Shown in pieces: positions 1 to 64,000 of a stretch of 64,000 nucleotides of DNA. The notes below the pieces were generated by a model, which made no database searches, was not told where the DNA came from, and saw nothing but the letters and a program-made list of their open reading frames with translations. Position numbers and translations under genes: made by a program. Each line of letters begins with the position of its first letter. Position 1 is the first letter of the stretch. This DNA is from Haloplanus sp. HW8-1 (GTDB lineage Archaea; Halobacteriota; Halobacteria; Halobacteriales; Haloferacaceae), in contig NZ_CP098518.1 of the NCBI RefSeq assembly GCF_023703795.1, positions 1 through 64,000 of the forward strand, read 5' to 3'.

Positions 1-113
1 GAAACAGTTCGGGTGTCGATCCGGTGTCACGGGTCGGGGCCGGGGGCCCCATACGAATGGGGACCGTGACTTTTGGGTTCCGTCCCCTGCCGTGTACGTG
101 TCCACTGCCGCCC

Positions 114-2156
114 ATGACGACCCGACTCACGCTCGCCGATCCGGAGGACGCTGGAGAACCGACACCGGCGGCCGGCACCGTCAGGTTCGCGCCGGCCACA
201 CGACGCCGCGTCGGCGTCGACGTGGGCGACGCGGTGCGTATCGAGGGTGGCGACGCGACGGCAGCCACTGTCGGCGAGGACGCCCCCGACCTGCCGGCCG
301 GGGTCGTCGTCGCGAGCGAGGCGGTCCGGCGCAACGCCGGTGTCGACGCCGGGATGCCGGTCACCGTCGAGTCGATCACACCCGACCGTGCGCGAACCGT
401 CACGGTCAGTCCGACACGCTCGTTCTCGCTCGAAGGCGACGCCGGGGCGCTGTCGCGTTCGCTTACGGGGCGTGCTCTGACCACCGGGGATCGAATCCAG
501 CCCGACCTGTTCGGCGGGAGTATCGCCGTCTCCCTGACCGTCGTCGACGTCGATCCCGAGGGGCCGGTCGTGGTGACGCCGGCGACGACCGTCACCGTTC
601 GCGAAGGCGACGCGCCCCCCGCGACCGACCCGGCACCCGTCCCCGCCGACGTCGGCGGTCTGGCCGACGAACTGGAGGCGCTTCGACGACTCGTCGCGCC
701 GCTCTCGGCGCCGGGCAGCGGCATCCGATCGCCCGCAGGGGTGCTCGTCCACGGTCCGTCGGGTGTGGGGAAGACGCTCCTCGTCGGGCGGGTCGCAACC
801 GAGGCCGACCTGTCCATCCACGAGGCCACCCCCGACGACTGCGAGCGCCGCGACTCCCTGTCGACGATACTGCGTGCCGCCGGCGACGACGCCCCGGCCC
901 TCATCCACGTCGAAGACCTCGAAACGGCCGCTCCCAACCCGGATCGGGAGGGCGGACGGCGGGGACGCTCGGCGCTCGGCTGGCTCCTCGACCGCGTTCG
1001 CGACCGCGAGGACCTCCTTGTCGTGGGCGAGGCCACACAGGCCGACGCGGTCGATCCGACGCTCAGACGTGGCGGGCGGTTCGACGCCGAAATCCGGGTC
1101 GGCGTCCCCGGCCAGTCGGCGAGGCGGGAGATCCTCGGGATCCACGCCGCGGCGCTTGACCTCGCCGACGACGTCGACCTCGACGCGGTCGCGACCCACG
1201 CCCACGGGTACACGGGTGCCGATCTGGAGGCAGTTCTCGTCGACGCCGCCACGCGGGCGGCCGCTCGTGCCGACGGCGGCGCCACCGTGACGGCTGCGGA
1301 CGTCGAAGCGGCCCTCGACGCCGTCCGCCCGACGACGCTTCGCGAGGTGACGGTTGAGCGGCCCTCCGTCTCCTATCGCGACATCGGTGGACTGGCCCCC
1401 GCCAAGCGTGAGGTGATCCGAACGGTCGAGTGGCCGCTCCGGTATCCACGCCTGTTCGAACGCCTCGCCGTCGACGCTCCCACCGGCGTCCTGCTCTACG
1501 GGCCGCCCGGAACCGGGAAGACGATGCTCGCCAAGGCCGTCGCGAACTCGACGGACGCGAACTTCCTCGCCGTCGATGGGCCCGAACTGATGAACCGCTA
1601 CGTCGGGGAGAGCGAACGCGGCGTCCGCGAGGTGTTCGAGCGCGCCCGCCGTATCGCGCCGTCGGTCGTCTTCCTCGACGAACTCGACGCCCTCGCTCCG
1701 ACCCGCCGCGGGGCCGACACCGGTGCGGCCGAGCGAGTCGTCTCGCAGTTGCTGACGGAACTCGACGGTCTCTCGCCCCGCGGATCGGTGGTGGTGTTGG
1801 CGGCGACGAACCGCCCGGATGCGGTCGATCCGGCGTTGCTCCGTCCCGGCCGCATCGAAAAACGGGTCGCGGTTCCTCTCCCCGACGAGGACGCCCGGGC
1901 GGAGATCCTCGCGATCCACCTCGACGGCGTTCCCACCCGCGGCGTCGACACGGAAACGATCGCGAAACGCACGGCCGGATACACCGGCAGCGACCTCGCG
2001 GGCGTCGTCCGCGAGGCGGCCCTGCTCGCCATGGAGACGTACCTCCAGGCCGACGGCTCCCCCGACGACGCCCTCGATCGACTCGTGGTCGAACCGGACC
2101 ACCTCGAACGGGCGATCGAAGCCACGCGACCCTCGGTCGACCCCGAGGAGACGTGA
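114..2156 (+). CDS. CDC48/VAT-like AAA ATPase with degenerate first ring
   Basis: A protein of 680 residues with the CDC48/VAT layout: an N-terminal double-psi-barrel-like substrate domain (about 1-180) and two AAA modules. These proteins unfold or extract substrates in the cytoplasm, often feeding the proteasome. Module 2 is complete: Walker A GPPGTGKT at about residue 463, Walker [11 protein letters not shown], and a second region of homology with ATNRPD and an RPGR arginine finger. Module 1 has an altered Walker A (GPSGVGKT, about 214) and a Walker B that reads HVEDLE instead of a normal DExD/E. The ATG at 114 is chosen because the CDC48 N-domain begins there; longer upstream extensions look non-coding. 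It stands alone on its strand. The family call is sure; the cellular substrate is unknown. Confidence 0.93.
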
Positions 2157-2211
2157 TCGGGCCACACCCGTTTGGGTCGACGTTCAAGGGACCCGAGCCC
2201 GACGCCCATGT

Positions 2212-2379
2212 ATGGAGAAAGACACCCTCGTCTTCGGGACTCACGGCGTCGTCGCGCTCGGGCTGATCGCGTTCGGCGCGTATCGCGTCTCCGGGGGAGC
2301 GGTCGTTCCCGGCGCACTCAACGTGGTGATGGCGGCCGCCGTCGTGGTCGTCGGTCGGTACGTCGCCGACCTCGCGTGA
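2212..2379 (+). CDS. Small two-helix membrane protein
   Basis: Encodes 55 residues beginning MEKDTLVFGTHG, with two hydrophobic stretches (about 10-27 and 34-52) separated by a short polar turn. A second ATG four bases upstream, at 2208, is in another frame. No family is recognised. It sits just after the AAA ATPase gene and converges on the rhodopsin gene. Confidence 0.6.
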   Translation: MEKDTLVFGTHGVVALGLIAFGAYRVSGGAVVPGALNVVMAAAVVVVGRYVADLA

Positions 2380-2407
2380 CCCGTATGGGTTCGGATGGGA
2401 CGTCCCG

Positions 2408-3142
2408 TCAGTCCACCGAGACGCCCGACGATGGGTCCGAACCGGACGCATCCGTCGCGTCGGCGACCGCTCGGCTCCGGAGCAGGACCGTCCCGAACCC
2501 GACCTTCGCGACGAGGTCGAGGAAGGTGAACCCGAGCACCTCCATCGGCGGCGGGACGAGACCGACACCGGCGGTGCCGACGAGCCACCAGACGGGGTAG
2601 CCCGCCCACGTCACGCCGACGAGGCCCCGGAGGACGCCGTACGTCTCACGTGTCGCCTCGCCGAGTTCGCGTGCCCGCCTGCCGAGCGCCACGAAGACGT
2701 AGTACAACACGAGGAGGAACGCGACCGTACTCACCCCCCACCAGGCGTAGCGGTACAGCCGAACGCCCGACAGCGTGGCCGCGATTCCGGTCACGATCAT
2801 GAACGCGTCGGCCGCCACCGCACCGAACACCGTCTCGGTGTCCGCCCCGACGAGCAACCCCAACGCGATCAGCAACAGCGGCGTCGTGAACAGCCAGTCG
2901 GCGTACCGCGCCCAGTGAACCTCGAGTGTGCCGCCGCGGACCGGCACTTCGGCCACGCCGACACCGAGCGCCATCGCCAGATACGAACCGAACGCGATCG
3001 TCGGGACGAGTGCCGTGACGACGTGGAGTCCCCTCGATCGCGGTCCCTCGGCGTCGAGTCCCCGGACCGCGAAATACAGGGCGCCGAGCCCCATCAGCGC
3101 CGCGCCGACGGCGAACACGGACCGGACCGGTAGGTCGACCAT
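2408..3142 (-). CDS. Microbial rhodopsin without the usual cytoplasmic proton donor
   Basis: A seven-helix retinal protein of 244 residues. Helix C reads RYADWLFTTPLLL, and helix G carries the Schiff-base lysine in LDLVAKVGFG (K213). Against bacteriorhodopsin numbering (offset 3), R82, D85, T89, D115, W182, Y185, W189, E204, D212 and K216 are all kept. D96, the cytoplasmic proton donor, is alanine (A93), and E194 is alanine (A191). A pump without D96 cycles slowly, and known sensory rhodopsins also lack it, so this may be a sensor, a slow pump or a middle-rhodopsin type. No transducer (Htr) gene is next to it. Carotenoid genes that could supply retinal lie 0.7-2.5 kb away on the other strand. 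Rhodopsin identity is certain; the functional class is not. Confidence 0.9.
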   Translation of the reverse strand: MVDLPVRSVFAVGAALMGLGALYFAVRGLDAEGPRSRGLHVVTALVPTIAFGSYLAMALGVGVAEVPVRGGTLEVHWARYADWLFTTPLLLIALGLLVGADTETVFGAVAADAFMIVTGIAATLSGVRLYRYAWWGVSTVAFLLVLYYVFVALGRRARELGEATRETYGVLRGLVGVTWAGYPVWWLVGTAGVGLVPPPMEVLGFTFLDLVAKVGFGTVLLRSRAVADATDASGSDPSSGVSVD

Positions 3143-3360
3143 CCACCCTCCATCAGCGCTCCCACCGTGTTAGTGGGCACACCAAACTCATGGGTGTCGT
3201 CGATCCGGATCCCCGGCTCCCGGACGGCCGCTGGCGGCGTCACGACCGGTCGCAGCAGGACGGCGAGCCGGAACGTTTCGGCCGTCTCGGCCGGCGTCTC
3301 CGGTGACGAGGCGGACTAGCTTGGTTCGTGATTGAAGCTACGGGGCGCGTACGGGCAAAC

Positions 3361-3696
3361 GTGACCGACGATAGTGATCGGACGACCGAAACCGACGCCG
3401 AAACGGCCCGAACGACCGGCCAGCGAACGGAGGACGACGAGGATGTCGTCGTCGACCTCGACTCCGCGACGGCGTACGAAGAGCGCGTCGACGAACTACA
3501 GGAGACGGTCGAGGCTCAGGAAGAACGGATCGAGGAACTCGAGGACCTTCTGCTCGACCTCTCGGTTCGCGCCGCCGACGACCGGGGAATGGGCGTCTGC
3601 CCGGAGTGTCACGGCCCCGTGGAAAAGGTGAAACGCTGGTTCGGTCCGACGACGATCGAGTGTCGACGGTGTGGGGAAGCGTTCCACGAGTACTGA
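3361..3696 (+). CDS. Coiled-coil protein with C-terminal zinc ribbon
   Basis: Starting at the GTG at 3361, the protein has about 111 residues: an acidic disordered N-terminus, a coiled coil around 40-70 (YEERVDELQETVEAQEERIE), and a C-terminal zinc ribbon with CPECH and CRRCG pairs. A GTG at 3328 would add 11 residues. The domain order resembles small haloarchaeal proteins of unknown role, possibly nucleic-acid or protein binding. It lies between the rhodopsin gene and the phytoene synthase gene. Confidence 0.75.
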   Translation: MTDDSDRTTETDAETARTTGQRTEDDEDVVVDLDSATAYEERVDELQETVEAQEERIEELEDLLLDLSVRAADDRGMGVCPECHGPVEKVKRWFGPTTIECRRCGEAFHEY

Positions 3697-3795
3697 GCGG
3701 GATCACCCCAACTGTGTTGGTATGCTTTTCAGTCCGGTGGAGCGTGTAGCCACGAGTGTGCGAACCGCGTGATCGTTCGGCGGGACACTCAAACA

Positions 3796-4764
3796 ATGAC
3801 TTCACACGAACGGATCCGGCGGAGCAAAGCCGTCCAGCGCCACACTGGGCTGACCTTTCACGTCGCGACGCGGTTGCTTCCGAAACGGGTCCGCCACCCG
3901 ACGTACGTCCTATACGCGTTCTTCCGGACGGCCGACGAGATCGTCGACGCGGTCGATCCCGGCCCCCCGGCCGAGCAGCGGCGCGAACTCGAACGCTTGC
4001 GTGCGGCCGTTCTCGGCGAGTGCGAGACGGACGATCCGGTTCTCGCTGGCGTCGCGGACCTACGTGACCGCCACGACATCCCCCGCGAGGAGATCGACGC
4101 CTTCGTCGACTCGATGCTGATGGACGTCGACAAGGGGCGGTACCGGACACGCGACGAACTCTCCGCGTACCTCCGCGGATCGTCGGTCGCCGTCGGACAC
4201 ATGATGCTCGACGTCATGGACCCCGACGACGCGGAGACGGCCCGCCCACACGCCGCAGCACTCGGCGAGGCGTTCCAACTCACGAACTTCCTCCGCGACG
4301 TCCGCGAGGACGTCCGCGAGTACGACCGCATCTACCTGCCGGCCGAGACGCTTCGATCGCACGGTTGTTCCCACGCGGACATCGAGTCGTTGACCTTCTC
4401 AGACGGCGTCGCGGCGGCCATCCGCGACGAACTCCGGTGGACCGAGCGCCGGTACCGACGCGGTGTCGACGGCATCAGGTATCTTCCCGAGGACTGTCAG
4501 TTCCCCGTGCTGGCGGCCGCAGTGATGTACGCGGACCAACATCGGCTCATCCGCGAGCGCGGATACGACGTCCTCTCCGCCCGCCCGACGCTGACGGTGC
4601 GGCGACGGCTCGGCCTCGTCGCACGGGCGTGGCTCCACTGGCAGTTCTCCGGGGACCCCCTCGCAGCGTTCTATGAGGTGACCGATCTCGAAACACCCAC
4701 GGACGCCGGCGAAGTCCCGTCCCGGGTGGAGTACGCTCATGATCCGTCCTCCGGTTCGGACTGA
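3796..4764 (+). CDS. crtB: Phytoene synthase
   Basis: A squalene/phytoene synthase family protein of 322 residues. It joins two geranylgeranyl diphosphates into phytoene, the first committed step to bacterioruberin and to beta-carotene and retinal. Both Asp-rich substrate motifs are visible: RTADEIVD near the N-terminus, and NFLRDVREDVREYDRIYLP in the middle. The ATG at 3796 is the first Met before the conserved KAVQRHTGLTFHVATRLLP block. A lycopene cyclase gene follows 33 bases after the stop, so the two probably form an operon serving the nearby opsin. Confidence 0.93.
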   Translation: MTSHERIRRSKAVQRHTGLTFHVATRLLPKRVRHPTYVLYAFFRTADEIVDAVDPGPPAEQRRELERLRAAVLGECETDDPVLAGVADLRDRHDIPREEIDAFVDSMLMDVDKGRYRTRDELSAYLRGSSVAVGHMMLDVMDPDDAETARPHAAALGEAFQLTNFLRDVREDVREYDRIYLPAETLRSHGCSHADIESLTFSDGVAAAIRDELRWTERRYRRGVDGIRYLPEDCQFPVLAAAVMYADQHRLIRERGYDVLSARPTLTVRRRLGLVARAWLHWQFSGDPLAAFYEVTDLETPTDAGEVPSRVEYAHDPSSGSD

Positions 4765-4797
4765 CGGCCGCTCCCCCGTCACCGGGGGTGAGCGACC

Positions 4798-5610
4798 GTG
4801 ATCCCGACGGTGCTCGCGTCGGTCACGTCGACCTATCTCGCCTATCTGACCGTCACCGTCGGCGGCCCGTTGCTCGTCGTCGCCGCGCTCGCGCGGTATC
4901 GCGGCGGCCTCCGGACCCCCGTCGACGCGCTCGGCGTCGGCGTACTCATGGTGATCGCCTTCTCCTATACGTTCGCGTGGGACGGGTATCTCATCGAACG
5001 CGGCGTCTGGTGGTACGGCGAGGGGGTCGTGACCGCACGCGTCTCGGGCATCCCGATCGGCGAACTCGCCTTCTTTCTCCTGCAGACGGCACTCACTGGG
5101 CTCTGGCTCTACGTCATCGATCCGTCGCCCGACCCTTCCCGTCCGACGGCCGTCCGGTCGCGCCCCGTCGGCCTCCTGTCGATCGTCGGCCTCGAACTCG
5201 CCGGGCTGGTGCTGTTCTATACGTCCTCCGGTTACTACCTCGGTTACATCCTCCTGTGGGGGATGCCGATCGTCGGCTTTCTCTGGGTGCTCGGCGGGCC
5301 GCTCATCTGGCGCCTCCGCCGTCCAGTCGCGCTGGCGATCCTCGTCCCGACGGTCTACCTCTGGATCGTCGACCGAGTCGCCATCGGCCTCGGGCTCTGG
5401 ACGATCTCGCCGACCCACTCGACCGGATTCCAGGTCTTCGGTCTCCCCGTCGAGGAGATGGCGTTTTTCCTCCTGACGAACGTCCTCGTCGTGTTCGGGT
5501 TGGTGCTCTACCAGTGGGTCGTGGCCCGAACCGACCGACACGACCTCGTCGAGGGATTCCGGGGGTTGGTCCCCCGTGGCGGCGTCGGCAAGCCACCCGG
5601 CGAAGAGTGA
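4798..5610 (+). CDS. crtY: Lycopene beta-cyclase, fused CrtYc-CrtYd membrane type
   Basis: A polytopic membrane protein of 270 residues with seven or eight predicted helices and two homologous halves. Each half has a WWYGEG/WTISPT-like segment and a glutamate motif: IPIGELAFF in the first (only one acidic residue) and LPVEEMAFFLLTN in the second (full PxE(E/D)). This is the fused heterodimeric cyclase architecture of archaea, which converts lycopene to beta-carotene. It starts with GTG at 4798 directly after the phytoene synthase gene. No carotene-cleaving brp/blh gene lies in the window. Confidence 0.88.
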   Translation: MIPTVLASVTSTYLAYLTVTVGGPLLVVAALARYRGGLRTPVDALGVGVLMVIAFSYTFAWDGYLIERGVWWYGEGVVTARVSGIPIGELAFFLLQTALTGLWLYVIDPSPDPSRPTAVRSRPVGLLSIVGLELAGLVLFYTSSGYYLGYILLWGMPIVGFLWVLGGPLIWRLRRPVALAILVPTVYLWIVDRVAIGLGLWTISPTHSTGFQVFGLPVEEMAFFLLTNVLVVFGLVLYQWVVARTDRHDLVEGFRGLVPRGGVGKPPGEE

Positions 5611-5698
5611 ACCGCGGGACGCCACCGATTTCCTATCGCGTCATGTGATTTATAGGGCGACGCGGGGGACTTTTCCCCCTCGCGCGCGGAGTCGAGGT

Positions 5699-6619
5699 AT
5701 GGTCGAAAACGTGGCCCGCGTGGTGGCCGACCTCGACCCCGAGGATTTCTATCTGCTTTCGGGTGTCGAGCAGGGGATGCGGTTCAGCGAGTGGGTCAAC
5801 CGCGGGAAACTGCCGGAGTATGCCGATCTGACCCCTGAGGAAGTGGACTACCGGCTGGATCGCTGTATGAAACGGGACCTGGTCGAGCGCCGGACCATCC
5901 AGTACGAGGGCTACCAGCTCACCTTCGAGGGATACGACGTGCTGGCGCTGCACACCTTCGCGGAGCGAGACACCGTCGAGGGCGTGGGCGCACCGCTCGG
6001 CGTCGGCAAGGAAAGCGACGTCTACGAGGTGCAGTCCTACCGGCCGCTGGCGCTGAAGTTCCACCGTGAGGGCTACACCAACTTCCGGGAGGTGAACCGC
6101 GAGCGCGAGTACACCGCCGACCACCACCACGTCTCGTGGCTCTACACCGCTCGCAAGGCGGCCGAACGGGAGTACGAGGCCCTGGAGACGCTGTATCCGG
6201 ACGTTGCAGTTCCGCACCCGGTCGATCACAACCGCCACGCCATCGTGATGGCGAAGTTCGAGGGCGTCGAACTCGCGCGCTCGAAACTCGACGATGACCA
6301 GGCGGTGGCCGTCCTCGATCTCATCCTCGACGAGGTGGCGAGCGCTCACGGGGCGGGCCTGATCCACGCCGATCTCAGCGAACACAACGTCGCCGTCGCT
6401 TCGTCGGGGATCACGATCTTCGACTGGCCACAGTCGGTGTCGACCGACCACGAGAACGCCGCCGAACTGCTGGAGCGCGACGTGACCAACCTGATCGGCT
6501 TCTTCGAACGGAAATACCCGACGGTCGTTCCGGACGTGGACGCCGCGGCCGTCGCCGACGCCATCGCCGCGGACGACTTCGAGACGGTTCGGGAGTTCGT
6601 GGCGAGTCGAAGTGCTTAA
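5699..6619 (+). CDS. rio2: RIO2-family serine/threonine protein kinase
   Basis: A protein of 306 residues with the RIO2 signature: an N-terminal winged helix (about 1-90) followed by a small kinase domain. Visible kinase elements are the nucleotide loop GVGKESDVYEV near residue 101, the catalytic HADLSEHN near 223 and the metal-binding FDWPQ near 241. Archaeal and eukaryotic Rio2 act in late maturation of the small ribosomal subunit. The ATG at 5699 precedes the conserved winged helix, with AT-rich promoter-like sequence upstream. The next gene encodes ribosomal protein L15e, a fitting neighbour. Confidence 0.93.
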   Translation: MVENVARVVADLDPEDFYLLSGVEQGMRFSEWVNRGKLPEYADLTPEEVDYRLDRCMKRDLVERRTIQYEGYQLTFEGYDVLALHTFAERDTVEGVGAPLGVGKESDVYEVQSYRPLALKFHREGYTNFREVNREREYTADHHHVSWLYTARKAAEREYEALETLYPDVAVPHPVDHNRHAIVMAKFEGVELARSKLDDDQAVAVLDLILDEVASAHGAGLIHADLSEHNVAVASSGITIFDWPQSVSTDHENAAELLERDVTNLIGFFERKYPTVVPDVDAAAVADAIAADDFETVREFVASRSA

Positions 6620-6744
6620 CAGCGACCGGCCGGTAGCCCCGGTAACTCGCTGGTAGACGGGCCTCCAGCGGGCACCCGATTCGTCGGGACGACATGTGGC
6701 TCGCCACTCGGCGACGCTGAATCGCAAGCGCCCGTGGACAACCC

Positions 6745-7335
6745 ATGGCACGAAGCTTCTACTCGCACATCCGCGACGCGTGGCAGGACCCCGACGAGGG
6801 GGCTCTCGCCGAACTGCAGTGGCAACGCAAACAGGAGTGGCGCGACCAGGGCGCCATCGAACGCATCGAGCGCCCGACCCGCCTCGACAAGGCGCGAAAC
6901 CTGGGGTACAAGGCCAAACAGGGCATCGTCGTGGCCCGGACGTCCGTCCGCAAGGGCGGGGCCCGGAAGCGACGGTTCACGGCCGGCCGACGCTCGAAGC
7001 GACAGGGCGTCAACCGCATCGGTCGCCGCAAGAGCATCCAGCGCATCGCCGAGGAGCGCACCTCTCGCAAATACCCCAATCTCCGCGTGCTCAACTCCTA
7101 CTGGGTCGGCGAGGACGGCTCCCAGAAGTGGCACGAAGTGATCCTCGTGGATCCGGAACACCCCGCCATTCAGGCCGACGACGACCTGAACTGGATCTGT
7201 GACGACTCCCACAAGGGCCGTGCGTTCCGCGGCAAGACCAGCGCCGGCACCAAGGGCCGCGGCCAGCGCAAGCGCGGTACGGGGACCGAACACACCCGAC
7301 CGAGCATCGGCGGCGACCGGCGCCGCGGCAAGTAA
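6745..7335 (+). CDS. rpl15e: Ribosomal protein L15e
   Basis: A very basic protein of 196 residues starting [13 protein letters not shown], recognisable over its length as L15e of the large subunit ([19 protein letters not shown] near 55; [11 protein letters not shown] near 110; an Arg/Lys/Gly-rich C-terminal tail that threads into rRNA). It is the usual family length and has an ATG start. Confidence 0.97.
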
Positions 7336-7678
7336 CGCGCTCCGTTCTCGCGGTTTCTTCGTCGACAGTCCCGAGTCCGTCTACCGTTTGATAAACTGCA
7401 TGTCGCAATACGGAACGGCGGTCCTCGCGACCGGGTAGCCGAGCGGTCGTTCGGCCTCCAGGGTGGTCGCGACCCGCGGCCGACCGTTTCGCCCGCCCCG
7501 ACTCGAATCGCGCCGATCGCTCTATATACCGGACAATAGGTCTCTTAGTGGATTACTTGTGAGTCGGTCGGATCTCACCGACTGTGCGAGGAGTGTCCGC
7601 GATTCTGCCGGTGGAGCAGCCGTCACGGCGTCCGAACGCCCACGCGCGTCGAACCGAGGCGGACGGGCAGGTGATTCG
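7336..7678 (+). promoter_or_regulatory. Promoter and leader region of ppk with a hairpin
   Basis: A 343-base gap. A TATA-like element (TCTATATACC, 7521-7530) would place transcription start near 7548-7555. A perfect 7-bp inverted repeat (AGTCGGT / ACCGACT, 7562-7568 and 7577-7583, 8-base loop) would lie in the transcript just after that point. An in-frame GTG at 7559 could also begin a longer polyphosphate kinase. Nothing else is recognised in the gap. Confidence 0.4.
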
Positions 7679-10045
7679 GTGAGCGACGTCGACCTCTCGG
7701 CACCGAAGTACTACCTGAATCGGGAGCTCTCGGAGCTCGCCTTTCAGGCACGCGTCCTTCACGAGGGAACCGAGGAGCGCAATCCGCCGCTCGAACGGCT
7801 TCGGTTTCTCGCCTTCTTCACGAAGAACACCGACGAGTTCTTCATGAAACGTGTCGGCGGGCTCAAACAGCAGATCGACGCCGGCGTGACCGAGACGACG
7901 CCCGACGGACGGACGCCGGAAGAACAGTGGCGTGAGGTGCTGGATGCCGCACGACCGCTCTTCCGGCGGCAGTCCGACTACTGGCGGACGACGCTCGAAC
8001 CGGCGCTCGCGGACGCGGGGATCGAGATCCGCGAGCCCGAAACGCTCCCGACGGACGAGCACGAACGGCTCCGCACGTACTTCGAGAAGTCCATCCTGCC
8101 GACGCTGACGCCGCTCGCGTTCGACCCGGCCCATCCCTTCCCGTTCATCTCGAACCTCTCACTGTCGCTCGCCGTGCTTTCGTCTGACGGCTCCGGCGAG
8201 ACGACGTTCACCCGTATCAAGATCCCGTCGAACCAGCCACGACTGATCGCCGTTCCCGACGAAACCGGTCGGTACGTCCTCATCGAGGACCTCATCGAGA
8301 GCAACCTCGACCTCCTGCTTCCCGACCTCGATATTCGCGACGTGTCGAAGTTCAAGGTGACTCGCAACGCCGAGGTACGGCGCAACGAGGAGGTAGCCGA
8401 GGACCTCATCGACATGGTCGAGGAGGTGCTCGAACAGCGCCGATTCGCGACGGTCGTCCGCCTCGAGGTCGACGCCGACATGCCCGAGGAGTCGGTCTCG
8501 ATCCTCAAGGAGCATCTCGACGTCGCTGACCGGGAGGTGTTCCACCGGGAGGGCCCGATCGACTTCGAGGACTTCTTCGGACTCGCCGAACTGGACCGTC
8601 CGGAGCTCACGCTGCCGCCGTGGACGCCGCAGGCACATCCGCGGCTACAGCCGGTGGCCGGCGACGCTCGCGAGGGGCGGACGGACATCTTCGACGAGAT
8701 TCGAAAGGGGGATATTCTGGTCCACCACCCGTACCACTCCTTCGAGGGGACGGTACAGCGGTTCCTCGACGCGGCGGCGACCGACCCCGACGTACTCGCG
8801 GTGAAGGCGGCCATCTATCGGACTGCGAGCGATTCGAAAGTGATCCAGAGCCTCATCGACGCCGCCGACAACGGCAAGCAGGTGGCGGTGATGGTCGAAC
8901 TCAAGGCCCGGTTCGACGAGAAGAACAACCTCGAATGGGTTCGGCAACTCGAGGAGGAGGGCATCCACGTCGCCTACGGGACCGTCGGTCTGAAGACACA
9001 CACCAAGACGGCGCTCGTGGTTCGCCAGGAGGACGACGGCGTCCGACTCTACTCGCACGTCGGCACGGGTAACTACCACTCGGAGACGGCCAAGGCCTAC
9101 TCGGATCTGGGACTGTTGACCGCCGACCGGGACGTCGGCCACGACCTCACGAAGGTGTTCAACTTCTTCACCGGCCCCACCCTCGACGACCGCTTCCGGA
9201 AGCTCCTCATCGCGCCGGTGACGATGCGCGAGCGATTCACGAGGATGGTCCGGCGCGAGGCCGACCACGCTCGCGAGGGTCGGCGGGCACGGATGGTCGT
9301 GAAAGTGAACGGACTCGAAGATCCGGCGATGGTCGAAGAGCTCTACCGCGCCTCGATGGCCGGCGTCGAGATCGACCTGATCGTTCGGGACATCTGTCGG
9401 CTCCGCCCCGGTATCGAGGGGGTGAGCGAGAACGTCACCGTCCACTCGATCGTCGGCCGCTTTCTCGAACACGCTCGCGTCTTCTATTTCGAGAACGCGG
9501 GTGCCCCGGAGTGGTACATCGGGTCGGCCGACTGGATGACGCGGAACCTGGACTACCGGGTCGAGGCCGTCACGCCCGTCGAGGCCGTGCCGCTACGTCG
9601 ACAGCTTCGGTTCGTCTTGGAGGCCTCGCTGGCGGACAACCGCCGCCGGTGGGTGATGCAGAGCGACGGAAGCTACGAGCAGGTCACGCCGGGCGACGAG
9701 CCGGAACGGGACGTGCAGGAGATCCTGATGGCGGCCACCGAGGCCGCCCTCGACCGCGGCCACGGCGTCGGGATCGAGGCCGATCCCGAACTCATCCCGG
9801 GGACCCTCCTCGTCGCGGACGCCGATCCGACCGGCACTGCGCCCGACGGCACGGCGGCGAGCGACGACACGGACGAGTTCCAATCGGACGGCGGGGACCG
9901 ATCCGTCTTCGACGCCCACGCCGAACACTGGTACCACCCGGACAGCGAGACGTACGACTGGGCGGTTCGGACGACCGATGGAGACCGTCGATACTTCATA
10001 ACACGCGAGGGGGCGCGGGAGCGCCTTCGATCGGAGTACGAATGA
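7679..10045 (+). CDS. ppk: Polyphosphate kinase 1
   Basis: From the GTG at 7679 this is 788 residues beginning MSDVDLSAPKYYLNREL, the conserved PPK1 N-terminus. It polymerises ATP gamma-phosphate into polyphosphate reversibly. The head domain shows FLAFFTKNTDEFFMKRVGG. The two phospholipase-D-like catalytic domains carry HHPYHSFEGTVQRFL (phospho-accepting His near 349-353), LKARFDEKNNLEW and the SHVGTGNYH segment. After about residue 690 an acidic linker leads to a C-terminal extra segment of some 45 residues (HWYHPDSETYDWAVRTTDG) not part of the core fold. In-frame upstream GTGs (for example 7559) would add a poorly conserved extension. Confidence 0.93.
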   Translation: MSDVDLSAPKYYLNRELSELAFQARVLHEGTEERNPPLERLRFLAFFTKNTDEFFMKRVGGLKQQIDAGVTETTPDGRTPEEQWREVLDAARPLFRRQSDYWRTTLEPALADAGIEIREPETLPTDEHERLRTYFEKSILPTLTPLAFDPAHPFPFISNLSLSLAVLSSDGSGETTFTRIKIPSNQPRLIAVPDETGRYVLIEDLIESNLDLLLPDLDIRDVSKFKVTRNAEVRRNEEVAEDLIDMVEEVLEQRRFATVVRLEVDADMPEESVSILKEHLDVADREVFHREGPIDFEDFFGLAELDRPELTLPPWTPQAHPRLQPVAGDAREGRTDIFDEIRKGDILVHHPYHSFEGTVQRFLDAAATDPDVLAVKAAIYRTASDSKVIQSLIDAADNGKQVAVMVELKARFDEKNNLEWVRQLEEEGIHVAYGTVGLKTHTKTALVVRQEDDGVRLYSHVGTGNYHSETAKAYSDLGLLTADRDVGHDLTKVFNFFTGPTLDDRFRKLLIAPVTMRERFTRMVRREADHAREGRRARMVVKVNGLEDPAMVEELYRASMAGVEIDLIVRDICRLRPGIEGVSENVTVHSIVGRFLEHARVFYFENAGAPEWYIGSADWMTRNLDYRVEAVTPVEAVPLRRQLRFVLEASLADNRRRWVMQSDGSYEQVTPGDEPERDVQEILMAATEAALDRGHGVGIEADPELIPGTLLVADADPTGTAPDGTAASDDTDEFQSDGGDRSVFDAHAEHWYHPDSETYDWAVRTTDGDRRYFITREGARERLRSEYE

Positions 10046-10133
10046 GCCACCGTCTGCCGTCCCATCCGAGGCGCGCGCTCGCGCGGACCGACGATTTCGC
10101 CCCACGTGGCGACTGACGGGGCTGAGACGGCTG

Positions 10134-10820
10134 TCAGACCGGTCTGACGATCTTCGCCTCGTCTCGCTCCTCGTGGGTCGTCGTCGCCTCGACGGCCACG
10201 AACGCGTCGCGGCGGTAGTCGTACGCGGTCAGCGGCCCGCCGTAGACACACCCGGTGTCGAGACCGACGGCGTGGGGCCGTTCGACCGGCCGGTCGTGGA
10301 CGGTGTGACCGAAGAACACGCGGAACGGCCCGTCGTAGCTCTCGTACCAGAACGGGCCCTCGTATCCGTCGCCGTGCGGGGCACGCATCGTCAACAGCTC
10401 CTCGGCGGTGTGATCCTCGAGCGGTCGCTCGGGGTCGATGCCCCCGTGGACGACGAGTGCGTTGGCAAAGGAGACGGCCAGGGGAAGCGACTCGAGGTAC
10501 GCCCGGTCCCCCTCGCGCAGCCAGTCGGGACGTTTCTCGCCGCGGACGATCTTCCGTTCGTTGTTCCCGCGGACGCTGACGAGACGGTCGTCGTCGCGGA
10601 CGAGGTCGATGACACCGGGGCTGTCCGGTCCCTTCCGGACGAGGTCGCCGACGAAGACGACGAGGTCGTCCTCGTTCAACTCGAGGGTCGTAAGGAGCGA
10701 CTCCAGCGCGACCCGGCTCCCGTGGACGTCACCGACGACGTAGATATCGCGGTAGCGGTCCGGGTCGATCCGTTCGTGGTGTGCTTCGACTTCGTCGCCG
10801 AACTGGGGTATCGCGTGCAT
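10134..10820 (-). CDS. Metallophosphoesterase, PPP/ApaH-like
   Basis: A protein of 228 residues with the calcineurin-like core: VGDVHGS (first metal motif), VFVGDLVRKGPDS (second), RGNNER (general acid and metal) and VHGGID. These enzymes hydrolyse phosphoproteins or dinucleoside polyphosphates; the short single-domain form does not decide which. The ATG at 10820 is preferred to a longer upstream Met because the conserved domain starts soon after. It is convergent with ppk. Confidence 0.88.
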   Translation of the reverse strand: MHAIPQFGDEVEAHHERIDPDRYRDIYVVGDVHGSRVALESLLTTLELNEDDLVVFVGDLVRKGPDSPGVIDLVRDDDRLVSVRGNNERKIVRGEKRPDWLREGDRAYLESLPLAVSFANALVVHGGIDPERPLEDHTAEELLTMRAPHGDGYEGPFWYESYDGPFRVFFGHTVHDRPVERPHAVGLDTGCVYGGPLTAYDYRRDAFVAVEATTTHEERDEAKIVRPV

Positions 10821-11026
10821 CTGTGGAATCTCCGGGGGTGAGTGGTCGCTCACACTCCGTCCCGGTCTGACGGTCACCAGGTACTGACGGAGTTAAGGGG
10901 TTGCTAATTGGCGACTATACGGCTATGTAGTTTCCGTGGGGAACCGGACGCCGGGCGGCTTCGATCCACTGGTGGCCCGCCGTGAGCGACGAAACGATTA
11001 GTATGTGGCGCGCCGACGGTCCTTTC

Positions 11027-11083
11027 ATGTCACAGATCACTGCCGCGGCTGTCCGGCGGGCCGACAGGCCGGCCGGGGTGTGA
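11027..11083 (+). CDS. Possible 18-codon leader ORF before the AOR gene
   Basis: An ATG-started frame of 18 codons (MSQITAAAVRRADRPAGV) ends with TGA one base before the GTG of the aldehyde oxidoreductase gene. The spacing would suit coupling by translation, but so short a frame can arise by chance in GC-rich DNA. Confidence 0.2.
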   Translation: MSQITAAAVRRADRPAGV

Positions 11084-11084
11084 C

Positions 11085-12956
11085 GTGCCGGAGACGGCCC
11101 TCCCGCCCGTCTACGGCGGCGAGATCCTCGACGTCCATCTCGATACGGGCGAGTCCGTGACCGAACCGATCGACCCTGCGGACGCTCGGCGCTTTCTCGG
11201 CGGCAACGGGTTCGTGGCGAAGGCGGTCCACGATCACGTCCCCGTCGACGCCGATCCGTTCGACCCCGAGACCGTCGTCGCGTTCGCCGTCGGGCCGATG
11301 AACGGGACGCCCTTCCAGTCGACGAGTCGGGGCGTCGTCGGGTTCGTCAGCCCGCAGACCAACGGCTTCTTCGACAGCACGTTCGGCGGGACCTTCCCAC
11401 GCGCCCAGAAGACGACGGGGTTCGAGTCGGTCGTCCTCCACGGGGCCGCCGACGAACTCTCCTACGTCCTGATCGACGAGGACGGGGCCACGGTGGTTCC
11501 GGCGCCCGACCTCGCGGGCGTCGACACCTACGAGACGTGTGCCGCGGTCGGCGACCGGGTCGCCGAGGGTCGGAGCGTCGACGCCGCCGACGTCCACGTG
11601 ATCGCGGCCGGGCCGGCGGGCGAGAACCTGGTGCGCTATGCCTGCCTGCTCCACGACTCCGAGATGCGCGAGGGCGTCGCCGGCCGCGGCGGCGCCGGCG
11701 CCGTTCTCGGCTCGAAGAACGTCAAGGCGGTGGCGGTCGTCGAGGGATCGTTCCGGCCCGAACCGGCCGCTGACGGCGACCTCCGGAGTCTCGTGGGCGA
11801 CCGGATGGGTCCGCTGATGGCCGAAACGGAGATGCTCCAGGAGTACGGCACCAGCGGCCTCGTCAACCCGATCAACGAGATGGGGAAACTCGGCCGGCGG
11901 AACAACCGGGTCGAGCAGTCTCCGCGCGACGACGCCGAGGCGATCAGCGGCGAGCACATCCGCGAGGCGTACGTCACCGAGGACACGACGTGTGCGAACT
12001 GTGCGGTCGCCTGCGGCAAGCACGTCACCGTCGAGAGCGAGGGCGTCACCGACGGGAAGATCCCCGAGTTCGAGAGCCTTTTCGGCACCGCGACGATGAC
12101 CGACGTCTTCGACGTCGAGCGCGTGATGAAAGCCAACGACCTGTGTGACCGCCTGGGGATGGACACCATCTCCTGGGGCGTCACCGTCGCCTTCGCCCGC
12201 GAGTGTTACGACGAGGGGCTACTGACGGACGACGACTCGCCGCACCTCGCCTTCGGCGACGCCGACGGCCTGGTCGAACTCGCCCGACTGACGGCCCATC
12301 GGGAGGGGTTCGGCGACCGCCTCGCCGAGGGATCCTTCCGCCTCGCGGCCGACCTCGACGACGAGGCCGAGCGCTACCTCCACGGCGTCAAGGGTCTGGA
12401 GTTCGCCGCCCACTCCCCGCGCGGGCTGAAGGGAATGAGCATCGGCTACGCCACCGCCACCCGTGGCGGCTCACACCACGACACCCGACCGACCCTCCAG
12501 TACGACGGCGAACACACCGAGACGACCGACGGAACCCCCGAGTTCGCCGCCCGAATCCAGCATTTCACCGCCCTCGGCGACTCGCTCACCCAGTGCCGGT
12601 TCGTGAGCGAGGGTGGGTGGGACAAGCGCGTCACCGACCGCTACCGCGACGCGATCAACGCCGCGACGGGGTGGGACCTCTCGACTGACGACGTGGAGCG
12701 GATCGGCGAGCGGATCTACAACCTCGAACGCCTGATCAACGTCGACCGCGGCGTCGCCCGCCGCGAGACGGACACTCTCTCCCATCGCGTGATGCACGAG
12801 CCCATCCCCGACGGACCCGCTCAGGGAATGTACTGCCCCCCCGAGGAACTCGACGCGATGCTCGACGAGTACTACGACTTCCGTGGCTGGGACGCCGACG
12901 GGGTTCCCACGTCCGACCGCCTCGAAACTCTCGACATCGCGGGGCTGGCGGACTGA
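11085..12956 (+). CDS. aor: Tungsten-containing aldehyde:ferredoxin oxidoreductase
   Basis: A protein of 623 residues with the AOR family order: an N-terminal tungstopterin domain (RFLGGNGFVAKAV; GRGGAGAVLGSKNVKAV near 205) and C-terminal helical domains. The [4Fe-4S] ligands are TCANCAVACGKH (C303, C306, C310) and the later NDLCDRLGMD (C354). Such enzymes oxidise aldehydes to acids with ferredoxin as acceptor, in the cytoplasm. The start is GTG at 11085. No molybdopterin gene or dedicated ferredoxin lies beside it, and the substrate cannot be read from sequence. Confidence 0.92.
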   Translation: MPETALPPVYGGEILDVHLDTGESVTEPIDPADARRFLGGNGFVAKAVHDHVPVDADPFDPETVVAFAVGPMNGTPFQSTSRGVVGFVSPQTNGFFDSTFGGTFPRAQKTTGFESVVLHGAADELSYVLIDEDGATVVPAPDLAGVDTYETCAAVGDRVAEGRSVDAADVHVIAAGPAGENLVRYACLLHDSEMREGVAGRGGAGAVLGSKNVKAVAVVEGSFRPEPAADGDLRSLVGDRMGPLMAETEMLQEYGTSGLVNPINEMGKLGRRNNRVEQSPRDDAEAISGEHIREAYVTEDTTCANCAVACGKHVTVESEGVTDGKIPEFESLFGTATMTDVFDVERVMKANDLCDRLGMDTISWGVTVAFARECYDEGLLTDDDSPHLAFGDADGLVELARLTAHREGFGDRLAEGSFRLAADLDDEAERYLHGVKGLEFAAHSPRGLKGMSIGYATATRGGSHHDTRPTLQYDGEHTETTDGTPEFAARIQHFTALGDSLTQCRFVSEGGWDKRVTDRYRDAINAATGWDLSTDDVERIGERIYNLERLINVDRGVARRETDTLSHRVMHEPIPDGPAQGMYCPPEELDAMLDEYYDFRGWDADGVPTSDRLETLDIAGLAD

Positions 12957-12961
12957 TCGGG

Positions 12962-13369
12962 CTACGCCTCCGCGTTTCGATACCCCGCGAGCACCCACAC
13001 ACCCACCGCGACGGCGGCGGCGACGATCACGAAGATCCAGAACGCGACCCAGAGGGCGAGGCCGGCGCGCCCGGACCACACGCCCGCGACGACGCCGGCC
13101 AGACCGGCTAGGCCGAACGGCGTCAGAAAAGGTAGGTCGGTCCACGATCCGCCGGCGTTGTGATACTCGACCGCGTAGCCCCAGACGTTACCGACGGTGA
13201 ACTGGAAGATGACGAGGCCGAACAGGCCGGAGACCAGGGCGCCGACGGCCGTTCGGGTGGTGACGGTGCCGGCGCGGGATAGCGAGACACCCATCCCGGC
13301 GACGAGGACCAACACCATCAGGCCGTGCCACGGTCGACGGCGATCACGGAGACGGGACTGGAGGGACAC
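12962..13369 (-). CDS. Four-helix membrane protein, unknown function
   Basis: About 135 residues from the GTG at 13369 (MSLQSRLRDRRRPWHGLMVLV). Four hydrophobic segments are separated by short loops, with a conserved-looking NVWGYAVEYHNAGGSWTDLP between the second and third. The frame stays open upstream to 13513, but that part crosses the repeat marking the left edge of the mobile island and is unlikely to be coding. It is convergent with the AOR gene, 5 bases apart. Confidence 0.65.
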   Translation of the reverse strand: MSLQSRLRDRRRPWHGLMVLVLVAGMGVSLSRAGTVTTRTAVGALVSGLFGLVIFQFTVGNVWGYAVEYHNAGGSWTDLPFLTPFGLAGLAGVVAGVWSGRAGLALWVAFWIFVIVAAAVAVGVWVLAGYRNAEA

Positions 13370-13442
13370 GCTCCCCCACTCGATCCCCTCGGCAAAGAGC
13401 CCCGGGGCTCCGTCTCGGCGACCGAGTCGCCCGGTCACGCCG

Positions 13443-13453
13443 CCATGCGACTC
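13443..13453. repeat. Left copy of 11-bp direct repeat flanking the island
   Basis: CCATGCGACTC. The identical 11 bases recur at 26837-26847, immediately beyond the right end of unit 2. It reads as a target-site duplication. On this side four extra bases (GCAA) separate it from the inverted-repeat end at 13458; on the right side there are none. Confidence 0.7.
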
Positions 13454-13457
13454 GCAA

Positions 13458-13483
13458 AAGTTGAGACTCTTCTTCTCAATGCA
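13458..13483 (+). repeat. Left-end repeat of unit 1
   Basis: A 26-bp sequence matching 18358-18383 at 22 of 26 positions. It begins AAGTTGAGAC and ends CTTCTCAATGCA, so TTGAGA and TCTCAA form an inner inverted repeat. Similarity to the unit 2 copy stops at its right edge. Likely a transposase-binding end. Confidence 0.65.
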
Positions 13484-13686
13484 TACGATCTCATCGAGAT
13501 CGATTGAGTCCAAGAACCACTAAGCGAACCTACGGTGAGATGGTCGTCATTTTCTGCAAGCGTTCAGGTATTGGCCAGTATCCGATTCGTCGAGAGTGTC
13601 CGTGTCAATATGCCCTCCTTACTAAGCTCTCATATTAGCTATCCACCAAGATATTAAATGACAGATTAGATATAGCCAGATTTAAT

Positions 13687-13703
13687 ATAATAGTCCTTAT
13701 TAT
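13687..13703. promoter_or_regulatory. Palindrome in the cbiM promoter
   Basis: ATAATA-GTCCT-TATTAT, a perfect 6-bp inverted repeat ending 10 bases before the cbiM ATG. It overlaps a TATA-like stretch (13681-13690) that would suit a leaderless transcript. Position suggests an operator for a metal-responsive repressor, but no known consensus is recognised. Confidence 0.4.
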
Positions 13704-13713
13704 TAATAACACG

Positions 13714-14394
13714 ATGGCACACATCCACCTCGGTGAAGGCTCGTTCCCCCTGTGGGCACTTGTGCTGTGGACGACCCTCGGCGTGGCACTCGTCGGTGCA
13801 GCCGTCTATCGGATCCGCAAGGGCGGAATCAAGACCCACCAGATCGCACTCGCCGGAATCGGTGCGGCAGCGAGTTTCGCAATCTTCCAGCTGAATATCC
13901 CGGTCTGGGGTGGCATCCACATGAACCTCACCGGGCTCGTCGGCATCCTCGCCGGGCCGCTGCTCGGAGCGCTCATCGCACTGGTCGTGAACATCTTCTC
14001 GGCAGCACTCGGCCACGGTGCAGTCGGCCTCCTCGGCGCGAATACGCTCGTGAACGCGAGCGAAGCTATCGTCGCCTACTACGCGTTCAAGACCCTGATG
14101 GGGATGGACTGGGACGTCTTCCCCGCCGGCGCCAGTGCCGCGACGCTCGGCCTTTCCGCAGGCGCGTTCCTGATGGGAGCGATCATCGTCATCAGCGGCG
14201 TGAACGGGAGCGCGCTGCCGCGTGGTGACCTGACGATCGCGGTCGCTGGTCTCGTCGGGCTCAACCTCGGCGTCGCCGTCATCGAGGGTATCTTGACGGG
14301 ATTCATCGTTCAGTTCCTCGCCTCCGTCCGCCCCGACCTCGTCGGCCTCGCCGACCGTGACACCCAGGAGGAGCCGACCGGGGTGACGGCCTGA
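13714..14394 (+). CDS. cbiM: Cobalt/nickel ECF transporter, substrate-binding membrane subunit CbiM/NikM
   Basis: A membrane protein of 226 residues with about six helices. Family hallmarks are an N-terminal His close to the start, a GGIHMNLTGLVGILAGPLLGAL segment with the second ligand histidine, and HGAVGLLGANTLVNA. In CbiM/NikM the N-terminal amine and His2 bind the ion. Here the protein starts MAHIHLGEG, with an extra Ala, so His would again be second only after Met removal. It overlaps cbiN by one base. The set cbiMNQO suggests uptake of Co(II) or Ni(II); which metal cannot be told. Confidence 0.85.
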   Translation: MAHIHLGEGSFPLWALVLWTTLGVALVGAAVYRIRKGGIKTHQIALAGIGAAASFAIFQLNIPVWGGIHMNLTGLVGILAGPLLGALIALVVNIFSAALGHGAVGLLGANTLVNASEAIVAYYAFKTLMGMDWDVFPAGASAATLGLSAGAFLMGAIIVISGVNGSALPRGDLTIAVAGLVGLNLGVAVIEGILTGFIVQFLASVRPDLVGLADRDTQEEPTGVTA

Positions 14395-14717
14395 TGCAGC
14401 GCTGGAAGCAGTACGGTGGTCTTGTTGGCCTCTTCGTTGCCTTTCTCGCCGCTGGGTACTGGGGCTTCACCGCAACCGGCGGCGCACTGCCGTGGGCCAA
14501 ACGCTCCGCACAGGCACTTCAGCGTGGTGTCCAGGAGAGTGGCGGCGCGCTCGTCGACTTCGGTCGCGGCATCGTCGTCGCCGGCCCGATCCGAAAGGGC
14601 GGACTGATGCTCGAATTCGGTGGGCTCGTCCTTCTGCTGGTCGTCCTCGGTGTCGGCATGTACGTCTACGTCGACCGCTACGGCGGCTTCGAGGACGGAG
14701 ATCGCCAGGCCCGGTAA
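14394..14717 (+). CDS. cbiN: Cobalt/nickel transporter accessory subunit CbiN/NikN-like
   Basis: 107 residues with one transmembrane helix at each end (about 8-27 and 75-92) and a roughly 45-residue extracytoplasmic loop. This is the topology and position of CbiN/NikN, which is needed for metal loading of CbiM. Sequence similarity to classic CbiN is weak, so the call rests mainly on topology and gene order. It starts at the ATG overlapping the cbiM stop. Confidence 0.7.
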   Translation: MQRWKQYGGLVGLFVAFLAAGYWGFTATGGALPWAKRSAQALQRGVQESGGALVDFGRGIVVAGPIRKGGLMLEFGGLVLLLVVLGVGMYVYVDRYGGFEDGDRQAR

Positions 14718-14719
14718 CC

Positions 14720-15532
14720 GTGACGACACTCTCGAACCACGTTCCCGATCCGCGGCTCATCACGGCGTTCGCCGAACGGCGAGATGGACCGTTACACCGC
14801 GTCAATCCATGGACGAAGGTCGGTGTCGTCGGTGCACTCGTCCTCGCCGTCACGGTGTTCGACCGCCTTGCGCTCCTGGCCGGACTATACGGAGCCGTAC
14901 TGGTTGTCTATGGACTCGCGGGACTGCCATACCGACGACTCGCTGGCTGGTACACGCTCCCGATGCTGTTCATCGTCTCGGTCGCCGGGCCGCTGGCGTT
15001 CCTCGAACCGGGGACGCCGATCGGTGGCGCGCTCTCGACACCGCTCGGTGAGCTTTCTGTCACATGGGCAGGGCTCGTGCTCTTCGGGGAGCTCAGCTGT
15101 CGATCACTCACGGTCGTCACGTTTGTCTTGACGGCGTCGATGACGACGAAATACACCGAGGTCGCGTACATGCTCGGGCGACTACTCCCACGGCCGATCG
15201 ACCAGATCGCGCTGCTCACCTATCGGTTCACGTTCGTCATGATCGAGACGCTTGAGGACCTCGTGAAAGCCGCGCTCTCTCGGGGTGCGAACTTCTCGGA
15301 GTTCTGGTCGAACAAACGGCTGTACGCGAGAATCCTCGGCATGACGATGCTGTCGGCCATCGAGCAGTCCGAACGATTCGTCAAGTCGATGGAAGCCCGT
15401 GGCTACAACGGCGACATCACGCTGTACGGCGACGTCTCGCGACCGCCGGTCCACGAACTGTTCGTCGTGATCGGGTCGTACGTCGCTGTCGTCGGCTACG
15501 CAGCGGTCGCGGTCTACGGGGTGAGACTGTGA
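14720..15532 (+). CDS. cbiQ: ECF transporter transmembrane (T) subunit CbiQ
   Basis: 270 residues from the GTG at 14720 (MTTLSNHVPDPRLITAFAE). Several N-terminal helices are followed by a cytoplasmic coupling region with the T-subunit Ala-Arg-Gly signatures AALSRGANF and SMEARGYNG, which dock to the ATPase. It begins 2 bases after cbiN and overlaps cbiO by 4 bases. Confidence 0.9.
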   Translation: MTTLSNHVPDPRLITAFAERRDGPLHRVNPWTKVGVVGALVLAVTVFDRLALLAGLYGAVLVVYGLAGLPYRRLAGWYTLPMLFIVSVAGPLAFLEPGTPIGGALSTPLGELSVTWAGLVLFGELSCRSLTVVTFVLTASMTTKYTEVAYMLGRLLPRPIDQIALLTYRFTFVMIETLEDLVKAALSRGANFSEFWSNKRLYARILGMTMLSAIEQSERFVKSMEARGYNGDITLYGDVSRPPVHELFVVIGSYVAVVGYAAVAVYGVRL

Positions 15533-16404
15533 GTCGAGACGATTCACCGCTCGTCGATCTTCAGTGTGAGGCTCACACCTACCCAGACGGGACGGTCGGC
15601 ATGCACGACGTTGATTTCTCAGTGTACTCCGACGAGATCGTCGCACTCGTCGGCGGCAACGGTGCCGGGAAGTCGACGCTCCTCGAACACCTGAACGCGA
15701 CGCTCGTTCCCGACGACGGCGAACTCGTCGTCGACGGCACGCCGATCACCGAAGACAACAAGGCACACGCGCGGCGGGAAGTCGGGTTCGTCTTCCAGGA
15801 CGCCGATACGCAACTCGTCGCGCCCACAGTCCTCGATGACGTGATGTTCGGCCTCCAGAACTACGGCGTCCCCGGTGACGAAGCGAGAGAGCGCGCTCGT
15901 GAGGCGCTCGCGACTGTCGACGCGGGCCACCTCGAAGACCGGATTCCTCACTATCTAAGCGGCGGCGAGAAACGCCTCGTCGGCCTCGCCGGCGTGCTCG
16001 TCCTCGAACCGAGCGTGGTCGTGCTGGACGAACCGCTCGCAGGGCTCGACCCCGAGCGGTCCCAACTGGTCGCCGAGCGAATCGAACAGATTCACGAGGA
16101 CGGTATCAGCGTCGTCTTGTCGACGCACGACCTCGAATTTGCCGCTGAAGTCGCAGACCGAGTCTGTGTGATGGCCGATGGTAACGTCGTTGGTAGCGGA
16201 ACGCCCCGAGCGGTGTTCTACGACGACGCGCTGTTGGCGGAAGCGAACCTTCTCCCGCCGAGTACGGTTCGTGTGGCTCGCGATGCAGGGCTGGGGACGA
16301 CCGCACAGCCAGTGACGGAAGCGGATCTGGTGGCGCTCCTCACAGAAGCCAGCAACTTGGAAACCACGCAGACACCCTCTCCAGATGGGCGCGGACACAA
16401 CTGA
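15529..16404 (+). CDS. cbiO: ECF transporter ATPase CbiO
   Basis: 291 residues with every ABC ATPase motif: Walker A GGNGAGKST, Q-loop VFQDADTQ, signature LSGGE, Walker B VVVLDEPLAGLD and switch His in STHDLE. It hydrolyses ATP to drive the CbiMNQ complex and starts with GTG inside the end of cbiQ. The last 60 residues after the core are typical CbiO C-terminal extension. The transposase remnant begins 81 bases downstream. Confidence 0.93.
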   Translation: MSRDDSPLVDLQCEAHTYPDGTVGMHDVDFSVYSDEIVALVGGNGAGKSTLLEHLNATLVPDDGELVVDGTPITEDNKAHARREVGFVFQDADTQLVAPTVLDDVMFGLQNYGVPGDEARERAREALATVDAGHLEDRIPHYLSGGEKRLVGLAGVLVLEPSVVVLDEPLAGLDPERSQLVAERIEQIHEDGISVVLSTHDLEFAAEVADRVCVMADGNVVGSGTPRAVFYDDALLAEANLLPPSTVRVARDAGLGTTAQPVTEADLVALLTEASNLETTQTPSPDGRGHN

Positions 16405-16484
16405 GGCCCACCCCCGGTATCTTGCGCCGCTTCCTCGGCAGATCGAGACCGGTGCGTTGCGGCATGCCTACTCCACCAATTCTC

Positions 16485-18235
16485 ATGGGGGTAAATGAGT
16501 TGTCTCATCGTACTGTTTTTCGGAAAATTGCGCGTCGGTCCAATGTTGAGGGGCCGGTATATAATTCGACACCGCTGTACGATCGAACGTCGCTCGCTGG
16601 ACTGGAATCAGATATGCGGACAGTCTCAGAGGCGTGGTTTGACCACGAGAGCCATAACTCCGTTGAGAAGTTCGTCTGCGTACTCCCGTTAGCCTACTTC
16701 AGATTCGAGGCCCACGACTGTTATGAAAGGTCGACACGCTACGAGATGGACACTCTCTTTCGCGTGTTCGTGCTGAAAGAACTCTACGGATGGGAGCACG
16801 AAACAGAACTCCTCAACTACCTCGATAGCCATCCCGCACTCTGCGAACGCTTAGAGTTGGAGATGGTGCCCGATCAATCGACATTATGACGCAGCTGGAA
16901 CGAGCGCTTCACGCGAGATATCCGCGAGACGGTCCAGAAAGCAGCTCGAACGATCCTGATCAAAGCACAAAACGCGGATGTCGCCGTACCACGCGAACCA
17001 GAACGAAACCTCCCGGATCGAGGCCCCCACGCTACCGGATCGGACTCTGACGATCGGGCCCTCCTCGACAAGGCAGGGAGGGTCACTGACCACGTCAGTC
17101 GCGTCGTGTTCCCCGCTTTCTCGCTCGATTGTGGCGAGGCTGTGAAATTTCCGAGAACGCTTACTGGGGCTTACAGACCTACTTAGGGCTCCGTGAGAAC
17201 TTGGCCGCCAACAAGGGTGCTCGGAGCTTCATTCACGAGTCGACGTGTGATCGAACACCACTCGGGCACGGCCATCGCGACCAGATTCGTGATCTCTCTA
17301 TCGAGCAAATTCGCGAGATGTACCGCCAGGCGGTTCGGCAACTCATCGACGAGGTCGCGGGGACGGAGGAATTCTTCCGCGCAGGGATCGTCGCGATCGA
17401 CATCACCGAAGCCGACCTCTTCACGGGCGATAGGACGGGCCACGAGGGCGAAATTATCGAGACGAAAGAGAACACCGACGAGTATGCCTATCAGTGGGCG
17501 ACAGTCCAGTTGGTCGGGAACGCCGTTCCACTCGTGCTTGATGCACGACCGGTTCGACGAGGAGAGTCACGCAAGGAAATCGTCGAGGACTTGCTGGATT
17601 CGGCTGAAGAGCCCGTCCACGTCGATAACGTGCTGATGGACCGGGAGTTCGATAGCCAGCATATCCTTGAGATGATCAGCCAGCGCGGGCTGTACTACGT
17701 CGTCCCGAAGCGGATGCAGACGAGCGAGAAAGCCCAGGCCAAGCGATTGCTTCGACGTGATCAAGACCGCTACGAGACCGACCGGAAGCTCCACCTCGGC
17801 AAGAACGAATGGCACGAGACGACGCTGATCTACCGTCGGAAAGAAGACTCCGAGCACGACGACCACCGGCAGTACTCGATGTTCATGACGAATTGCGGGA
17901 GCGGTCACCTCACAGAGTACGGGTTTCGGTGGGAGATCGAGAGCGGCTACAAATCGATTAAGCGGTTCATGGCGGCGACGACATCGAAGGATTTTGGGCT
18001 TCGATTCTTCTACTTCGCGTTTGCGTGTCTTCTGTACTCGATCTGGCGCGCTGTTGATCTGCTCGTGCAGGTTGAGTTAATTGGTGAGTACGAACATTCG
18101 CCGATCGTAACAGCCGACAATACGCTGACGCTGCTGAAGAAGGAGACTGGAATCGGGGAGAGAGACACTCTGTCTAGGTTAGCGCGCCGTCTGAGTGGCT
18201 ACACTATCCGAGGCCACGGAAATACTCCGAATTAG
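16485..18235 (+). pseudogene. IS4-family transposase, copy 1 (nonsense and frameshift)
   Basis: A homologue of the copy at 24974. The DDE core is readable: Asp in IAIDITEAD, Asp in LMDREFDS, and the IS4 signature Y-x2-R-x3-E-x6-K in EYGFRWEIESGYKSIKRF. The gene is broken twice. A TGA stands at 16887 where copy 2 has TGG (Trp, in STLWRSW), and one base is lost near 17135 just before EISENAYWGLQTYLG. The ISH8-type subgroup is likely but not proven. The catalytic C-terminal half alone is still open (17129-18235). Confidence 0.85.
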
Positions 18236-18336
18236 TTTCTATCTCAACAAGCATGCTCGTTTGGAGAGGGATCTGAAGCAGATTCTGCTATCGATTCGCC
18301 CGAAACCACGCATCACAGCCCCGCTAAACCCACTGT

Positions 18337-18347
18337 AGTCTCAACTC
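18337..18347 (-). repeat. Right inverted-repeat end of unit 1
   Basis: AGTCTCAACTC, the complement of the left-end motif with 10 of 11 positions kept. It follows a roughly 60-bp stretch that is conserved with the right end of copy 2 (CACGCATCACAGCCCCGC block). Confidence 0.65.
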
Positions 18348-18357
18348 AACCTTCTGG

Positions 18358-18383
18358 AAGTTGAGACCGGACTTCTCAATGCA
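18358..18383 (+). repeat. Left-end repeat of unit 2
   Basis: The partner of 13458-13483 (22 of 26 identical). It also contains the inner TTGAGA/TCTCAA inverted repeat. Confidence 0.65.
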
Positions 18384-18483
18384 CAGACTCTGTTGGGAGG
18401 CACAAGGAAAAAAGAGCAGAGAGTTTTGTTGAATGCCCTAACAACGTACAAAGGTAAAGTGGCTTTGTCGCGGACACACTGAT

Positions 18484-18969
18484 ATGACTGACAAGGAGAT
18501 CGACGATGTCGACAAAGCGATCCTGTATGCACTCCAAGAAGACGCTCGAAACATGTCGTCCGGAGACATCGCGGAGCGGACCGGTACCTCCGACAGTACT
18601 GTCCGCAAGCGCATTCAGCGTCTCGAATCCGACGGCGTAATCAAAGGATACAGCGCTAGCGTCGACTATCAGAAATCAGGCTATCCGCTCCGAATGCTGC
18701 TTTACTGTACCGCTGCGATTCCCGAACGTGGTGACCTTGTCCCCGATATTCTGGACATCGATGGAGTGGTATCAGTTCAAGAGTTGGTCACTGGTGAACA
18801 AAACCTTCTCGTCACTGCAGTCGGCGAGACGGACAGCGACATTACACCCGTTGCACAGGAACTTCTCGATATGGGGCTCACCGTTGCCGACGAAGTCCTC
18901 GTTCGGAGTCACGAGACGACGCCCTTCGGGAAGTTCAATCCCAAGACTCAGACAGGCGACGATGCCTAA
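18484..18969 (+). CDS. Lrp/AsnC-family transcription regulator
   Basis: 161 residues: an N-terminal winged helix (DVDKAILYALQEDARNMSSGDIAERTGTSDSTVRKRIQRLE) and a C-terminal RAM-like effector domain. Haloarchaeal Lrp proteins bind promoters as dimers and respond to small ligands. Its only plausible local targets are the carbon-uptake genes of the same unit, so a role in their control is a reasonable guess. It overlaps the end of the convergent amidohydrolase gene by 4 bases. Confidence 0.9.
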   Translation: MTDKEIDDVDKAILYALQEDARNMSSGDIAERTGTSDSTVRKRIQRLESDGVIKGYSASVDYQKSGYPLRMLLYCTAAIPERGDLVPDILDIDGVVSVQELVTGEQNLLVTAVGETDSDITPVAQELLDMGLTVADEVLVRSHETTPFGKFNPKTQTGDDA

Positions 18970-19982
18970 ACGAGAACACGTTTGACGTCCAACTCGGTCG
19001 CACGACGAACGACTGCCTGTACTGGATCAACAGAGCCCGTCAGATTGTCCGAGTCACCGTCGAGGACGAGGAGTGCTGCGCGCCGGCCGGGAGCGATGAC
19101 ACCACAATCGAGTCCAACGATATCGGCACCGGCCGTCGTCGCCATCCGTAATACCTCTCGGGCAGTCACGTCGAACTGTTTCACCGTGTACGCCATCTCC
19201 CGAAACATCGACGGGGGATTCAGCATGACGTTGTCAGTCCCGAGTGCGACTGTCGTGTGGTCGAGCAATTCCAGTACTGGAGGGGTTCCAACGTCGAGAA
19301 CAGTGTTCGCGCGCGGACAGACCGCCACCGGGACTGACTGCTCTGTAACTCGCTGCAGGTGGTCCTGTTCTGCGTGCACCATGTGGACGAGGAGGTTCGG
19401 CTCCAGATCGAGTGCCGGATGGATGTCAGTCGCGTCGGGTTCGCCAGCGTGGATCGCAAAGGGCACGTCGCGTTTCCGGCAGGCAGCACGCTGTTCGGTG
19501 AAATCTTCGTCGTTTGCCCCGGAGGCGCCGTACCCGTCGGCAACATCGAGGACGGACTGCTTTCCGCTCCCGAAGATGAACGGGTCGATGGAAACGGATG
19601 CAGCCGCCTCACGGAGCGCGCGTGCCCCAGCAGCTCCGAACTCCCGGAAGTCCAAACAGGAGATCGTCCCTGTTCGCTTCATAAATCGGAGCGTCCGGCG
19701 CATCGCTGATACCAAGTTGGAACGGTCAGCAGCCGCTAATCGTCGGTGTTTCAGACTGTCCGGCGGTGCCACTGCTTCGTCGAGCGATAGCCCTACAGCC
19801 GCTTCCTTCGCGACGGAGTCACCCAGATGCGTGTGAGCGTTGACGAACGCCGGCAGTATGATATCGGTCGATGTCGTTTCTGTCTCCTCGATACGCTCAA
19901 TCTGACCGTCCTCGATAACAACACGACCCCGCATCGGCTCGAACGACCGGCCGACGATGAGAGTTCCCGAGAGTGCTTCCAT
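18966..19982 (-). CDS. Amidohydrolase-superfamily metal-dependent deaminase or hydrolase
   Basis: 338 residues from the ATG at 19982 (MEALSGTLIVGRSFEPM). Superfamily motifs in order: NAHTHLGDS (first metal His pair), AIHAGE, MVHAEQ, and ALGTDNVMLNPPSMFREM (Asp of the active site). The pattern resembles the cytosine deaminase/chlorohydrolase branch. Substrate unknown. It is divergent from the carbonic-anhydrase-like gene and shares its promoter interval, so it may belong functionally to the carbon unit or be a separate passenger. Confidence 0.82.
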   Translation of the reverse strand: MEALSGTLIVGRSFEPMRGRVVIEDGQIERIEETETTSTDIILPAFVNAHTHLGDSVAKEAAVGLSLDEAVAPPDSLKHRRLAAADRSNLVSAMRRTLRFMKRTGTISCLDFREFGAAGARALREAAASVSIDPFIFGSGKQSVLDVADGYGASGANDEDFTEQRAACRKRDVPFAIHAGEPDATDIHPALDLEPNLLVHMVHAEQDHLQRVTEQSVPVAVCPRANTVLDVGTPPVLELLDHTTVALGTDNVMLNPPSMFREMAYTVKQFDVTAREVLRMATTAGADIVGLDCGVIAPGRRAALLVLDGDSDNLTGSVDPVQAVVRRATELDVKRVLV

Positions 19983-20128
19983 ACCAGCACCTCCACGCCA
20001 ATAACGATATGATTTTTTGTACAGGTATATCGAACGTTCCGGTAAGGTACTGTTGATTGAAAACCAAAATGGTCGAAGGACCCCGATGGCGGCAGTAATA
20101 GGTCCGAGCGGAGGTGGCACAGCGTAGA

Positions 20129-20809
20129 ATGAACGGGAACGATCTCGAATCTGTCATCGAGTCGGTTCAAGACTGGGCCGGGCCTCAAAGCGACATGGGA
20201 CACGAATCGGATGCGCAGACGGCACTCGTCGTCTCGTGCTCGATGAGCAGTTGCAAGCTCCGGGGGCCGCTGTGGCCGGTTGACGCTACCTGGAACGTCG
20301 TTAGCGTCGAGACTCTCGGGAATCAGACACAGGAACGATACGAGGAACAAACGGTTCCAGACAGCACCATCGAACACCTCAGAACCCAGCACGACATCAC
20401 AGCGGTCATCGTTGTGGGACACACGAGTTGTGAGGTTCTCGAAGACGCCTATGAGCGGTGGGTTGCACCCGATGCAGAGTCACCTGTCGGGATCGAAGTA
20501 CGGTTGGATCCGCTCCGCTCGCTCGTCGGAGAAGCGTTCGAGGAGGGAGTCGTGACGGAATTGTTGCCGCTTCAGACGGTACAGTACCGACTCGCCGAGT
20601 ACAATCTTCGCCAACAGGTCCAATCTCTCCAGCAGGCACTCCCCTCGTCGGTGACGGTCGCTGGCTACGTTTACGATCAGGACGGTGCGTACAGTTCGTT
20701 CCCAGACAAGCGGTATCTGGTCGCCCTCGACGGTGCGACAGACCCGACCACAATCCGGGCTCGTCTCCCCGACGATGCGTCGATACGTGTCGCAAGCCTC
20801 CTGACCTGA
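20129..20809 (+). CDS. Beta-carbonic-anhydrase-like protein with altered active site
   Basis: 226 residues. The three zinc ligands of beta-carbonic anhydrase can be matched: C37 in VVSCSMSSCKLRG, and H98 and C101 in VGHTSCEVL. The catalytic Asp-Arg pair (CxDxR) is absent; the motif reads C-S-M-S-S. It may be an inactive, regulatory or mechanistically different member. It lies 188 bases upstream of the dabB-like gene, so a role in handling CO2 or bicarbonate is likely. The ATG at 20129 is preferred over a GTG 15 bases upstream. Confidence 0.7.
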   Translation: MNGNDLESVIESVQDWAGPQSDMGHESDAQTALVVSCSMSSCKLRGPLWPVDATWNVVSVETLGNQTQERYEEQTVPDSTIEHLRTQHDITAVIVVGHTSCEVLEDAYERWVAPDAESPVGIEVRLDPLRSLVGEAFEEGVVTELLPLQTVQYRLAEYNLRQQVQSLQQALPSSVTVAGYVYDQDGAYSSFPDKRYLVALDGATDPTTIRARLPDDASIRVASLLT

Positions 20810-20847
20810 CTCCTCTACCAGGCGACTCTGTGCACCGCTGGACAATC

Positions 20848-20884
20848 ATAATGTTCTATAATGTCCGCATACCGAACATAATGT
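20848..20884. promoter_or_regulatory. Helically phased ATAATGT repeats upstream of the dab genes
   Basis: ATAATGT occurs three times at 20848, 20858 and 20878, spaced 10 and 20 bp, so all copies face one side of the helix. CATAATGTTC (20847) and GAACATAATG (20874) also form a near-perfect inverted pair. A TATA-like CATATTTAAC (20894-20903) follows, about 95 bases before dabB. It looks like an activator or repressor array, possibly for the Lrp-type protein of the same unit. Confidence 0.5.
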
Positions 20885-20997
20885 GAATATAGACATATTT
20901 AACAACTGTTCTGTTCAATTCAGGAGTGAAAGCGACCAGAAGCGGACCCGTTGGGACCGTCTCGGGTGCCGCATAAAGTCGTACGATGGGCTGAACG

Positions 20998-22485
20998 ATG
21001 TCAGGACACAGTTCGAAACCGACGGTGGGAGCGCTCCCGGACACGACGGCGGATTCGTCGTTCGTGCCCGTTGCACTAACGTGGCTCGTGTGGTCGCTGT
21101 TCGTCGCGAGTATCGTCGTCCTCATCGCCAGAATCCGGTTTGGTGCCGCATGGGAAATCCCTGGATTGGTTGCCATCGACGGCCTGACTGTGCTGATGTG
21201 GGTGGTGGTCACCTTCTTCAGCGGTATCGTTCACAGCTACTCGCGCCGCTACATGGCCGGTAGCACCCACAAAACGGGGTTCTTCCTCGCTATGTTCGGG
21301 TTCACCGCAGCCGTGATGGCACTCGTCGCGGCCGACCACGTCGCACTGTTCGGATTCCTGTGGGTGGCGATGGGTCTGGTGATGGCCGAACTCATCGGCA
21401 TCACCGAGGGCTGGAAACAGGCACAGGCCGCCGCGACGGTCGCTCGCAAGTACTTTATCGCCAGTAGCGTACTGCTTGGGATTGCGCTGACGGCGCTGTG
21501 GTGGGCGACCGGCTCGACGACGGTCTCCGGAATTGGCGCGGCCGCCGACACGCTCGGTGGTTCGGTGTGGCTGGTCGCAGCCGGTGCGCTTGTGCTCGCG
21601 GCAATGATCCAGTCCGCCCTCATCCCGTTCCACAACTGGCTGCTCTCCTCGATGACCGCACCGACGCCGGCGTCCGCGCTGATGCACGCCGGGTTCGTCA
21701 ACGCGGGCGGCATCCTGCTGACTCGCTTTGCCCCGGTTATTACGGTCGACTCCACGCTCATGCTCGCAGTGGTCGCCGTCGGCGCGGCGAGTGCTGGCGG
21801 CGGGAAGCTCCTGAAGTCCGTCCAGACGGATATCAAAGGAAAACTCGGCTGCTCGACGGTCGGTCAGATGGGCTTTATGATCATGCAGGCCGGCCTCGGT
21901 TTCTTCGGGGCTGCGATCACCCATCTCATTCTACACGGGTTCTACAAGGCCTATCAGTTCCTCAGTTCGGGCGAACAGGTCGAACACACGAGTCCGAGCG
22001 AGACCACCGAGCACACGATCGGCCGTATGACGAGTGCCGTCGGCTTTGTCGTGGCGTTGCTGACCGGTCTCGCCGGTGGGGTGGTGTTCACGGTGCTGAC
22101 GGGAAAGGGAGCAAGCGTCGACAGCGGCCTCCTGTTGACCTTCTTCGTCGTCTTCACCACGCTCCACGCGGCCCGTAGCGCGGTCCAGCACACCTCACTT
22201 CCGACGCTCGCCCGCTATGGGACCGTCCCGCTGGTGTTCTTTCCGGCCATCGTCGTCTACGCCGTTGTCTACGAAGGTGTCTCGGGCCTCTTGGCAGTCG
22301 GCACGGCAACGACCGAACTGACTCTGCTCCACGTGGTCATCGCCGTCGGCTTCGTCGGCATCTATGTCGCCATCGAGACCGGGGTCCACGAACACAGCCA
22401 GCGGCTCTACGTGGCACTGCTGAACGCCACCCAACCGTCATCGAACACGTTACTGACTTCCACGGAGGATTACAATGAGTACTGA
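20998..22485 (+). CDS. dabB: DabB-like (NuoL-type) subunit of an inorganic carbon transporter
   Basis: A protein of 495 residues with about 13 hydrophobic helices, from the antiporter-like NuoL/MrpA family: LLSSMTAPTPASALMHAGFVNAGG and the lysine-bearing helix SVQTDIKGKLGCSTVGQMGFM. It is shorter than respiratory NuoL and no other complex I genes are present. It is followed, with an 11-base overlap, by a DUF2309 (DabA) gene. That pairing defines the DAB dissolved-inorganic-carbon system, in which DabB is thought to supply cation energy. ATG start. Confidence 0.85.
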   Translation: MSGHSSKPTVGALPDTTADSSFVPVALTWLVWSLFVASIVVLIARIRFGAAWEIPGLVAIDGLTVLMWVVVTFFSGIVHSYSRRYMAGSTHKTGFFLAMFGFTAAVMALVAADHVALFGFLWVAMGLVMAELIGITEGWKQAQAAATVARKYFIASSVLLGIALTALWWATGSTTVSGIGAAADTLGGSVWLVAAGALVLAAMIQSALIPFHNWLLSSMTAPTPASALMHAGFVNAGGILLTRFAPVITVDSTLMLAVVAVGAASAGGGKLLKSVQTDIKGKLGCSTVGQMGFMIMQAGLGFFGAAITHLILHGFYKAYQFLSSGEQVEHTSPSETTEHTIGRMTSAVGFVVALLTGLAGGVVFTVLTGKGASVDSGLLLTFFVVFTTLHAARSAVQHTSLPTLARYGTVPLVFFPAIVVYAVVYEGVSGLLAVGTATTELTLLHVVIAVGFVGIYVAIETGVHEHSQRLYVALLNATQPSSNTLLTSTEDYNEY

Positions 22486-24877
22486 ATTCGTCATCCGCGA
22501 CAGCATCGACGAAGCTGCGACCACCGTCGGTTCCCTCTGGCCCATTCACTCGTTCGTGACGGCAAACCCCCTCTCGGGGTTCGAGGACCAGCCGTTTGGA
22601 GAGGCTGTCGAACAGGCCGCTACTTTATTGGGCGGCCGTGGCTACCCCAGCGCCGAGACGTTCGGAACGGCGCTGGAACGCGGCCAGATCGACCGGGAAC
22701 TCCTTGAGGCGGAGCTCGCTGAAGCAGGCTACGAGAACGACCCAGCGACGTTACTCGACCGTATGGCCGACGCGGCCGGTGCCGAGAACAGTGACACGGA
22801 CACCGCCACGGACCACGTCGACAGGGTGTTGACGAAGTGGTTGTCAGCCTTCCTCGACGAGGGGAGCGCCCACTGGTCGATGCCGAACCGTGAGGCGGGG
22901 TTCTACACCGCCTTCCGTGGAATGGCCGAATACGACAGCGACATCCCCGACAAGGGGGCCGTCGCCGACCTGCCCGAAGCGCCAATCGAGGCTATTGAGG
23001 CGGTCCTGAAGTCTTACCCTGAGAGTCAGTGGGTGCCAATCCTCGAGGAACAGCTGGCTGCGCTCCCGGGCTGGACCGGGTTCATCAAGCAGCGCGCCGA
23101 GGACGAGGGTGTATGGCAGTCGACGTACCCGATTTCGCTGGAGGGATATCTTGCGGCGCGTCTGGCACTGCTGGATGCCGTCGACGCTGACATCAAGCCG
23201 GACGACGACACCGACGTGAACCCGACGGATGACCTCGCTCAGGCGTTCCTGCGTGCGTGGGAAACGACCTACCGCGAAGACCTCGTCGGGACCGTCGCGG
23301 CCCAGAGTCAGTCGATGGACGACACCGATACGTCGGGCCGCCCGGACGCTCAGTTGGTCTTCTGTATCGACACCCGCTCAGAGACCATCCGCCGCCACAT
23401 CGAGGTGACGGGCGACTACGAGACCCACGGGTACGCTGGCTTCTTTGGCATCCCGATGGAGTATCAGGGCTACGACGCCGACGTGTCGGTCGATGCCTGT
23501 CCACCGATCCTCGACCCACAGCATCACATCACTGACTTCCCGACCGACGACGACACGCAGGCGCGCCACGACCGCTGGTCCGGCATGCGTGCGGCCGCCG
23601 ACGAAGTCATCGAGATACTAGAGGCCAACGCGGCCACCGCCTACGGATACGTCGAGACTGCCGGGAGCGGCTACGGCTTCTCACTCGCGGCTCGGACGCT
23701 CGTTCCAGGACGCGTCCACGACCTGATCGACGCCGCCGCCGAGTTGGTGCCCGACGACCACGAGTTCTGTGAGCCGCTGGTCCACCACCAGTACACCTAC
23801 TCCGGCGACCTGCCGGTGGGGTTGACCACCGAGGAGAAAGTCGAATACGCCGCAACTGCCTTCGAGTTGATGGGGTTCGAAGAGTTCGGTCGCCTCGTCG
23901 TCTTCGCGGGGCACGCCAGCGAGACGGCAAACAACCCCTACGACTCAAGTCTGGACTGCGGTGCCTGTGCGGGCAACCCCGGCGGCCCGAGTGCCCGCGT
24001 TCTCGCGAAGATTTGTAACGACGACGCCGTCAAGACCGAGCTCCGCGAGCGTGGGTTCGACATCCCCGAGGATACGGTCTTCATCGCCGGTCAGCACAAC
24101 ACGACGACCGACGAAGTGGACCTGTTCGCGGACGACGTGCCCGAGAGCCACGCGGACGACCTCGACCAGTTGCGGGCGGATCTTGCGACGGCTCGCGAGC
24201 ACGCGACGGCCGAACGTGCTGAGGCGATGGGGACCGACGGCTCGGCCGGCGTCACCGAGACGGAACGTCGTGCCGCCGACTGGGCCGAGACGCGTCCCGA
24301 GTGGGGGCTGGCTGGCAACGCTGGATTCGTGATTGGCCCCCGCGAGTTGACCAGCGGCTGTGATCTCGACGGGCGTGCATTCCTCCACTCGTACGACTGG
24401 TCGACTGACCCCGACGGAGACGCGCTGGAGGCCATCTTGACTGGCCCCATGGTCGTCACCCAGTGGATCAACACCCAGTACTACTTCTCGACGGTCGATA
24501 ACGCCGTCTACGGCAGCGGGTCGAAGGTGACCCAGAACCCAGTCGGCAACGTCGGTGTCTATCAGGGCAACGGCGGCGACCTGATGGCCGGGCTCCCGCT
24601 CCAGTCGCTGATGATCGCAGACGACGAACCGTATCACCAACCGCTCCGCCTCTCGACGATCATCCACGCGCCAGTCGAGCGCGTTACCGACATCTTGGCC
24701 GACCACGAGGAGCTGACCGAAATTCTGGACAACAACTGGCTCTCACTGACAGTCGTCGATCCGACTCAGGATCACCGCGTCTTTCACTACGAGGAGTCCT
24801 TGGAGTGGATGGCAGTGTCCGAACAGACCGAAGCACATCCGGAGATGCCGAACACTCAGGCTGTCGCAGACGACTAG
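22475..24877 (+). CDS. dabA: DabA-like (DUF2309) inorganic carbon transporter subunit
   Basis: An 800-residue DUF2309/UPF0753 protein. In characterised DabA a beta-carbonic-anhydrase-like zinc site (C351, D353, H524, C539 in Halothiobacillus) hydrates CO2 in one direction. The same set is here with identical spacing: C297 and D299 in VFCIDTRSE, H480 in FAGHASETANNPY and C495 in LDCGACAG. Like other DabA it has the N-terminal PIHSFVTANPLSGFED block. It starts with ATG inside the end of dabB (11-base overlap, AGGA-type ribosome site upstream). It ends 96 bases before the transposase remnant. Confidence 0.88.
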   Translation: MSTEFVIRDSIDEAATTVGSLWPIHSFVTANPLSGFEDQPFGEAVEQAATLLGGRGYPSAETFGTALERGQIDRELLEAELAEAGYENDPATLLDRMADAAGAENSDTDTATDHVDRVLTKWLSAFLDEGSAHWSMPNREAGFYTAFRGMAEYDSDIPDKGAVADLPEAPIEAIEAVLKSYPESQWVPILEEQLAALPGWTGFIKQRAEDEGVWQSTYPISLEGYLAARLALLDAVDADIKPDDDTDVNPTDDLAQAFLRAWETTYREDLVGTVAAQSQSMDDTDTSGRPDAQLVFCIDTRSETIRRHIEVTGDYETHGYAGFFGIPMEYQGYDADVSVDACPPILDPQHHITDFPTDDDTQARHDRWSGMRAAADEVIEILEANAATAYGYVETAGSGYGFSLAARTLVPGRVHDLIDAAAELVPDDHEFCEPLVHHQYTYSGDLPVGLTTEEKVEYAATAFELMGFEEFGRLVVFAGHASETANNPYDSSLDCGACAGNPGGPSARVLAKICNDDAVKTELRERGFDIPEDTVFIAGQHNTTTDEVDLFADDVPESHADDLDQLRADLATAREHATAERAEAMGTDGSAGVTETERRAADWAETRPEWGLAGNAGFVIGPRELTSGCDLDGRAFLHSYDWSTDPDGDALEAILTGPMVVTQWINTQYYFSTVDNAVYGSGSKVTQNPVGNVGVYQGNGGDLMAGLPLQSLMIADDEPYHQPLRLSTIIHAPVERVTDILADHEELTEILDNNWLSLTVVDPTQDHRVFHYEESLEWMAVSEQTEAHPEMPNTQAVADD

Positions 24878-24973
24878 CCGCTCCGGAACCCGTACTGGAC
24901 GGGAAGCAGTGGGCTGCTCTGACCCTTCTCTGGACGCAGGAATCCGACCTCCTTCGATACTCTACTCAACAAG

Positions 24974-26670
24974 ATGACACAAAAAAGAACCTCTCGAAGA
25001 GATGTATTCCGGCACATTGCCGAAAAATCAACTGTCGATTGGCCAGTGTACGACTCAACACCACTGTACGACCGCAGTTCTCTTGAGGCCCTGCAAGCAG
25101 ATATCAGAACTATTTCACGTCGGTGGTTCGAACACGATGAACACCACTCAGTCGAGCAATTTATCTGCCAGTATCCACTCAACTACGTCGATTTCGGAAT
25201 CCACGACTGCTACGCTGGCTCGACGCGCTACGAGGTAGACACTCTCTTTCGGGTGTTCACATTGAAAGAACTCCACGGTTGGACTCACGAAACAGCCCTC
25301 GTTGAGTACTTGGATCGACAGCCGGAGCTTTGCGAACAACTTAATTTGGAATCAATTCCAGATCAGTCGACACTATGGCGCAGTTGGGACAATCGGTTTA
25401 CAGCTGATCTTCGTGAAACCGTCAGGATAGCGGCGCGGACGGTCCTCATCAGGGCCCAGACCGCGGATGTCGCGGTCCCACGTGAACCAGATCAAAAACT
25501 CCGGCTCCACGAGGACACGTTCAGGGAGTCAGAACCAGACGATCACACCATCCTGCGGGAAGCAGAGAAAATCACTGATCATATCGGTCGTATTGTCTAT
25601 CCCGTGTTCTCGCTAGAGCGTGGGGATGGCTGTGAGATCCACGAGAACGCATACTGGGACTTACAGACGTATCTCGGCCTTCGTGGGAATCTGGCTGCAA
25701 TGAGGGGGCACGGAGCTTCATTCACGAGTCGGAGCGGAACCGGACACCGATGGGTCACGCCCACCGTGACCACATTCGTGGCCTCTCGGTACCGGCGATT
25801 CGAGAGATGTACCGACAAGCGGTCGGTCGACTGCTGGATGAGGTCGCAGAGACTGAAGAGTTTTTTCGGGCGGGTATCGTCGCAATCGATATTACCGAAG
25901 CCGATCCCTTCACCGGTGACCGCACCGGCCACGAAGACGAAATCATCGGGACGAAAGAGAAGAGTGACGAGTACGCGTACCAGTGGGCGACGGTTCAGTT
26001 GGTCGGGAACGCCGTCCCGCTCGTCCTTGATGCCCGCCCGGTACGGAAAGGCGAGTCACGGCTGGAAATCGTCGAGGACTTGCTGGATTCGGCTGAAGAG
26101 CTCGTCCACGTCGATAGTGTCCTAATGGATCGAGAGTTCGACAGCCAGCACGTCCTGGAGGTGATCAGCCAGCGCGGGCTCTCCTACGTCGTGCCGAAGC
26201 GGATGCAAACCAGCGAGAAAGCCCAGGCCAAGCGGTTACTCCAGCGGGATCAAGACCGGTATGAAACCGACCGCAAGCTCCATCTGGGCAAGAACGAGTG
26301 GCACGAGACGACGCTAATCTACCGCCGGAAAGAAGATTCCGAGCACGACGATCACCGGCAGTATTCGGTGTTCATGACGAATGGGGCCAGTGGCCACCTC
26401 ACAGAGTACGGCTACCGGTGGGAAATCGAGAGTGGCTACAGATCGATCAAGCGGTTCATGGCAGCGACGACCTCGACCGATTTCGGGCTCCGATTCTTCT
26501 ACTTCGCGTTCGCCTGTCTGCTATACTTGATCTGGCGAACCGTCGATTTGTTGGTACAGGTCGAGTTGACTGGCGAGTACGAACATTCGCCGATCGTAAC
26601 AGCCGACAACACGCTGACGCTGTTGAAGAAGGAAACCGGATCGGGTAGGGAGAATCTCTGCCGGTGGTAG
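24974..26670 (+). pseudogene. IS4-family transposase, copy 2 (frameshifted)
   Basis: The N-terminal half is intact from MTQKRTSRRDVFRHIAEKS to GLRGNLAA. There a one-base loss relative to copy 1 (about 25700-25712) throws the frame, and the rest continues in the frame of 25750-26670. The catalytic residues remain: IAIDITEAD, LMDREFDS and the YREK signature in EYGYRWEIESGYRSIKRF. A second small indel near 26640 changes the C-terminus after LKKETGS. Its lesions differ from those in copy 1. Confidence 0.85.
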
Positions 26671-26825
26671 CGCGGCGTCTGAGTGGCTACACTACCCGCG
26701 GGCTCGGAAACACTCCCAATAGATTCCTCATCCAATAAGAACGCCCGTTTAGAACGCGATCTGAAGCAGTTTCGGCTACCGGATTCGGTCGAAACCACGC
26801 ATCACAGCCCCGCGAAACCCGGTGT

Positions 26826-26836
26826 AGTCTCAACTT
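26826..26836 (-). repeat. Right inverted-repeat end of unit 2
   Basis: AGTCTCAACTT, the exact complement of the 11 bases at 13458-13468 at the far left of the island. Confidence 0.7.
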
Positions 26837-26847
26837 CCATGCGACTC
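26837..26847. repeat. Right copy of 11-bp flanking direct repeat
   Basis: CCATGCGACTC, identical to 13443-13453 and directly abutting the right inverted repeat. Confidence 0.7.
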
Positions 26848-26940
26848 CGGTTTCGTATCGCAGTATGAGGTTCACCTCGAGCGGCGGCGGTCGCGCGCCA
26901 ACGGCACGGATTTATCCACCTCGCCCTCCGAGCAGTGAGT

Positions 26941-27753
26941 ATGAGTGGGCTCTCGCTCGACGCCACGCAACTGGATCGCTACTCCCGCCACATCATCATG
27001 GACGAGGTGGGTCCGGACGGACAGAAGCGACTGCTGGAGTCGAGTGCGCTCGTCGTCGGGGCTGGCGGCCTCGGCGCCCCGGTCATCCAGTACCTCGCGG
27101 CCGCGGGCGTCGGACGCCTGGGCGTCGTCGACGACGACGTCGTCGAGCGGTCGAACCTCCAGCGACAGGTGATCCACGGCGACGCCGACGTCGGCCGACC
27201 GAAAGTCGAGAGCGCGAGGGAGTTCGTGGCCACGCTCAACCCCGACGTGGACGTCGATACCCACGAAACCCGCCTCGACCGGGACACCGCCGACCTGATC
27301 CACGACTACGACGTGGTCGTCGACGCCTCCGACAACTTCCCCACGCGCTACTTGGTCAACGACACCGCCCGCCTCGCCGGGATCCCCGTCTCCCACGGCG
27401 CCATCTACAAGTTCGAAGGGCAGGTCACGACGCTTCACCCAGATGGTCCCTGTTACCGGTGTCTGTTCCGTGAGGCGCCCGAACCCGGGACCGTCCCCGA
27501 CTGTGCGACCACGGGCGTCCTCGGCGTCCTCCCCGGAACCGTCGGCTGTATCCAGGCCACCGAAGCGATCAAACTCCTCCTCGACGCCGGTGACCCGCTG
27601 GTCGGTCGGATGCTCTTCTACGACGCGATGGACCTGAGCTTCGACACCGTGCCCTACGCCCGTGACCCCGGCTGTCCGGTCTGTGGCGACGACCCAATCG
27701 ACGACATCGAGGAGGTCGAGTACGTCGACGGGTGTGCCATCGGCGCCGACTGA
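26941..27753 (+). CDS. ubaA: E1-like adenylyltransferase, UbaA/MoeB/ThiF family
   Basis: 270 residues with the Rossmann ATP site GAGGLGAPVIQYLAAAGVG, the adenylation residues RSNLQRQVIHG and DNFPTRYLVND, and two CxxC zinc pairs (CYRCLF near 171; CPVCGD near 246). In haloarchaea this single E1 enzyme activates SAMP proteins for protein conjugation and for sulfur transfer to tRNA and molybdopterin. The loop Cys in TVPDCATTGVLG is the expected thiolation or transfer residue. ATG at 26941; a TATA-like TTTATCC lies about 30 bases upstream. First backbone gene after the island. Confidence 0.9.
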   Translation: MSGLSLDATQLDRYSRHIIMDEVGPDGQKRLLESSALVVGAGGLGAPVIQYLAAAGVGRLGVVDDDVVERSNLQRQVIHGDADVGRPKVESAREFVATLNPDVDVDTHETRLDRDTADLIHDYDVVVDASDNFPTRYLVNDTARLAGIPVSHGAIYKFEGQVTTLHPDGPCYRCLFREAPEPGTVPDCATTGVLGVLPGTVGCIQATEAIKLLLDAGDPLVGRMLFYDAMDLSFDTVPYARDPGCPVCGDDPIDDIEEVEYVDGCAIGAD

Positions 27754-27799
27754 AGCCGAACGAAATCCTTTACCCGGCGCGAAGTACAGTTCTACGTGC

Positions 27800-27872
27800 G
27801 GGACCGTGGGTTAGCCTGGTATACTTCGGGCCTTGGGTGCCCGTGACCCCGGTTCGAATCCGGGCGGTCCCA
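27800..27872 (+). tRNA. tRNA-Pro (anticodon TGG)
   Basis: A 73-base cloverleaf: acceptor GGGACCG with CGGTCCC, anticodon stem CGGGC/GCCCG around loop CTTGGGT (anticodon TGG, proline) and T-loop GGTTCGAATCC. The CCA is not encoded. Its 3' 16 bases are the provirus attachment core. Confidence 0.93.
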
Positions 27873-27881
27873 TACCGTTAT
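27857..27881. repeat. attL at tRNA-Pro 3' end
   Basis: 27857-27872 matches 42761-42776 exactly (16 bp). 27861-27881 matches 42897-42917 exactly (21 bp), and weaker similarity to that second site continues to about 27942. Confidence 0.8.
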
Positions 27882-27934
27882 CCGGGTGAAACAGCCGACG
27901 ACGAGCACCCGCTTAAGTCGGGAGGTGGACGCCC

Positions 27935-28060
27935 GTGAGTAAGAGCGACCGGCCCACCGACCGCTACCCGCTCGCAGTCTGCTACTACTGTGGCCTATCG
28001 ATCCCCCGCGACGGACGCAAGGACTGTCCGGCACGGCACGAGGGGAGGTGTCGGCCATGA
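27935..28060 (+). CDS. Tiny zinc-finger protein
   Basis: 41 residues from a GTG (MSKSDRPTDRYPLAVCYYCG), with CYYC and a later CPARH/C set that could bind one zinc. First gene of the provirus; it overlaps the next gene by 4 bases (ATGA). Function unknown. Confidence 0.55.
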   Translation: MSKSDRPTDRYPLAVCYYCGLSIPRDGRKDCPARHEGRCRP

Positions 28061-28164
28061 GGCGGTACTGTCCGACCTGCGGAACGCGTCTCGTCACGAC
28101 CACGTCCCGCGGTGGTCTCGCCCGCCGCGTCTGTCCGGAGTGCAACGGAGGGGATCGACGGTGA
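28057..28164 (+). CDS. Tiny zinc-ribbon protein
   Basis: 35 residues, MRRYCPTCGTRLVTTTSRGG, then RVCPECNGG: two CxxC pairs, a minimal zinc ribbon. Overlaps both neighbours by 4 bases, as in a translationally coupled operon. Confidence 0.6.
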   Translation: MRRYCPTCGTRLVTTTSRGGLARRVCPECNGGDRR

Positions 28165-28520
28165 GTACCGAGCCGATCGGCGGCTACCCCGACCTCGACC
28201 TGCCCGACGGGTTCGGCGACTCGACGAGCTGGCAGCGAGCCAGGAACGAAGAGACGGAGATCGAGCCGATCAACCGCGCGGAGTGGATGGTCCGCGTCGG
28301 CGACGGTGACCGGCATCGGGTCGTTTTCGGCACCCGGTCGGGGACGCCCGTCGGCGAGTGTCGGTGTAAGGGCTACACCCACCACGATTGGTGTTCCCAC
28401 GTCGCCGCCATGCTGCTCGCCTACGTCCGTGAGGAGATCGTCGTCGCCGACCTCGACGCCGATCCCGACGAGGAACTCGCGATGTTGTGGCGGCAGTACC
28501 GGCAGGGAGGTGAAGCGTGA
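28161..28520 (+). CDS. SWIM-type zinc-finger protein
   Basis: 119 residues from a GTG. The segment GECRCKGYTHHDWCSHVAAML is the SWIM pattern CxC...CxH, a zinc module that binds DNA or proteins. The remainder has no recognised domain. It sits in the coupled left operon of the provirus. Confidence 0.7.
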   Translation: MSTEPIGGYPDLDLPDGFGDSTSWQRARNEETEIEPINRAEWMVRVGDGDRHRVVFGTRSGTPVGECRCKGYTHHDWCSHVAAMLLAYVREEIVVADLDADPDEELAMLWRQYRQGGEA

Positions 28521-28849
28521 CCCGTCCAAGCCCGTCATCAAGCAAACGTCGTGTTCACCACTGGGATCGAGCCCCCGAGTGTCCCACCTGCGAAACGAAC
28601 CTCTTCGTCGCTTCCGACCGCGGTCGACACGGTGAGCGACGTTGTCACCACTGCGGATGGACCACCACCATAGACGACGTCGGCGAGGGTGACGGGTCGC
28701 GCGCACACGCCCCCGCACGTGAGAGTGCTCCGCACAACCCCCAGGGGGGTTGTGCTACGCACACCGATCGACGGGACGAATCGGCAGACGGGGGCGAGAA
28801 AGACCGCGTAGCACACGACGGTAGTTTGTGCTACGGAGGAGCCTCATGA
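28517..28849 (+). CDS. Zinc-ribbon protein with low-complexity tail
   Basis: 110 residues from a GTG. Residues 20-50 contain CPTCE and CHHCGW, a zinc ribbon. The C-terminal half is coded by DNA full of inverted repeats (28732-28835), so the true protein may be shorter, or the region may have a double role as DNA site and coding sequence. It runs into the ribosome-binding site of the next gene. Confidence 0.55.
   Translation: MTRPSPSSSKRRVHHWDRAPECPTCETNLFVASDRGRHGERRCHHCGWTTTIDDVGEGDGSRAHAPARESAPHNPQGGCATHTDRRDESADGGEKDRVAHDGSLCYGGAS
28732..28755. promoter_or_regulatory. Perfect 11-bp palindrome
   Basis: GCACAACCCCC, a 2-base centre (AG), then GGGGGTTGTGC. A strong potential hairpin or protein-binding site upstream of the ribbon-helix-helix gene. 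Confidence 0.5.
28751..28835. promoter_or_regulatory. Three TGTGCTACG sites before the RHH gene
   Basis: TGTGCTACG at 28751-28759 and 28827-28835, and its complement CGTAGCACA at 28807-28815. The last copy ends next to the GGAGG ribosome site of the 28846 gene. Suggests autoregulation by the encoded ribbon-helix-helix protein, or origin iterons. Confidence 0.45.
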
Positions 28850-29253
28850 GCAACCAACTGGCGGGCGAGGAGCAGATGAAGAGCCCGAGTGTCCGTGTCC
28901 GCGCGGACCTGCTCGACGACTTCGACGACGCTGTCGAAGAGAGCGAGCGGTGGAACTCGCGGAGCGAGGCGATTCGGGAATTCATGGCGTCGGTCGTCGA
29001 AGACGGTGCCGAGGACCACGACGGCCGGGTCCCACCGGTCGACGACGAACTCGCCGACGCCTACGAAGTGCTGTGTACGATCGCCCCGGAGACGTACGTG
29101 ACCGAGGATCGGGTACTGTCGGTACTCGCGCAACAGCAGGGGATGAAGAAGCCGGTCGCCCGACAGACGCTCGTCCTCCCGCTCGTCGACCTCGGGTACG
29201 CGAAACGGACGAGCAACGTGACCGGCGACACGGCCGTGAAGGCCCTGCGATAG
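28846..29253 (+). CDS. Ribbon-helix-helix regulator
   Basis: 135 residues. PSVRVRADLLDDFDDAVEESERWNSRSEAIREFM (about 11-45) is a ribbon-helix-helix fold of the CopG/MetJ type: a short strand, then two helices with NSRSEAI at the turn. The C-terminal 80 residues look like a winged helix (TEDRVLSVLAQQQGMKKPVARQTLVLPLVDLGY). The ATG at 28846 follows GGAGGAGCC. Convergent with the virion-gene block; candidate repressor or copy control of the provirus. Confidence 0.75.
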   Translation: MSNQLAGEEQMKSPSVRVRADLLDDFDDAVEESERWNSRSEAIREFMASVVEDGAEDHDGRVPPVDDELADAYEVLCTIAPETYVTEDRVLSVLAQQQGMKKPVARQTLVLPLVDLGYAKRTSNVTGDTAVKALR

Positions 29254-29266
29254 CCTCCCGACGCCG

Positions 29267-29437
29267 CTATTTTTCGAGATCGACGACGTCGTCGGCCACG
29301 GTATCCGAGCGGAGCACTTCGGTTCCCTCGGGATCGTCGAGGACGACTGCGCCCGGTTCGTAACGCCGCCGAAGATCGGGCTGGGGCCAGCGGACGTGTG
29401 TCGCGACGCCCTGCCACTCGGCAGGTAGCTCACTCAC
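29267..29437 (-). CDS. Small hypothetical virion-block protein
   Basis: 56 residues from a GTG (MSELPAEWQGVATHVRWPQP). Soluble and acidic, no known domain. The start overlaps the end of the preceding gene by 8 bases. Last gene of the minus-strand block. Confidence 0.5.
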   Translation of the reverse strand: MSELPAEWQGVATHVRWPQPDLRRRYEPGAVVLDDPEGTEVLRSDTVADDVVDLEK

Positions 29438-29576
29438 CGGCACCACCGCCGAAGCGCTGTCCGATGACCCGGACGATACGTCGGGACCACTCGGCCGGAC
29501 TCGTCAAGAGCGCGAGCAGGAACGCCCACAGCGGGACGTCCTGAAAGAGCCACACCGGAGGATCGGCGGGGATCAC
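29430..29576 (-). CDS. Small membrane protein
   Basis: 48 residues from a GTG, MIPADPPVWLFQDVPLWAF, with one hydrophobic helix and a basic tail. GTGA overlap with the stop of the preceding gene. Confidence 0.5.
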   Translation of the reverse strand: MIPADPPVWLFQDVPLWAFLLALLTSPAEWSRRIVRVIGQRFGGGAGE

Positions 29577-29812
29577 GACTCGTCGGCCTCCCGATAGACG
29601 ATCCGCGTCCGGAGCGCGTCGACGTCCCGATCGTCGACGTCGAGATCGGACCGAAGACGATCGTCGTCGACGTCGTCGCGACGCTCCGCGAGAGCGACCA
29701 CGGCGGCGGCGATCGTCTCGACGCGGGGACGTAGCCGGAACATCAACATCGCGAGCACGACGATGAAGGTCGCGACGTCGACGGGCGACCCGAGCCAGCC
29801 GACATCGATCAT
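29573..29812 (-). CDS. Small membrane protein with charged tail
   Basis: 79 residues: an N-terminal helix (VDVATFIVVLAMLMF) and a charged C-terminal half rich in Asp and Arg. It directly abuts the preceding gene. Consistent with a viral membrane protein. Confidence 0.6.
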   Translation of the reverse strand: MIDVGWLGSPVDVATFIVVLAMLMFRLRPRVETIAAAVVALAERRDDVDDDRLRSDLDVDDRDVDALRTRIVYREADES

Positions 29813-30202
29813 CTACTCGGCGGTCACCCCCGCGACGATCTCCAAGACGGGCCGGAGCAGCCACAGCCCGGCGCCGATGACGATGACGACGACCAGGAGG
29901 ATCGTCGCCTCGTCGAGCCACGCCGGGCCGATGCTGGTCGAGCGGTCGATGATGACGTCGGCGAATCCGCCGCCAGGCTCATCGTCGAACTGGCGGCCGA
30001 TCGGGCCGAAAAAGTCCGACGCCGCGTCATCGTCGAGGGCGGGATCGGACCAGGACGGGTCCTCGGGGACGTCGACACTCTCGCCCGGGGACTGCTGCCC
30101 GGGGAGGTAGGTACCGACGTCGCTGAAACCCCCCCCGGGGACGTCGTCGAACTGGCGGTAGATCGCCCGATCGAGGCCGTCGGTGAAGTTGCTCCACGAC
30201 AT
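29813..30202 (-). CDS. C-terminally anchored protein with duplicated RQFDD-PGGGF motif
   Basis: About 129 residues from the ATG at 30202 (MSWSNFTDGLDRAIYRQ), 8 bases after an AGGTGG ribosome site. ATG 30208 and GTG 30214 are alternatives. RQFDDVPGGGFSDV near the start is repeated as RQFDDEPGGGFADV near residue 75. A single helix at the C-terminus (ATILLVVVIVIGAGLWLL). Likely virion membrane protein. Confidence 0.6.
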   Translation of the reverse strand: MSWSNFTDGLDRAIYRQFDDVPGGGFSDVGTYLPGQQSPGESVDVPEDPSWSDPALDDDAASDFFGPIGRQFDDEPGGGFADVIIDRSTSIGPAWLDEATILLVVVIVIGAGLWLLRPVLEIVAGVTAE

Positions 30203-30204
30203 GA

Positions 30205-30618
30205 TCATCCCCACCTATCGACGATCGAGCGGCCGATGTTAGCGCCCGGAATCGCTTGGCCGACGTCGTCGACGACACCGCCGACGCCGCCGGAGTCGCC
30301 GGACGACCCACCTACGTCGTGGGCACCGTCGGGGACGGTCGGATCGGTTTCGCCGGGCGCGACGACGCGGGGGTCGGTTTCCTCGGACGGATCAGTCACC
30401 TCGTGAGTGCCGTCCGGAACGGTCGGCTCGGTCTCGCCGGGAGCGACGACGCGGGGGTCGGTCTCCTCGGAGGGATCGACCGAGGGATCGGTCCCGAAGT
30501 CGCTCGGGATGTTGATGACCCGGCGTCCGCCGTCACGCAGGAGTGCCGCGGCCGCGGCGCCGATCACGAGGATGACCGCGCCCCCGGCGAGCAGCCCGTC
30601 GTCGGTGACCGTAGCCAC
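30205..30618 (-). CDS. N-terminally anchored protein with 28-residue tandem repeat
   Basis: 137 residues: a hydrophobic helix at 9-27, then two 28-residue repeats starting DPSEETDPRVVAPGETEPTV (residues 48-75 and 76-103), then a Gly-rich tail. Signal-anchor topology would put the Pro/Glu/Thr repeats outside; a stalk or spacer is plausible. Confidence 0.6.
   Translation of the reverse strand: MATVTDDGLLAGGAVILVIGAAAAALLRDGGRRVINIPSDFGTDPSVDPSEETDPRVVAPGETEPTVPDGTHEVTDPSEETDPRVVAPGETDPTVPDGAHDVGGSSGDSGGVGGVVDDVGQAIPGANIGRSIVDRWG
30310..30477. repeat. Two 84-bp in-frame tandem repeats
   Basis: Encode the two 28-residue repeats of the gene at 30205-30618, which differ at only a few residues. 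Confidence 0.65.
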
Positions 30619-31049
30619 TACTCCCCACCTCCCAGGAGCGCGACGATCACGGCGACGACGGCGAGACCGGCTGTGAGGAGTCCGGTCGGCAGACTACCCG
30701 ACGACTGCGACGGGATGATAACCTGCCGGACCGACTCACCAACACCGTCGGATGCCGACGGCGGGGTATCCGTGGTCGTCGACGGGGTGTCGGTGACCGT
30801 GCCGCCGCCGGTGTCGGTCGGTGTGGCGACGCCGGCGTCGACTGCGTCCTCGTCGACGACCTCGCCGGAGTCGAAAACCTGGCCGTCGGGGAGCGCGAAC
30901 GTGTCGCTCGGGTCGGCCCCGCCGACGATGAGGTCGGTCCGGTCGCCCGCGTCCTCTGCCCCCGATGCTGCCTCGCCGACCTGCTCGACCTGCGTGTCGC
31001 CGGTCGGGATGAGCGATCCGTCTTCCGCCACGATTACGTTTTGAGCCAT
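30618..31049 (-). CDS. C-terminally anchored Thr/Asp-rich protein
   Basis: 143 residues, acidic, with a Thr-Asp-Pro-rich middle (TDTGGGTVTDTPSTTTDTPP) and one C-terminal helix (LPTGLLTAGLAVVAVIVALLG). Resembles a tail-anchored, possibly glycosylated virion surface protein. Overlaps the next gene by one base. Confidence 0.6.
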   Translation of the reverse strand: MAQNVIVAEDGSLIPTGDTQVEQVGEAASGAEDAGDRTDLIVGGADPSDTFALPDGQVFDSGEVVDEDAVDAGVATPTDTGGGTVTDTPSTTTDTPPSASDGVGESVRQVIIPSQSSGSLPTGLLTAGLAVVAVIVALLGGGE

Positions 31050-31051
31050 GG

Positions 31052-31525
31052 TTAGGAACCTCCAAGTAGTGCTGCCGCTCCCGCGACGAGCAGGACGACC
31101 GCGGCGGTTGCGGCGCCGATCACGCCGTCGGACCCCTGGCCCCCACCACCGCCGCTCGACGGGGCGGGCGTTGTGTCGCCCGGCGCGTCGCCCGCGTCGG
31201 TCCCATCTGCCGGATCGGGAGCGGGATCCGGGTCGGGTGTCGGGTTCGGCTCCGGAGCGGGGTTCTCTGTTTCGCCGTAGTCAGGGTCAACGTTGAGACC
31301 TTTCGAATGTGTCGTGATTGAGAATCTGGCGTTTTTGGCACTCACCGGTGAGAAATCGGCCGAGTAGTTACCCGTTACGACGCTGTGCATTTCGGCGTCG
31401 GGGTCTCCCATCGACACACGGTTAGCGATGTCCTCCCGAACAGAGTCGGGTAGGGATGGGGCGATCTGGCGATACGACTCTACCGAGTCGACGGTGTAGT
31501 TCGGCGGGGGTTCGAACTCGATCAA
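31052..31525 (-). CDS. C-terminally anchored virion-like protein with Pro-rich stalk
   Basis: 157 residues: a folded N-terminal 80 residues, a repetitive PEPNPTPDPDPAPDPADG stalk, a Gly run and a C-terminal helix (GAATAAVVLLVAGAAALLG). Head-stalk-anchor design suggests a spike component. Overlaps its upstream neighbour by 4 bases. Confidence 0.6.
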   Translation of the reverse strand: MIEFEPPPNYTVDSVESYRQIAPSLPDSVREDIANRVSMGDPDAEMHSVVTGNYSADFSPVSAKNARFSITTHSKGLNVDPDYGETENPAPEPNPTPDPDPAPDPADGTDAGDAPGDTTPAPSSGGGGGQGSDGVIGAATAAVVLLVAGAAALLGGS

Positions 31526-31746
31526 GGTTGACCCTCCTCGATCTGCTCACACGCCGCGTCGGCGCCGATCTTGATAGCGCGCTGCGTCTCTCCGGCCGAT
31601 AGGGCGGCGTCCAACTCGTCGGCCATGACGTCGAGGACGTCGTCGGGGATGCGATAGGCCGAGGTGGTCGTGAGAGATGCCACCTCCGTCCCCGAGTGGT
31701 CCCAGACAGTCATCGACTCACCGTCGATGACGTAATTCCAGGTCAT
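31522..31746 (-). CDS. Small hypothetical protein
   Basis: 74 residues, MTWNYVIDGESMTVWDHSGT; acidic, no helix or metal motif. 4-base overlaps with both neighbours place it in the virion operon. Confidence 0.55.
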   Translation of the reverse strand: MTWNYVIDGESMTVWDHSGTEVASLTTTSAYRIPDDVLDVMADELDAALSAGETQRAIKIGADAACEQIEEGQP

Positions 31747-32231
31747 AGTCGCCCCCAGACCTCCACGACTCCGGACCACGCGGACCCGCCGGACGATTGC
31801 CACGACAATTCGGTGAGCGGAGACGTCACAGACCCATTGACCGCCGTGGTGGCAGTGGTCCCAAGCCGCGACCGATTGCGGATGTGTGCGTTCATCTTGA
31901 TGTTCCAAACCCCGGTGACTGTTCCAGCCGACGAATCGGCTATATTGTTCGTGCCGTCCCCAAGTTGCGCGACTGGAATAGACGGGGATCCAGTGAACCG
32001 GGACCCGTCGACAGAATATCCGGTGTAATTCGCCCCCGTATTGCCGTTGCATATCATGGTCAGATCCTCGTCTGTGGCGGCCGGAAAGTCCACGTCCGTT
32101 ATTGCCCATGCGACGGATCGAAAGGTGTCGTTGAGCGTGACGGACACGGACGCCGATCCCGAGTGGTCGACGGTGGTGATAGGCTCCCAGTCGGGGACGT
32201 TCGGTACCGGCGTCGACCCGAAGTCACTCAC
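31743..32231 (-). CDS. Beta-rich candidate spike or fibre protein
   Basis: 162 residues, rich in Ser, Thr, Asn and Gly with alternating hydrophobics (SGSASVSVTLNDTFRSVAWA; AHIRNRSRLGTTATTAVNG), typical of a beta-sandwich fibre or receptor-binding protein. No family is recognised. Its codon use includes more AT-rich codons than its neighbours. It lies just downstream of the candidate capsid genes. Confidence 0.55.
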   Translation of the reverse strand: MSDFGSTPVPNVPDWEPITTVDHSGSASVSVTLNDTFRSVAWAITDVDFPAATDEDLTMICNGNTGANYTGYSVDGSRFTGSPSIPVAQLGDGTNNIADSSAGTVTGVWNIKMNAHIRNRSRLGTTATTAVNGSVTSPLTELSWQSSGGSAWSGVVEVWGRL

Positions 32232-32793
32232 CGGCCCACCCCCCGGCCACGCGCGCGGCGGACCCGCTCGCGTCCGTGATCGTCACCGACTCCGCCGAGT
32301 AGGAGTCGATCGTGGCCTTGCCGTCGACGGGGATCGTGACGACGTCCCCGTCGGTGGTCTCGATCTCGACGTCGACCTCGCCCTCGACGATCGAGAGGAG
32401 GACGTGCTGCACGGTCTCGGCGGGGTCGATCTCGACGGGGTAGCTGTCGCTGCCACCGGTGTCGAACTCGCCCCCGCGGTCGTAGGTGTCGGTCTGGACG
32501 CTCGTCGAGACGGTAACCGCCCGCTCGTTGCTCCCGTCGATCCGGATGTTCGGGACGACGCGGACCGACGCGTCGACGTCGGTCTGGGACCGCGCCCACA
32601 GTGCGGTGAAGCGGTCGAGTTGACCGCTCTGGATCGCGCCCGCACGGAGCGGGAGCCCGGCGACGGGCTGGGCGGGCTTGTCGCCGGGGTAGAGGTAGAT
32701 CGGTGCGTCCTCGACGATGACCGAGTAGTCGTCCTCCATCGTCGACGGGACGAGTTCGACCCACTCGTCGCCGGGCACATTTCGAGACGCCAC
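32224..32793 (-). CDS. Candidate small major capsid protein (VP7-like)
   Basis: 189 residues from the GTG at 32793 (MASRNVPGDEWVELVPS), 8 bases after a GGAGG site; a GTG at 32802 is an alternative. Nearly all beta-strand by composition, with no helix anchor: the profile of a single jelly-roll. Sphaerolipovirus-type viruses use two such capsid proteins encoded side by side, and this gene and 32866-33387 would be the pair. Assignment is from size, order and style, not from a confirmed match. Confidence 0.5.
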   Translation of the reverse strand: MASRNVPGDEWVELVPSTMEDDYSVIVEDAPIYLYPGDKPAQPVAGLPLRAGAIQSGQLDRFTALWARSQTDVDASVRVVPNIRIDGSNERAVTVSTSVQTDTYDRGGEFDTGGSDSYPVEIDPAETVQHVLLSIVEGEVDVEIETTDGDVVTIPVDGKATIDSYSAESVTITDASGSAARVAGGWAGE

Positions 32794-32849
32794 TACGTCC
32801 ACCTCCCGAGCGTGCCGCTACCGGTCTGGATTCGATAAAGTTGGGTCAT
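32793..32849 (-). CDS. Possible 18-codon coupling ORF
   Basis: MTQLYRIQTGSGTLGRWT, starting with ATG after a GGAGG site. Its TAG overlaps the GTG of the next gene by one base. May be a translational coupler or a tiny structural peptide. Confidence 0.3.
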   Translation of the reverse strand: MTQLYRIQTGSGTLGRWT

Positions 32850-32865
32850 GGAGTAGTGCCTCCGG

Positions 32866-33387
32866 TTAGCCGACCTGACCGTAGCCGAGATGGACGTTGG
32901 AGTCGGTGCCGACCCGTGCGCCGTCGGCGTCGCTCCGGGCTCGAAGCCGGAGTTCGAGGTGCTTGTCCTCGGTCGCCCCGGGCGCGTGTTCCGGTAGGAC
33001 CGGCCGGTCGGTTCGGTCGTCGTTGACCGCGTCGTCCAGGTCCCCGGCGTCGGGGTTGATCGTGGTCTTCGCGATGACGTCCTCCTGGGTGGAGTCGGTG
33101 ATCGCGAGCACGACGTCGGCGTCCTCGATGACGTCGCCGTCGGCGAAGCCGCCGGACCCGTTGCCGGTTGCCTTGAACATCGCGTACACGTAGTTGGCGT
33201 TCCCCGCGTTCCGGTCGTCGGGACCGGCACCCCAGACGTACGCCTTGTCCGCAGGCACCTGAGTCGACCAGATGGTGATCTCCTGTCCGGCCTGGAGCTC
33301 GCGGTCGCTGTTGATCTCGCCTTCGTCGATCCGGACCGTCGAGACGCGACGGCCGAACTGATCCGAGGGGAGGAGATCTCGGCTCAC
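32866..33387 (-). CDS. Candidate large major capsid protein (VP4-like)
   Basis: 173 residues from the GTG at 33387 (MSRDLLPSDQFGRRVSTVRI). Features such as GQEITIWSTQVPADKAYVWGAG suggest a beta-barrel capsid protein of sphaerolipovirus type; the C-terminus is KHLELRLRARSDADGARVG. Second of the pair of beta-rich proteins at the head of the minus-strand operon. The 4-base overlap with the preceding membrane gene shows coupling. Confidence 0.5.
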   Translation of the reverse strand: MSRDLLPSDQFGRRVSTVRIDEGEINSDRELQAGQEITIWSTQVPADKAYVWGAGPDDRNAGNANYVYAMFKATGNGSGGFADGDVIEDADVVLAITDSTQEDVIAKTTINPDAGDLDDAVNDDRTDRPVLPEHAPGATEDKHLELRLRARSDADGARVGTDSNVHLGYGQVG

Positions 33388-33605
33388 ACCAGATCGACCC
33401 CCGAGTCCTCGCCGCTGGTCGGGTCGACCCCGATCAGCCCGCTGATGTAGTTGTTCGCCTTGTTCGCCAGCATCCCACCGACACCCTGCAACCACGCGAG
33501 CAGGCCGAAGCCGAGCGCGACGACGACGAGCGTCATCACGATGGACGACGTGTCGTCGCCGGTGTCGACTTCTTCGTCGGTGAACGGAATCGGTACTTCG
33601 GGCAT
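33384..33605 (-). CDS. Small virion-type membrane protein
   Basis: 73 residues: an acidic N-terminus, one long helix (SIVMTLVVVALGFGLLAWLQ) and a Gly/Asn-rich C-terminus (ANKANNYISGLIGVD). First gene of the minus-strand virion operon, transcribed away from the divergent promoter region at 33.61-33.69 kb. Confidence 0.6.
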   Translation of the reverse strand: MPEVPIPFTDEEVDTGDDTSSIVMTLVVVALGFGLLAWLQGVGGMLANKANNYISGLIGVDPTSGEDSGVDLV

Positions 33606-33641
33606 TCCGGCTCGACGTAGGGGCCGGTGTTGAATAGTCGC

Positions 33642-33657
33642 CGAACGGTACGGTTCG
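33642..33657. promoter_or_regulatory. Operator-like palindrome between divergent viral operons
   Basis: CGAAC-GGTACG-GTTCG: inverted repeat CGAAC/GTTCG. A related half site, CGCGAACGGTT, lies at 33670-33680. A TATA-like TATTTAAC at 33661 points to the plus-strand operon (start at 33691, leaderless). A likely switch point of the provirus. Confidence 0.45.
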
Positions 33658-33690
33658 ACCTATTTAACTCGCGAACGGTTAGGGGACTCC

Positions 33691-33825
33691 ATGCTCGGAG
33701 CCCTCGGGGGTGTGACGCTCCTTGCGATGATCCTGTCGTATCGTGTTGATAAACGGTTGGTACCGTGTGAGTGGGCCGTAGCGGTCGCCTTGATGGCGAT
33801 CCACACCTTCGAGGTGATGCCGTAA
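33691..33825 (+). CDS. Tiny membrane protein
   Basis: 44 residues, MLGALGGVTLLAMILSYRVD, with two short hydrophobic segments. The ATG lies 30 bases after the TATA-like box, consistent with a leaderless message. TAATG overlap with the next gene. Confidence 0.55.
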   Translation: MLGALGGVTLLAMILSYRVDKRLVPCEWAVAVALMAIHTFEVMP

Positions 33826-34283
33826 TGGAACCGTGCCCACGGTGCGGGTTACCGTTCGATAGCGTCCACGCTGCCGGCCAACACGCGTGGAAACAGCAGG
33901 ATGACGCCCACGAGGACGTCGAATCACTCGACGAGGGGCTGCTCCTCATCGCGGAGAACGGTAACGCGGACGGTAAACTACCCGACGACGGCGGGGAGGA
34001 ATCACCGTCGCCGAACGGTGCCGAGACGGTAATCGAGGACGGTGCGGACACGGTGGTCGACGACGGTACCGACACCGTGGCCGACGGTGGGAACCCCGCG
34101 CTCGACGCGCCCGATCCCGACCCCGACGCCGTCGTCACGGACGGTGGTGACCCGTCCGACGACGAACCGGAGTGCCCGGAGTGCGGTGGGAACCGCTACT
34201 TCGACGCGAGCGAGCACACGGACTACGCGTACGGCTGTGCCGACTGTTCGGGCGAAGAGTCGTGGGTGGTCTTCGATGAGTGA
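33825..34283 (+). CDS. Two-zinc-finger protein with acidic repetitive linker
   Basis: 152 residues. The N-terminus MEPCPRCGLPFDSVHAAGQH is a C2H2-like finger. The middle is a repetitive acidic linker (ETVIEDGADTVVDDGTDTVAD). The C-terminus has CPECGG and CADCSG pairs, a zinc ribbon. Probably nucleic-acid or protein binding. Confidence 0.65.
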   Translation: MEPCPRCGLPFDSVHAAGQHAWKQQDDAHEDVESLDEGLLLIAENGNADGKLPDDGGEESPSPNGAETVIEDGADTVVDDGTDTVADGGNPALDAPDPDPDAVVTDGGDPSDDEPECPECGGNRYFDASEHTDYAYGCADCSGEESWVVFDE

Positions 34284-34656
34284 CGTTCCGACGCCCGGAT
34301 CGACGCTCGGCGACGCCGTCGAAGACGGGGCCACAGAGGCGGCCAGCGCGGCCGCTGACGCCGCCGGGTCGTCCGGCGGTGGTATGGGGATCGTGGACAT
34401 CCTCATGCACACCGAGCCGGACCTCCGGCCGGCCGAGGTACAGCAACGTCTCGACGCCGGTCCCGCGGTCGCCCACGCGACGATCTTCGTCCGGAAGATC
34501 ATCCACGCCGCGGCGGGCGTCGGGGAGAAGGCCGGCGTGCCGGCGCTCGTCAACGCCGGCGCCGCGGGCTACCACTGGTTCACGAATCTCGACGTTGACG
34601 ACGACCAGGAGGACGACGAGGACGGTGACGACTTCGACGTCGAGGAGGTGGTGTGA
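34276..34656 (+). CDS. Hypothetical protein before the packaging ATPase
   Basis: 126 residues, MSDVPTPGSTLGDAVEDGAT, Ala/Gly-rich with an amphipathic middle and a strongly acidic tail (DVDDDQEDDEDGDDFDVEE). Overlaps the preceding gene by 8 bases and the ATPase gene by one (TGATG). Possibly an ATPase partner. Confidence 0.55.
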   Translation: MSDVPTPGSTLGDAVEDGATEAASAAADAAGSSGGGMGIVDILMHTEPDLRPAEVQQRLDAGPAVAHATIFVRKIIHAAAGVGEKAGVPALVNAGAAGYHWFTNLDVDDDQEDDEDGDDFDVEEVV

Positions 34657-35279
34657 TGCAGGCGTTCCACACGCTCGTCGCGGGCGACTCGGGCGGTGGG
34701 AAGACGACGTTCCTCCGGGAAGCCCACGACACCTACCCCGGCCTGTCGATCTGGATCGACCACTCCGACGACGGCGTCGACGGGATCACCGGCCGCGATC
34801 TCGACGGCGCCGAGACGGTCCGGAGCGAGCGGGAAGCCCGCCGATCGGACGCCACGCGGCTCCGGTGGCGGTGCGACGACCCACTCGACGCCGCCCGCGG
34901 TGCCCGCGCGGTCGCCCACGACTACCACCGCGAGACGGGGTACCCGACGCAGGTGATCGCCGACGAGGCACAGGACGGGATGCTCGCCGACGGCGACGTC
35001 GAGGCGGACAACCCGATCAAGAAGATGCTCCACGAGGATCGGGACAAGGCCTTGAAGGTGCAGGTGGCGACACAGGACCCGCAGGACCTCGAATACACGC
35101 CCCTCAAGCAGTGCAAATACTGGGTGTGGGTTGGCGAGTGGTCGACGTTCCACCGCGGGTTCATCAACTACTTCGACCTGCCGAAGTCGGAACTCCCGAC
35201 CGAACCCTACCAGGTGGTCGTATTCGACAAGCGGATGAACGTGCTGCACCGGACCGAGACGAAGGAGGGGTACGCGTGA
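34656..35279 (+). CDS. Viral DNA-packaging-type ATPase (FtsK/HerA class)
   Basis: 207 residues. P-loop GDSGGGKTTFLRE at the N-terminus and Walker B QVIADEAQDG near residue 105, followed by sensor-like QVATQDPQDLEYTPLKQ. This short single-domain form, with the P-loop within the first 20 residues, matches the genome-packaging ATPases of internal-membrane icosahedral viruses (the A32/FtsK-HerA group). It is the strongest viral marker of the element. ATG overlaps the stop of the preceding gene. Confidence 0.8.
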   Translation: MQAFHTLVAGDSGGGKTTFLREAHDTYPGLSIWIDHSDDGVDGITGRDLDGAETVRSEREARRSDATRLRWRCDDPLDAARGARAVAHDYHRETGYPTQVIADEAQDGMLADGDVEADNPIKKMLHEDRDKALKVQVATQDPQDLEYTPLKQCKYWVWVGEWSTFHRGFINYFDLPKSELPTEPYQVVVFDKRMNVLHRTETKEGYA

Positions 35280-35386
35280 GCGCGTACTGTCCGGCCTGTC
35301 GGATTCGGTACCTCGCCGCCGGCGACGAGGCGGAGTGTCCGGTGTGTGGTGACCCACCGAAGCGCGGGGGTGCGACACCGGCATGA
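35276..35386 (+). CDS. Tiny zinc-ribbon protein
   Basis: 36 residues from a GTG, MSAYCPACRIRYLAAGDEAE then CPVCGD: two CxxC knuckles. Overlaps the genes on both sides by 4 bases. Confidence 0.6.
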   Translation: MSAYCPACRIRYLAAGDEAECPVCGDPPKRGGATPA

Positions 35387-35832
35387 AGCGGTACCGTCTC
35401 TCGCGGAACGAACGGCGTCGGTTGCAGGAGGACACCGGCGACCTCGCCGAGACGATCGCGACCGACGTCTACTCGGGATACTCCCGCTTCGTCGACGCGC
35501 CTTGGTTCGACGGGCGGAGGGAGAGCGGTGCCGTCCTCGAAGTCAAGTCGGCCCTGTCGACGCTCGGGAGCGGTGCCGACGGTCGCTTTCGGCTGTGGCG
35601 AGAGCAACACGAGAAACTCGTCGAGCACGACCGCGACGGGAGCGCCCGGTACGCGTTCGTGTTGTTCGACGTCTCCGGTCGGGAACCCACGGCGCTGCTG
35701 AAACAGCGCGAGCCGGCGACAGTCGGCCGGCAGATCGGCGCCCGCGGTGGGTGGGGGCCGAGCGGTCACGACTCGCAGGGAGAGCAGTACAAGTTGCCGA
35801 TCAGTGCGGTTTTCGAGGACTACGACTCATGA
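35383..35832 (+). CDS. Putative ExK nuclease-like protein
   Basis: 149 residues. A core of the form GAVLEVKSALSTLG, GRFRLWREQHEKLV and ARYAFVLFD suggests a PD-(D/E)xK-type fold with E-V-K as the metal motif; the leading Asp is uncertain. A clear relative occurs at 42961-43344 in the second element (KYEVKSTV, YRLWEDQHVSLV, WYAFVLYD, GGWNLSGH). Possible role in genome resolution or host DNA attack. ATG start overlapping the preceding stop. Confidence 0.55.
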   Translation: MKRYRLSRNERRRLQEDTGDLAETIATDVYSGYSRFVDAPWFDGRRESGAVLEVKSALSTLGSGADGRFRLWREQHEKLVEHDRDGSARYAFVLFDVSGREPTALLKQREPATVGRQIGARGGWGPSGHDSQGEQYKLPISAVFEDYDS

Positions 35833-36134
35833 GCGACGACAACCCGAACACCGAGATCGAACGCGCGACGTGGAACGTCTACGAAAAGTCCCACCCGACG
35901 TGGGCGGTGAAGCTCCCGGTCGACGTGACCATCCCGACCCGCGAGGGCGTCGTCGAGGGCGAAGGTGGCGACTACCTGTGCATCGACTCGGACGGCGGAC
36001 TGTACCCGTGCGACGCCGACACGTTCGAGGAGATGTACGAACCGGCCGACTGGGGTGACGACGACGTCGACGAGAAGGTAACGCTCGCGGTGGTCGACGA
36101 CGACGGTGAACTAACGCCGGTGATGGACGAGTGA
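35829..36134 (+). CDS. Acidic hypothetical protein
   Basis: 101 residues. PTWAVKLPVDVTIPTREGVVEG, then a C-terminal VTLAVVDDDGELTPVMDE that recurs as VTLAVIDDDGEMTPVVPE in the gene at 36609. The rest is different, so the two share a tail module. Confidence 0.55.
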   Translation: MSDDNPNTEIERATWNVYEKSHPTWAVKLPVDVTIPTREGVVEGEGGDYLCIDSDGGLYPCDADTFEEMYEPADWGDDDVDEKVTLAVVDDDGELTPVMDE

Positions 36135-36466
36135 TCGAAACGCTCGCCGTGTACGCGGGGGCGCTTTTCGTCGGTGTGGTAGCCGCTTCGCTGTTCGCCG
36201 TGAAGTTCGGCTTCGTCGATCCGGAGCCCGCCGGCTGTTCCGGCCACCACTTCGAGCGGCGGGGAGAGACCTACGACTACCGCATCAAGACGACCGGGGG
36301 ATACGGTCGCACCCAATACATCGTCGAGAAGAAGATCCGAAAGGCGTGCGGACACGACGGGTGTTCTGAGGAACGAACCGAGTGGAAGTACGTGGACGAC
36401 TCCAAACAGATTCGAGAAGCGAAGGCGATACTTGCGGATCATCTCTCTCCGGAGGGATCGGACTGA
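36131..36466 (+). CDS. Anchored protein with possible metal site
   Basis: 111 residues from a GTG. N-terminal helix (LAVYAGALFVGVVAASLFAV), then a cytoplasm-like domain with GCSGHHFERR and ACGHDGCSEER, which could bind a metal. Unknown function. Confidence 0.55.
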   Translation: MIETLAVYAGALFVGVVAASLFAVKFGFVDPEPAGCSGHHFERRGETYDYRIKTTGGYGRTQYIVEKKIRKACGHDGCSEERTEWKYVDDSKQIREAKAILADHLSPEGSD

Positions 36467-36609
36467 TGGCGGGAACGTTTGTCTGTCCCGACTGTGAGTG
36501 TCGTATCTACTGTCCGGAGTGGGACGGTGGCAAGGCACCGGTCTGCCAGCATCACGACCGTATCCCAGCGGCCGACCTCTACGAGACGGAGATGGTGGTG
36601 GTCGACTGA
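36466..36609 (+). CDS. Tiny zinc-binding protein
   Basis: 47 residues, MAGTFVCPDCECRIYCPEWD, then CQHHD: a treble-Cys and His set. Overlaps both neighbours by one base. Confidence 0.55.
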   Translation: MAGTFVCPDCECRIYCPEWDGGKAPVCQHHDRIPAADLYETEMVVVD

Positions 36610-36947
36610 TGACGTTCACCGCGTTCTACGTGTTCCGTGACGAGGACCGGACCCGGATCGACGTCGACGGCGACGTGCTCGGCTGGGGCGTCGAGTTTCC
36701 GTCCGGGGAGTGTTACGTCGACTGGAACCGCGACGCGTTCCCCGAGGACGACCGTCTCGACCACCCGCACGTCTCGAAGTACGGGAGCATCCGCGACGTC
36801 GAGCAGGGCACGGGCGGCAAGGTCTCCATCGCCGAGGAGATCGCCCGCGTCCCTGACGGCGACGATGGCGACGTCCCCGACGAGACCTACGTCACTCTCG
36901 CTGTGATCGACGACGACGGTGAAATGACTCCGGTGGTGCCGGAGTGA
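36609..36947 (+). CDS. Hypothetical protein sharing a tail with 35829-36134
   Basis: 112 residues, MTFTAFYVFRDEDRTRIDVD; ends VTLAVIDDDGEMTPVVPE. No known domain. Confidence 0.55.
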   Translation: MTFTAFYVFRDEDRTRIDVDGDVLGWGVEFPSGECYVDWNRDAFPEDDRLDHPHVSKYGSIRDVEQGTGGKVSIAEEIARVPDGDDGDVPDETYVTLAVIDDDGEMTPVVPE

Positions 36948-37033
36948 CCGGGGGAGAAATCGGCGTAGTGGCCGGCGTTGTCATGATCTACGGCTTCGCC
37001 ATCGTCGCGGATCAACTTGGGTGGTTGGAGTGA
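36944..37033 (+). CDS. Single-helix micropeptide
   Basis: 29 residues from a GTG, MTGGEIGVVAGVVMIYGFAI then VADQLGWLE. Essentially one membrane helix. Overlaps both neighbours by 4 bases, which argues that it is translated. Confidence 0.4.
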   Translation: MTGGEIGVVAGVVMIYGFAIVADQLGWLE

Positions 37034-37212
37034 CCGCCGGCGCGTTCCTCCGGTGGCTCCCGCGCCGGCTGTGGTGTAGTGTCGCCGGTCACCGGTTCGT
37101 CTCGGCAGAGGTGCCGTCTCCGTACGGGATCGTCGACGGCTACGAGTGTACCCGGTGCGGGGAGTCGAGCCGCTTCCTGTTCGTCTGGCAGAGGACCGTC
37201 GGCGATGACTGA
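37030..37212 (+). CDS. Small basic zinc-knuckle protein
   Basis: 60 residues from a GTG; CSVAGH near residue 16 and CTRCGE near 43 could form one zinc site. Basic N-terminus. Confidence 0.5.
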   Translation: MTAGAFLRWLPRRLWCSVAGHRFVSAEVPSPYGIVDGYECTRCGESSRFLFVWQRTVGDD

Positions 37213-37348
37213 CGACGTTCCGAGCATCTGTCTCAAGCGTCGGTCGGCCCCGTTCCGGTGGCTGTTCGGTGAGCGGGACGACCTCGCCGACGCCTGCGAG
37301 GAGACGGACGGGTATTGTGCCTACTGCCACAGTCGGATCGCAGGATGA
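37205..37348 (+). CDS. Tiny Cys-containing protein
   Basis: 47 residues, MTDDVPSICLKRRSAPFRWL, with CAYCHS near the end. Overlaps both neighbours. Confidence 0.45.
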   Translation: MTDDVPSICLKRRSAPFRWLFGERDDLADACEETDGYCAYCHSRIAG

Positions 37349-37464
37349 CACGCCTTTCGTGGGAGACCGCGTGTGCCTTCGACGTGATGGGGAACGTCCC
37401 CTTCAGCCTGAAAGGAGAGATCTACGCCGCGATAGAGAACCACGAAAGGTTCGAGCGGACGTGA
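37345..37464 (+). CDS. Tiny hypothetical protein
   Basis: 39 residues, MTRLSWETACAFDVMGNVPF. Starts in a 4-base overlap and ends the run of coupled genes. No motif. Confidence 0.4.
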   Translation: MTRLSWETACAFDVMGNVPFSLKGEIYAAIENHERFERT

Positions 37465-37575
37465 CCGAGAATCATAGAAAGTCGGTCACTCTCCGGCCCG
37501 ATCACCCCCGTCGACCCCACCGTAAAGACTAGAAGTACACGGACTGTTGACTGATTTGTGAGGTAATCGGTCACG

Positions 37576-38160
37576 ATGAAGATGGAGGATCACGACGACC
37601 ACGACGGTAGGAAGGTATGGCTCCGCCCCGAGGAAGTCGACACCCTGCTCGACGAAGCCGACGGGACCACACAGACGGTCGCGCTCGGACTACTCGCCCG
37701 GTGCGGGCTCCGCGTCGCCGAGGCCGCCGACGTGACGCCCGCCGACGTCGTCGACACGCCCGTCGGCCCGTTCGTCCGCGTGCAGGACGGGAAGGGATCG
37801 AAGTACCGAGAGACACCCGTGCCGGGCGACCTCGCGGCGACCATGCGGGCGCTCGCCGACGTGCGCGACGACGCGGCCGACACGCCGCTCGTCGACCGCT
37901 CGCCGCGTACGATCCGGCGGTGGGTCACTACAGCGGGCGAGCGGCTGTACGCCGACACCGGCGACGACGGATGGACCTACCTCGGTCCGCACGATCTCCG
38001 GCGGACGTGGGGCACCCTGCTCGTCGAGCGCGAAGTTGAGCCCGGCCTCGTCATGGAGTGGGGCGGCTGGGAGGACTGGGACACGTTTCGGGAGCACTAC
38101 CTCGGCGCGTACAGTCTCGACGCGCAACAGCGCGGGATGGAAAAGGTCGACTGGCTCTAA
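37576..38160 (+). CDS. Short tyrosine recombinase (catalytic domain only)
   Basis: 194 residues. Catalytic residues can be assigned: Arg in GLRVAEA, Lys in GKGSKYRETP, HxxR in PHDLRRTWG, the Trp/His position in GGWEDWDTF and Tyr in REHYLGAYS. The N-terminal core-binding domain of normal Xer/Int proteins is missing. A fragment of a relative lies at 43447-43662. In both places the 3' end overlaps a convergent vapC by 4 bases. It could be an accessory invertase or resolvase beside the main integrase at 41677. Confidence 0.75.
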   Translation: MKMEDHDDHDGRKVWLRPEEVDTLLDEADGTTQTVALGLLARCGLRVAEAADVTPADVVDTPVGPFVRVQDGKGSKYRETPVPGDLAATMRALADVRDDAADTPLVDRSPRTIRRWVTTAGERLYADTGDDGWTYLGPHDLRRTWGTLLVEREVEPGLVMEWGGWEDWDTFREHYLGAYSLDAQQRGMEKVDWL

Positions 38161-38588
38161 TCAGCTGCGTATAGTTCGACGTTCAGCCCGGACACCCCTG
38201 CTTGCTTCTGTATCCGATTCACGAAGTCCCGCTTATCGTCCGTCACGACCGGCTCCTCTAACTCGACTGCGGTCGCCGCGATGATCGCGTCCGCGGACCC
38301 GACACCGATGTCGTTCGGATCGGCCGCCTGCGTTTCTCCCTCGATTTCTCCCGCCCGCTTCGCTATCGGTGCCGTGAGTTCAACCTGCGGAAGCCCATCA
38401 AGGAGTCGCTCGAACTTCCGGCGGTTGTGTTCCGGACGTGTTCCTTTCCCGACCGCGACCCACAACTCGAACATCACGATCCGCGGGACTCGCCGCGGAA
38501 ATCCCTCGCGTTCGATTCGTCGGGCCGTCTCGACTGCCTCCGGCCGGTCGTTGTCCAGATCTATCAGAAAATTCGTATCGAGGATCAT
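38157..38588 (-). CDS. vapC: VapC-type PIN-domain toxin
   Basis: 143 residues: MILDTNFLIDL with the first acidic residue (D4), a second acid in VMFELWVAV, and GSADAIIAATAVELEEPVVTDDKRDF with the last acids. PIN ribonuclease toxins cleave tRNA or rRNA. Cognate antitoxin gene directly upstream. Confidence 0.85.
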   Translation of the reverse strand: MILDTNFLIDLDNDRPEAVETARRIEREGFPRRVPRIVMFELWVAVGKGTRPEHNRRKFERLLDGLPQVELTAPIAKRAGEIEGETQAADPNDIGVGSADAIIAATAVELEEPVVTDDKRDFVNRIQKQAGVSGLNVELYAAD

Positions 38589-38594
38589 CCCGCG

Positions 38595-38837
38595 CTACGA
38601 ACCCTTTTCGTCGAGCTTCGCGGCCGACTCGGCGTCCGCGCGTGCCGTCCGCTTCAGCGCTTCCTTCTGCTCTGCCGCCCGCTCCGCGTCGTACTCCTCG
38701 CCCTCGTCGGCGAGATCGAGAAGCGACACGTCTTCGATGAGCCGAGCGACGGCGTCCGAAAACGTCTCATCCTCCCGCTTGTGGGCTTTCACCCGCTCGT
38801 ACACGTCGTCATCCAGTCGAACGTTCTTGGTTCCCAT
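38595..38837 (-). CDS. vapB: VapB-type antitoxin
   Basis: 80 residues, MGTKNVRLDDDVYERVKAHK with EDETFSDAVARLIED: the haloarchaeal VapB pattern of a short DNA-binding N-terminus and an acidic toxin-binding tail. ATG at 38837, 6 bases before vapC. A GTATAC palindrome near 38840 may be its own operator. Confidence 0.8.
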   Translation of the reverse strand: MGTKNVRLDDDVYERVKAHKREDETFSDAVARLIEDVSLLDLADEGEEYDAERAAEQKEALKRTARADAESAAKLDEKGS

Positions 38838-38875
38838 GTGTATACGTCTGTGAACGAGCGGCTTCAGGCTTTCCC

Positions 38876-38917
38876 TCACCCGAACCCAGCCCACCAACCC
38901 GGTCGCACCTTATCGGG
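38876..38917 (-). pseudogene. 3' remnant of a winged-helix gene
   Basis: The last 13 codons (PDKVRPGWWAGFG) and stop of the winged-helix gene type found complete at 39254-39595 and 44317-44646. It stands in the place where the complete gene stands before vapB in the second cassette. Confidence 0.6.
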
Positions 38918-38997
38918 CGTATCGTGTCGCGGGCTAGCGATTTATACTGCGACCGTCCCACGCCGGGAACGGCGTCCGCGAGGACGCCTGTGTCGAA

Positions 38998-39150
38998 ATG
39001 AAGGTCGCGCTGATAGAGTCGCTTACTACACCGTCCGTCGGAGCGTTGACCGGCGCGGCGTTGCTGTACGTGGGCCGGCCCGTCGGCGGCGTGCTGTTCG
39101 CCGCCTCGTTGGCCGTCTACGCCCTCGTGCAGTACTACCGCGTCGAGTAG
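38998..39150 (+). CDS. Small two-helix membrane protein
   Basis: 50 residues, MKVALIESLTTPSVGALTGA then LLYVGRPVGGVLFAASLAVY: two helices. TATA-like TTTATACT lies at 38940, and a hairpin terminator candidate starts 2 bases after the stop. It is inserted between the winged-helix remnant and a complete winged-helix gene. Confidence 0.5.
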   Translation: MKVALIESLTTPSVGALTGAALLYVGRPVGGVLFAASLAVYALVQYYRVE

Positions 39151-39152
39151 CC

Positions 39153-39170
39153 ACCCACCGCGAGGTGGGT
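39153..39170 (+). terminator. Hairpin terminator candidate
   Basis: ACCCACC-GCGA-GGTGGGT, perfect 7-bp stem, followed by TTCGG, right after the small membrane protein gene. Confidence 0.45.
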
Positions 39171-39253
39171 TTCGGTGTAGACGACGACTCTCGTTGCTTG
39201 TCGACGTGCAGGCCCGTCGACGCCTGAACGTGTATCCTGCAGGAACTAGAAAC

Positions 39254-39595
39254 TTACCCGAACCCCGCCCACCAACCGGGCCGTAGCTTATCGGGCGGGC
39301 GCATCGCCGGGAGCGGCCGTCTCAACTCGGCGTCGACGTCCCCGTCGAGATACATCTCGCCCCACGTCGTAATCTCGTACTCGTCGTCGAGGCCGACGTC
39401 GCGGAAGTAGACGTCGACGAACCCCGCGTTCGCCAGGACGCGACACCGGCGCTCGATCCGGCGGCGGTCGCCCTCGACGCCCTGCTCGTAGGCGATCTCC
39501 CACGCCGTCGCCGTCGACACCGACGACAGGTGTTCGATGATGCGGTCGTCGGTGTGCGTCATCCAGCGCCCGCATCGACGGATCACGTCTGTCAT
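39254..39595 (-). CDS. Winged-helix regulator (phage-repressor-like)
   Basis: 113 residues: WMTHTDDRIIEHLSSVSTA, TAWEIAYEQGVEGDRRRIERR and CRVLANAGFVDVYFRDVG make a winged helix of the kind common in haloarchaeal proviruses (PhiH1 repressor-like). The tail PPDKLRPGWWAGFG is shared with two other sites in the window. It lies immediately downstream of a second winged-helix gene. Confidence 0.75.
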   Translation of the reverse strand: MTDVIRRCGRWMTHTDDRIIEHLSSVSTATAWEIAYEQGVEGDRRRIERRCRVLANAGFVDVYFRDVGLDDEYEITTWGEMYLDGDVDAELRRPLPAMRPPDKLRPGWWAGFG

Positions 39596-39596
39596 G

Positions 39597-39905
39597 CTAC
39601 GCCTCGGCGGTGTCTCCGTTTCCGTTTTCCTCGGTCAGTTTATCGGCGTTTAGCTCACCTTCGAGGTACGCTTCCCCCTTTTGCGTGATTGTATAGACCC
39701 CGTTCGGGAGACGGCGGAGTAGCCCGTGGTCCGCGAGTTTTGAACAGCGGCGAGATATTTGGGCGTTGCTGATATGTACGTACCCACTATCTTCTGCCGT
39801 TTTAGGCGACACGTGACCCTCTTTTCGGGCGATTTCTAGAAGGCGGTCGTCCCACAGTACCATCCACGAGGCGGACTTCCTCATCAACTGCGCTAACACA
39901 TCCAT
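39597..39905 (-). CDS. Winged-helix regulator
   Basis: 102 residues from the ATG at 39905 (MDVLAQLMRKSASWMVLWDD). RLLEIARKEGHVSPKTAEDS and SNAQISRRCSKLADHGLLRR form the helix-turn-helix and wing. Divergent from the plus-strand replication/integration operon, so it may be the lysogeny repressor. Upstream GTATGGTATAC may be its operator. Confidence 0.75.
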   Translation of the reverse strand: MDVLAQLMRKSASWMVLWDDRLLEIARKEGHVSPKTAEDSGYVHISNAQISRRCSKLADHGLLRRLPNGVYTITQKGEAYLEGELNADKLTEENGNGDTAEA

Positions 39906-39972
39906 ATCACCTTTTTGTATGGTATACGATGTTAGTAATGAGGGACTAATTTGGTAAGGCGTCGTTACATTT

Positions 39973-40092
39973 ATGCAAGAAGCCGATACAGGTGTTGTTG
40001 CAGAACCGACGCGAGACTCAGTAGGCACTTCGAGGTTGGTCGGTAGCGCGGACGGTGCTACGACACCGCCCGCGTTACGGTTCTGCGGTTAA
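39973..40092 (+). CDS. Possible small ORF ahead of the 40096 gene
   Basis: 39 residues, MQEADTGVVAEPTRDSVGTS; ends 3 bases before the next ATG. TATA-like sequence about 28 bases upstream would give a leaderless message. No motif. Confidence 0.35.
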   Translation: MQEADTGVVAEPTRDSVGTSRLVGSADGATTPPALRFCG

Positions 40093-40095
40093 GCC

Positions 40096-41136
40096 ATGCA
40101 AACCGCATGTACCACGGGACGAATGTCCCGCACGACCGGAAACGGACCGCGCGGAGAAAGATTTGACGACGGAGACTGTGTGGTCTGTGGTGACCCGGCC
40201 GACGGAGTCGACGCGCCCACGCGCCAGCCTATCTGTCGGCGCTGCGCGTCGATTCGGTGCGACGGCGGACAGGAGATCCGACCGGGACGCCGGCGCGTCA
40301 CGTCGTCGATCACCTTCGGCGGCGCTTCGAGCAACTACGTCAGTACGCCGGACGAGGACGTGAACCACCTCAGCGGCGAGGTGAGCATCAAGGTGTCCGG
40401 CGCGTCGTCGGACTACCCGCACCCGACGCGGCTCCAGCGGGAGATCGAGGCCGCCGTCGCCGACGTGCTCGACGACTACGCCGATCGGGTGAGCGACGAC
40501 GTCGACCGCGGTGACGGTGTCGAGACGGACGGCGGCGAGGATCAGTTTTCGGTCCGCGTCGGCGAGATGGTCCGGGAGATCGAGGAGGACGTCGAGGACT
40601 CGACGAAGGCCGAGGCGATGCTGTACGCCCGCTGTTCGGCCGCGTTCGAGGACGCGGTGAACACCACCGATCTGCCGCCGGAGAACGCGCTCGGCGTCAT
40701 GACGGCCGCGCTCTTCGAGGCGGCCGACACGGTCGGATACGCGCGCTCCGACGTGATCGAGACGGCGCGCGAGCACTACGTCGACGGTGACGACGTCGAC
40801 CGTGGCGACGGTGTCGAGACGGACGGCGGTCGCAACCTCTACACCTGCGACACGCCGACCTGCGACGGCGAGAAGGAAGTCATCACGCCCGACGGCTACG
40901 TCTGCCGAGACTGTGCCGACGCCCTCGCCGTGCAGTACGAGGAAGTCGACCGCGGCGACGGGGTGGTTTCCGACGGCGGGCTTCTCACCGGCGGCGGCCG
41001 CTATCACGTCGTCTGTTCGGACTGCACGTACGAGCATCTCAAACGCGAGCGCCACCAGGCCGCTCGGGCCGTCGACGACCACCGGACCGACGAGCCGAGC
41101 CACGACGTGCGATTCGAGGAGGTGCGTGGACGGTGA
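40096..41136 (+). CDS. Multi-zinc-ribbon protein with triplicated DRGDGVETDGG linker
   Basis: 346 residues. A zinc ribbon near the start (CVVCGD...CRRCAS), a beta-rich middle (HLSGEVSIKVSGASSDY), a helical domain, then two more Cys clusters (CDTPTC...CRDCAD; CSDCTYEH). VDRGDGVETDGG or a variant separates the parts at three places. Position before the integrase operon suggests a replication or regulatory protein. ATG 40126 is an alternative start. Confidence 0.6.
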   Translation: MQTACTTGRMSRTTGNGPRGERFDDGDCVVCGDPADGVDAPTRQPICRRCASIRCDGGQEIRPGRRRVTSSITFGGASSNYVSTPDEDVNHLSGEVSIKVSGASSDYPHPTRLQREIEAAVADVLDDYADRVSDDVDRGDGVETDGGEDQFSVRVGEMVREIEEDVEDSTKAEAMLYARCSAAFEDAVNTTDLPPENALGVMTAALFEAADTVGYARSDVIETAREHYVDGDDVDRGDGVETDGGRNLYTCDTPTCDGEKEVITPDGYVCRDCADALAVQYEEVDRGDGVVSDGGLLTGGGRYHVVCSDCTYEHLKRERHQAARAVDDHRTDEPSHDVRFEEVRGR

Positions 41137-41447
41137 GCGGGACGCCCCTCGACGACCTCGACGACGAGGAACTCGGTGAACTCGTCCGGAACACCGCCGC
41201 GTTCCGCGCGGCCGCCGCGTGTGCCCGCTTCGCCGACGAGGCGCAGGAACTCCGGTCGAACGACTCGCTCGCCTACGACCGACTCGTCCGCGAGACGCAC
41301 GAGCGACAGGGGACGAGCGTCACCAAGCGCGGGACGACCGCCGAGATCGTCGCCACGTTCCCCGACGTCGTCGAGGACCACGCGGCGCTCGCGAAGCATC
41401 CTGCCGACGCTGCCGAGGACGCCGCCGACGAGGTGGTCGATCCGTGA
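41133..41447 (+). CDS. Hypothetical acidic helical protein
   Basis: 104 residues from a GTG, MSGTPLDDLDDEELGELVRN; mostly helical by composition. 4-base overlaps on both sides. Confidence 0.55.
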   Translation: MSGTPLDDLDDEELGELVRNTAAFRAAAACARFADEAQELRSNDSLAYDRLVRETHERQGTSVTKRGTTAEIVATFPDVVEDHAALAKHPADAAEDAADEVVDP

Positions 41448-41680
41448 CTGACGGCGACGCCTACTCGGTGACGGTGAAGATGACCCGCGGGACGTCGAGC
41501 GACGACAAGGAAGTCGTGAAGACGGAGGTGTCCGCGGACACGCTCGACGAACTCGACGAGAAGATGACGGCGATCCGCGAGCGGATGGACGACTGGGCCG
41601 GCGACCTGCGCGAGATCCAGCCGGTCGCCCACCCTGCCGGCCACGACGATCAGGCGACGCTCGGGGAGGGGTCGACGTGA
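41444..41680 (+). CDS. Small hypothetical protein preceding the integrase
   Basis: 78 residues from a GTG, MTDGDAYSVTVKMTRGTSSD, then a helix ADTLDELDEKMTAIRERMDD. Coupled to the integrase gene by a 4-base overlap. Could be an excisionase-like or integrase-partner protein; this rests on position only. Confidence 0.5.
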   Translation: MTDGDAYSVTVKMTRGTSSDDKEVVKTEVSADTLDELDEKMTAIRERMDDWAGDLREIQPVAHPAGHDDQATLGEGST

Positions 41681-42720
41681 GCGACGGCGAGCGCGCCCGT
41701 CCCGACCTGACGCCGTCGGACGCCGTCGACCGGTGGCTCGACCGCCAGCGGATGGAACTCGCCGAATCGTCGGTCGGAAGCTACGCCCGACGTCTCGGTC
41801 ACTTCGTCGAGTGGTGCGACGACGAGGGTGTCGACCACCTCGCCGACCTCGAACCGTGGGACCTCGGTGCCTACGAGGACCACCGGCGCGCGGTCGTCGC
41901 GCCCGTCAGCCTCAACAACGAGTTGACGACGCTTCGGCAGTTACTCGACTGGGCGGCCAGCCTCGACCTCGTCGACGACGCCGTCGCCGAGGCGGTCGAC
42001 CCGCCGAAGGTCGACAAGGCCGACCAGGTGAGCGAGACTCTGCTCGAACCGGAACGTGGCGAGGCGCTACTCGCGGTGTTCCGTGCCGGCCGTCAGTACA
42101 CGCGGGAACACGCGTGGCTCGAACTGTCGTGGTGGACCGGCGCCCGGATGGGTTCGATCCGTGGCCTCGACGTCGACGACGTCGACCTCGACGAGGGACA
42201 CGTACAGTTTCGGCACCGGCCCGAAGAGGAGACACCGCTGAAGAACGGGTACGACGGCGAGCGGATCGTCGGGATCTCCGACGACGTCGCCGAGGCGTTG
42301 AGTGCGTACATCAGCAACCGCCCCCAGACGACCGACGACTACGGTCGTCGCCCGGTGTTCGCGACCCAGTACGGGCGGATCGCCGGCTCGACGCTACGGG
42401 AGACCTGTTACTACGCTACCCATCCCTGTCGTGCGGTTCCGTGTCCCCACGAGAAGGACCGGGTCACCTGTGAGCACCATTCGCGGACATCCTCGTACGG
42501 GTGTCCGTCGGCTCGGTCGCCCCACGAGGTGCGGTCCGGAAGTATTACCTGGCAGCTTCACCGCGGACTCTCGAAGGACGTCGTTGCTGACCGCGTGAAC
42601 GCAACGATCGAGGTGATCGAGCGGCACTACGACCAGGCGCGACAACTCGAAGAGTTCCGACAGCGGCGGGCTGCCCACTTGCACAAGCTCGGGATCGACA
42701 GCAACGAGGAGAACACATGA
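41677..42720 (+). CDS. int: Tyrosine integrase of the provirus
   Basis: 347 residues: an N-terminal SAM-like core-binding domain (DAVDRWLDRQRMELAESSVG...) and a catalytic domain with Arg in TGARMGSIRGL, HxxR in SPHEVRSGSITW and the nucleophile in ERHYDQA. Cys/His residues at 250-275 (CRAVPCPHEKDRVTCEHH) suggest an inserted zinc site, seen in some haloarchaeal integrases. Ends 40 bases before the right att core, the usual place for a tRNA-targeting integrase. Confidence 0.88.
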   Translation: MSDGERARPDLTPSDAVDRWLDRQRMELAESSVGSYARRLGHFVEWCDDEGVDHLADLEPWDLGAYEDHRRAVVAPVSLNNELTTLRQLLDWAASLDLVDDAVAEAVDPPKVDKADQVSETLLEPERGEALLAVFRAGRQYTREHAWLELSWWTGARMGSIRGLDVDDVDLDEGHVQFRHRPEEETPLKNGYDGERIVGISDDVAEALSAYISNRPQTTDDYGRRPVFATQYGRIAGSTLRETCYYATHPCRAVPCPHEKDRVTCEHHSRTSSYGCPSARSPHEVRSGSITWQLHRGLSKDVVADRVNATIEVIERHYDQARQLEEFRQRRAAHLHKLGIDSNEENT

Positions 42721-42872
42721 CCAACGCTACGACCGACGACGTCGAACGGCGCAGAGTCCAAATCCGGGCGGTCCCACTCCCACTTTTTGCTCGGTCGCTG
42801 CGCTCCCTCGCAAAAACTTGGGGAAAAACCGAAGGGCAAGATTCGAATCAGGGAGCGAAACGAGCGACGTGA
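42717..42872 (+). CDS. Possible small ORF crossing the right att site
   Basis: 51 codons, MTNATTDDVERRRVQIRAVP, starting in a 4-base overlap with the integrase stop and reading through the att core. It may be an integration artefact. Confidence 0.25.
   Translation: MTNATTDDVERRRVQIRAVPLPLFARSLRSLAKTWGKTEGQDSNQGAKRAT
42761..42776. repeat. attR of the provirus
   Basis: AATCCGGGCGGTCCCA, identical to the 3' end of tRNA-Pro (27857-27872). Confidence 0.8.
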
Positions 42873-42896
42873 GCGGAGCGACCGTGGTTCGCAATT

Positions 42897-42917
42897 CGGG
42901 CGGTCCCATACCGTTAT
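42897..42917. repeat. Second att-like site, left end of decayed element
   Basis: Identical over 21 bp to 27861-27881 and similar for about 60 bp more, matching the left end of the provirus beyond the tRNA. It marks the left boundary of a second, degraded element. Confidence 0.7.
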
Positions 42918-42960
42918 TCCGGCGAAACAACAGACTGCGGGCACCCGCTTAACTCGGGAG

Positions 42961-43344
42961 GTGGTCGCCCGTGAGTACGACCTCGACCACCGTCCGGACG
43001 AGGCGGAGTGGTACGACTGCGTGAATCTGCGGACTGGGACGAAGTACGAGGTGAAGTCGACGGTCCGGGAGTACAGGGGCGAGTATTCGGACGGTGACCC
43101 CGGTCGGTACAGGCTGTGGGAGGACCAGCACGTCTCGCTGGTGCGGGCGGACGCGTCAGGGACCGCGTGGTACGCGTTCGTGCTGTACGACCGCGACGGC
43201 GGTGAGCCGCTGCAGATACGGCGGATGCGGCCCTCGACGGTGACGACGGTAGTCGAGGAGATCGGGGACGGCGGGTGGAATCTATCGGGGCATCAGCGAC
43301 GGGAGCGGCAGCAGAAGGTGCCGTGGAACGCGCTTTTTGATTGA
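42961..43344 (+). CDS. ExK nuclease-like protein of the second element
   Basis: About 127 residues from the GTG at 42961. A relative of 35383-35832: YEVKSTV, RYRLWEDQHVSLV, AWYAFVLYDRD and GGWNLSGHQ. The open frame continues upstream through the att-like site to 42787, so the original N-terminus may have been replaced during integration. Confidence 0.55.
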   Translation: MVAREYDLDHRPDEAEWYDCVNLRTGTKYEVKSTVREYRGEYSDGDPGRYRLWEDQHVSLVRADASGTAWYAFVLYDRDGGEPLQIRRMRPSTVTTVVEEIGDGGWNLSGHQRRERQQKVPWNALFD

Positions 43345-43446
43345 CCGTGGAAGATGTCTGCTCATCCGGTTATTTATCGATGGATTTCTTACTAACTAGT
43401 ACACTCATCCGCCGATGACCGTCGACGACGTCCGCGACGCACCGGC

Positions 43447-43662
43447 GATCGCGTCGACGATGATGACACCGGGTGGACGTACCTGACGTTCCACGACCTA
43501 CGTCGGACCTGGGCGACGGCGCTCGCGAGCGAAGACGTTGATCCCCTGCTCGTCTGTGACTGGGGCGGCTGGAACGACCTGGAGACGTTCTTAGATCACT
43601 ACCGCGGGACCTTCTCGCCAGAAGCGCAGAAGCGGGCGCGCGACGGTGTCGCGTGGCTTTAG
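43447..43662 (+). pseudogene. 3' fragment of a short tyrosine recombinase
   Basis: The last 71 codons only: DDTGWTYLTFHDLRRTWATA, DWGGWNDLETF and DHYRGTFSPEAQKRARDGVAWL. Matches the C-terminus of 37576-38160. HxxR and the catalytic Tyr remain, but the catalytic Arg and Lys are gone. Its stop overlaps vapC by 4 bases, as in the intact copy. Confidence 0.75.
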
Positions 43663-44045
43663 TACGTCTCGACGTCGACCCCGAACGCTTCGAAGTCGTC
43701 GACGTTCCGCGTGAGAACTGGTTCGCCTTCTATCTCGCCTGTGGCACCAATAGCGGCGTCACCTTTGTTTTTCTTCAGTTTCGCGGTGTTTCCCTCCCCG
43801 ATCCGTCGCCCGGCGAGTCGAGAGATTTCGTCAGTCATCGGAACGAACGGGTGCGGTTGTAGCACCTGACGCACTTTCTGTTCCTCATCGTCGGTCATCT
43901 CCGCCCCGACACCGATGTAGAGTTCGAGTACTGCCATCGCGGGTATCTTGACCGGGATACCCCCCGCTTCGAGTTCGCGGAGCTTCTGTCGAGCGCCAGC
44001 GTCCCGCTTCATCAGATCGATTAAGAAGTCCGTGTCGGCGATCAT
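43659..44045 (-). CDS. vapC: VapC-type PIN-domain toxin, second cassette
   Basis: 128 residues, MIADTDFLIDLMKRDAGARQ, with acids in D4/D6, AVLELYIGV, KGDAAIGA and NVDDFEAFG. Overlaps vapB by 4 bases. Only distantly similar to the 38157 toxin. Confidence 0.82.
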   Translation of the reverse strand: MIADTDFLIDLMKRDAGARQKLRELEAGGIPVKIPAMAVLELYIGVGAEMTDDEEQKVRQVLQPHPFVPMTDEISRLAGRRIGEGNTAKLKKNKGDAAIGATGEIEGEPVLTRNVDDFEAFGVDVETY

Positions 44046-44278
44046 TCGAACTGACCGAGGACTTCGTCGACTTCGCGGGCATCGGCTTCGTTTGCCTCCT
44101 CGATTGCACCTTCCATCCGTTCGACCCGACTCTCGTCGTCGAGCACGTCCCCCAGTTCGGCAAGCGAGCGGCCGCCCAGCAGCCGCTCGACGGCCTCCGA
44201 AAACGTCTCGTCGTCTCGCTTGTTCTCCCGAAGACGTTCATAGACGTCGTCGTCCAAGCGGATCGTTTTGGTTCCCAT
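44042..44278 (-). CDS. vapB: VapB-type antitoxin, second cassette
   Basis: 78 residues, MGTKTIRLDDDVYERLRENK then RDDETFSEAVERLLGG. Same N-terminal pattern as the 38595 antitoxin. A GTATAC motif lies just upstream of the start in both. Confidence 0.82.
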   Translation of the reverse strand: MGTKTIRLDDDVYERLRENKRDDETFSEAVERLLGGRSLAELGDVLDDESRVERMEGAIEEANEADAREVDEVLGQFE

Positions 44279-44316
44279 GTATACGCAGTATACTTCGAGC
44301 TACTTAGGGGACGGGT

Positions 44317-44646
44317 TTACCCGAACCCCGCCCACCACCCGGGCCGCACCTTATCGGGTGGCCGCACCGCCGGGAGCGGCCGCCTCAACTCGGCGTCGAC
44401 GTCCCCGTCGAGATACATCTCGCCCCAGCCGGTAATCTCGTACTCGTCGTCGAGCCCGACGTCGCGAAAGTAGACGTCGACGCACCCCGCGTTCGCGAGG
44501 ACGCGACACCGATTCTCGATCCGGCGTCGGTCGCCCTCGATGCCCTGTTCGTAGGCGATCTCCCACGCCGTCGCCGTTGACACCGACGACAGATACTCGA
44601 GGATGCGGTCGTCGGTGTGGGTCATCCAGGGGCCGGTCTTTCTCAC
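44317..44646 (-). CDS. Winged-helix regulator, second cassette
   Basis: 109 residues, close homologue of 39254-39595 (WMTHTDDRILEYLSSVSTAT; CRVLANAGCVDVYFRDVGL; PPDKVRPGWWAGFG). Directly upstream of vapB, so it may regulate the toxin pair. Confidence 0.75.
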   Translation of the reverse strand: MRKTGPWMTHTDDRILEYLSSVSTATAWEIAYEQGIEGDRRRIENRCRVLANAGCVDVYFRDVGLDDEYEITGWGEMYLDGDVDAELRRPLPAVRPPDKVRPGWWAGFG

Positions 44647-44655
44647 GGAGGGTTT

Positions 44656-44841
44656 CTACGCCTGCGCTTCGCCCTGCTCTCCGTTCGATCCCTCGGATCC
44701 GTCGACTCGCCACCGTTCGAGCGTTCGTGTGCTGTCTTGGTGGATGCGTTCAGCACGATACGCCGAGCGTTCGATCCAGTCGGTTTCGGTTCGATCACTC
44801 TCTTCGGCCGAGCGGACCGGTGACGGTCGGTCGTGGATCAC
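44656..44841 (-). CDS. Possible small gene after the histidine kinase
   Basis: 61 codons from a GTG that overlaps the kinase stop by 3 bases (GTGA), which suggests coupling. Polar, no motif. Confidence 0.3.
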   Translation of the reverse strand: MIHDRPSPVRSAEESDRTETDWIERSAYRAERIHQDSTRTLERWRVDGSEGSNGEQGEAQA

Positions 44842-47603
44842 TCCCGGTCGACCGTCCGCAACTCGACGGCGAAGACGGCGCCTTCGGGTTCGTTGTCTTC
44901 GACCCAGACCTCACCGCCGTACTGGGTGACCAGGTGCTGGACCAGGTAGAGACCGAGCCCGGTGCCGGTACTGTCGAGTCCCTTCTCGCCCTGTCCGAAG
45001 ATTTCGTCTTTCTGCCCGTCGGGAACGCCAGGGCCGTTGTCCGCCACGTAGACGACGACGCTCCCGTCGCGGTTCGTCGCCGACACCGAAATCTCGGGTG
45101 GATCGCTGTCGTTGTGTTGGACGGCATTGGAGAGGAGGTTCCGGAACACAGAGTCCAACATCGGATTGGCTTGGACCTGCACTGCCGGCAGCGAGCCCTC
45201 GACCGTCAGGCGTACGTCCGGATGTTCGGCCTCGATTCTATTGAGTTCGCTCTCCAGCGTGCTGTGGAGGTCGACTCGTTGTTGGTCGGCCGTTTCCCGT
45301 GACACCATCACGTCGGCCATCTCCCCTGCTGTCTCGGTCAGTTCGATCGCGTGGTCGGCGCTGTTTCGCAGCGTCTCGAGATATCCGACTCCCGCCTCGT
45401 CGACGTGATCGGCCAAGCGGTCGCCGTACGCAGTCACCAACTGGAGGTCGTTGCGAATATCGTGTCGTAGTACTCGATTCAGAATGTCGAGGTCGTCGCG
45501 CTGCTGTTCGAGGCGCCGTTCGTACTCTTTGCGTTCGGTGAGATCCTGAACCACGCCGTCGAAACGCAACTCCCCGTCGACGTCCCTGGCGATCGCCGTC
45601 ACGGATCCCCAGATGGGCTCCCCGGCGAGCGTTTCGAGTTCGATCTCCTCGTCGGTCACGATACCCTCCTTGGCCAATCTCTCGGCGAACGCGGCTCGAT
45701 CGTCGCTGTCCCGGTACAGGTCGCTAACGCTGTGTTCTCGAAGTTCCTCCTTGGAGTCGGCATCGAACAACTCGACCATCGCGTCGTTGAGCAACTCGAA
45801 CCGCCCATCCAGTCCGGGGGTGTTCTGATAGACTCCGATCGGGAGGTTCTCGACGAGACGCTCGTAGCGTTCGAGCGCCCGTCGTCGTTCCTTTCGCCGT
45901 GTGATGTCTCGATTGACGGCGACGAATGCCTCGATCGATCCGTCTTCGGCTTCGATCGGGGAGATCGTCTGGTCGAGGATGATCTCCTCGCCCCCTTTCG
46001 TCTCGTCGTGCATCTCGTTGTGCCACGGGTTTCCAGCCGTGATCGTCTCCCACAGTTCCTCGTACACTGCGTCGTCGTGTTCGGTCGACTGGAGGAGTGT
46101 CGGCGTCTCGCCGACGGCTTCGTCGGCGGTGTATCCCGTTATCTCTTCGAACGCCGGGTTGACGTAGCGAATCGTCCCCTCCGGGTCCGTTATGTAGATC
46201 GCGTGGGCAGCCTGTTCGACGGCTTCCTTGAACTGGCGGAGTCGTTGTGCTCGCCGTTTTCGCTCGGTCACGTCCGTGAAGGTCGCGAGAACGGCCGGGC
46301 CCCCCTCGTGTCGAATCCGCGCGACTTTCAGATCGATATGCCTGCGCTGACCCGTAGCGGTCAGAACCCCGACGTCGTAGCGATCAGGTGGGTGGGATCC
46401 CCGAATTCGGCTCTCGTGCCGCTCCCGTACGAGTTCGCGGTCGTCCGGAACGATGATCTCCTCGATGGACCGTCCCACCAACTCCGCTTCGGGGACGCCG
46501 AGCAACTCGGTCATCGCCTCGTTTACGAAGACGAGTTCGGCGTCTTGGACGATGGCGATACCGTCCTGACTCTGTTCGACGAGCGTCGTGTACCGCTGAC
46601 GTTCCTCTTCGATGGCCCGTTTCTGCTGCTCGCGTCGCCTGATCGCGGCTTCGAGCGTCCGGCTGAGGTCGTTGAATGCGGCTTCGATTCGTTTCCACTC
46701 GTCGCCGCTGCCAAGCGTTATCTGGGTTCCGTACTCCCCGTCTTCGAGCGTCTCGAATCCACCGAGCAGTCGTTCGAGTTGCCTGATGTTTCGTCGGTAG
46801 ACGATCCAGCCGATCCCTCCCAGCATCCCCAGCAGGACGACGAGCGACCCGATCTGGACGTACGTAACCGTCCGTATCGTCGACTGGACGGTGTTTCGGC
46901 TCTCTTGGACGCTCACCGTCCAGCCGGTCGCGGGGACCGTCGCGTTCCGGGTGATCAGATCGGTCGTCGGATCGGGATCGGCATCGTAGATGGCCGTTCC
47001 GTCCCGTGCGTAAATCGTCAATCCTTGCTCTCGTTCGAGCGTCGAGCCGAACCGAGAGAAGAACGTGTCCCCGGAGAGATGAACGGCGGCGTTGACGGTT
47101 CCGACGACTTCGCCCTCACGACGGATCGGCGCACTCACCGTGACGACGTAGTTCCCGGACGCCGCTTTGAACGGTCTGCTGATGTACGTCCGTCCGTCTC
47201 TGGCCTGCCGAAAATACTCCCGGTCGTCGAACTGCGACCCGACGAGGCTGCGACGGCTCTCGGCCGACACGTTCGCCACGATGGCCGTCATCGTTCCGTT
47301 GGCGGCGATGACCGAGGCACCGGCGAACGCGGATCGGTTCACGAAACTCCCCAAGGCCTCCCGTTGGGCGACGGTTCCGTGACGAGCGAGCGCAGGATTC
47401 GCCGCCGCGACCCCGACCGTTCGCTCGAGCGTCAGCAGTTGCTTGTTCAGTTCCGACTGGACGTGCTCGGTGGTCCGGTTCACCTCGGCCGTTTCCTGCG
47501 CGTACAGCGTTCGTTTGTACTGCTGGAACCCGACGACGATGGCCCCCGTGAAGACGACGGCGACGACGAGAAGAGAGACAAAAACCAACCGTTTCGCGGT
47601 CAT
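44838..47603 (-). CDS. Membrane histidine kinase with Cache-type sensor and PAS domains
   Basis: 921 residues. Two membrane helices (about 7-25 and 255-275) bracket an extracytoplasmic double-Cache-like domain. Then come a HAMP-like segment, three PAS domains (near 345, 465 and 590) and the kinase core: H-box NRVLRHDIRNDLQLV, N-box RNLLSNAVQHND, G1 VADNGPGVPD and G2 GTGLGLYLVQHLV. It senses an external ligand and phosphorylates an unidentified response regulator; none is adjacent. ATG start. Confidence 0.9.
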   Translation of the reverse strand: MTAKRLVFVSLLVVAVVFTGAIVVGFQQYKRTLYAQETAEVNRTTEHVQSELNKQLLTLERTVGVAAANPALARHGTVAQREALGSFVNRSAFAGASVIAANGTMTAIVANVSAESRRSLVGSQFDDREYFRQARDGRTYISRPFKAASGNYVVTVSAPIRREGEVVGTVNAAVHLSGDTFFSRFGSTLEREQGLTIYARDGTAIYDADPDPTTDLITRNATVPATGWTVSVQESRNTVQSTIRTVTYVQIGSLVVLLGMLGGIGWIVYRRNIRQLERLLGGFETLEDGEYGTQITLGSGDEWKRIEAAFNDLSRTLEAAIRRREQQKRAIEEERQRYTTLVEQSQDGIAIVQDAELVFVNEAMTELLGVPEAELVGRSIEEIIVPDDRELVRERHESRIRGSHPPDRYDVGVLTATGQRRHIDLKVARIRHEGGPAVLATFTDVTERKRRAQRLRQFKEAVEQAAHAIYITDPEGTIRYVNPAFEEITGYTADEAVGETPTLLQSTEHDDAVYEELWETITAGNPWHNEMHDETKGGEEIILDQTISPIEAEDGSIEAFVAVNRDITRRKERRRALERYERLVENLPIGVYQNTPGLDGRFELLNDAMVELFDADSKEELREHSVSDLYRDSDDRAAFAERLAKEGIVTDEEIELETLAGEPIWGSVTAIARDVDGELRFDGVVQDLTERKEYERRLEQQRDDLDILNRVLRHDIRNDLQLVTAYGDRLADHVDEAGVGYLETLRNSADHAIELTETAGEMADVMVSRETADQQRVDLHSTLESELNRIEAEHPDVRLTVEGSLPAVQVQANPMLDSVFRNLLSNAVQHNDSDPPEISVSATNRDGSVVVYVADNGPGVPDGQKDEIFGQGEKGLDSTGTGLGLYLVQHLVTQYGGEVWVEDNEPEGAVFAVELRTVDRE

Positions 47604-47888
47604 GTGGGGGCATCTCGAGAATAAATAGTATGAACGTTCCGGTACGGAATCGAGGGAGGGAAGACGGACGCCGGCGGGTCACCCTGCGTCGCGTCCGTGG
47701 CCCCTCCAACACCCCGATTCGGCACCCGGCACCCGGCACCCGGCACCCGGCACCCGGCACCCGGCACCCGGCACCCGGCTCTCGGGACCCCATCCGACTC
47801 GGTACGGATAGACGGGCCACCGACGCTCGCTTCGCTCGCTCCGGGAGACACGCAAACCCTTACTTCCCGCCGCCCGACCGTCCGATCG
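47604..47888. other. Intergenic region with tandem repeat
   Basis: 285 bases between divergent genes. It contains the GGCACCC repeat tract and promoter-like AATAAATAG near 47620 for the kinase gene. No gene seen. Confidence 0.4.
47721..47776. repeat. Eight tandem copies of GGCACCC
   Basis: A perfect 7-bp microsatellite, 56 bases long, in the divergent intergenic region. No unique spacers, so not CRISPR. Confidence 0.95.
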
Positions 47889-48458
47889 ATGCCCTCCACC
47901 CGATCGATCACCCGCGTCGGGAGCGTCGCGGCCGTCCTCGTCGCCGCGCTCTCGGTCGCAGGATCCGCCGCCGCACAGTCCCCAGTCGCATCCGACTTCG
48001 GCCTCGGCTCCCGTCTCGCCCTCCGATTCGGCGGCACGTTCGTCGTCAACCTCGTCCTCGGCGGACTGCTCGTCGCGCTCGCACCGGAGTACGCTCGCAA
48101 CGCCGTCGACGCGATCCGCGACGATCCCGGAACCGCCGTCCTCTGGGGTCTCATCGTCGGTATCGCCGTTCCCATCGCCCTGGTGTTGGTTGCGCTCACC
48201 ATCATCGGCCTCCTGATCACCATCCCGGGACTACTGGTCCTCGTCGTCCTCGGCGTCGTCGGCAACGCCGTCTCCATCTGCTGGGTTGGCTCGCTCCTGA
48301 CCGACGGCGGGGTCGGCGTCGCGGCCGTCGGTGTCGGCGCGCTGGTCCTGGCGCTGATCGCCGTGATCCCCCTCGTCGGTAACCTCGCGACGACCCTGAT
48401 CGGCTTCGTCGGTCTCGGGGTCGTCGGTCGGGATCTCTACACGTCCTGGCAGGGGTGA
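47889..48458 (+). CDS. Membrane protein with signal peptide, unknown function
   Basis: 189 residues from the ATG at 47889. N-terminal signal-like helix (VGSVAAVLVAALSVAGSAAAQ), then four or more helices with Gly/Val/Leu-rich sequence. Resembles haloarchaeal membrane proteins without assigned role. Confidence 0.7.
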   Translation: MPSTRSITRVGSVAAVLVAALSVAGSAAAQSPVASDFGLGSRLALRFGGTFVVNLVLGGLLVALAPEYARNAVDAIRDDPGTAVLWGLIVGIAVPIALVLVALTIIGLLITIPGLLVLVVLGVVGNAVSICWVGSLLTDGGVGVAAVGVGALVLALIAVIPLVGNLATTLIGFVGLGVVGRDLYTSWQG

Positions 48459-48571
48459 GTCGGCAGACCGTGTTCGGAGCCACACGCCGTCGGGGCGCTC
48501 CCGGTGTCGCCGGCTCGACATCCCGAACGGGGAACAAAGGTGAAGTGACCGGGGAGTTTCGAGGCGGACGA

Positions 48572-49600
48572 ATGACCGACCAGGACACCGAGTTCACGGC
48601 CGACGCGGCCGTCGAGCACTGCCGGCGCCACGGTGTCGTCCCGACGGACGCCGACGCGACAGCGCGAGCACTCGGCGGCGGCGTCTCGAATCACGTCTAC
48701 GAGGTGACGTGGGACGACGGCTGCGTCGTGGTGAAGCGGCCGCTCCCGAACCTCGCCGTCGCGGACGACTGGCCCGCCGACGTCGACCGCGTCCACAACG
48801 AGGCGGCTGCGATCCGCACCTACGAGTCGGTACTCGCCGCGGCCGGCGTGGGCGCTCGGGTTCCGGGCGTCGTGTGCGAATCCGACGACCACGTCATCGC
48901 AATCGAGTGTGCACCTACGGACGCGCCGATGTGGAAGCGCGAACTGCTCGACGGACGGGTCGACGCCGGCGTCGCGGCCACCGTGGGGGCAGTCCTCGGT
49001 GCGGTCCACGATGCGACGGCCGACGACCCCACGGTGCGGGAGACCTTCTCCGAGAAACGGCCGTTCGACCAGTTGCGCGTCGATCCCTACCACCGCGCCA
49101 CCGCACGGCGCAACCCGGACGTGGCCGACGCCATCCGCACGGAGATCGACCGGATTCTGGCGACCGACCGTGCACTCGTCCACGGCGACTACAGTCCGAA
49201 GAACGTCCTGGTCGACCGCGCGGCCGGCACCGTCCCGTGGATCCTCGATTTCGAGGTTGCTCACTGGGGTGACCCCGCCTTCGACACCGCGTTCATGCTC
49301 AACCATCTCTACATCAAGTCGATCTACAACCACGACCGGCACGCGGCCTACGCCGACGCAGCCACTCGATTCTGGGATGCCTACGACGACGCCGTCCGGT
49401 GGGACATCGAACGCGAGACGGTGACTGAACTCGCGGTGTTGATGCTCGCCCGGGTCGACGGCAAGTCGCCGGTCGAATACGTCGAGCGCGAAGCGGTCGC
49501 CGGCGCACTCCGCCGGGTGGCGAAACGGACACTCCGCAGCGACACCCGGACCCTGTCGGCGTTCGCGGCGCTGGCCCGCGGGGAGGCGGCGGCGCTGTGA
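48572..49600 (+). CDS. APH-superfamily small-molecule kinase
   Basis: 342 residues. Aminoglycoside phosphotransferase/choline kinase-like fold: GGGVSNHVYEV (nucleotide loop), VVVKRPLP (Lys), LVHGDYSPKNVLV (catalytic loop, Asp and Asn) and WILDFEVAHWGDP (metal Asp). Related to methylthioribose and fructosamine kinases. It overlaps the enolase-like gene by 4 bases, so the two probably act in one pathway. Resistance is not implied. The ATG at 48572 is chosen at the start of the conserved region. Confidence 0.85.
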   Translation: MTDQDTEFTADAAVEHCRRHGVVPTDADATARALGGGVSNHVYEVTWDDGCVVVKRPLPNLAVADDWPADVDRVHNEAAAIRTYESVLAAAGVGARVPGVVCESDDHVIAIECAPTDAPMWKRELLDGRVDAGVAATVGAVLGAVHDATADDPTVRETFSEKRPFDQLRVDPYHRATARRNPDVADAIRTEIDRILATDRALVHGDYSPKNVLVDRAAGTVPWILDFEVAHWGDPAFDTAFMLNHLYIKSIYNHDRHAAYADAATRFWDAYDDAVRWDIERETVTELAVLMLARVDGKSPVEYVEREAVAGALRRVAKRTLRSDTRTLSAFAALARGEAAAL

Positions 49601-50871
49601 CCGCGATCGAGGGGGTCGAGGCTTGGGAGGTACTCGACTCGCGGGGCGATCCGACGGTCCGCGTCCGCGTCGAGACGGCCGACGGGACGGGTACGTTCAC
49701 CGTTCCCGCAGGGGCGAGCACGGGGGCCCACGAGGCGGTCGAGCGCCGCGACGGCGGCGACCGCTACGGGGGACGTGGCGTCCGCGGCGCCGTCGCGGCG
49801 GTCCGCGAGGAACTCGCCCCCGTCGTCACGGGGCGACGGGTCACCGATCAGCGGGGCATCGACGAGGCACTCGTCGATCGCGACGGCACCGACGACCTGT
49901 CGCGACTCGGTGCCAACGCCGTCCTCGGCGTCTCGGGTGCCGTTGCCCACGCCGCGGCCGCGGCGACGGACCGTCCGCTGTACGAGTCGCTGGCCCCGGC
50001 GTCGGGGCCGGGAGCGATCCCGCTGCCCATGGTCAATATCCTGAGCGGCGGTCTCCACGCGGCGGCCGACCTGCCGATCCAGGACGTCCTCGTCGTTCCC
50101 GTGGGGGCGGCCACGTATCCCGAGGCGCTGGAGACGGCGTGGGAGGTGCGCCACGCGACGGGTGCCCGCCTCGGCACGGACGATCACCCGCCACCGGTCG
50201 CCGACGAGGGCGGGTTCGTCCCCCCAGTCGCCGACGCGACCGCGGCCTTCGACCTCGTCGTCGAAGGTATCCGGGATGCGGGATACGTGCCCGGCGACGA
50301 GGTGGCCATCGCCGTCGACGTGGCGGCGACGCATTTTCACGACTCCGACGCCGACCGGTACGCCCTCGGCGGCGAGACGGTGGACCGTGAGGCGATGATC
50401 GACCGCGTGTCCGGGTGGGTCGAGGCCTATCCCGTCCGATCCATCGAGGACCCTCTCGCCGAGGACGACTGGCGTGGCTGGGAGCGGCTGGCGGGCCGCG
50501 TCGGCGACCGGGTACAGTTGCTCGGCGACGACCTCCTGGCGACGAACGCCGACCGCCTCGACCGGGCGGTCGACGCCGACGCCGCCAACGCCGTCCTGAT
50601 CAAGCCGAACCAGGCGGGGACGATCACCCGGACGCGACGCGTCCTCGAACGGGCACGGGCGGCCGGCTTGGCGCCCGTCGTCTCCGCCCGCTCCGGCGAA
50701 ACCTGTGACGCAACGATCGCCGACCTCGCGGTTGCCCTCGACGCCGGGCAACTCAAGGTCGGCTCGCTCGCCAGATCGGAACGCCTCGCCAAGTACAATC
50801 GACTGCTCGGGATCGACCGGGCGTACGACGGCGACTTCGCCGCGGCGGCGGCGCTCGCGCCGCGCCGCTGA
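49597..50871 (+). CDS. Divergent enolase-family protein
   Basis: 424 residues, full enolase length: VLDSRGDPTVRVRV, the mobile loop GASTGAHEA, ADEGGFVPP (acid pair), metal ligands in VDVAATHF, SIEDPLAEDDW and LLGDDLLATN, Lys in LIKPNQAGT and KVGSLARSERLAKYN. Two catalytic positions differ from canonical enolase. IQEF is IQDV (Glu to Asp), and SHRSGETED reads SARSGETCD, losing the active-site His. Haloarchaea usually carry another enolase gene in a ribosomal operon, so this is probably a paralogue, perhaps with another phosphorylated substrate made by the overlapping kinase. Confidence 0.82.
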   Translation: MTAIEGVEAWEVLDSRGDPTVRVRVETADGTGTFTVPAGASTGAHEAVERRDGGDRYGGRGVRGAVAAVREELAPVVTGRRVTDQRGIDEALVDRDGTDDLSRLGANAVLGVSGAVAHAAAAATDRPLYESLAPASGPGAIPLPMVNILSGGLHAAADLPIQDVLVVPVGAATYPEALETAWEVRHATGARLGTDDHPPPVADEGGFVPPVADATAAFDLVVEGIRDAGYVPGDEVAIAVDVAATHFHDSDADRYALGGETVDREAMIDRVSGWVEAYPVRSIEDPLAEDDWRGWERLAGRVGDRVQLLGDDLLATNADRLDRAVDADAANAVLIKPNQAGTITRTRRVLERARAAGLAPVVSARSGETCDATIADLAVALDAGQLKVGSLARSERLAKYNRLLGIDRAYDGDFAAAAALAPRR

Positions 50872-50908
50872 CGGGCGTCGTCGGCCCACTCGAACGTCGG
50901 CGTCGCAC

Positions 50909-51262
50909 TCAGCAGCCGTCCAGGCGGTCGACGACCGTCCGAAGTCGGTCGTCGTCGCCGAGGCTCTCGACCAGTGCCGTCGTGGCGTACGTGAGTTCGT
51001 ACGCCGGTCGTCCCTTTCCGACGGGCGATCGCTCGCTCGCCTCTACCGTCCGCAGGTGGTCGTCGTCGAGTTCGTTGAGCGCGCGGGTCACGTCTGCCTC
51101 GGAGACGGTTCCGACCACCTCGTCGACGGCGGTGGCTTCCTCGGCGCAGACGCGGGCGATCTCACCCGCGTGGGCGGGCGTCTCCCCCGCTTCGGACAGC
51201 CGTGCGACGGCGAGCAGGGTGAGCCGCTGGACGAGTGTCGTCGAGTCGAGTCGGTCGGTCAT
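50909..51262 (-). CDS. Small winged-helix regulator
   Basis: 117 residues from the ATG at 51262. DSTTLVQRLTLLAVARLSEA, then GEIARVCAEEA and SEADVTRALNELDDDHLRTVEA: an Orc1/Cdc6-like or MarR-like winged helix. Convergent with the enolase-like gene. Confidence 0.65.
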   Translation of the reverse strand: MTDRLDSTTLVQRLTLLAVARLSEAGETPAHAGEIARVCAEEATAVDEVVGTVSEADVTRALNELDDDHLRTVEASERSPVGKGRPAYELTYATTALVESLGDDDRLRTVVDRLDGC

Positions 51263-51298
51263 ACGTGTCAACTGAGCGGCCACCTTCAAAATCGTATC

Positions 51299-52045
51299 TC
51301 ATTCGCCCGCGAGCGGCGACGACGAGCGGTAGACCATCCGCATCGGGAGTCCCGTCGGGTCGGTGTCGGGGTCCGGCGGGAGCGTCCGTAGCGTCCCCGG
51401 CCCCGGCCGGGCCGTGTAGCCGAGCACCACCGCGTCGAGGACGTCGTCGACGCCGACGGACGCGCCGCCGGTCGCCTCGGCGGCCGACTGCACTACCGGC
51501 GGCGCGTCGTGGTCGAACTCCGCGAGCGTGCGCATCCGCTCGGCGTAACCGCCCGCGGTGAGCTTCGAGTGTTCCAGCGGCTCGCCCGCGAAGGCGCGGA
51601 AACAGACCTCGGGATGGGCCTCCGCGATCACTTCGCGGGCCTCGGGGAGTTCCTGCAGCAGTTCGTCGACCGCCGCGATGTCGTCGCTGATGGCGAAGGC
51701 CTGTTTCGTGAGTCCCGTGCCAGTCTTGCGTTCGTTGACCCGTTTGGCCGCGGGATAGCGGCGCTTGCGTGTCGCCTCCCGGACCGGCGGCGTGAACACC
51801 GCCGAGCGTCGCGGGCCGAGCGTCTCCCGCGCCAGCCGCTCGGGTTCGCGTCCCGCCGACCCCTCCTCGATCAGTCCGATCGGCACGTCGAGCAAGATTT
51901 GTTCGGCGCGGTCCTCGTACCGGAGCCAGAGGTCACCCACCTCCTCGAAGACGGCCGCGTGGTCGAACTCCTCGGCGTCGAACGCGACGGCGACCCACGA
52001 TCCCGAACTCACGTCGGCACCCACGTACAGCGGGTCGTCGCTCAT
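51299..52045 (-). CDS. DUF429 family protein, predicted RNase H-like nuclease
   Basis: 248 residues, MSDDPLYVGADVSSGSWVAV, with acidic positions typical of an RNase H-like fold (GADVSSG; LLDVPIGL; EAHPEVCFRAFAGEPLEHSK; GVDDVLDAVVLGY). Biochemical function of the family is not settled. An additional GTG codon precedes the chosen ATG. Confidence 0.8.
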   Translation of the reverse strand: MSDDPLYVGADVSSGSWVAVAFDAEEFDHAAVFEEVGDLWLRYEDRAEQILLDVPIGLIEEGSAGREPERLARETLGPRRSAVFTPPVREATRKRRYPAAKRVNERKTGTGLTKQAFAISDDIAAVDELLQELPEAREVIAEAHPEVCFRAFAGEPLEHSKLTAGGYAERMRTLAEFDHDAPPVVQSAAEATGGASVGVDDVLDAVVLGYTARPGPGTLRTLPPDPDTDPTGLPMRMVYRSSSPLAGE

Positions 52046-52069
52046 CACTCCAATTCAGTCGGGACGTGA

Positions 52070-53737
52070 CTAAAAACCAGTCGCCTCCGACGGCGTGATG
52101 ACGAGCCGAAACCCGCCGCGATACTCCGTGTCGACGGTCGCCTGCCACCCGTGGACCTGCGCGAGCGTCCGGACCAGCGGGAGGGTGGTGCCGGCCGCCC
52201 CGTGGTTCGCCGCGTCCCCGTAGTCGAAGTAGCGGCCGGGGTCGCCGGTCGGCGAGCCGCCGTCGCCGGTGATCGTCAGGGTCCCGTCCCGCCGGTCGAC
52301 GGTCACCGCCGACGCGCCGTCCTTGAGGAGGAACTCGAACGCTCGTTCGAAGAGCGCCCCGAACCGGCCCGGATCGGCGGCCATCGTCCCTTCGCACGCG
52401 ACGGTGAGGGTGGCGTCGTCACTTCCGACGGCGGCCCAAGCCGACCGCGCCGTCTCGGGGACGTTGACGGGGACGGGATCGACCACCGTCTGTCCGTACT
52501 GTGCGACCGTCGCGAAGTCGTTCATCAGCCGCGTGGTCCGGTCGGTCGTGTCGGTTGCCGTCCGGAGCGCCTCCCGAGCCGCGGTCACCTCCCCCGCGTC
52601 GAGGCGTTCGCCCGCCCGGCGGACGTTGCCACGGATGACCGTCACGGCGTTCCGGAGTTCGTGTCGCATCCCCTTCGCGAGGCTCTCCAGTTGCCGATCG
52701 TGTCGTTCGAGTTCGCGGCGGTGGCGCTCGATCTCCGTCACGTCGGAGAACACGACGAGCCGCGAGAGCGATCCCTGGCCGACGTCGAACGCGTTCTCGC
52801 TCGCCACGTAATGTCTGCGTTCGCCGTCGACGCGCACGTCGACCACCCCGTGATCGTCGCCGTCGGCGCGGTGGTTGCGGCCGTCGCCGTCGAGGGCCGC
52901 GGCCACCGCGGGCAGCGCGTCGAGGGGTTCGCCGACCACGTCGTCGAGGGCCGGGAACAGCCGTCGGGCCGCGCCGTTGAACTCCCTGATCCGGCGGTCG
53001 TCGTCGAGGAAGATCGTCGCCCCCTCGACCCCGTCGGTGAGTTGGACGGCGAAAAACCGGTCCTCGAAGACGAACAGGCACCCGACGGCGAGGGCCGCCA
53101 CTCCCAGCGGCGCGTGGATCATATCGAGCAGGACCGGCGACGTGTAGCCCACGATGTCGAGGACGACGGGTGTGCCCGCGAGGCCGACGAGGACGGCGAG
53201 CGGCCACGTGTCGTAGTCGGCCTCGCGAAACGTCTCGAACAGGGTGAACATCCCGACCGCCGCGAGCATGTAGGAGAGCCCCGTTACGATCCAGTGGAAC
53301 AGTCCCTGCCGGATCGCCAGGTGTGGGAACGGCGCCGAGACGAACACCGTGGTGAAATAGAGGTGGTGGATCGGATTGGTGAGTTTCACGACGACGACGG
53401 CCAGGTACAGGCCGACCGCGGCCCACCGGTAGGTCGGCCGCCGGTGGTAGTTCCGGCCGGTGTACGCCGAACAGAAGTAGAGCCAGGCGAAGACGGTGCT
53501 GAACCCGAGGATGAGGCCGAACAGGTACATGGCGGTCTTGAGCGTCCGGGTCGGCAAGAGCAGGAGGACGGCGTGGGAGCCGGCCCACCCGCTCGTCGTG
53601 GCCAGCAGGGCGACGAGACCGTGTCGCGTCGCGGCGTCCTCCACCCGACGGGCGCGGACCGCCCCGACGACACAGCCGATGGCGGCCGTTGCGAAGACAA
53701 GGGCGTATCCGACGGTTGGCGATACTCCGACGACCAA
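52070..53737 (-). CDS. Histidine kinase with seven-helix membrane sensor and PAS
   Basis: 555 residues: seven hydrophobic helices in the first 235 residues (the 7TM histidine kinase N-terminal type), one PAS domain (about 240-345), an H-box GMRHELRNAVTVIRGN and a reduced ATPase domain. The ATPase domain lacks a standard N-box (FERAFEFLLKDGA) but has GDGGSPTGDPGRYFDYGDAANHGAAGTTLPLVRTL as G-box region. It may therefore have weak or altered kinase activity. No response regulator adjacent. Confidence 0.85.
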   Translation of the reverse strand: MVVGVSPTVGYALVFATAAIGCVVGAVRARRVEDAATRHGLVALLATTSGWAGSHAVLLLLPTRTLKTAMYLFGLILGFSTVFAWLYFCSAYTGRNYHRRPTYRWAAVGLYLAVVVVKLTNPIHHLYFTTVFVSAPFPHLAIRQGLFHWIVTGLSYMLAAVGMFTLFETFREADYDTWPLAVLVGLAGTPVVLDIVGYTSPVLLDMIHAPLGVAALAVGCLFVFEDRFFAVQLTDGVEGATIFLDDDRRIREFNGAARRLFPALDDVVGEPLDALPAVAAALDGDGRNHRADGDDHGVVDVRVDGERRHYVASENAFDVGQGSLSRLVVFSDVTEIERHRRELERHDRQLESLAKGMRHELRNAVTVIRGNVRRAGERLDAGEVTAAREALRTATDTTDRTTRLMNDFATVAQYGQTVVDPVPVNVPETARSAWAAVGSDDATLTVACEGTMAADPGRFGALFERAFEFLLKDGASAVTVDRRDGTLTITGDGGSPTGDPGRYFDYGDAANHGAAGTTLPLVRTLAQVHGWQATVDTEYRGGFRLVITPSEATGF

Positions 53738-53862
53738 TTCTCTGTCGGTCCCTGTGCACGGACGGTAACCAATGCTTCGGTTCGGCCGGCGAGGGCCGCC
53801 CGTGGCATGCGTGTCTCACTCACGGAAGTCTTATCAGTCGAGGGGGCCTCTGGTTGACTGCA

Positions 53863-54057
53863 ATGGCAACTGGTACGGTCGATTTCTTCAACGACACTGG
53901 CGGTTACGGCTTTATCGAGACTGAGGACGCGGACGACGACGTGTTCTTCCACATGGAAGACGTGGGCGGCCCGGACCTCGAAGAAGGACAGGAACTCGAA
54001 TTCGAGATTGAGGACTCCCCCAAGGGTCCGCGCGCGACCAACGTCGTCCGCCTGTAA
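53863..54057 (+). CDS. cspA: Cold-shock domain protein
   Basis: 64 residues, a single cold-shock domain: GTVDFFNDTGGYGFIETEDA (RNP1-like) and DDVFFHMEDV (RNP2-like). RNA chaperone. ATG at 53863, TATA-like sequence about 30 bases upstream. Confidence 0.95.
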   Translation: MATGTVDFFNDTGGYGFIETEDADDDVFFHMEDVGGPDLEEGQELEFEIEDSPKGPRATNVVRL

Positions 54058-54196
54058 GGCGAACGGCGGCTTTCTCGTACACTCTCACGATTTTTGTGCG
54101 ATCACGCCCCCCAGCGGCGGCGCCGATTCTCACACCTGAAAACACGAACGGCACGTTGAAACCTCCGGACCTCGACGGCTTCGACGAGACTTCCCC

Positions 54197-55768
54197 ATGG
54201 ATTCGACCGTCGGCCGATTCGCGTTCGCCACCCTGGTGGTCGCCGCCGGCGTCGTCGGCCTCGTTCCCACCGCGGACGTCGTCGGGGCGGCCTCGCCTGC
54301 CATCACCGTCACCGTCGACGGGACGAACGTGGCCGACGGTAACACCACCCTAATCGAGTCCGACCCGACCGTCGAGGTCAGCGTCGACGCCGAGCAGTCC
54401 ATTCGCGTCGTCTCCGTACGCGTCGACGGGACGACCGAGCGGCGCTACACGCCGAACGCCACCTCGCTCGACGAGTCGTTCACGCTCGACCTGCAGAGCG
54501 GCGAACACACCCTCTCAGTCGTGGTGAAGACCGACGGCGTCACGACCCACGAGGTGACGGTGACGAAAGACACCGCACGACCCTACGTCGCCTACACCGC
54601 ACCGTTCGAGACCGATGCCTACGATCCGCCGCCGACCAGCGTGACGGTGAACCGGTCGCGGATCACCCTCGCCGGCGAGTTCACGGACGTGACCGGCGTC
54701 GACCACCTCCGCATCGTCCGGACCACCGAGTATCAGGTCGGATCGCTCACCCAGACCGACCGCAAGGTCCACACCGCCACGAACCTGAGCGACTCGTTCG
54801 AACGGGAACTGTTCCTCGGCACCGGTCGGAACAACGTGACTGCGTGGTACTACGACGAACTCGGTCACGTCCGGATCCACCACCTCGAAATCACGGTTCA
54901 GGACACCGCGCCGCCGACGCTCGCGAACCTCTCGGCGATCAGGCAGGCGCCGGACTCCCTCCGTGTCAGGGGGGAGGCGACCGACAACAGTCAGATCCGG
55001 AGCGTCTCGATCACCCCCGTCGACGACGCCGGCACCACCTACCTGCTCCAGCCGGGACTCGGCCAGCCCGATCCCGACCGCCAGCGGACGACGTTCGACT
55101 CGAACGTCTCCCTCCACCCCGGGTCCAACGCCGTCGTCGTGCGCGCCACCGACGCGGCGGGGAACACCATCGAGCGAACCGTGACCGTCCAGCGGACCGT
55201 CGTGCCCGAACTCCGGTTCGACCGCGGTGGCACCCGCTACGTCAACGGCAGCACGGTCGTCGCCCGGGGTGTGGCGACCGACGGTGAAATCGTCGCTGCG
55301 AGCGTCGAGACGGTCGATCCCGAGACGGGCGAGGTAGTGGACATCGCGTCGCTCCACGGCGGCGGCATCGTGACCGACCTCACCTTCGAGCGACACCTCG
55401 ACGCGCCCGAGGGCCGAACCGCAGTCGTCCGACTCCGCGTCATCGATTCTTCCGGAACCGAACACGTCACCCGGCTCGACCGGACGCTGACGGTCGAGAC
55501 GCCGACCGTGGCGCCCGACGCGACGCCGACGGCGACCGCCACCCCGGCGAGGACGGCGTCCCCACCGATATCGACGCCGACGCCGACGCCGGCACCCGAC
55601 TCGTCGGGGCTGACCGTTCCCGTGCTCGGTGTGACGATACCGGTGCCGTCGGTGCTGGGAGCGTCCGTCACCGTTCCGGCCCCGTTCGTCGGGCCGTTCG
55701 ACGTTCCGATCGTGCCGGTGGCCGCACTGTTCGTCCTCGGCCTCGTGGCCGCCGGTCGCCGCCGATGA
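54197..55768 (+). CDS. Secreted surface protein with Ig-like repeats and C-terminal anchor
   Basis: 523 residues: a signal peptide (FAFATLVVAAGVVGLVPTADVVGA), several beta-sandwich repeats (for example RVRGEATDNSQIRSVSITPVDD; VVVRATDAAGNTIERTVTV), a Thr/Pro-rich linker (about 435-475) and a C-terminal helix followed by RRR. The architecture matches haloarchaeal cell-surface glycoproteins, possibly with a PGF-like sorting signal (GPFDVPIVP), which is weak. Function unknown; the Asn-x-Ser/Thr sites may be glycosylated. Confidence 0.8.
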   Translation: MDSTVGRFAFATLVVAAGVVGLVPTADVVGAASPAITVTVDGTNVADGNTTLIESDPTVEVSVDAEQSIRVVSVRVDGTTERRYTPNATSLDESFTLDLQSGEHTLSVVVKTDGVTTHEVTVTKDTARPYVAYTAPFETDAYDPPPTSVTVNRSRITLAGEFTDVTGVDHLRIVRTTEYQVGSLTQTDRKVHTATNLSDSFERELFLGTGRNNVTAWYYDELGHVRIHHLEITVQDTAPPTLANLSAIRQAPDSLRVRGEATDNSQIRSVSITPVDDAGTTYLLQPGLGQPDPDRQRTTFDSNVSLHPGSNAVVVRATDAAGNTIERTVTVQRTVVPELRFDRGGTRYVNGSTVVARGVATDGEIVAASVETVDPETGEVVDIASLHGGGIVTDLTFERHLDAPEGRTAVVRLRVIDSSGTEHVTRLDRTLTVETPTVAPDATPTATATPARTASPPISTPTPTPAPDSSGLTVPVLGVTIPVPSVLGASVTVPAPFVGPFDVPIVPVAALFVLGLVAAGRRR

Positions 55769-55862
55769 CCGGACGGCGGTCCCGGAGTGGGTCCGCCACA
55801 GTCGTTTTCCGACAGCGACACCAATCCCGCGAGGAGGTGATGGTATCCTGTCCGATCCTCCC

Positions 55863-56429
55863 GTGGCGAGTACACTCCACCTGACCGACACGCCGACGAC
55901 GGTCGAGGCACGCACGTGCGAAAGCGTCACACCTCCCGCCTGCACGGAGCAGGACACCCCGGGGATCATCGTCGTCGCCCTCGCGGGATCGCCGGTTCGG
56001 TGGCTCGACGGCTGGGAGTCGGCGATCGACACCGACACAGATCGGGCGACGTTCGTCGTCGACGAGGCCGCCTCGTGGCTGGCCGGCGACGCCAAAGACC
56101 GCCTCGACGCCGAAGCACCCCCCGCCACGGACGTGTGTGTCCGGACCGTCGCGTCGCCCGGCAACCTCACCGACCTCGGCGTGACGCTGACCGAGGCACT
56201 GGAGACGCAGTCGGCCGATCCAACGCTCCTCTGTTTTCAGTCGCTGACGGTCCTGTTACAGTACTCGCCGTCCGACGAAGTGTACCGGTTTCTCCACACG
56301 CTCGTTACACACGTCGACCGAGCCGACGTGACGGCACACTTTCACCTGCACGAGGGCGCCCACGAGGCGGAGACGGTCGCCACCCTGCGACCCCTCTTCG
56401 ACCGGGTACGAAGCGACGGGCAGGCGTGA
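55863..56429 (+). CDS. Haloarchaeal DUF7504-like protein
   Basis: 188 residues from a GTG. A soluble alpha/beta protein with PTLLCFQSLTVLLQYSPSDEVYRFLHTLV, resembling the RecA-like, P-loop-less proteins common in haloarchaea (often linked to signalling). ATG absent; start not certain. Confidence 0.65.
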   Translation: MASTLHLTDTPTTVEARTCESVTPPACTEQDTPGIIVVALAGSPVRWLDGWESAIDTDTDRATFVVDEAASWLAGDAKDRLDAEAPPATDVCVRTVASPGNLTDLGVTLTEALETQSADPTLLCFQSLTVLLQYSPSDEVYRFLHTLVTHVDRADVTAHFHLHEGAHEAETVATLRPLFDRVRSDGQA

Positions 56430-56666
56430 TCAGGCGACCGCCACGTAGCCGAAGTACCCGCCGGCGAGGACGAAGACGAGGCCGAGACCCTGAACCAGGC
56501 GGCGCCAGCGGGCGGGCGGCGCCGCGTCGGCGCCGTACTCGCCGCCCCGGTCGTGTGGCCGACGTCCGACGGTGTGGACGCGCACCACGGCGCCGGGTGC
56601 CAGCAGACAGATCATCCCGAGCAGGAGTCCGAGCCCCGCCGCGAGGAGCGTCCGGAGGTCGGCCAT
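56430..56666 (-). CDS. Small two-helix membrane protein
   Basis: 78 residues with helices at 6-30 and 58-77. Its start abuts the stop of htpX, so it may be co-transcribed. Unknown function. Confidence 0.6.
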   Translation of the reverse strand: MADLRTLLAAGLGLLLGMICLLAPGAVVRVHTVGRRPHDRGGEYGADAAPPARWRRLVQGLGLVFVLAGGYFGYVAVA

Positions 56667-57490
56667 CAGCTCCGGAGGCGTTCGATCCGCTTTTCGACCG
56701 GCGGGTGGGTCGACAGCAGGCTCCCGAGGCCGTCCCCGTCGCCGAAGATACAGAGCGCGTTCACCTGCTCGTCGACGCCGGCGTCATCGCGGCGCGTGGC
56801 GGTTCGGCTGATCTTCTCCAAGGCGTTCGCGAGCGGCTCGCCGCTGCCGATTTCTCGGGCTGCGTCGGCATCGGCGACGTACTCACGGTACCGCGAGATG
56901 GCGAAGACGAACAGCATCACCAGCATCTGTGTGAGTTGGCCGACGACGATGGCGAGAAAGAAGTCCGCGATGTCGTTGTCGCCAGTCAGGAGGACGGCCC
57001 ACTGCGCGACGATGGCGACGATGGAAGCCACGCCCTGTCCCAGCACCATCATCACCACGTCACGGTTGCGGATGTGGGCGAGTTCGTGAGCCAACACGCC
57101 CTCCACCTCGTCGGGTTCGAGCTGTCGGAGGAGCTCCTGGCTCACGACGACCGTTCCGGCGCCCTTCCGCCCCACGGCGAAGGCGTTGGGGACGCCCATG
57201 CGTGCGATCATGAGGCGGGGCTTGTCGATGCCCATATCGCGTGAGAGTGACTCGACGCGGCGGTGGATCTCCGGATAGCGGTCCTCGGCGAGATCGTCGG
57301 CGCCGACGCTGCGCAGTGCCATCCACTTGCCGAGCTTGTACTGGACGGCCACGAAGGCGACGCTCCCGAGAAGGACGAGCGCGAGCGGCCAGCCGAACAC
57401 CCCCATCACGACGACGGCGGCGACGGCGTAAAACGCGAACAGGATCGACCCGACGACCGCCATCCGTGCTTTCAGTCCAACGTGGCGCAT
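56666..57490 (-). CDS. htpX: HtpX-type membrane zinc metalloprotease
   Basis: 274 residues from the ATG at 57490 (a GTG lies 6 bases upstream). Two N-terminal helices, the zinc motif HELAHIRNRD, two more helices and EYVADADAA with the third zinc ligand (Glu). M48 peptidases of this kind degrade misfolded membrane proteins. Confidence 0.93.
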   Translation of the reverse strand: MRHVGLKARMAVVGSILFAFYAVAAVVVMGVFGWPLALVLLGSVAFVAVQYKLGKWMALRSVGADDLAEDRYPEIHRRVESLSRDMGIDKPRLMIARMGVPNAFAVGRKGAGTVVVSQELLRQLEPDEVEGVLAHELAHIRNRDVVMMVLGQGVASIVAIVAQWAVLLTGDNDIADFFLAIVVGQLTQMLVMLFVFAISRYREYVADADAAREIGSGEPLANALEKISRTATRRDDAGVDEQVNALCIFGDGDGLGSLLSTHPPVEKRIERLRS

Positions 57491-57656
57491 ATCCACGGGT
57501 CTCGCCCGAGGACACTAATGCTCGGCGGTTCGATCACGGTACTGGGTCCCACGCGTTCGGGTGTCACCCGACCCGCGTCCCCTCGATCCCCCGAGACCGG
57601 CCGACAGTGTGGATGTCTGACGTACCTTTATACGTCCAGGGACGCCTGGTAGGGGC

Positions 57657-57965
57657 ATGAGCAACAGGGTGGAGGAGCTCGAATCGCAGGTCGCGGAACT
57701 CCAAGCCGCCGTCGACGGTCTCACCGAGGAACTGGTCGAGACGCGGGAACGGCTGCGCCAGCTCGAAGCCGACGAGGGCGTCGACCACTCCCGGGCGCCG
57801 GAGCGACGGGAGTCCGCCGGCGACGCAGATCCCGAGACCGACGACGAGCCCGCCGAGACGGCACACGGCGACGCCGAAGTCGGACCCTCCGACGCCGAGG
57901 CCGACCCCGAAACCGAAGCCGACGACGACTCCGATTCCGACGGGAACGACATCATCGTCGCCTGA
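57657..57965 (+). CDS. Coiled-coil protein upstream of smc
   Basis: 102 residues. N-terminal 45 residues form a coiled coil (VEELESQVAELQAAVDGLTE); the rest is acidic and disordered. A haloarchaeal family found before smc; probable partner, function unknown. TATA-like TTTATACG about 30 bases before the ATG. Confidence 0.75.
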   Translation: MSNRVEELESQVAELQAAVDGLTEELVETRERLRQLEADEGVDHSRAPERRESAGDADPETDDEPAETAHGDAEVGPSDAEADPETEADDDSDSDGNDIIVA

Positions 57966-57983
57966 TCGGGGTCGCCACCCCTC

Positions 57984-60900
57984 ATGCATATCACCGAGCT
58001 CGTACTCGACGATTTCAAGAGCTTCGGCCGGAAGACGCGGATCCCGTTTTACGAGGACTTCACCGTCATCACCGGTCCCAACGGCTCCGGCAAGAGCAAC
58101 ATCATCGACGGCGTCCTCTTCGCGCTCGGCCTGGCCCGAACCCGGGGCATCCGCGCCGAGAAGTTGACGGACCTCATCTACAACCCCGGTCACGAGGACG
58201 ACGCGGAGCGGTCGGGCCCCCGCGAGGCAAGCGTCACCGTCGTCCTCGACAACGGCGACGGTACCCTCGACCGGTCGCAGGTGGTCAACGCTGCCGGCAC
58301 CGAGGACGTCGGCGACGTGGACGAGATCGCGATCAAGCGACGGGTGAAAGAGACCGAGGACAACTACTACTCCTACTACTACCTCAACGGGCGGTCGGTC
58401 AACCTCTCGGACATCCGGGACCTGCTGGCGCAGGCGGGCGTGACCCCCGAGGGGTACAACGTCGTCATGCAGGGCGACGTGACCGAGATCATCAACATGT
58501 CCGCCGGGCAACGGCGCGGCATCATCGACGAGATCGCGGGCGTCGCGGAGTTCGACGCGAAAAAGGAGGACGCCTTCGAAGAACTCGACGTCGTCGAGGA
58601 GCGTATCGACGAGGCCGACCTCCGGATCGAGGAGAAGGAGGACCGCCTCGATCAGCTCGAAGACGAACGCGAGACGGCGCTGGAGTACCAGTCCCTCCGC
58701 GAGGAAAAAGAGGAGTACGAGGGATACCTGAAGGCCGCCGAACTGGAGGACAAGCGGGCGTCGCTGGAGCGCACCGAAAAGCGCATCGAGGCGACGGAGC
58801 AGGAACTCGCCGACCGGCGGGACACCCTGGCGGAGCGGGAGGCCGCCGTCGCGGATCTCGAAGACGACCTCGACGCCCTCACCCGCGAGATCGAGCGGAA
58901 AGGCGAGGACGAACAGCTCCGGATCAAAGGCGAGATCGAGGAGATCAAAGGCGAGATCGGCCGCCTCGAAGCGACCATCGAGAACCAGGAGGAGAAAATC
59001 GAGGCGGCCGAACAGGAACGCCGGGAGGCGTTCGTCACCCTCGATCGGAAGACGGAGAAACTCGACGACCTGGAAGCGGAGCAGCGATCGATCAAAGTGG
59101 AAAAGGCGTCGGTCAAAAGCGACATCGAGGCGAAAGAGGCGGAACTCGCCGAGGTCGAGGCCGAGATCGAAAACGTCGACACCGCGTTCGACGAACTCAA
59201 AGAGGAACTCGCGGCGCGCAAGGAGGAACTGGAGGAAAAGAAGACCGAACGCAACGACGCCCAGCGCGAGAAGGACCGCCTGCTCGACGAGGCGCGTCGT
59301 CGCTCCAACCGCATCAGCGAGGCCCAGTCGGAGCTCGAAGCCGCCCACGAGCGGATTCCGGACCTGAAGGCCGACCGCTCGGACCTGCACGGCGAACTCG
59401 ACCGCGCGGAGCGGAACCGCGAGAAGATCGACTCGGCCATCGAGGAGTTGCGCGCGGAGAAGGCGGACCTGAACGAGGACCTCGACGAAATCGAGGACGA
59501 CCTCCGCACCAAGCAAAACGAGTACGCGGAACTCGAGGCACGCGCGAGCCGCGACGGCGACGACTCCTGGCCGCGCTCGGTGACGACGGTCCTGAACGCG
59601 GGCATCGACGGCGTCCACGGCGCGGTCGGTCAGTTGGGGAGCGTCGACGCCGAGTACGCCACCGCCTGTGAGACCGCGGCTGGCGGCCGTCTGGCGAACG
59701 TCGTCGTCGACGACGACGGCGTCGGATCGACCTGTATCGACCACCTCAAATCGCGGTCGGCGGGACGGGCGACCTTTCTCCCCATCACCGAGATGGATCG
59801 GCGGGGACTCCCCCGCGAGCCGTCGCATCCGGGCGTCGTCGACTTCGCACGGAACCTCGTCGATTACGACGACCGCTACGCCGGGGTCTTCTCCTACGTT
59901 CTCGGATCGACGCTCGTCGTCGAGGACATGGACACCGCCCGTGAGTTCATGGGCGACTTCCGGATGGTGACCCTCGACGGCGACCTCGTCGAGAAGAGCG
60001 GCGCGATGACCGGCGGCTCCGGCGGCGGGTCGCGGTACTCCTTCACGAAAAGCGGGAAGGGGAAACTCGAACGCCTGGCCGAGGAGATCGAGAGTCTAGA
60101 GGACGACCGCCGGGCGGTCCGCGAGGAAATCCGCGACGTGGAGTCACGACTGGACGACGCCCGCGACCGCAAGGCCGACGCGGCCGAGCGGGTCCGCGAG
60201 GTCGAAGCGGAGATCGAGGACGTCGACGCCGACATCGAGGCGGCCAACGCCGAGATCGAGGAGCTGGAGGCGGAACTCGCCGATCTTCGCGAGGAGCGCG
60301 AGGCGGTCGACGAGCGGATGGGTGACCGCGAGGACCGCATCGCGACGCTCGACGACGAGATCGAGGCCATCGAAGCCGACATCGCGGAGCTGGAGGCGGA
60401 ACTCGCGGACTCTCGGGTGCCCGAACTCACCGAGCGCAAGGAGGGGATCGAGGCCGACATCGCGGAGTTGGACGACCGGATGGACGACCTCGACGCCCGT
60501 CTCAACGAGACGGGACTGGAGGTCGAGTACACCGAAGAGGCCATCGACGACCTCGAAGCCACCATCGAGACGGCCCAGAACCGCAAGGCCAAAGCCCAAG
60601 AGCGGATCGACGAGGCCGAGTCCGAGATCGCGTCCCACGAGGAGACCCTCGAGAAGAAGCGGGCGGCCATCGAGGAGTTGGAGGACGAACTCGGGGATCT
60701 GAAAGCCGAGCGACGGGAGTTGCAGTCCGACCTCCGCGAGGCGAAAGGGACACGCGACGAGGCGCACGACCGGGTGACCGAGGTGGAATCGACAGTCGAG
60801 GACCTCGAAGAGGACGCCGAGCGCCTGCGCTGGGAGATCGACGAACTCGAGAGTGAGGTCGGCGACTACGACCCCGAGGCGATCCCGGACCACGAGGAGG

Positions 60901-61559
60901 TCGAACGGAACGTCGAGCGCCTCGAAGCCGCGATGCAGGAGCTAGAGCCCGTGAACATGCTCGCGATCGACGAGTACGACGAGGTGCAGGACGCCCTCGA
61001 CGATCTGCAGGAGCGCCGTGACACGCTCGTCGACGAGCGCGACGCCATCGAGGAGCGTATCGAGGCCTACGAATCCCAGAAGAAGGCGACGTTCATGGAG
61101 GCGTTCGACGCCATCGACGAACAGTTCCAGGACATCTTCGAGCGGCTGTCGGCGGGGACCGGCGAACTCCACCTCGAAAACGGGGATGATCCCTTCGACG
61201 GCGGCCTGACGATGAAGGCCCAACCGGGGGATAAACCCATCCAGCGACTGGACGCGATGAGCGGCGGCGAGAAGTCCCTGACCGCCCTCGCTTTCATCTT
61301 CGCCATCCAGCGACACAACCCCGCACCCTTCTACGCGCTGGACGAGGTGGACGCCTTCCTCGATGCGGCCAACGCCGAGCGGGTGGGCGAGATGGTCGAC
61401 GATCTGGCCGGCGAGGCACAGTTCGTCGTCGTCTCGCACCGCTCGGCGCTGCTCGACCGCTCGGAACGTGCGATCGGCGTCACGATGCAGGGTGACAACG
61501 TGAGCGCGGTCACGGGGATCCAGCTCGACGACGCTCCGGAGGTGACGGCGGATGACTGA
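57984..61559 (+). CDS. smc: Chromosome segregation/condensin protein SMC
   Basis: 1191 residues with the full SMC plan: Walker A GPNGSGKSNIID at the N-terminus, a long coiled coil, a hinge (about 520-690, DGVHGAVGQLGSVDAEYA; GAMTGGSGGGSRYSF), a second coiled coil, then the signature LDAMSGGEKSLTALAF and Walker B APFYALDEVDAFLD. An ATP-driven DNA-loop condensation machine with the kleisin encoded next. The scpA start overlaps its end by 8 bases. Confidence 0.97.
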   Translation: MHITELVLDDFKSFGRKTRIPFYEDFTVITGPNGSGKSNIIDGVLFALGLARTRGIRAEKLTDLIYNPGHEDDAERSGPREASVTVVLDNGDGTLDRSQVVNAAGTEDVGDVDEIAIKRRVKETEDNYYSYYYLNGRSVNLSDIRDLLAQAGVTPEGYNVVMQGDVTEIINMSAGQRRGIIDEIAGVAEFDAKKEDAFEELDVVEERIDEADLRIEEKEDRLDQLEDERETALEYQSLREEKEEYEGYLKAAELEDKRASLERTEKRIEATEQELADRRDTLAEREAAVADLEDDLDALTREIERKGEDEQLRIKGEIEEIKGEIGRLEATIENQEEKIEAAEQERREAFVTLDRKTEKLDDLEAEQRSIKVEKASVKSDIEAKEAELAEVEAEIENVDTAFDELKEELAARKEELEEKKTERNDAQREKDRLLDEARRRSNRISEAQSELEAAHERIPDLKADRSDLHGELDRAERNREKIDSAIEELRAEKADLNEDLDEIEDDLRTKQNEYAELEARASRDGDDSWPRSVTTVLNAGIDGVHGAVGQLGSVDAEYATACETAAGGRLANVVVDDDGVGSTCIDHLKSRSAGRATFLPITEMDRRGLPREPSHPGVVDFARNLVDYDDRYAGVFSYVLGSTLVVEDMDTAREFMGDFRMVTLDGDLVEKSGAMTGGSGGGSRYSFTKSGKGKLERLAEEIESLEDDRRAVREEIRDVESRLDDARDRKADAAERVREVEAEIEDVDADIEAANAEIEELEAELADLREEREAVDERMGDREDRIATLDDEIEAIEADIAELEAELADSRVPELTERKEGIEADIAELDDRMDDLDARLNETGLEVEYTEEAIDDLEATIETAQNRKAKAQERIDEAESEIASHEETLEKKRAAIEELEDELGDLKAERRELQSDLREAKGTRDEAHDRVTEVESTVEDLEEDAERLRWEIDELESEVGDYDPEAIPDHEEVERNVERLEAAMQELEPVNMLAIDEYDEVQDALDDLQERRDTLVDERDAIEERIEAYESQKKATFMEAFDAIDEQFQDIFERLSAGTGELHLENGDDPFDGGLTMKAQPGDKPIQRLDAMSGGEKSLTALAFIFAIQRHNPAPFYALDEVDAFLDAANAERVGEMVDDLAGEAQFVVVSHRSALLDRSERAIGVTMQGDNVSAVTGIQLDDAPEVTADD

Positions 61560-62388
61560 GCACCTCCCGGACGACGTGGACCTCCCCGAGACCGACGACG
61601 ACGAGGTCGAACCGGTCGAACTCCTCGTCCAGATGGCCGAGGACGGCGAGATCGACCCTTGGGACATCGACATCGTCGACGTGACCGACGCCTTCCTCGA
61701 TCGCCTCGACGGGACGGACCTCCGCACGTCCGGTCGGGCGCTGTTCTACGCGAGCGTCCTCCTGCGGATGAAAAGCGACAGCGTCCTCGACGACGGAAGC
61801 GAGGAGGAGCCGGAGATGGAGCCGTGGGAGGTCGCCATGGAGGGCGGCGAGGACTCCCGGAGTCCCCACGGCCCGGACCCGATCGACGCGTTGGACGCCG
61901 AACTCGACCGGCGACTGGAGCGGAAACACGCCCGCGGATCGCCGGAGACGCTCGACGAACTCGTGCGCGAACTCCGGGAGGCCGAGCGGAACTCGTGGTG
62001 GAAGGAGTCCCGTTCCTACGACACGTCGGGGTCGCCCCACGGGTACGACCGCGGGACACAGACCCTCGACTACCACGCCGCCGACGACTTCCGGGAGGGT
62101 GGCGAACCGACCGAAGGCGACGTGACCGCCACGACCCACACCGAGGACATCGAGACGACCATCGACACCGTCCGGGACACCGTGCGCACCCACTACGACG
62201 CCGGCCGCGCCGAGGTGCTGTTCGCGGAGGTTCGGGGGGCGGGCGGCGCCCCGGTAGATACCTTCCTCGCCTTGCTCTTTCTGGCCCACCGTGGGGAGAT
62301 CCATCTCCGGCAGGACGACCTGTTCGGGGACCTGTGGATCCGCGACCCGTCGGCGCCGACGGTCGGCGACGAGGCGGTCGCGGACTGA
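61552..62388 (+). CDS. scpA: Kleisin ScpA
   Basis: 278 residues. N-terminal helical block VELLVQMAEDGEIDPWDIDIVDVTDAFLDRL binds the SMC neck; a C-terminal winged helix (VDTFLALLFLAHRGEIHLRQDDLFGDLWI) binds the SMC head. The middle is acidic and variable. Its last 12 codons are duplicated just downstream (see repeat). Confidence 0.93.
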   Translation: MTEHLPDDVDLPETDDDEVEPVELLVQMAEDGEIDPWDIDIVDVTDAFLDRLDGTDLRTSGRALFYASVLLRMKSDSVLDDGSEEEPEMEPWEVAMEGGEDSRSPHGPDPIDALDAELDRRLERKHARGSPETLDELVRELREAERNSWWKESRSYDTSGSPHGYDRGTQTLDYHAADDFREGGEPTEGDVTATTHTEDIETTIDTVRDTVRTHYDAGRAEVLFAEVRGAGGAPVDTFLALLFLAHRGEIHLRQDDLFGDLWIRDPSAPTVGDEAVAD

Positions 62389-62436
62389 GACCGCAGGCGT
62401 GGCGTCGACGGTCGGCGACGAGGCGGTCGCAGACTG
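62352..62436. repeat. 36-bp direct duplication of the scpA 3' end
   Basis: 62352-62387 and 62401-62436 differ at two positions; a 13-base spacer lies between. The copy carries no stop codon (TGT instead of TGA). Confidence 0.8.
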
Positions 62437-62517
62437 TACGGCCGGCCCCGAACGGATCGGTGTCCGATAAGCCGGTTCCGTCGATGGAAATATGTGTGAC
62501 GATACCAACCCACGACC

Positions 62518-64000
62518 ATGGTCTCTCGATCGCCGGGCGACATCTACGCCGAGACGCTGGCCGTCTTCGATCGGGACCGGTACGAACCGCTCACGACGCC
62601 TGAGGTGGCGGCGGCACTGGACGCCGAACGCCGGACCGTGTACGAACGGCTGCGAACGTTGGCCGACCGTGGCGAGTTGGAGACGAAGACGACCGGTTCG
62701 AACTCCCGCGTCTGGTGGCGACCGCCGACGGAAGATGGGACACGCGACGGCCGGGACTCCGAACCGCGGTCCCGGGCCATGGCCTCCGTCATGGACGGCG
62801 TGGGCATCGTCGGCGAGGACGGGACGTACCGCTACGTCAACGAGCCCCACGTGGAGGTGTACGGCTACGACGACCCGGAGGACTTCGTCGGCGAGAACTG
62901 GCGGATGTGCTACGACGAGGCGGAACTGGACCGGTTCGAGGCGGAGATCCTCCCGACGCTCTCCGAGGAGGGGTCGTGGCGGGGCGAGACGATCGGTGAA
63001 CGCAAGGACGGCTCGACGTTTCCGCAGGAACTCTCCCTGACCGTCGCCGACGACGGTGGGATCCTCTGTGTCGTCCGCGACATCACCGACCGCAAGGAAG
63101 ACGAACGGAAACTCCGCGACGCCCGCCGGTTCAACGAGGAACTGGTCGAGAACGCCCCCTTCGGGATGTTCCGCCTCGACGAGGACCTCCGAATCACCTA
63201 CGAGAACCCGCGTGCGGAGGAGATCATCGGCCTGCCCGACGGGAAAGCGGAGTCGGACGCCATGGGTGTGGACATCAGCGAACTCCCGCCGATCGTCGAG
63301 ACGGGGCAGGCCGACCTGTTCAAACGACTGCCGAACGGCGAGACGATCGAGTTCGCGTTCCCCTTCGAGTCGATCTACGGCAAGGAGGCGTACTTCACGG
63401 GGCGTGCCGTCCCGGTGTATCGCGACGGCGAGTTCGACGGCGCGATCCTGATGGCCACCGACATCTCGGAGCGCAGACAGTACGAACGGGAACTGGAACG
63501 CCAGCGCGAGCAGTTGGCCGCACTCGACGAACTCAACGACGTCGTGCGTGGCATCACCGAGGCGGTCATCGAGCAGTCCACCCGTGAGGAGATCGAACAG
63601 GTCGTCTGCGAACGCCTGGCGGACTCCGACTCGTATCGTCTCGCCTGGATCGGCGCGGTGAGGGCTGGACCGGAACTGGAACCACGGGTAGAGGTCGGGA
63701 CCGACGGCTACCTCGACGACCTCCCGTTCTCGCCCGACCCGGACGGGGCGACGGATCGAGGGCCGGTCGGCGACGCCCTCCACAGTCAGGAGATCCGGAT
63801 CGTCCGGAACGCCCGCGAGGCCGACGACGAGTCGGTCCGGGAGCGTGCGCGTGCGTTCGAGTACCGGTCCGCGGCCGTGATCCCGATCGTCCATCAGGAG
63901 GCGCTCTACGGGATCCTCGGCGTCTGCTCTGAGCGCCCCGACGCGTTCGCCGAGGCGGAGCGGGAGGTCGTCGGGCAGTTGGGTGACGTGATCGGACACG
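62518..64000 (+). CDS. Bat-like bacterio-opsin activator regulator (partial, runs off window)
   Basis: At least 494 residues, no stop within the window. From the ATG at 62518: a winged helix (TPEVAAALDAERRTVYERLRTLADRGELETK), two PAS domains (about 85-195 and 205-325) and a GAF domain (from 350). Bat proteins end in an HTH_10 domain, which would lie beyond the window. Founding members activate bop and carotenoid genes under low oxygen or light, so the rhodopsin and crtB-crtY genes at 2.4-5.6 kb are possible targets, 57 kb away. Confidence 0.82.
   Translation, partial: MVSRSPGDIYAETLAVFDRDRYEPLTTPEVAAALDAERRTVYERLRTLADRGELETKTTGSNSRVWWRPPTEDGTRDGRDSEPRSRAMASVMDGVGIVGEDGTYRYVNEPHVEVYGYDDPEDFVGENWRMCYDEAELDRFEAEILPTLSEEGSWRGETIGERKDGSTFPQELSLTVADDGGILCVVRDITDRKEDERKLRDARRFNEELVENAPFGMFRLDEDLRITYENPRAEEIIGLPDGKAESDAMGVDISELPPIVETGQADLFKRLPNGETIEFAFPFESIYGKEAYFTGRAVPVYRDGEFDGAILMATDISERRQYERELERQREQLAALDELNDVVRGITEAVIEQSTREEIEQVVCERLADSDSYRLAWIGAVRAGPELEPRVEVGTDGYLDDLPFSPDPDGATDRGPVGDALHSQEIRIVRNAREADDESVRERARAFEYRSAAVIPIVHQEALYGILGVCSERPDAFAEAEREVVGQLGDVIGH

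Follow-up and report, generated by a model that had tools for sequence, protein, structure and literature searches.

Genes at the locus

The window considered here is the whole stretch of DNA that was analysed, 64,000 nucleotides from one end of contig NZ_CP098518.1 of Haloplanus sp. HW8-1. Near its start lies a gene for a rhodopsin, here called RHO_A, surrounded by genes that are familiar from the neighbourhood of haloarchaeal bacteriorhodopsin (BR). The features discussed below, together with the other rhodopsins of the same genome, are collected in Table 1.

Table 1. Features at the RHO_A locus (window positions) and other rhodopsin genes of the source genome (contig C1).
Feature	Position	Strand	Remarks
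CDC48-like AAA ATPase	117..2156	(+)	start codon uncertain; recurrent flank of haloarchaeal bop-type genes
Donor-less rhodopsin RHO_A	2408..3142	(-)	244 aa, ATG start; D85, T89, E204, D212 and K216 kept, Ala at 96 and 194
bop-UAS-like element ACCCATGAGTTTGG	3182..3195	(-)	40-53 nt upstream of the RHO_A ATG
Zinc-ribbon protein, divergent from RHO_A	3328..3696	(+)	assigned from position and neighbours; no Pfam or NCBIfam match
Phytoene/squalene synthase family, crtB by context	3769..4764	(+)	PF00494; start uncertain
crtY-type lycopene cyclase	4798..5610	(+)	TIGR03462 and PF18916, both above cut-off
Canonical BR with D96	C1:3509023
HmBRI-type second BR	C1:3169687
Halorhodopsin	C1:1711043
SR-like rhodopsin	C1:3127690		beside an MCP gene

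The zinc-ribbon protein is a probable homologue of OE3095R. The NCBIfam synthase models matched the gene named crtB only under their cut-offs. A further open reading frame of 55 aa (window 2212-2379, +), with two hydrophobic stretches, runs convergent with the RHO_A gene.

Read from the contig end inward, the cluster contains genes for a small membrane protein, BR, a Brz-type protein, blh, a phytoene desaturase of the crtI type, a bat-type regulator, a START/polyketide-cyclase-like protein, the AAA ATPase, RHO_A, the zinc-ribbon protein, crtB and crtY; the Bat- and Brz-type genes are recognised by matches to PF15915 and PF23454. The start of the canonical BR lies about 8.8 kb from that of RHO_A, on the far side of the contig end. 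This distance assumes a circular chromosome, which agrees with the 8.7 kb spacing seen in three further genomes and with their matching gene order. The cluster genes tested have the identical order in G281, G080 and G135, a comparison in which the small membrane protein was outside the G135 stretch or unmatched there, and the Brz-type gene was not a marker. In G240, where no RHO_A orthologue was found, BR, bat, START, AAA, zinc-ribbon and crtB are retained, and blh, crtI and crtY had no match in the 39 kb fetched.

Elsewhere, the place between the AAA and zinc-ribbon homologues is taken by BR itself. This is so in 13 of 26 loci (L014-L039, with 1.5-kb flanks); two more have the zinc-ribbon gene and no AAA gene within those flanks. 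For H. walsbyi and H. marismortui, passages of PMC2253796 likewise describe a zinc-finger gene that lies upstream of bop in divergent orientation. Thus, RHO_A occupies a usual bop position. Besides its RHO_A cluster, G135 has an extra AAA / small membrane protein / BR / zinc-ribbon locus (L062, G135:C1:1122877-1123584), whose AAA protein is only 48% identical to that of the window and was perhaps acquired.

A rhodopsin without the proton donor

RHO_A matches PF01036 (Bac_rhodopsin) with an E value of 9.3e-58, the sole Pfam family found in the open reading frame. It is a type 1 microbial rhodopsin by this match, by K213, which corresponds to the retinal Lys K216, and by a helical model that matches BR structures. 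That model, built from a 3-row alignment with a mean pLDDT of 74, has the BR fold, with query-normalised TM values of 0.84-0.87 against the BR structures listed. NCBIfam returned no family for RHO_A or for the other rhodopsins submitted (three in all).

Helix C of RHO_A reads RYADWLFTTPLLLIALGLL. Here, D82 is the equivalent of D85 in BR, T86 of T89, and A93 stands at position 96; further along, A191 is aligned with E194, and E201, D209 and K213 with E204, D212 and K216. In BR numbering, used from here on, the retained residues are Y57, R82, Y83, D85, W86, T89, T90, L93, D115, M118 and G122 in the first half of the protein, and W138, S141, T142, W182, Y185, P186, W189, E204, D212, A215 and K216 in the second. 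A reading of the letters alone, the sequence-only reading, had picked out Ala at the D96 and E194 positions beside an intact D85, T89, E204, D212 and K216, and the alignment to BR bears this out at every site.

The motif DTD is that of archaeal pumps (passages of PMC4585134), and RHO_A has its D85 and T89 and lacks the D96 donor. Of the E194/E204 release pair, E204 is retained and E194 is absent in all four orthologues described below. The sequence-only reading had concluded that the protein resembles neither a DTD pump nor a classic SRI or SRII, with Tyr or Phe at 96; given the Ala in the alignment, this conclusion holds.

Orthologues and selection

The source genome has 3,839,886 bases in three contigs, and encodes five rhodopsins. 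A profile search of 12 Haloplanus genomes, the source included, found RHO_A orthologues in four of them, with identities to RHO_A of 72% (G281), 70% (G080) and 56% (G135); none was found by it in the other eight, one of which is only 79% complete. All four lie at the equivalent locus, and the reading frame is open in each. Position 96 is occupied by A, G, G and V, position 194 by A, a gap, a gap and R, position 79 (Tyr in BR) by H, H, H and R, and position 46 by T, A, A and A. All four have Phe at 145, and the G135 protein has Thr at 215, as NpSRII does. D96 and E194 are both present at the 26 other loci aligned (L014-L039, among the best matches).

The retinal pocket follows a different pattern. 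Of the 21 sites that we take to line it, 20 are invariant in the four orthologues, compared with 102 of all 227 aligned positions (P 5e-7 by a hypergeometric test), and 19 carry the HsBR residue in all four. Because three more orthologues lack D96 and E194 and the pocket is conserved, the trait is more than chance or the oddity of a single genome: it characterises a clade within Haloplanus.

Nei-Gojobori dN/dS, computed on genes trimmed to their alignable part, is 0.26-0.61 for RHO_A; the canonical BR genes of these genomes give 0.056-0.135. Taken pair by pair, the RHO_A value is 3.9-5.3 times that of the neighbouring BR, and it is below 1 in all six pairs. The highest values (0.53-0.61) come from pairs that include G135. 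Six other genes of the cluster give 0.16-0.34; the zinc-ribbon stretch of G080 contains one stop codon near its start. RHO_A is constrained, yet more weakly than BR, with the constraint focused on the retinal pocket.

An upstream element shared with BR and blh

The element upstream of RHO_A is called bop-UAS-like by comparison with consensus letters that we presume to be those of the bop UAS. Each of the four RHO_A genomes has a single copy of the sequence ACCCATNAGTTTGG, directly upstream of RHO_A; the eight other Haloplanus genomes have none, and the reversed control had zero matches in the 12. A looser pattern, ACCC-N4/5-GTTTGG, has three copies in 129 kb of the organism's own sequence, before RHO_A, BR and blh only. 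The chance expectation is 0.06-0.28 per stretch (window, L006-L009), figures that are optimistic because both patterns were written after the upstream regions had been viewed.

The looser pattern precedes the RHO_A orthologue and blh in G281 and G080, and the RHO_A orthologue only in G135. In these three genomes it was not found before BR, and G240 lacks it over the 39 kb fetched around the BR gene; nor was the element found before crtB in the source genome. Allowing two mismatches in the UAS search gave 34 matches versus 60 in the reversed control, and exact matches alone were therefore used. Co-regulation of RHO_A with the purple membrane is likely on this evidence.

Phylogenetic placement

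Four trees were built. Tree 1 had 62 rows. Tree 2 had 45, the rows of sensory rhodopsins (SR) and halorhodopsins (HR), L070 and L018 having been dropped. Tree 3 had 48, with Haloquadratum-type rhodopsins added and L022 and L033 removed as duplicates. Tree 4, with 52, kept HR and dropped the SR rows, L070 and L018. The four Haloplanus proteins form a clade of their own in every tree (98/91, 100/100, 100/99 and 97/84 in trees 1-4). The sequence-only reading had depended on there being no clustering inside a known clade in which Ala is usual at 96, and none is seen: the proteins stand apart, and they have D85 and T89, unlike the T/S of HR.

Without HR (trees 2 and 3), the RHO_A clade attaches outside or inside the HsBR/HwBR group; with HR (tree 4), it joins the HR branch at a weak support of 89/69, and a deep link to HR may exist. 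The branch from HR to the rest is 9.9 changes per column in tree 4, which makes long-branch attraction likely. AU tests on tree 2 did not clearly reject a grouping of the clade with HwBR (p 0.053) or with HsBR (p 0.19), so it is only position that argues for orthology to the BR of the AAA/zinc-ribbon loci.

The attachment in tree 4 raises the possibility that RHO_A descends from halorhodopsins (motif TSA), where Ala at 96 is normal, and the Phe at 145 that RHO_A has in common with HR and NpSRII points the same way. However, RHO_A has Asp and Thr at 85 and 89, not the Thr and Ser of HR; its Trp138 and Thr142 are those of BR, not Tyr and Cys; RHO_A sits at the bop locus, with the promoter element; and it is 43-52% identical to the non-orthologous BR-like matches listed, versus 35.5-37% to six Haloplanus HRs. 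With long-branch attraction a likely source of the grouping, descent from HR is highly improbable. Identity, pocket, locus and promoter element favour an origin from BR.

Nor does RHO_A belong with the middle rhodopsins, as tree 3 places it and the second Haloquadratum rhodopsin in separate clades. That second rhodopsin (L102:8430-9245, -, and also in L103 and L104) lies beside HwBR-type genes, and has D96, Gly194 and Thr215; we presume that the L102 protein is a middle rhodopsin. The HwBR-type gene of G314 (L104:5027-5789) gave its match as two pieces in different frames, and may be frameshifted or misassembled.

Occurrence among haloarchaea

A sample of 391 haloarchaeal genomes, spread evenly with one genome per species, was searched for the DNA pattern R-Y-x-D-W-x-x-T-T-P-x-x-x-x-[96]. 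The D85-T89 motif is followed by Asp at 96 in 177 of these and by Ala, Gly or Val in five; the counts cover rhodopsins that have the neighbouring residues fixed by the pattern and D, A, G or V at 96. The Haloplanus clade accounts for four of the five. The other is G310, from another family, with a genome 88% complete.

The G310 rhodopsin (L070:1261-2022; G310:C21, +) has Ala at 96, Asn at 194, Ile at 46 and Ser at 50. It groups with the HmBRI-type proteins (86/96) on a long branch, and its gene is followed by an adjacent crtY-type gene and a blh-type gene; G310 also has a BR with D96. This suggests that the same two residues were lost twice, independently in G310, although one long-branch sequence is thin evidence.

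Candidate transducers

SRI has Tyr at position 96; Phe is found there in NpSRII and in the SR-like protein of the source genome itself. RHO_A has no aromatic residue at this site and no adjacent htr. The claim in the sequence-only reading that no transducer gene is adjacent proved correct. The genome has 16 MCP matches; the one least distant from RHO_A lies about 66 kb off, past the contig end, and a single one adjoins a rhodopsin gene, the SR-like one. The same reading had proposed a search for a distant htr; it gave two candidates among the 16 matches, neither of which co-occurs with RHO_A.

A simple hydropathy scan of the MCPs singled out these two (L094, L098), which have a short-loop N-terminal topology: their two TM segments lie close together, and a large outer domain is lacking. 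The motif filter passed over L097 and L101, and the N-termini of L086, L096 and L099 lie beyond the locus. The L098 type occurs in 10 of 12 Haloplanus genomes and the L094 type in 3 of 12. Neither tracks RHO_A across the genus, and both were rejected as its distant partner. In G135 just a 131-aa frame matched the L098 type (G135:C1:977309-977593), and this gene may be broken. The classic Htr route is disfavoured, because no transducer found co-occurs with RHO_A. Two MCP-gene pairs on C3 of G000 (42495-46160 and 139947-143612) have identical scores and lie exactly 97,452 bases apart, as would result from a large duplication or from double assembly of a circular replicon.

Proposed photocycle and role

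Within helix limits that we assume, no ionisable stand-in for D96 was found in RHO_A; among residues on the cytoplasmic side, the closest candidate is a His at position 43, which three of the four orthologues have. In BR, the Schiff base is reprotonated by D96 after M (passages of PMC4585134). Passages of PMC3760879 report that in BR-D96N and BR-D96G the stationary photocurrent falls at least 20-fold and M lives for about 300 and 800 ms, and that sensory rhodopsins expressed without transducers form long-lived M as well.

From the observed sequence, motif, clade, locus, promoter element and selection pattern, we infer the photochemistry, expression and role of RHO_A as follows. Light would isomerise the retinal and the Schiff-base proton would move to D85, forming M, as expected because the acceptor D85 and T89 are present. 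With neither a carboxylate nor Lys at the donor site, reprotonation would last for hundreds of milliseconds or longer, as it does in the D96G and D96N mutants, so that M would build up and little pumping would result. RHO_A is probably a protein that responds slowly to light, not an efficient pump, and may act with a partner as a slow-cycling, pump-derived light sensor or regulator. It would probably be made together with the purple membrane, because it has the bop position and an element common to BR and blh.

We give a probability of about 0.5 to the reading that RHO_A is a photoactive, retinal-binding paralogue of BR that has lost D96 and E194, has a slow M, and is likely a pump-derived sensor or regulator. 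A more specific scenario is offered tentatively: a Haloplanus BR, through loss of the donor and of one release residue and with its chromophore pocket intact, may have become a slow-M photosensor or photoregulator without an Htr transducer, made with the purple membrane, and the G310 protein may independently have done likewise. Against a sensor, of course, is that no signalling partner was found among the 16 MCP matches.

RHO_A might instead still pump, as a low-rate, voltage-sensitive auxiliary proton pump that works, for example, when the cytoplasm is acidic or when a small molecule donates the proton. D85, R82, E204, D212 and T89 are all kept, BR without D96 retains slow pumping, pumping is possible without the release group (passages of PMC8387761), and azide restores the pumping of D96N and D96G (passages of PMC3760879). 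However, the abstract of PMC3760879 terms disruption of Asp-96 fatal for proton pumping by BR, and with the canonical BR so near in the same cluster, selection for a far weaker copy is hard to see; we consider such a pump possible, if on the unlikely side.

The raised dN/dS bears on another reading, that of a bop duplicate made redundant by the second BR, its function fading gradually. Slow decay is also expected to give the higher values seen in the G135 pairs, and it would accommodate the several-fold excess over the nearby BR when compared pair by pair, the missing proton-path residues, and the eight of 12 genomes in which no orthologue was found. Yet four frames are open, dN/dS is below 1 in every pair, and pocket, counter-ion and promoter element are conserved, all of which makes decay improbable. 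Still less probable is that RHO_A serves, with no transport or signalling of its own, as an accessory subunit in BR trimers or as a screening pigment, a role with which the cluster and the promoter element common to RHO_A and BR would agree.

Relation to known rhodopsins

The slow-cycling sensor or regulator proposed here remains close to BR (HsBR, HwBR) in identity (47-50% to the structures listed), fold, a near-identical pocket, counter-ion and gene neighbourhood. It differs in lacking D96 and E194, in having H, H, H or R for Y79 and Phe for M145, and in its weaker constraint. The laboratory mutants D96A (PDB 2i1x, residue read from the alignment), D96G and D96N are altered at the donor site that is also changed in RHO_A, and a long-lived M and weak pumping were measured for D96G and D96N (passages of PMC3760879). 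Unlike these, RHO_A is natural, is retained in a clade, and combines the change with the loss of E194 and others.

With SRI and SRII, RHO_A shares the want of a carboxyl donor at 96 and, by expectation, a long M; it departs from them in having Ala, Gly or Val where Phe would stand, in having no adjacent transducer, and in its BR-like pocket (Trp138, Ser141, Thr142). HR resembles it in Ala at 96 and Phe at 145, and differs in the T/S at 85/89, in having Glu at 194 and in its locus. The second Haloquadratum-type rhodopsin is also an extra BR-like gene in a bop/crtY/blh neighbourhood with a residue other than Glu, here Gly, at 194, but it keeps D96 and belongs to a separate clade. Among the open-licence papers listed for Haloplanus rhodopsins and for DTA/DTG motifs, no title or opening line of an abstract dealt with RHO_A.

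D96 mutants of BR are a laboratory tool for slowing the photocycle, and a natural clade with Ala, Gly or Val at this site and the pocket kept is their evolutionary counterpart. The clade would supply natural long-M rhodopsins for optogenetics or optical memory. It could also show a route from pump to sensor; and if RHO_A is a sensor without a transducer, this raises the question of the route by which haloarchaeal rhodopsins signal.
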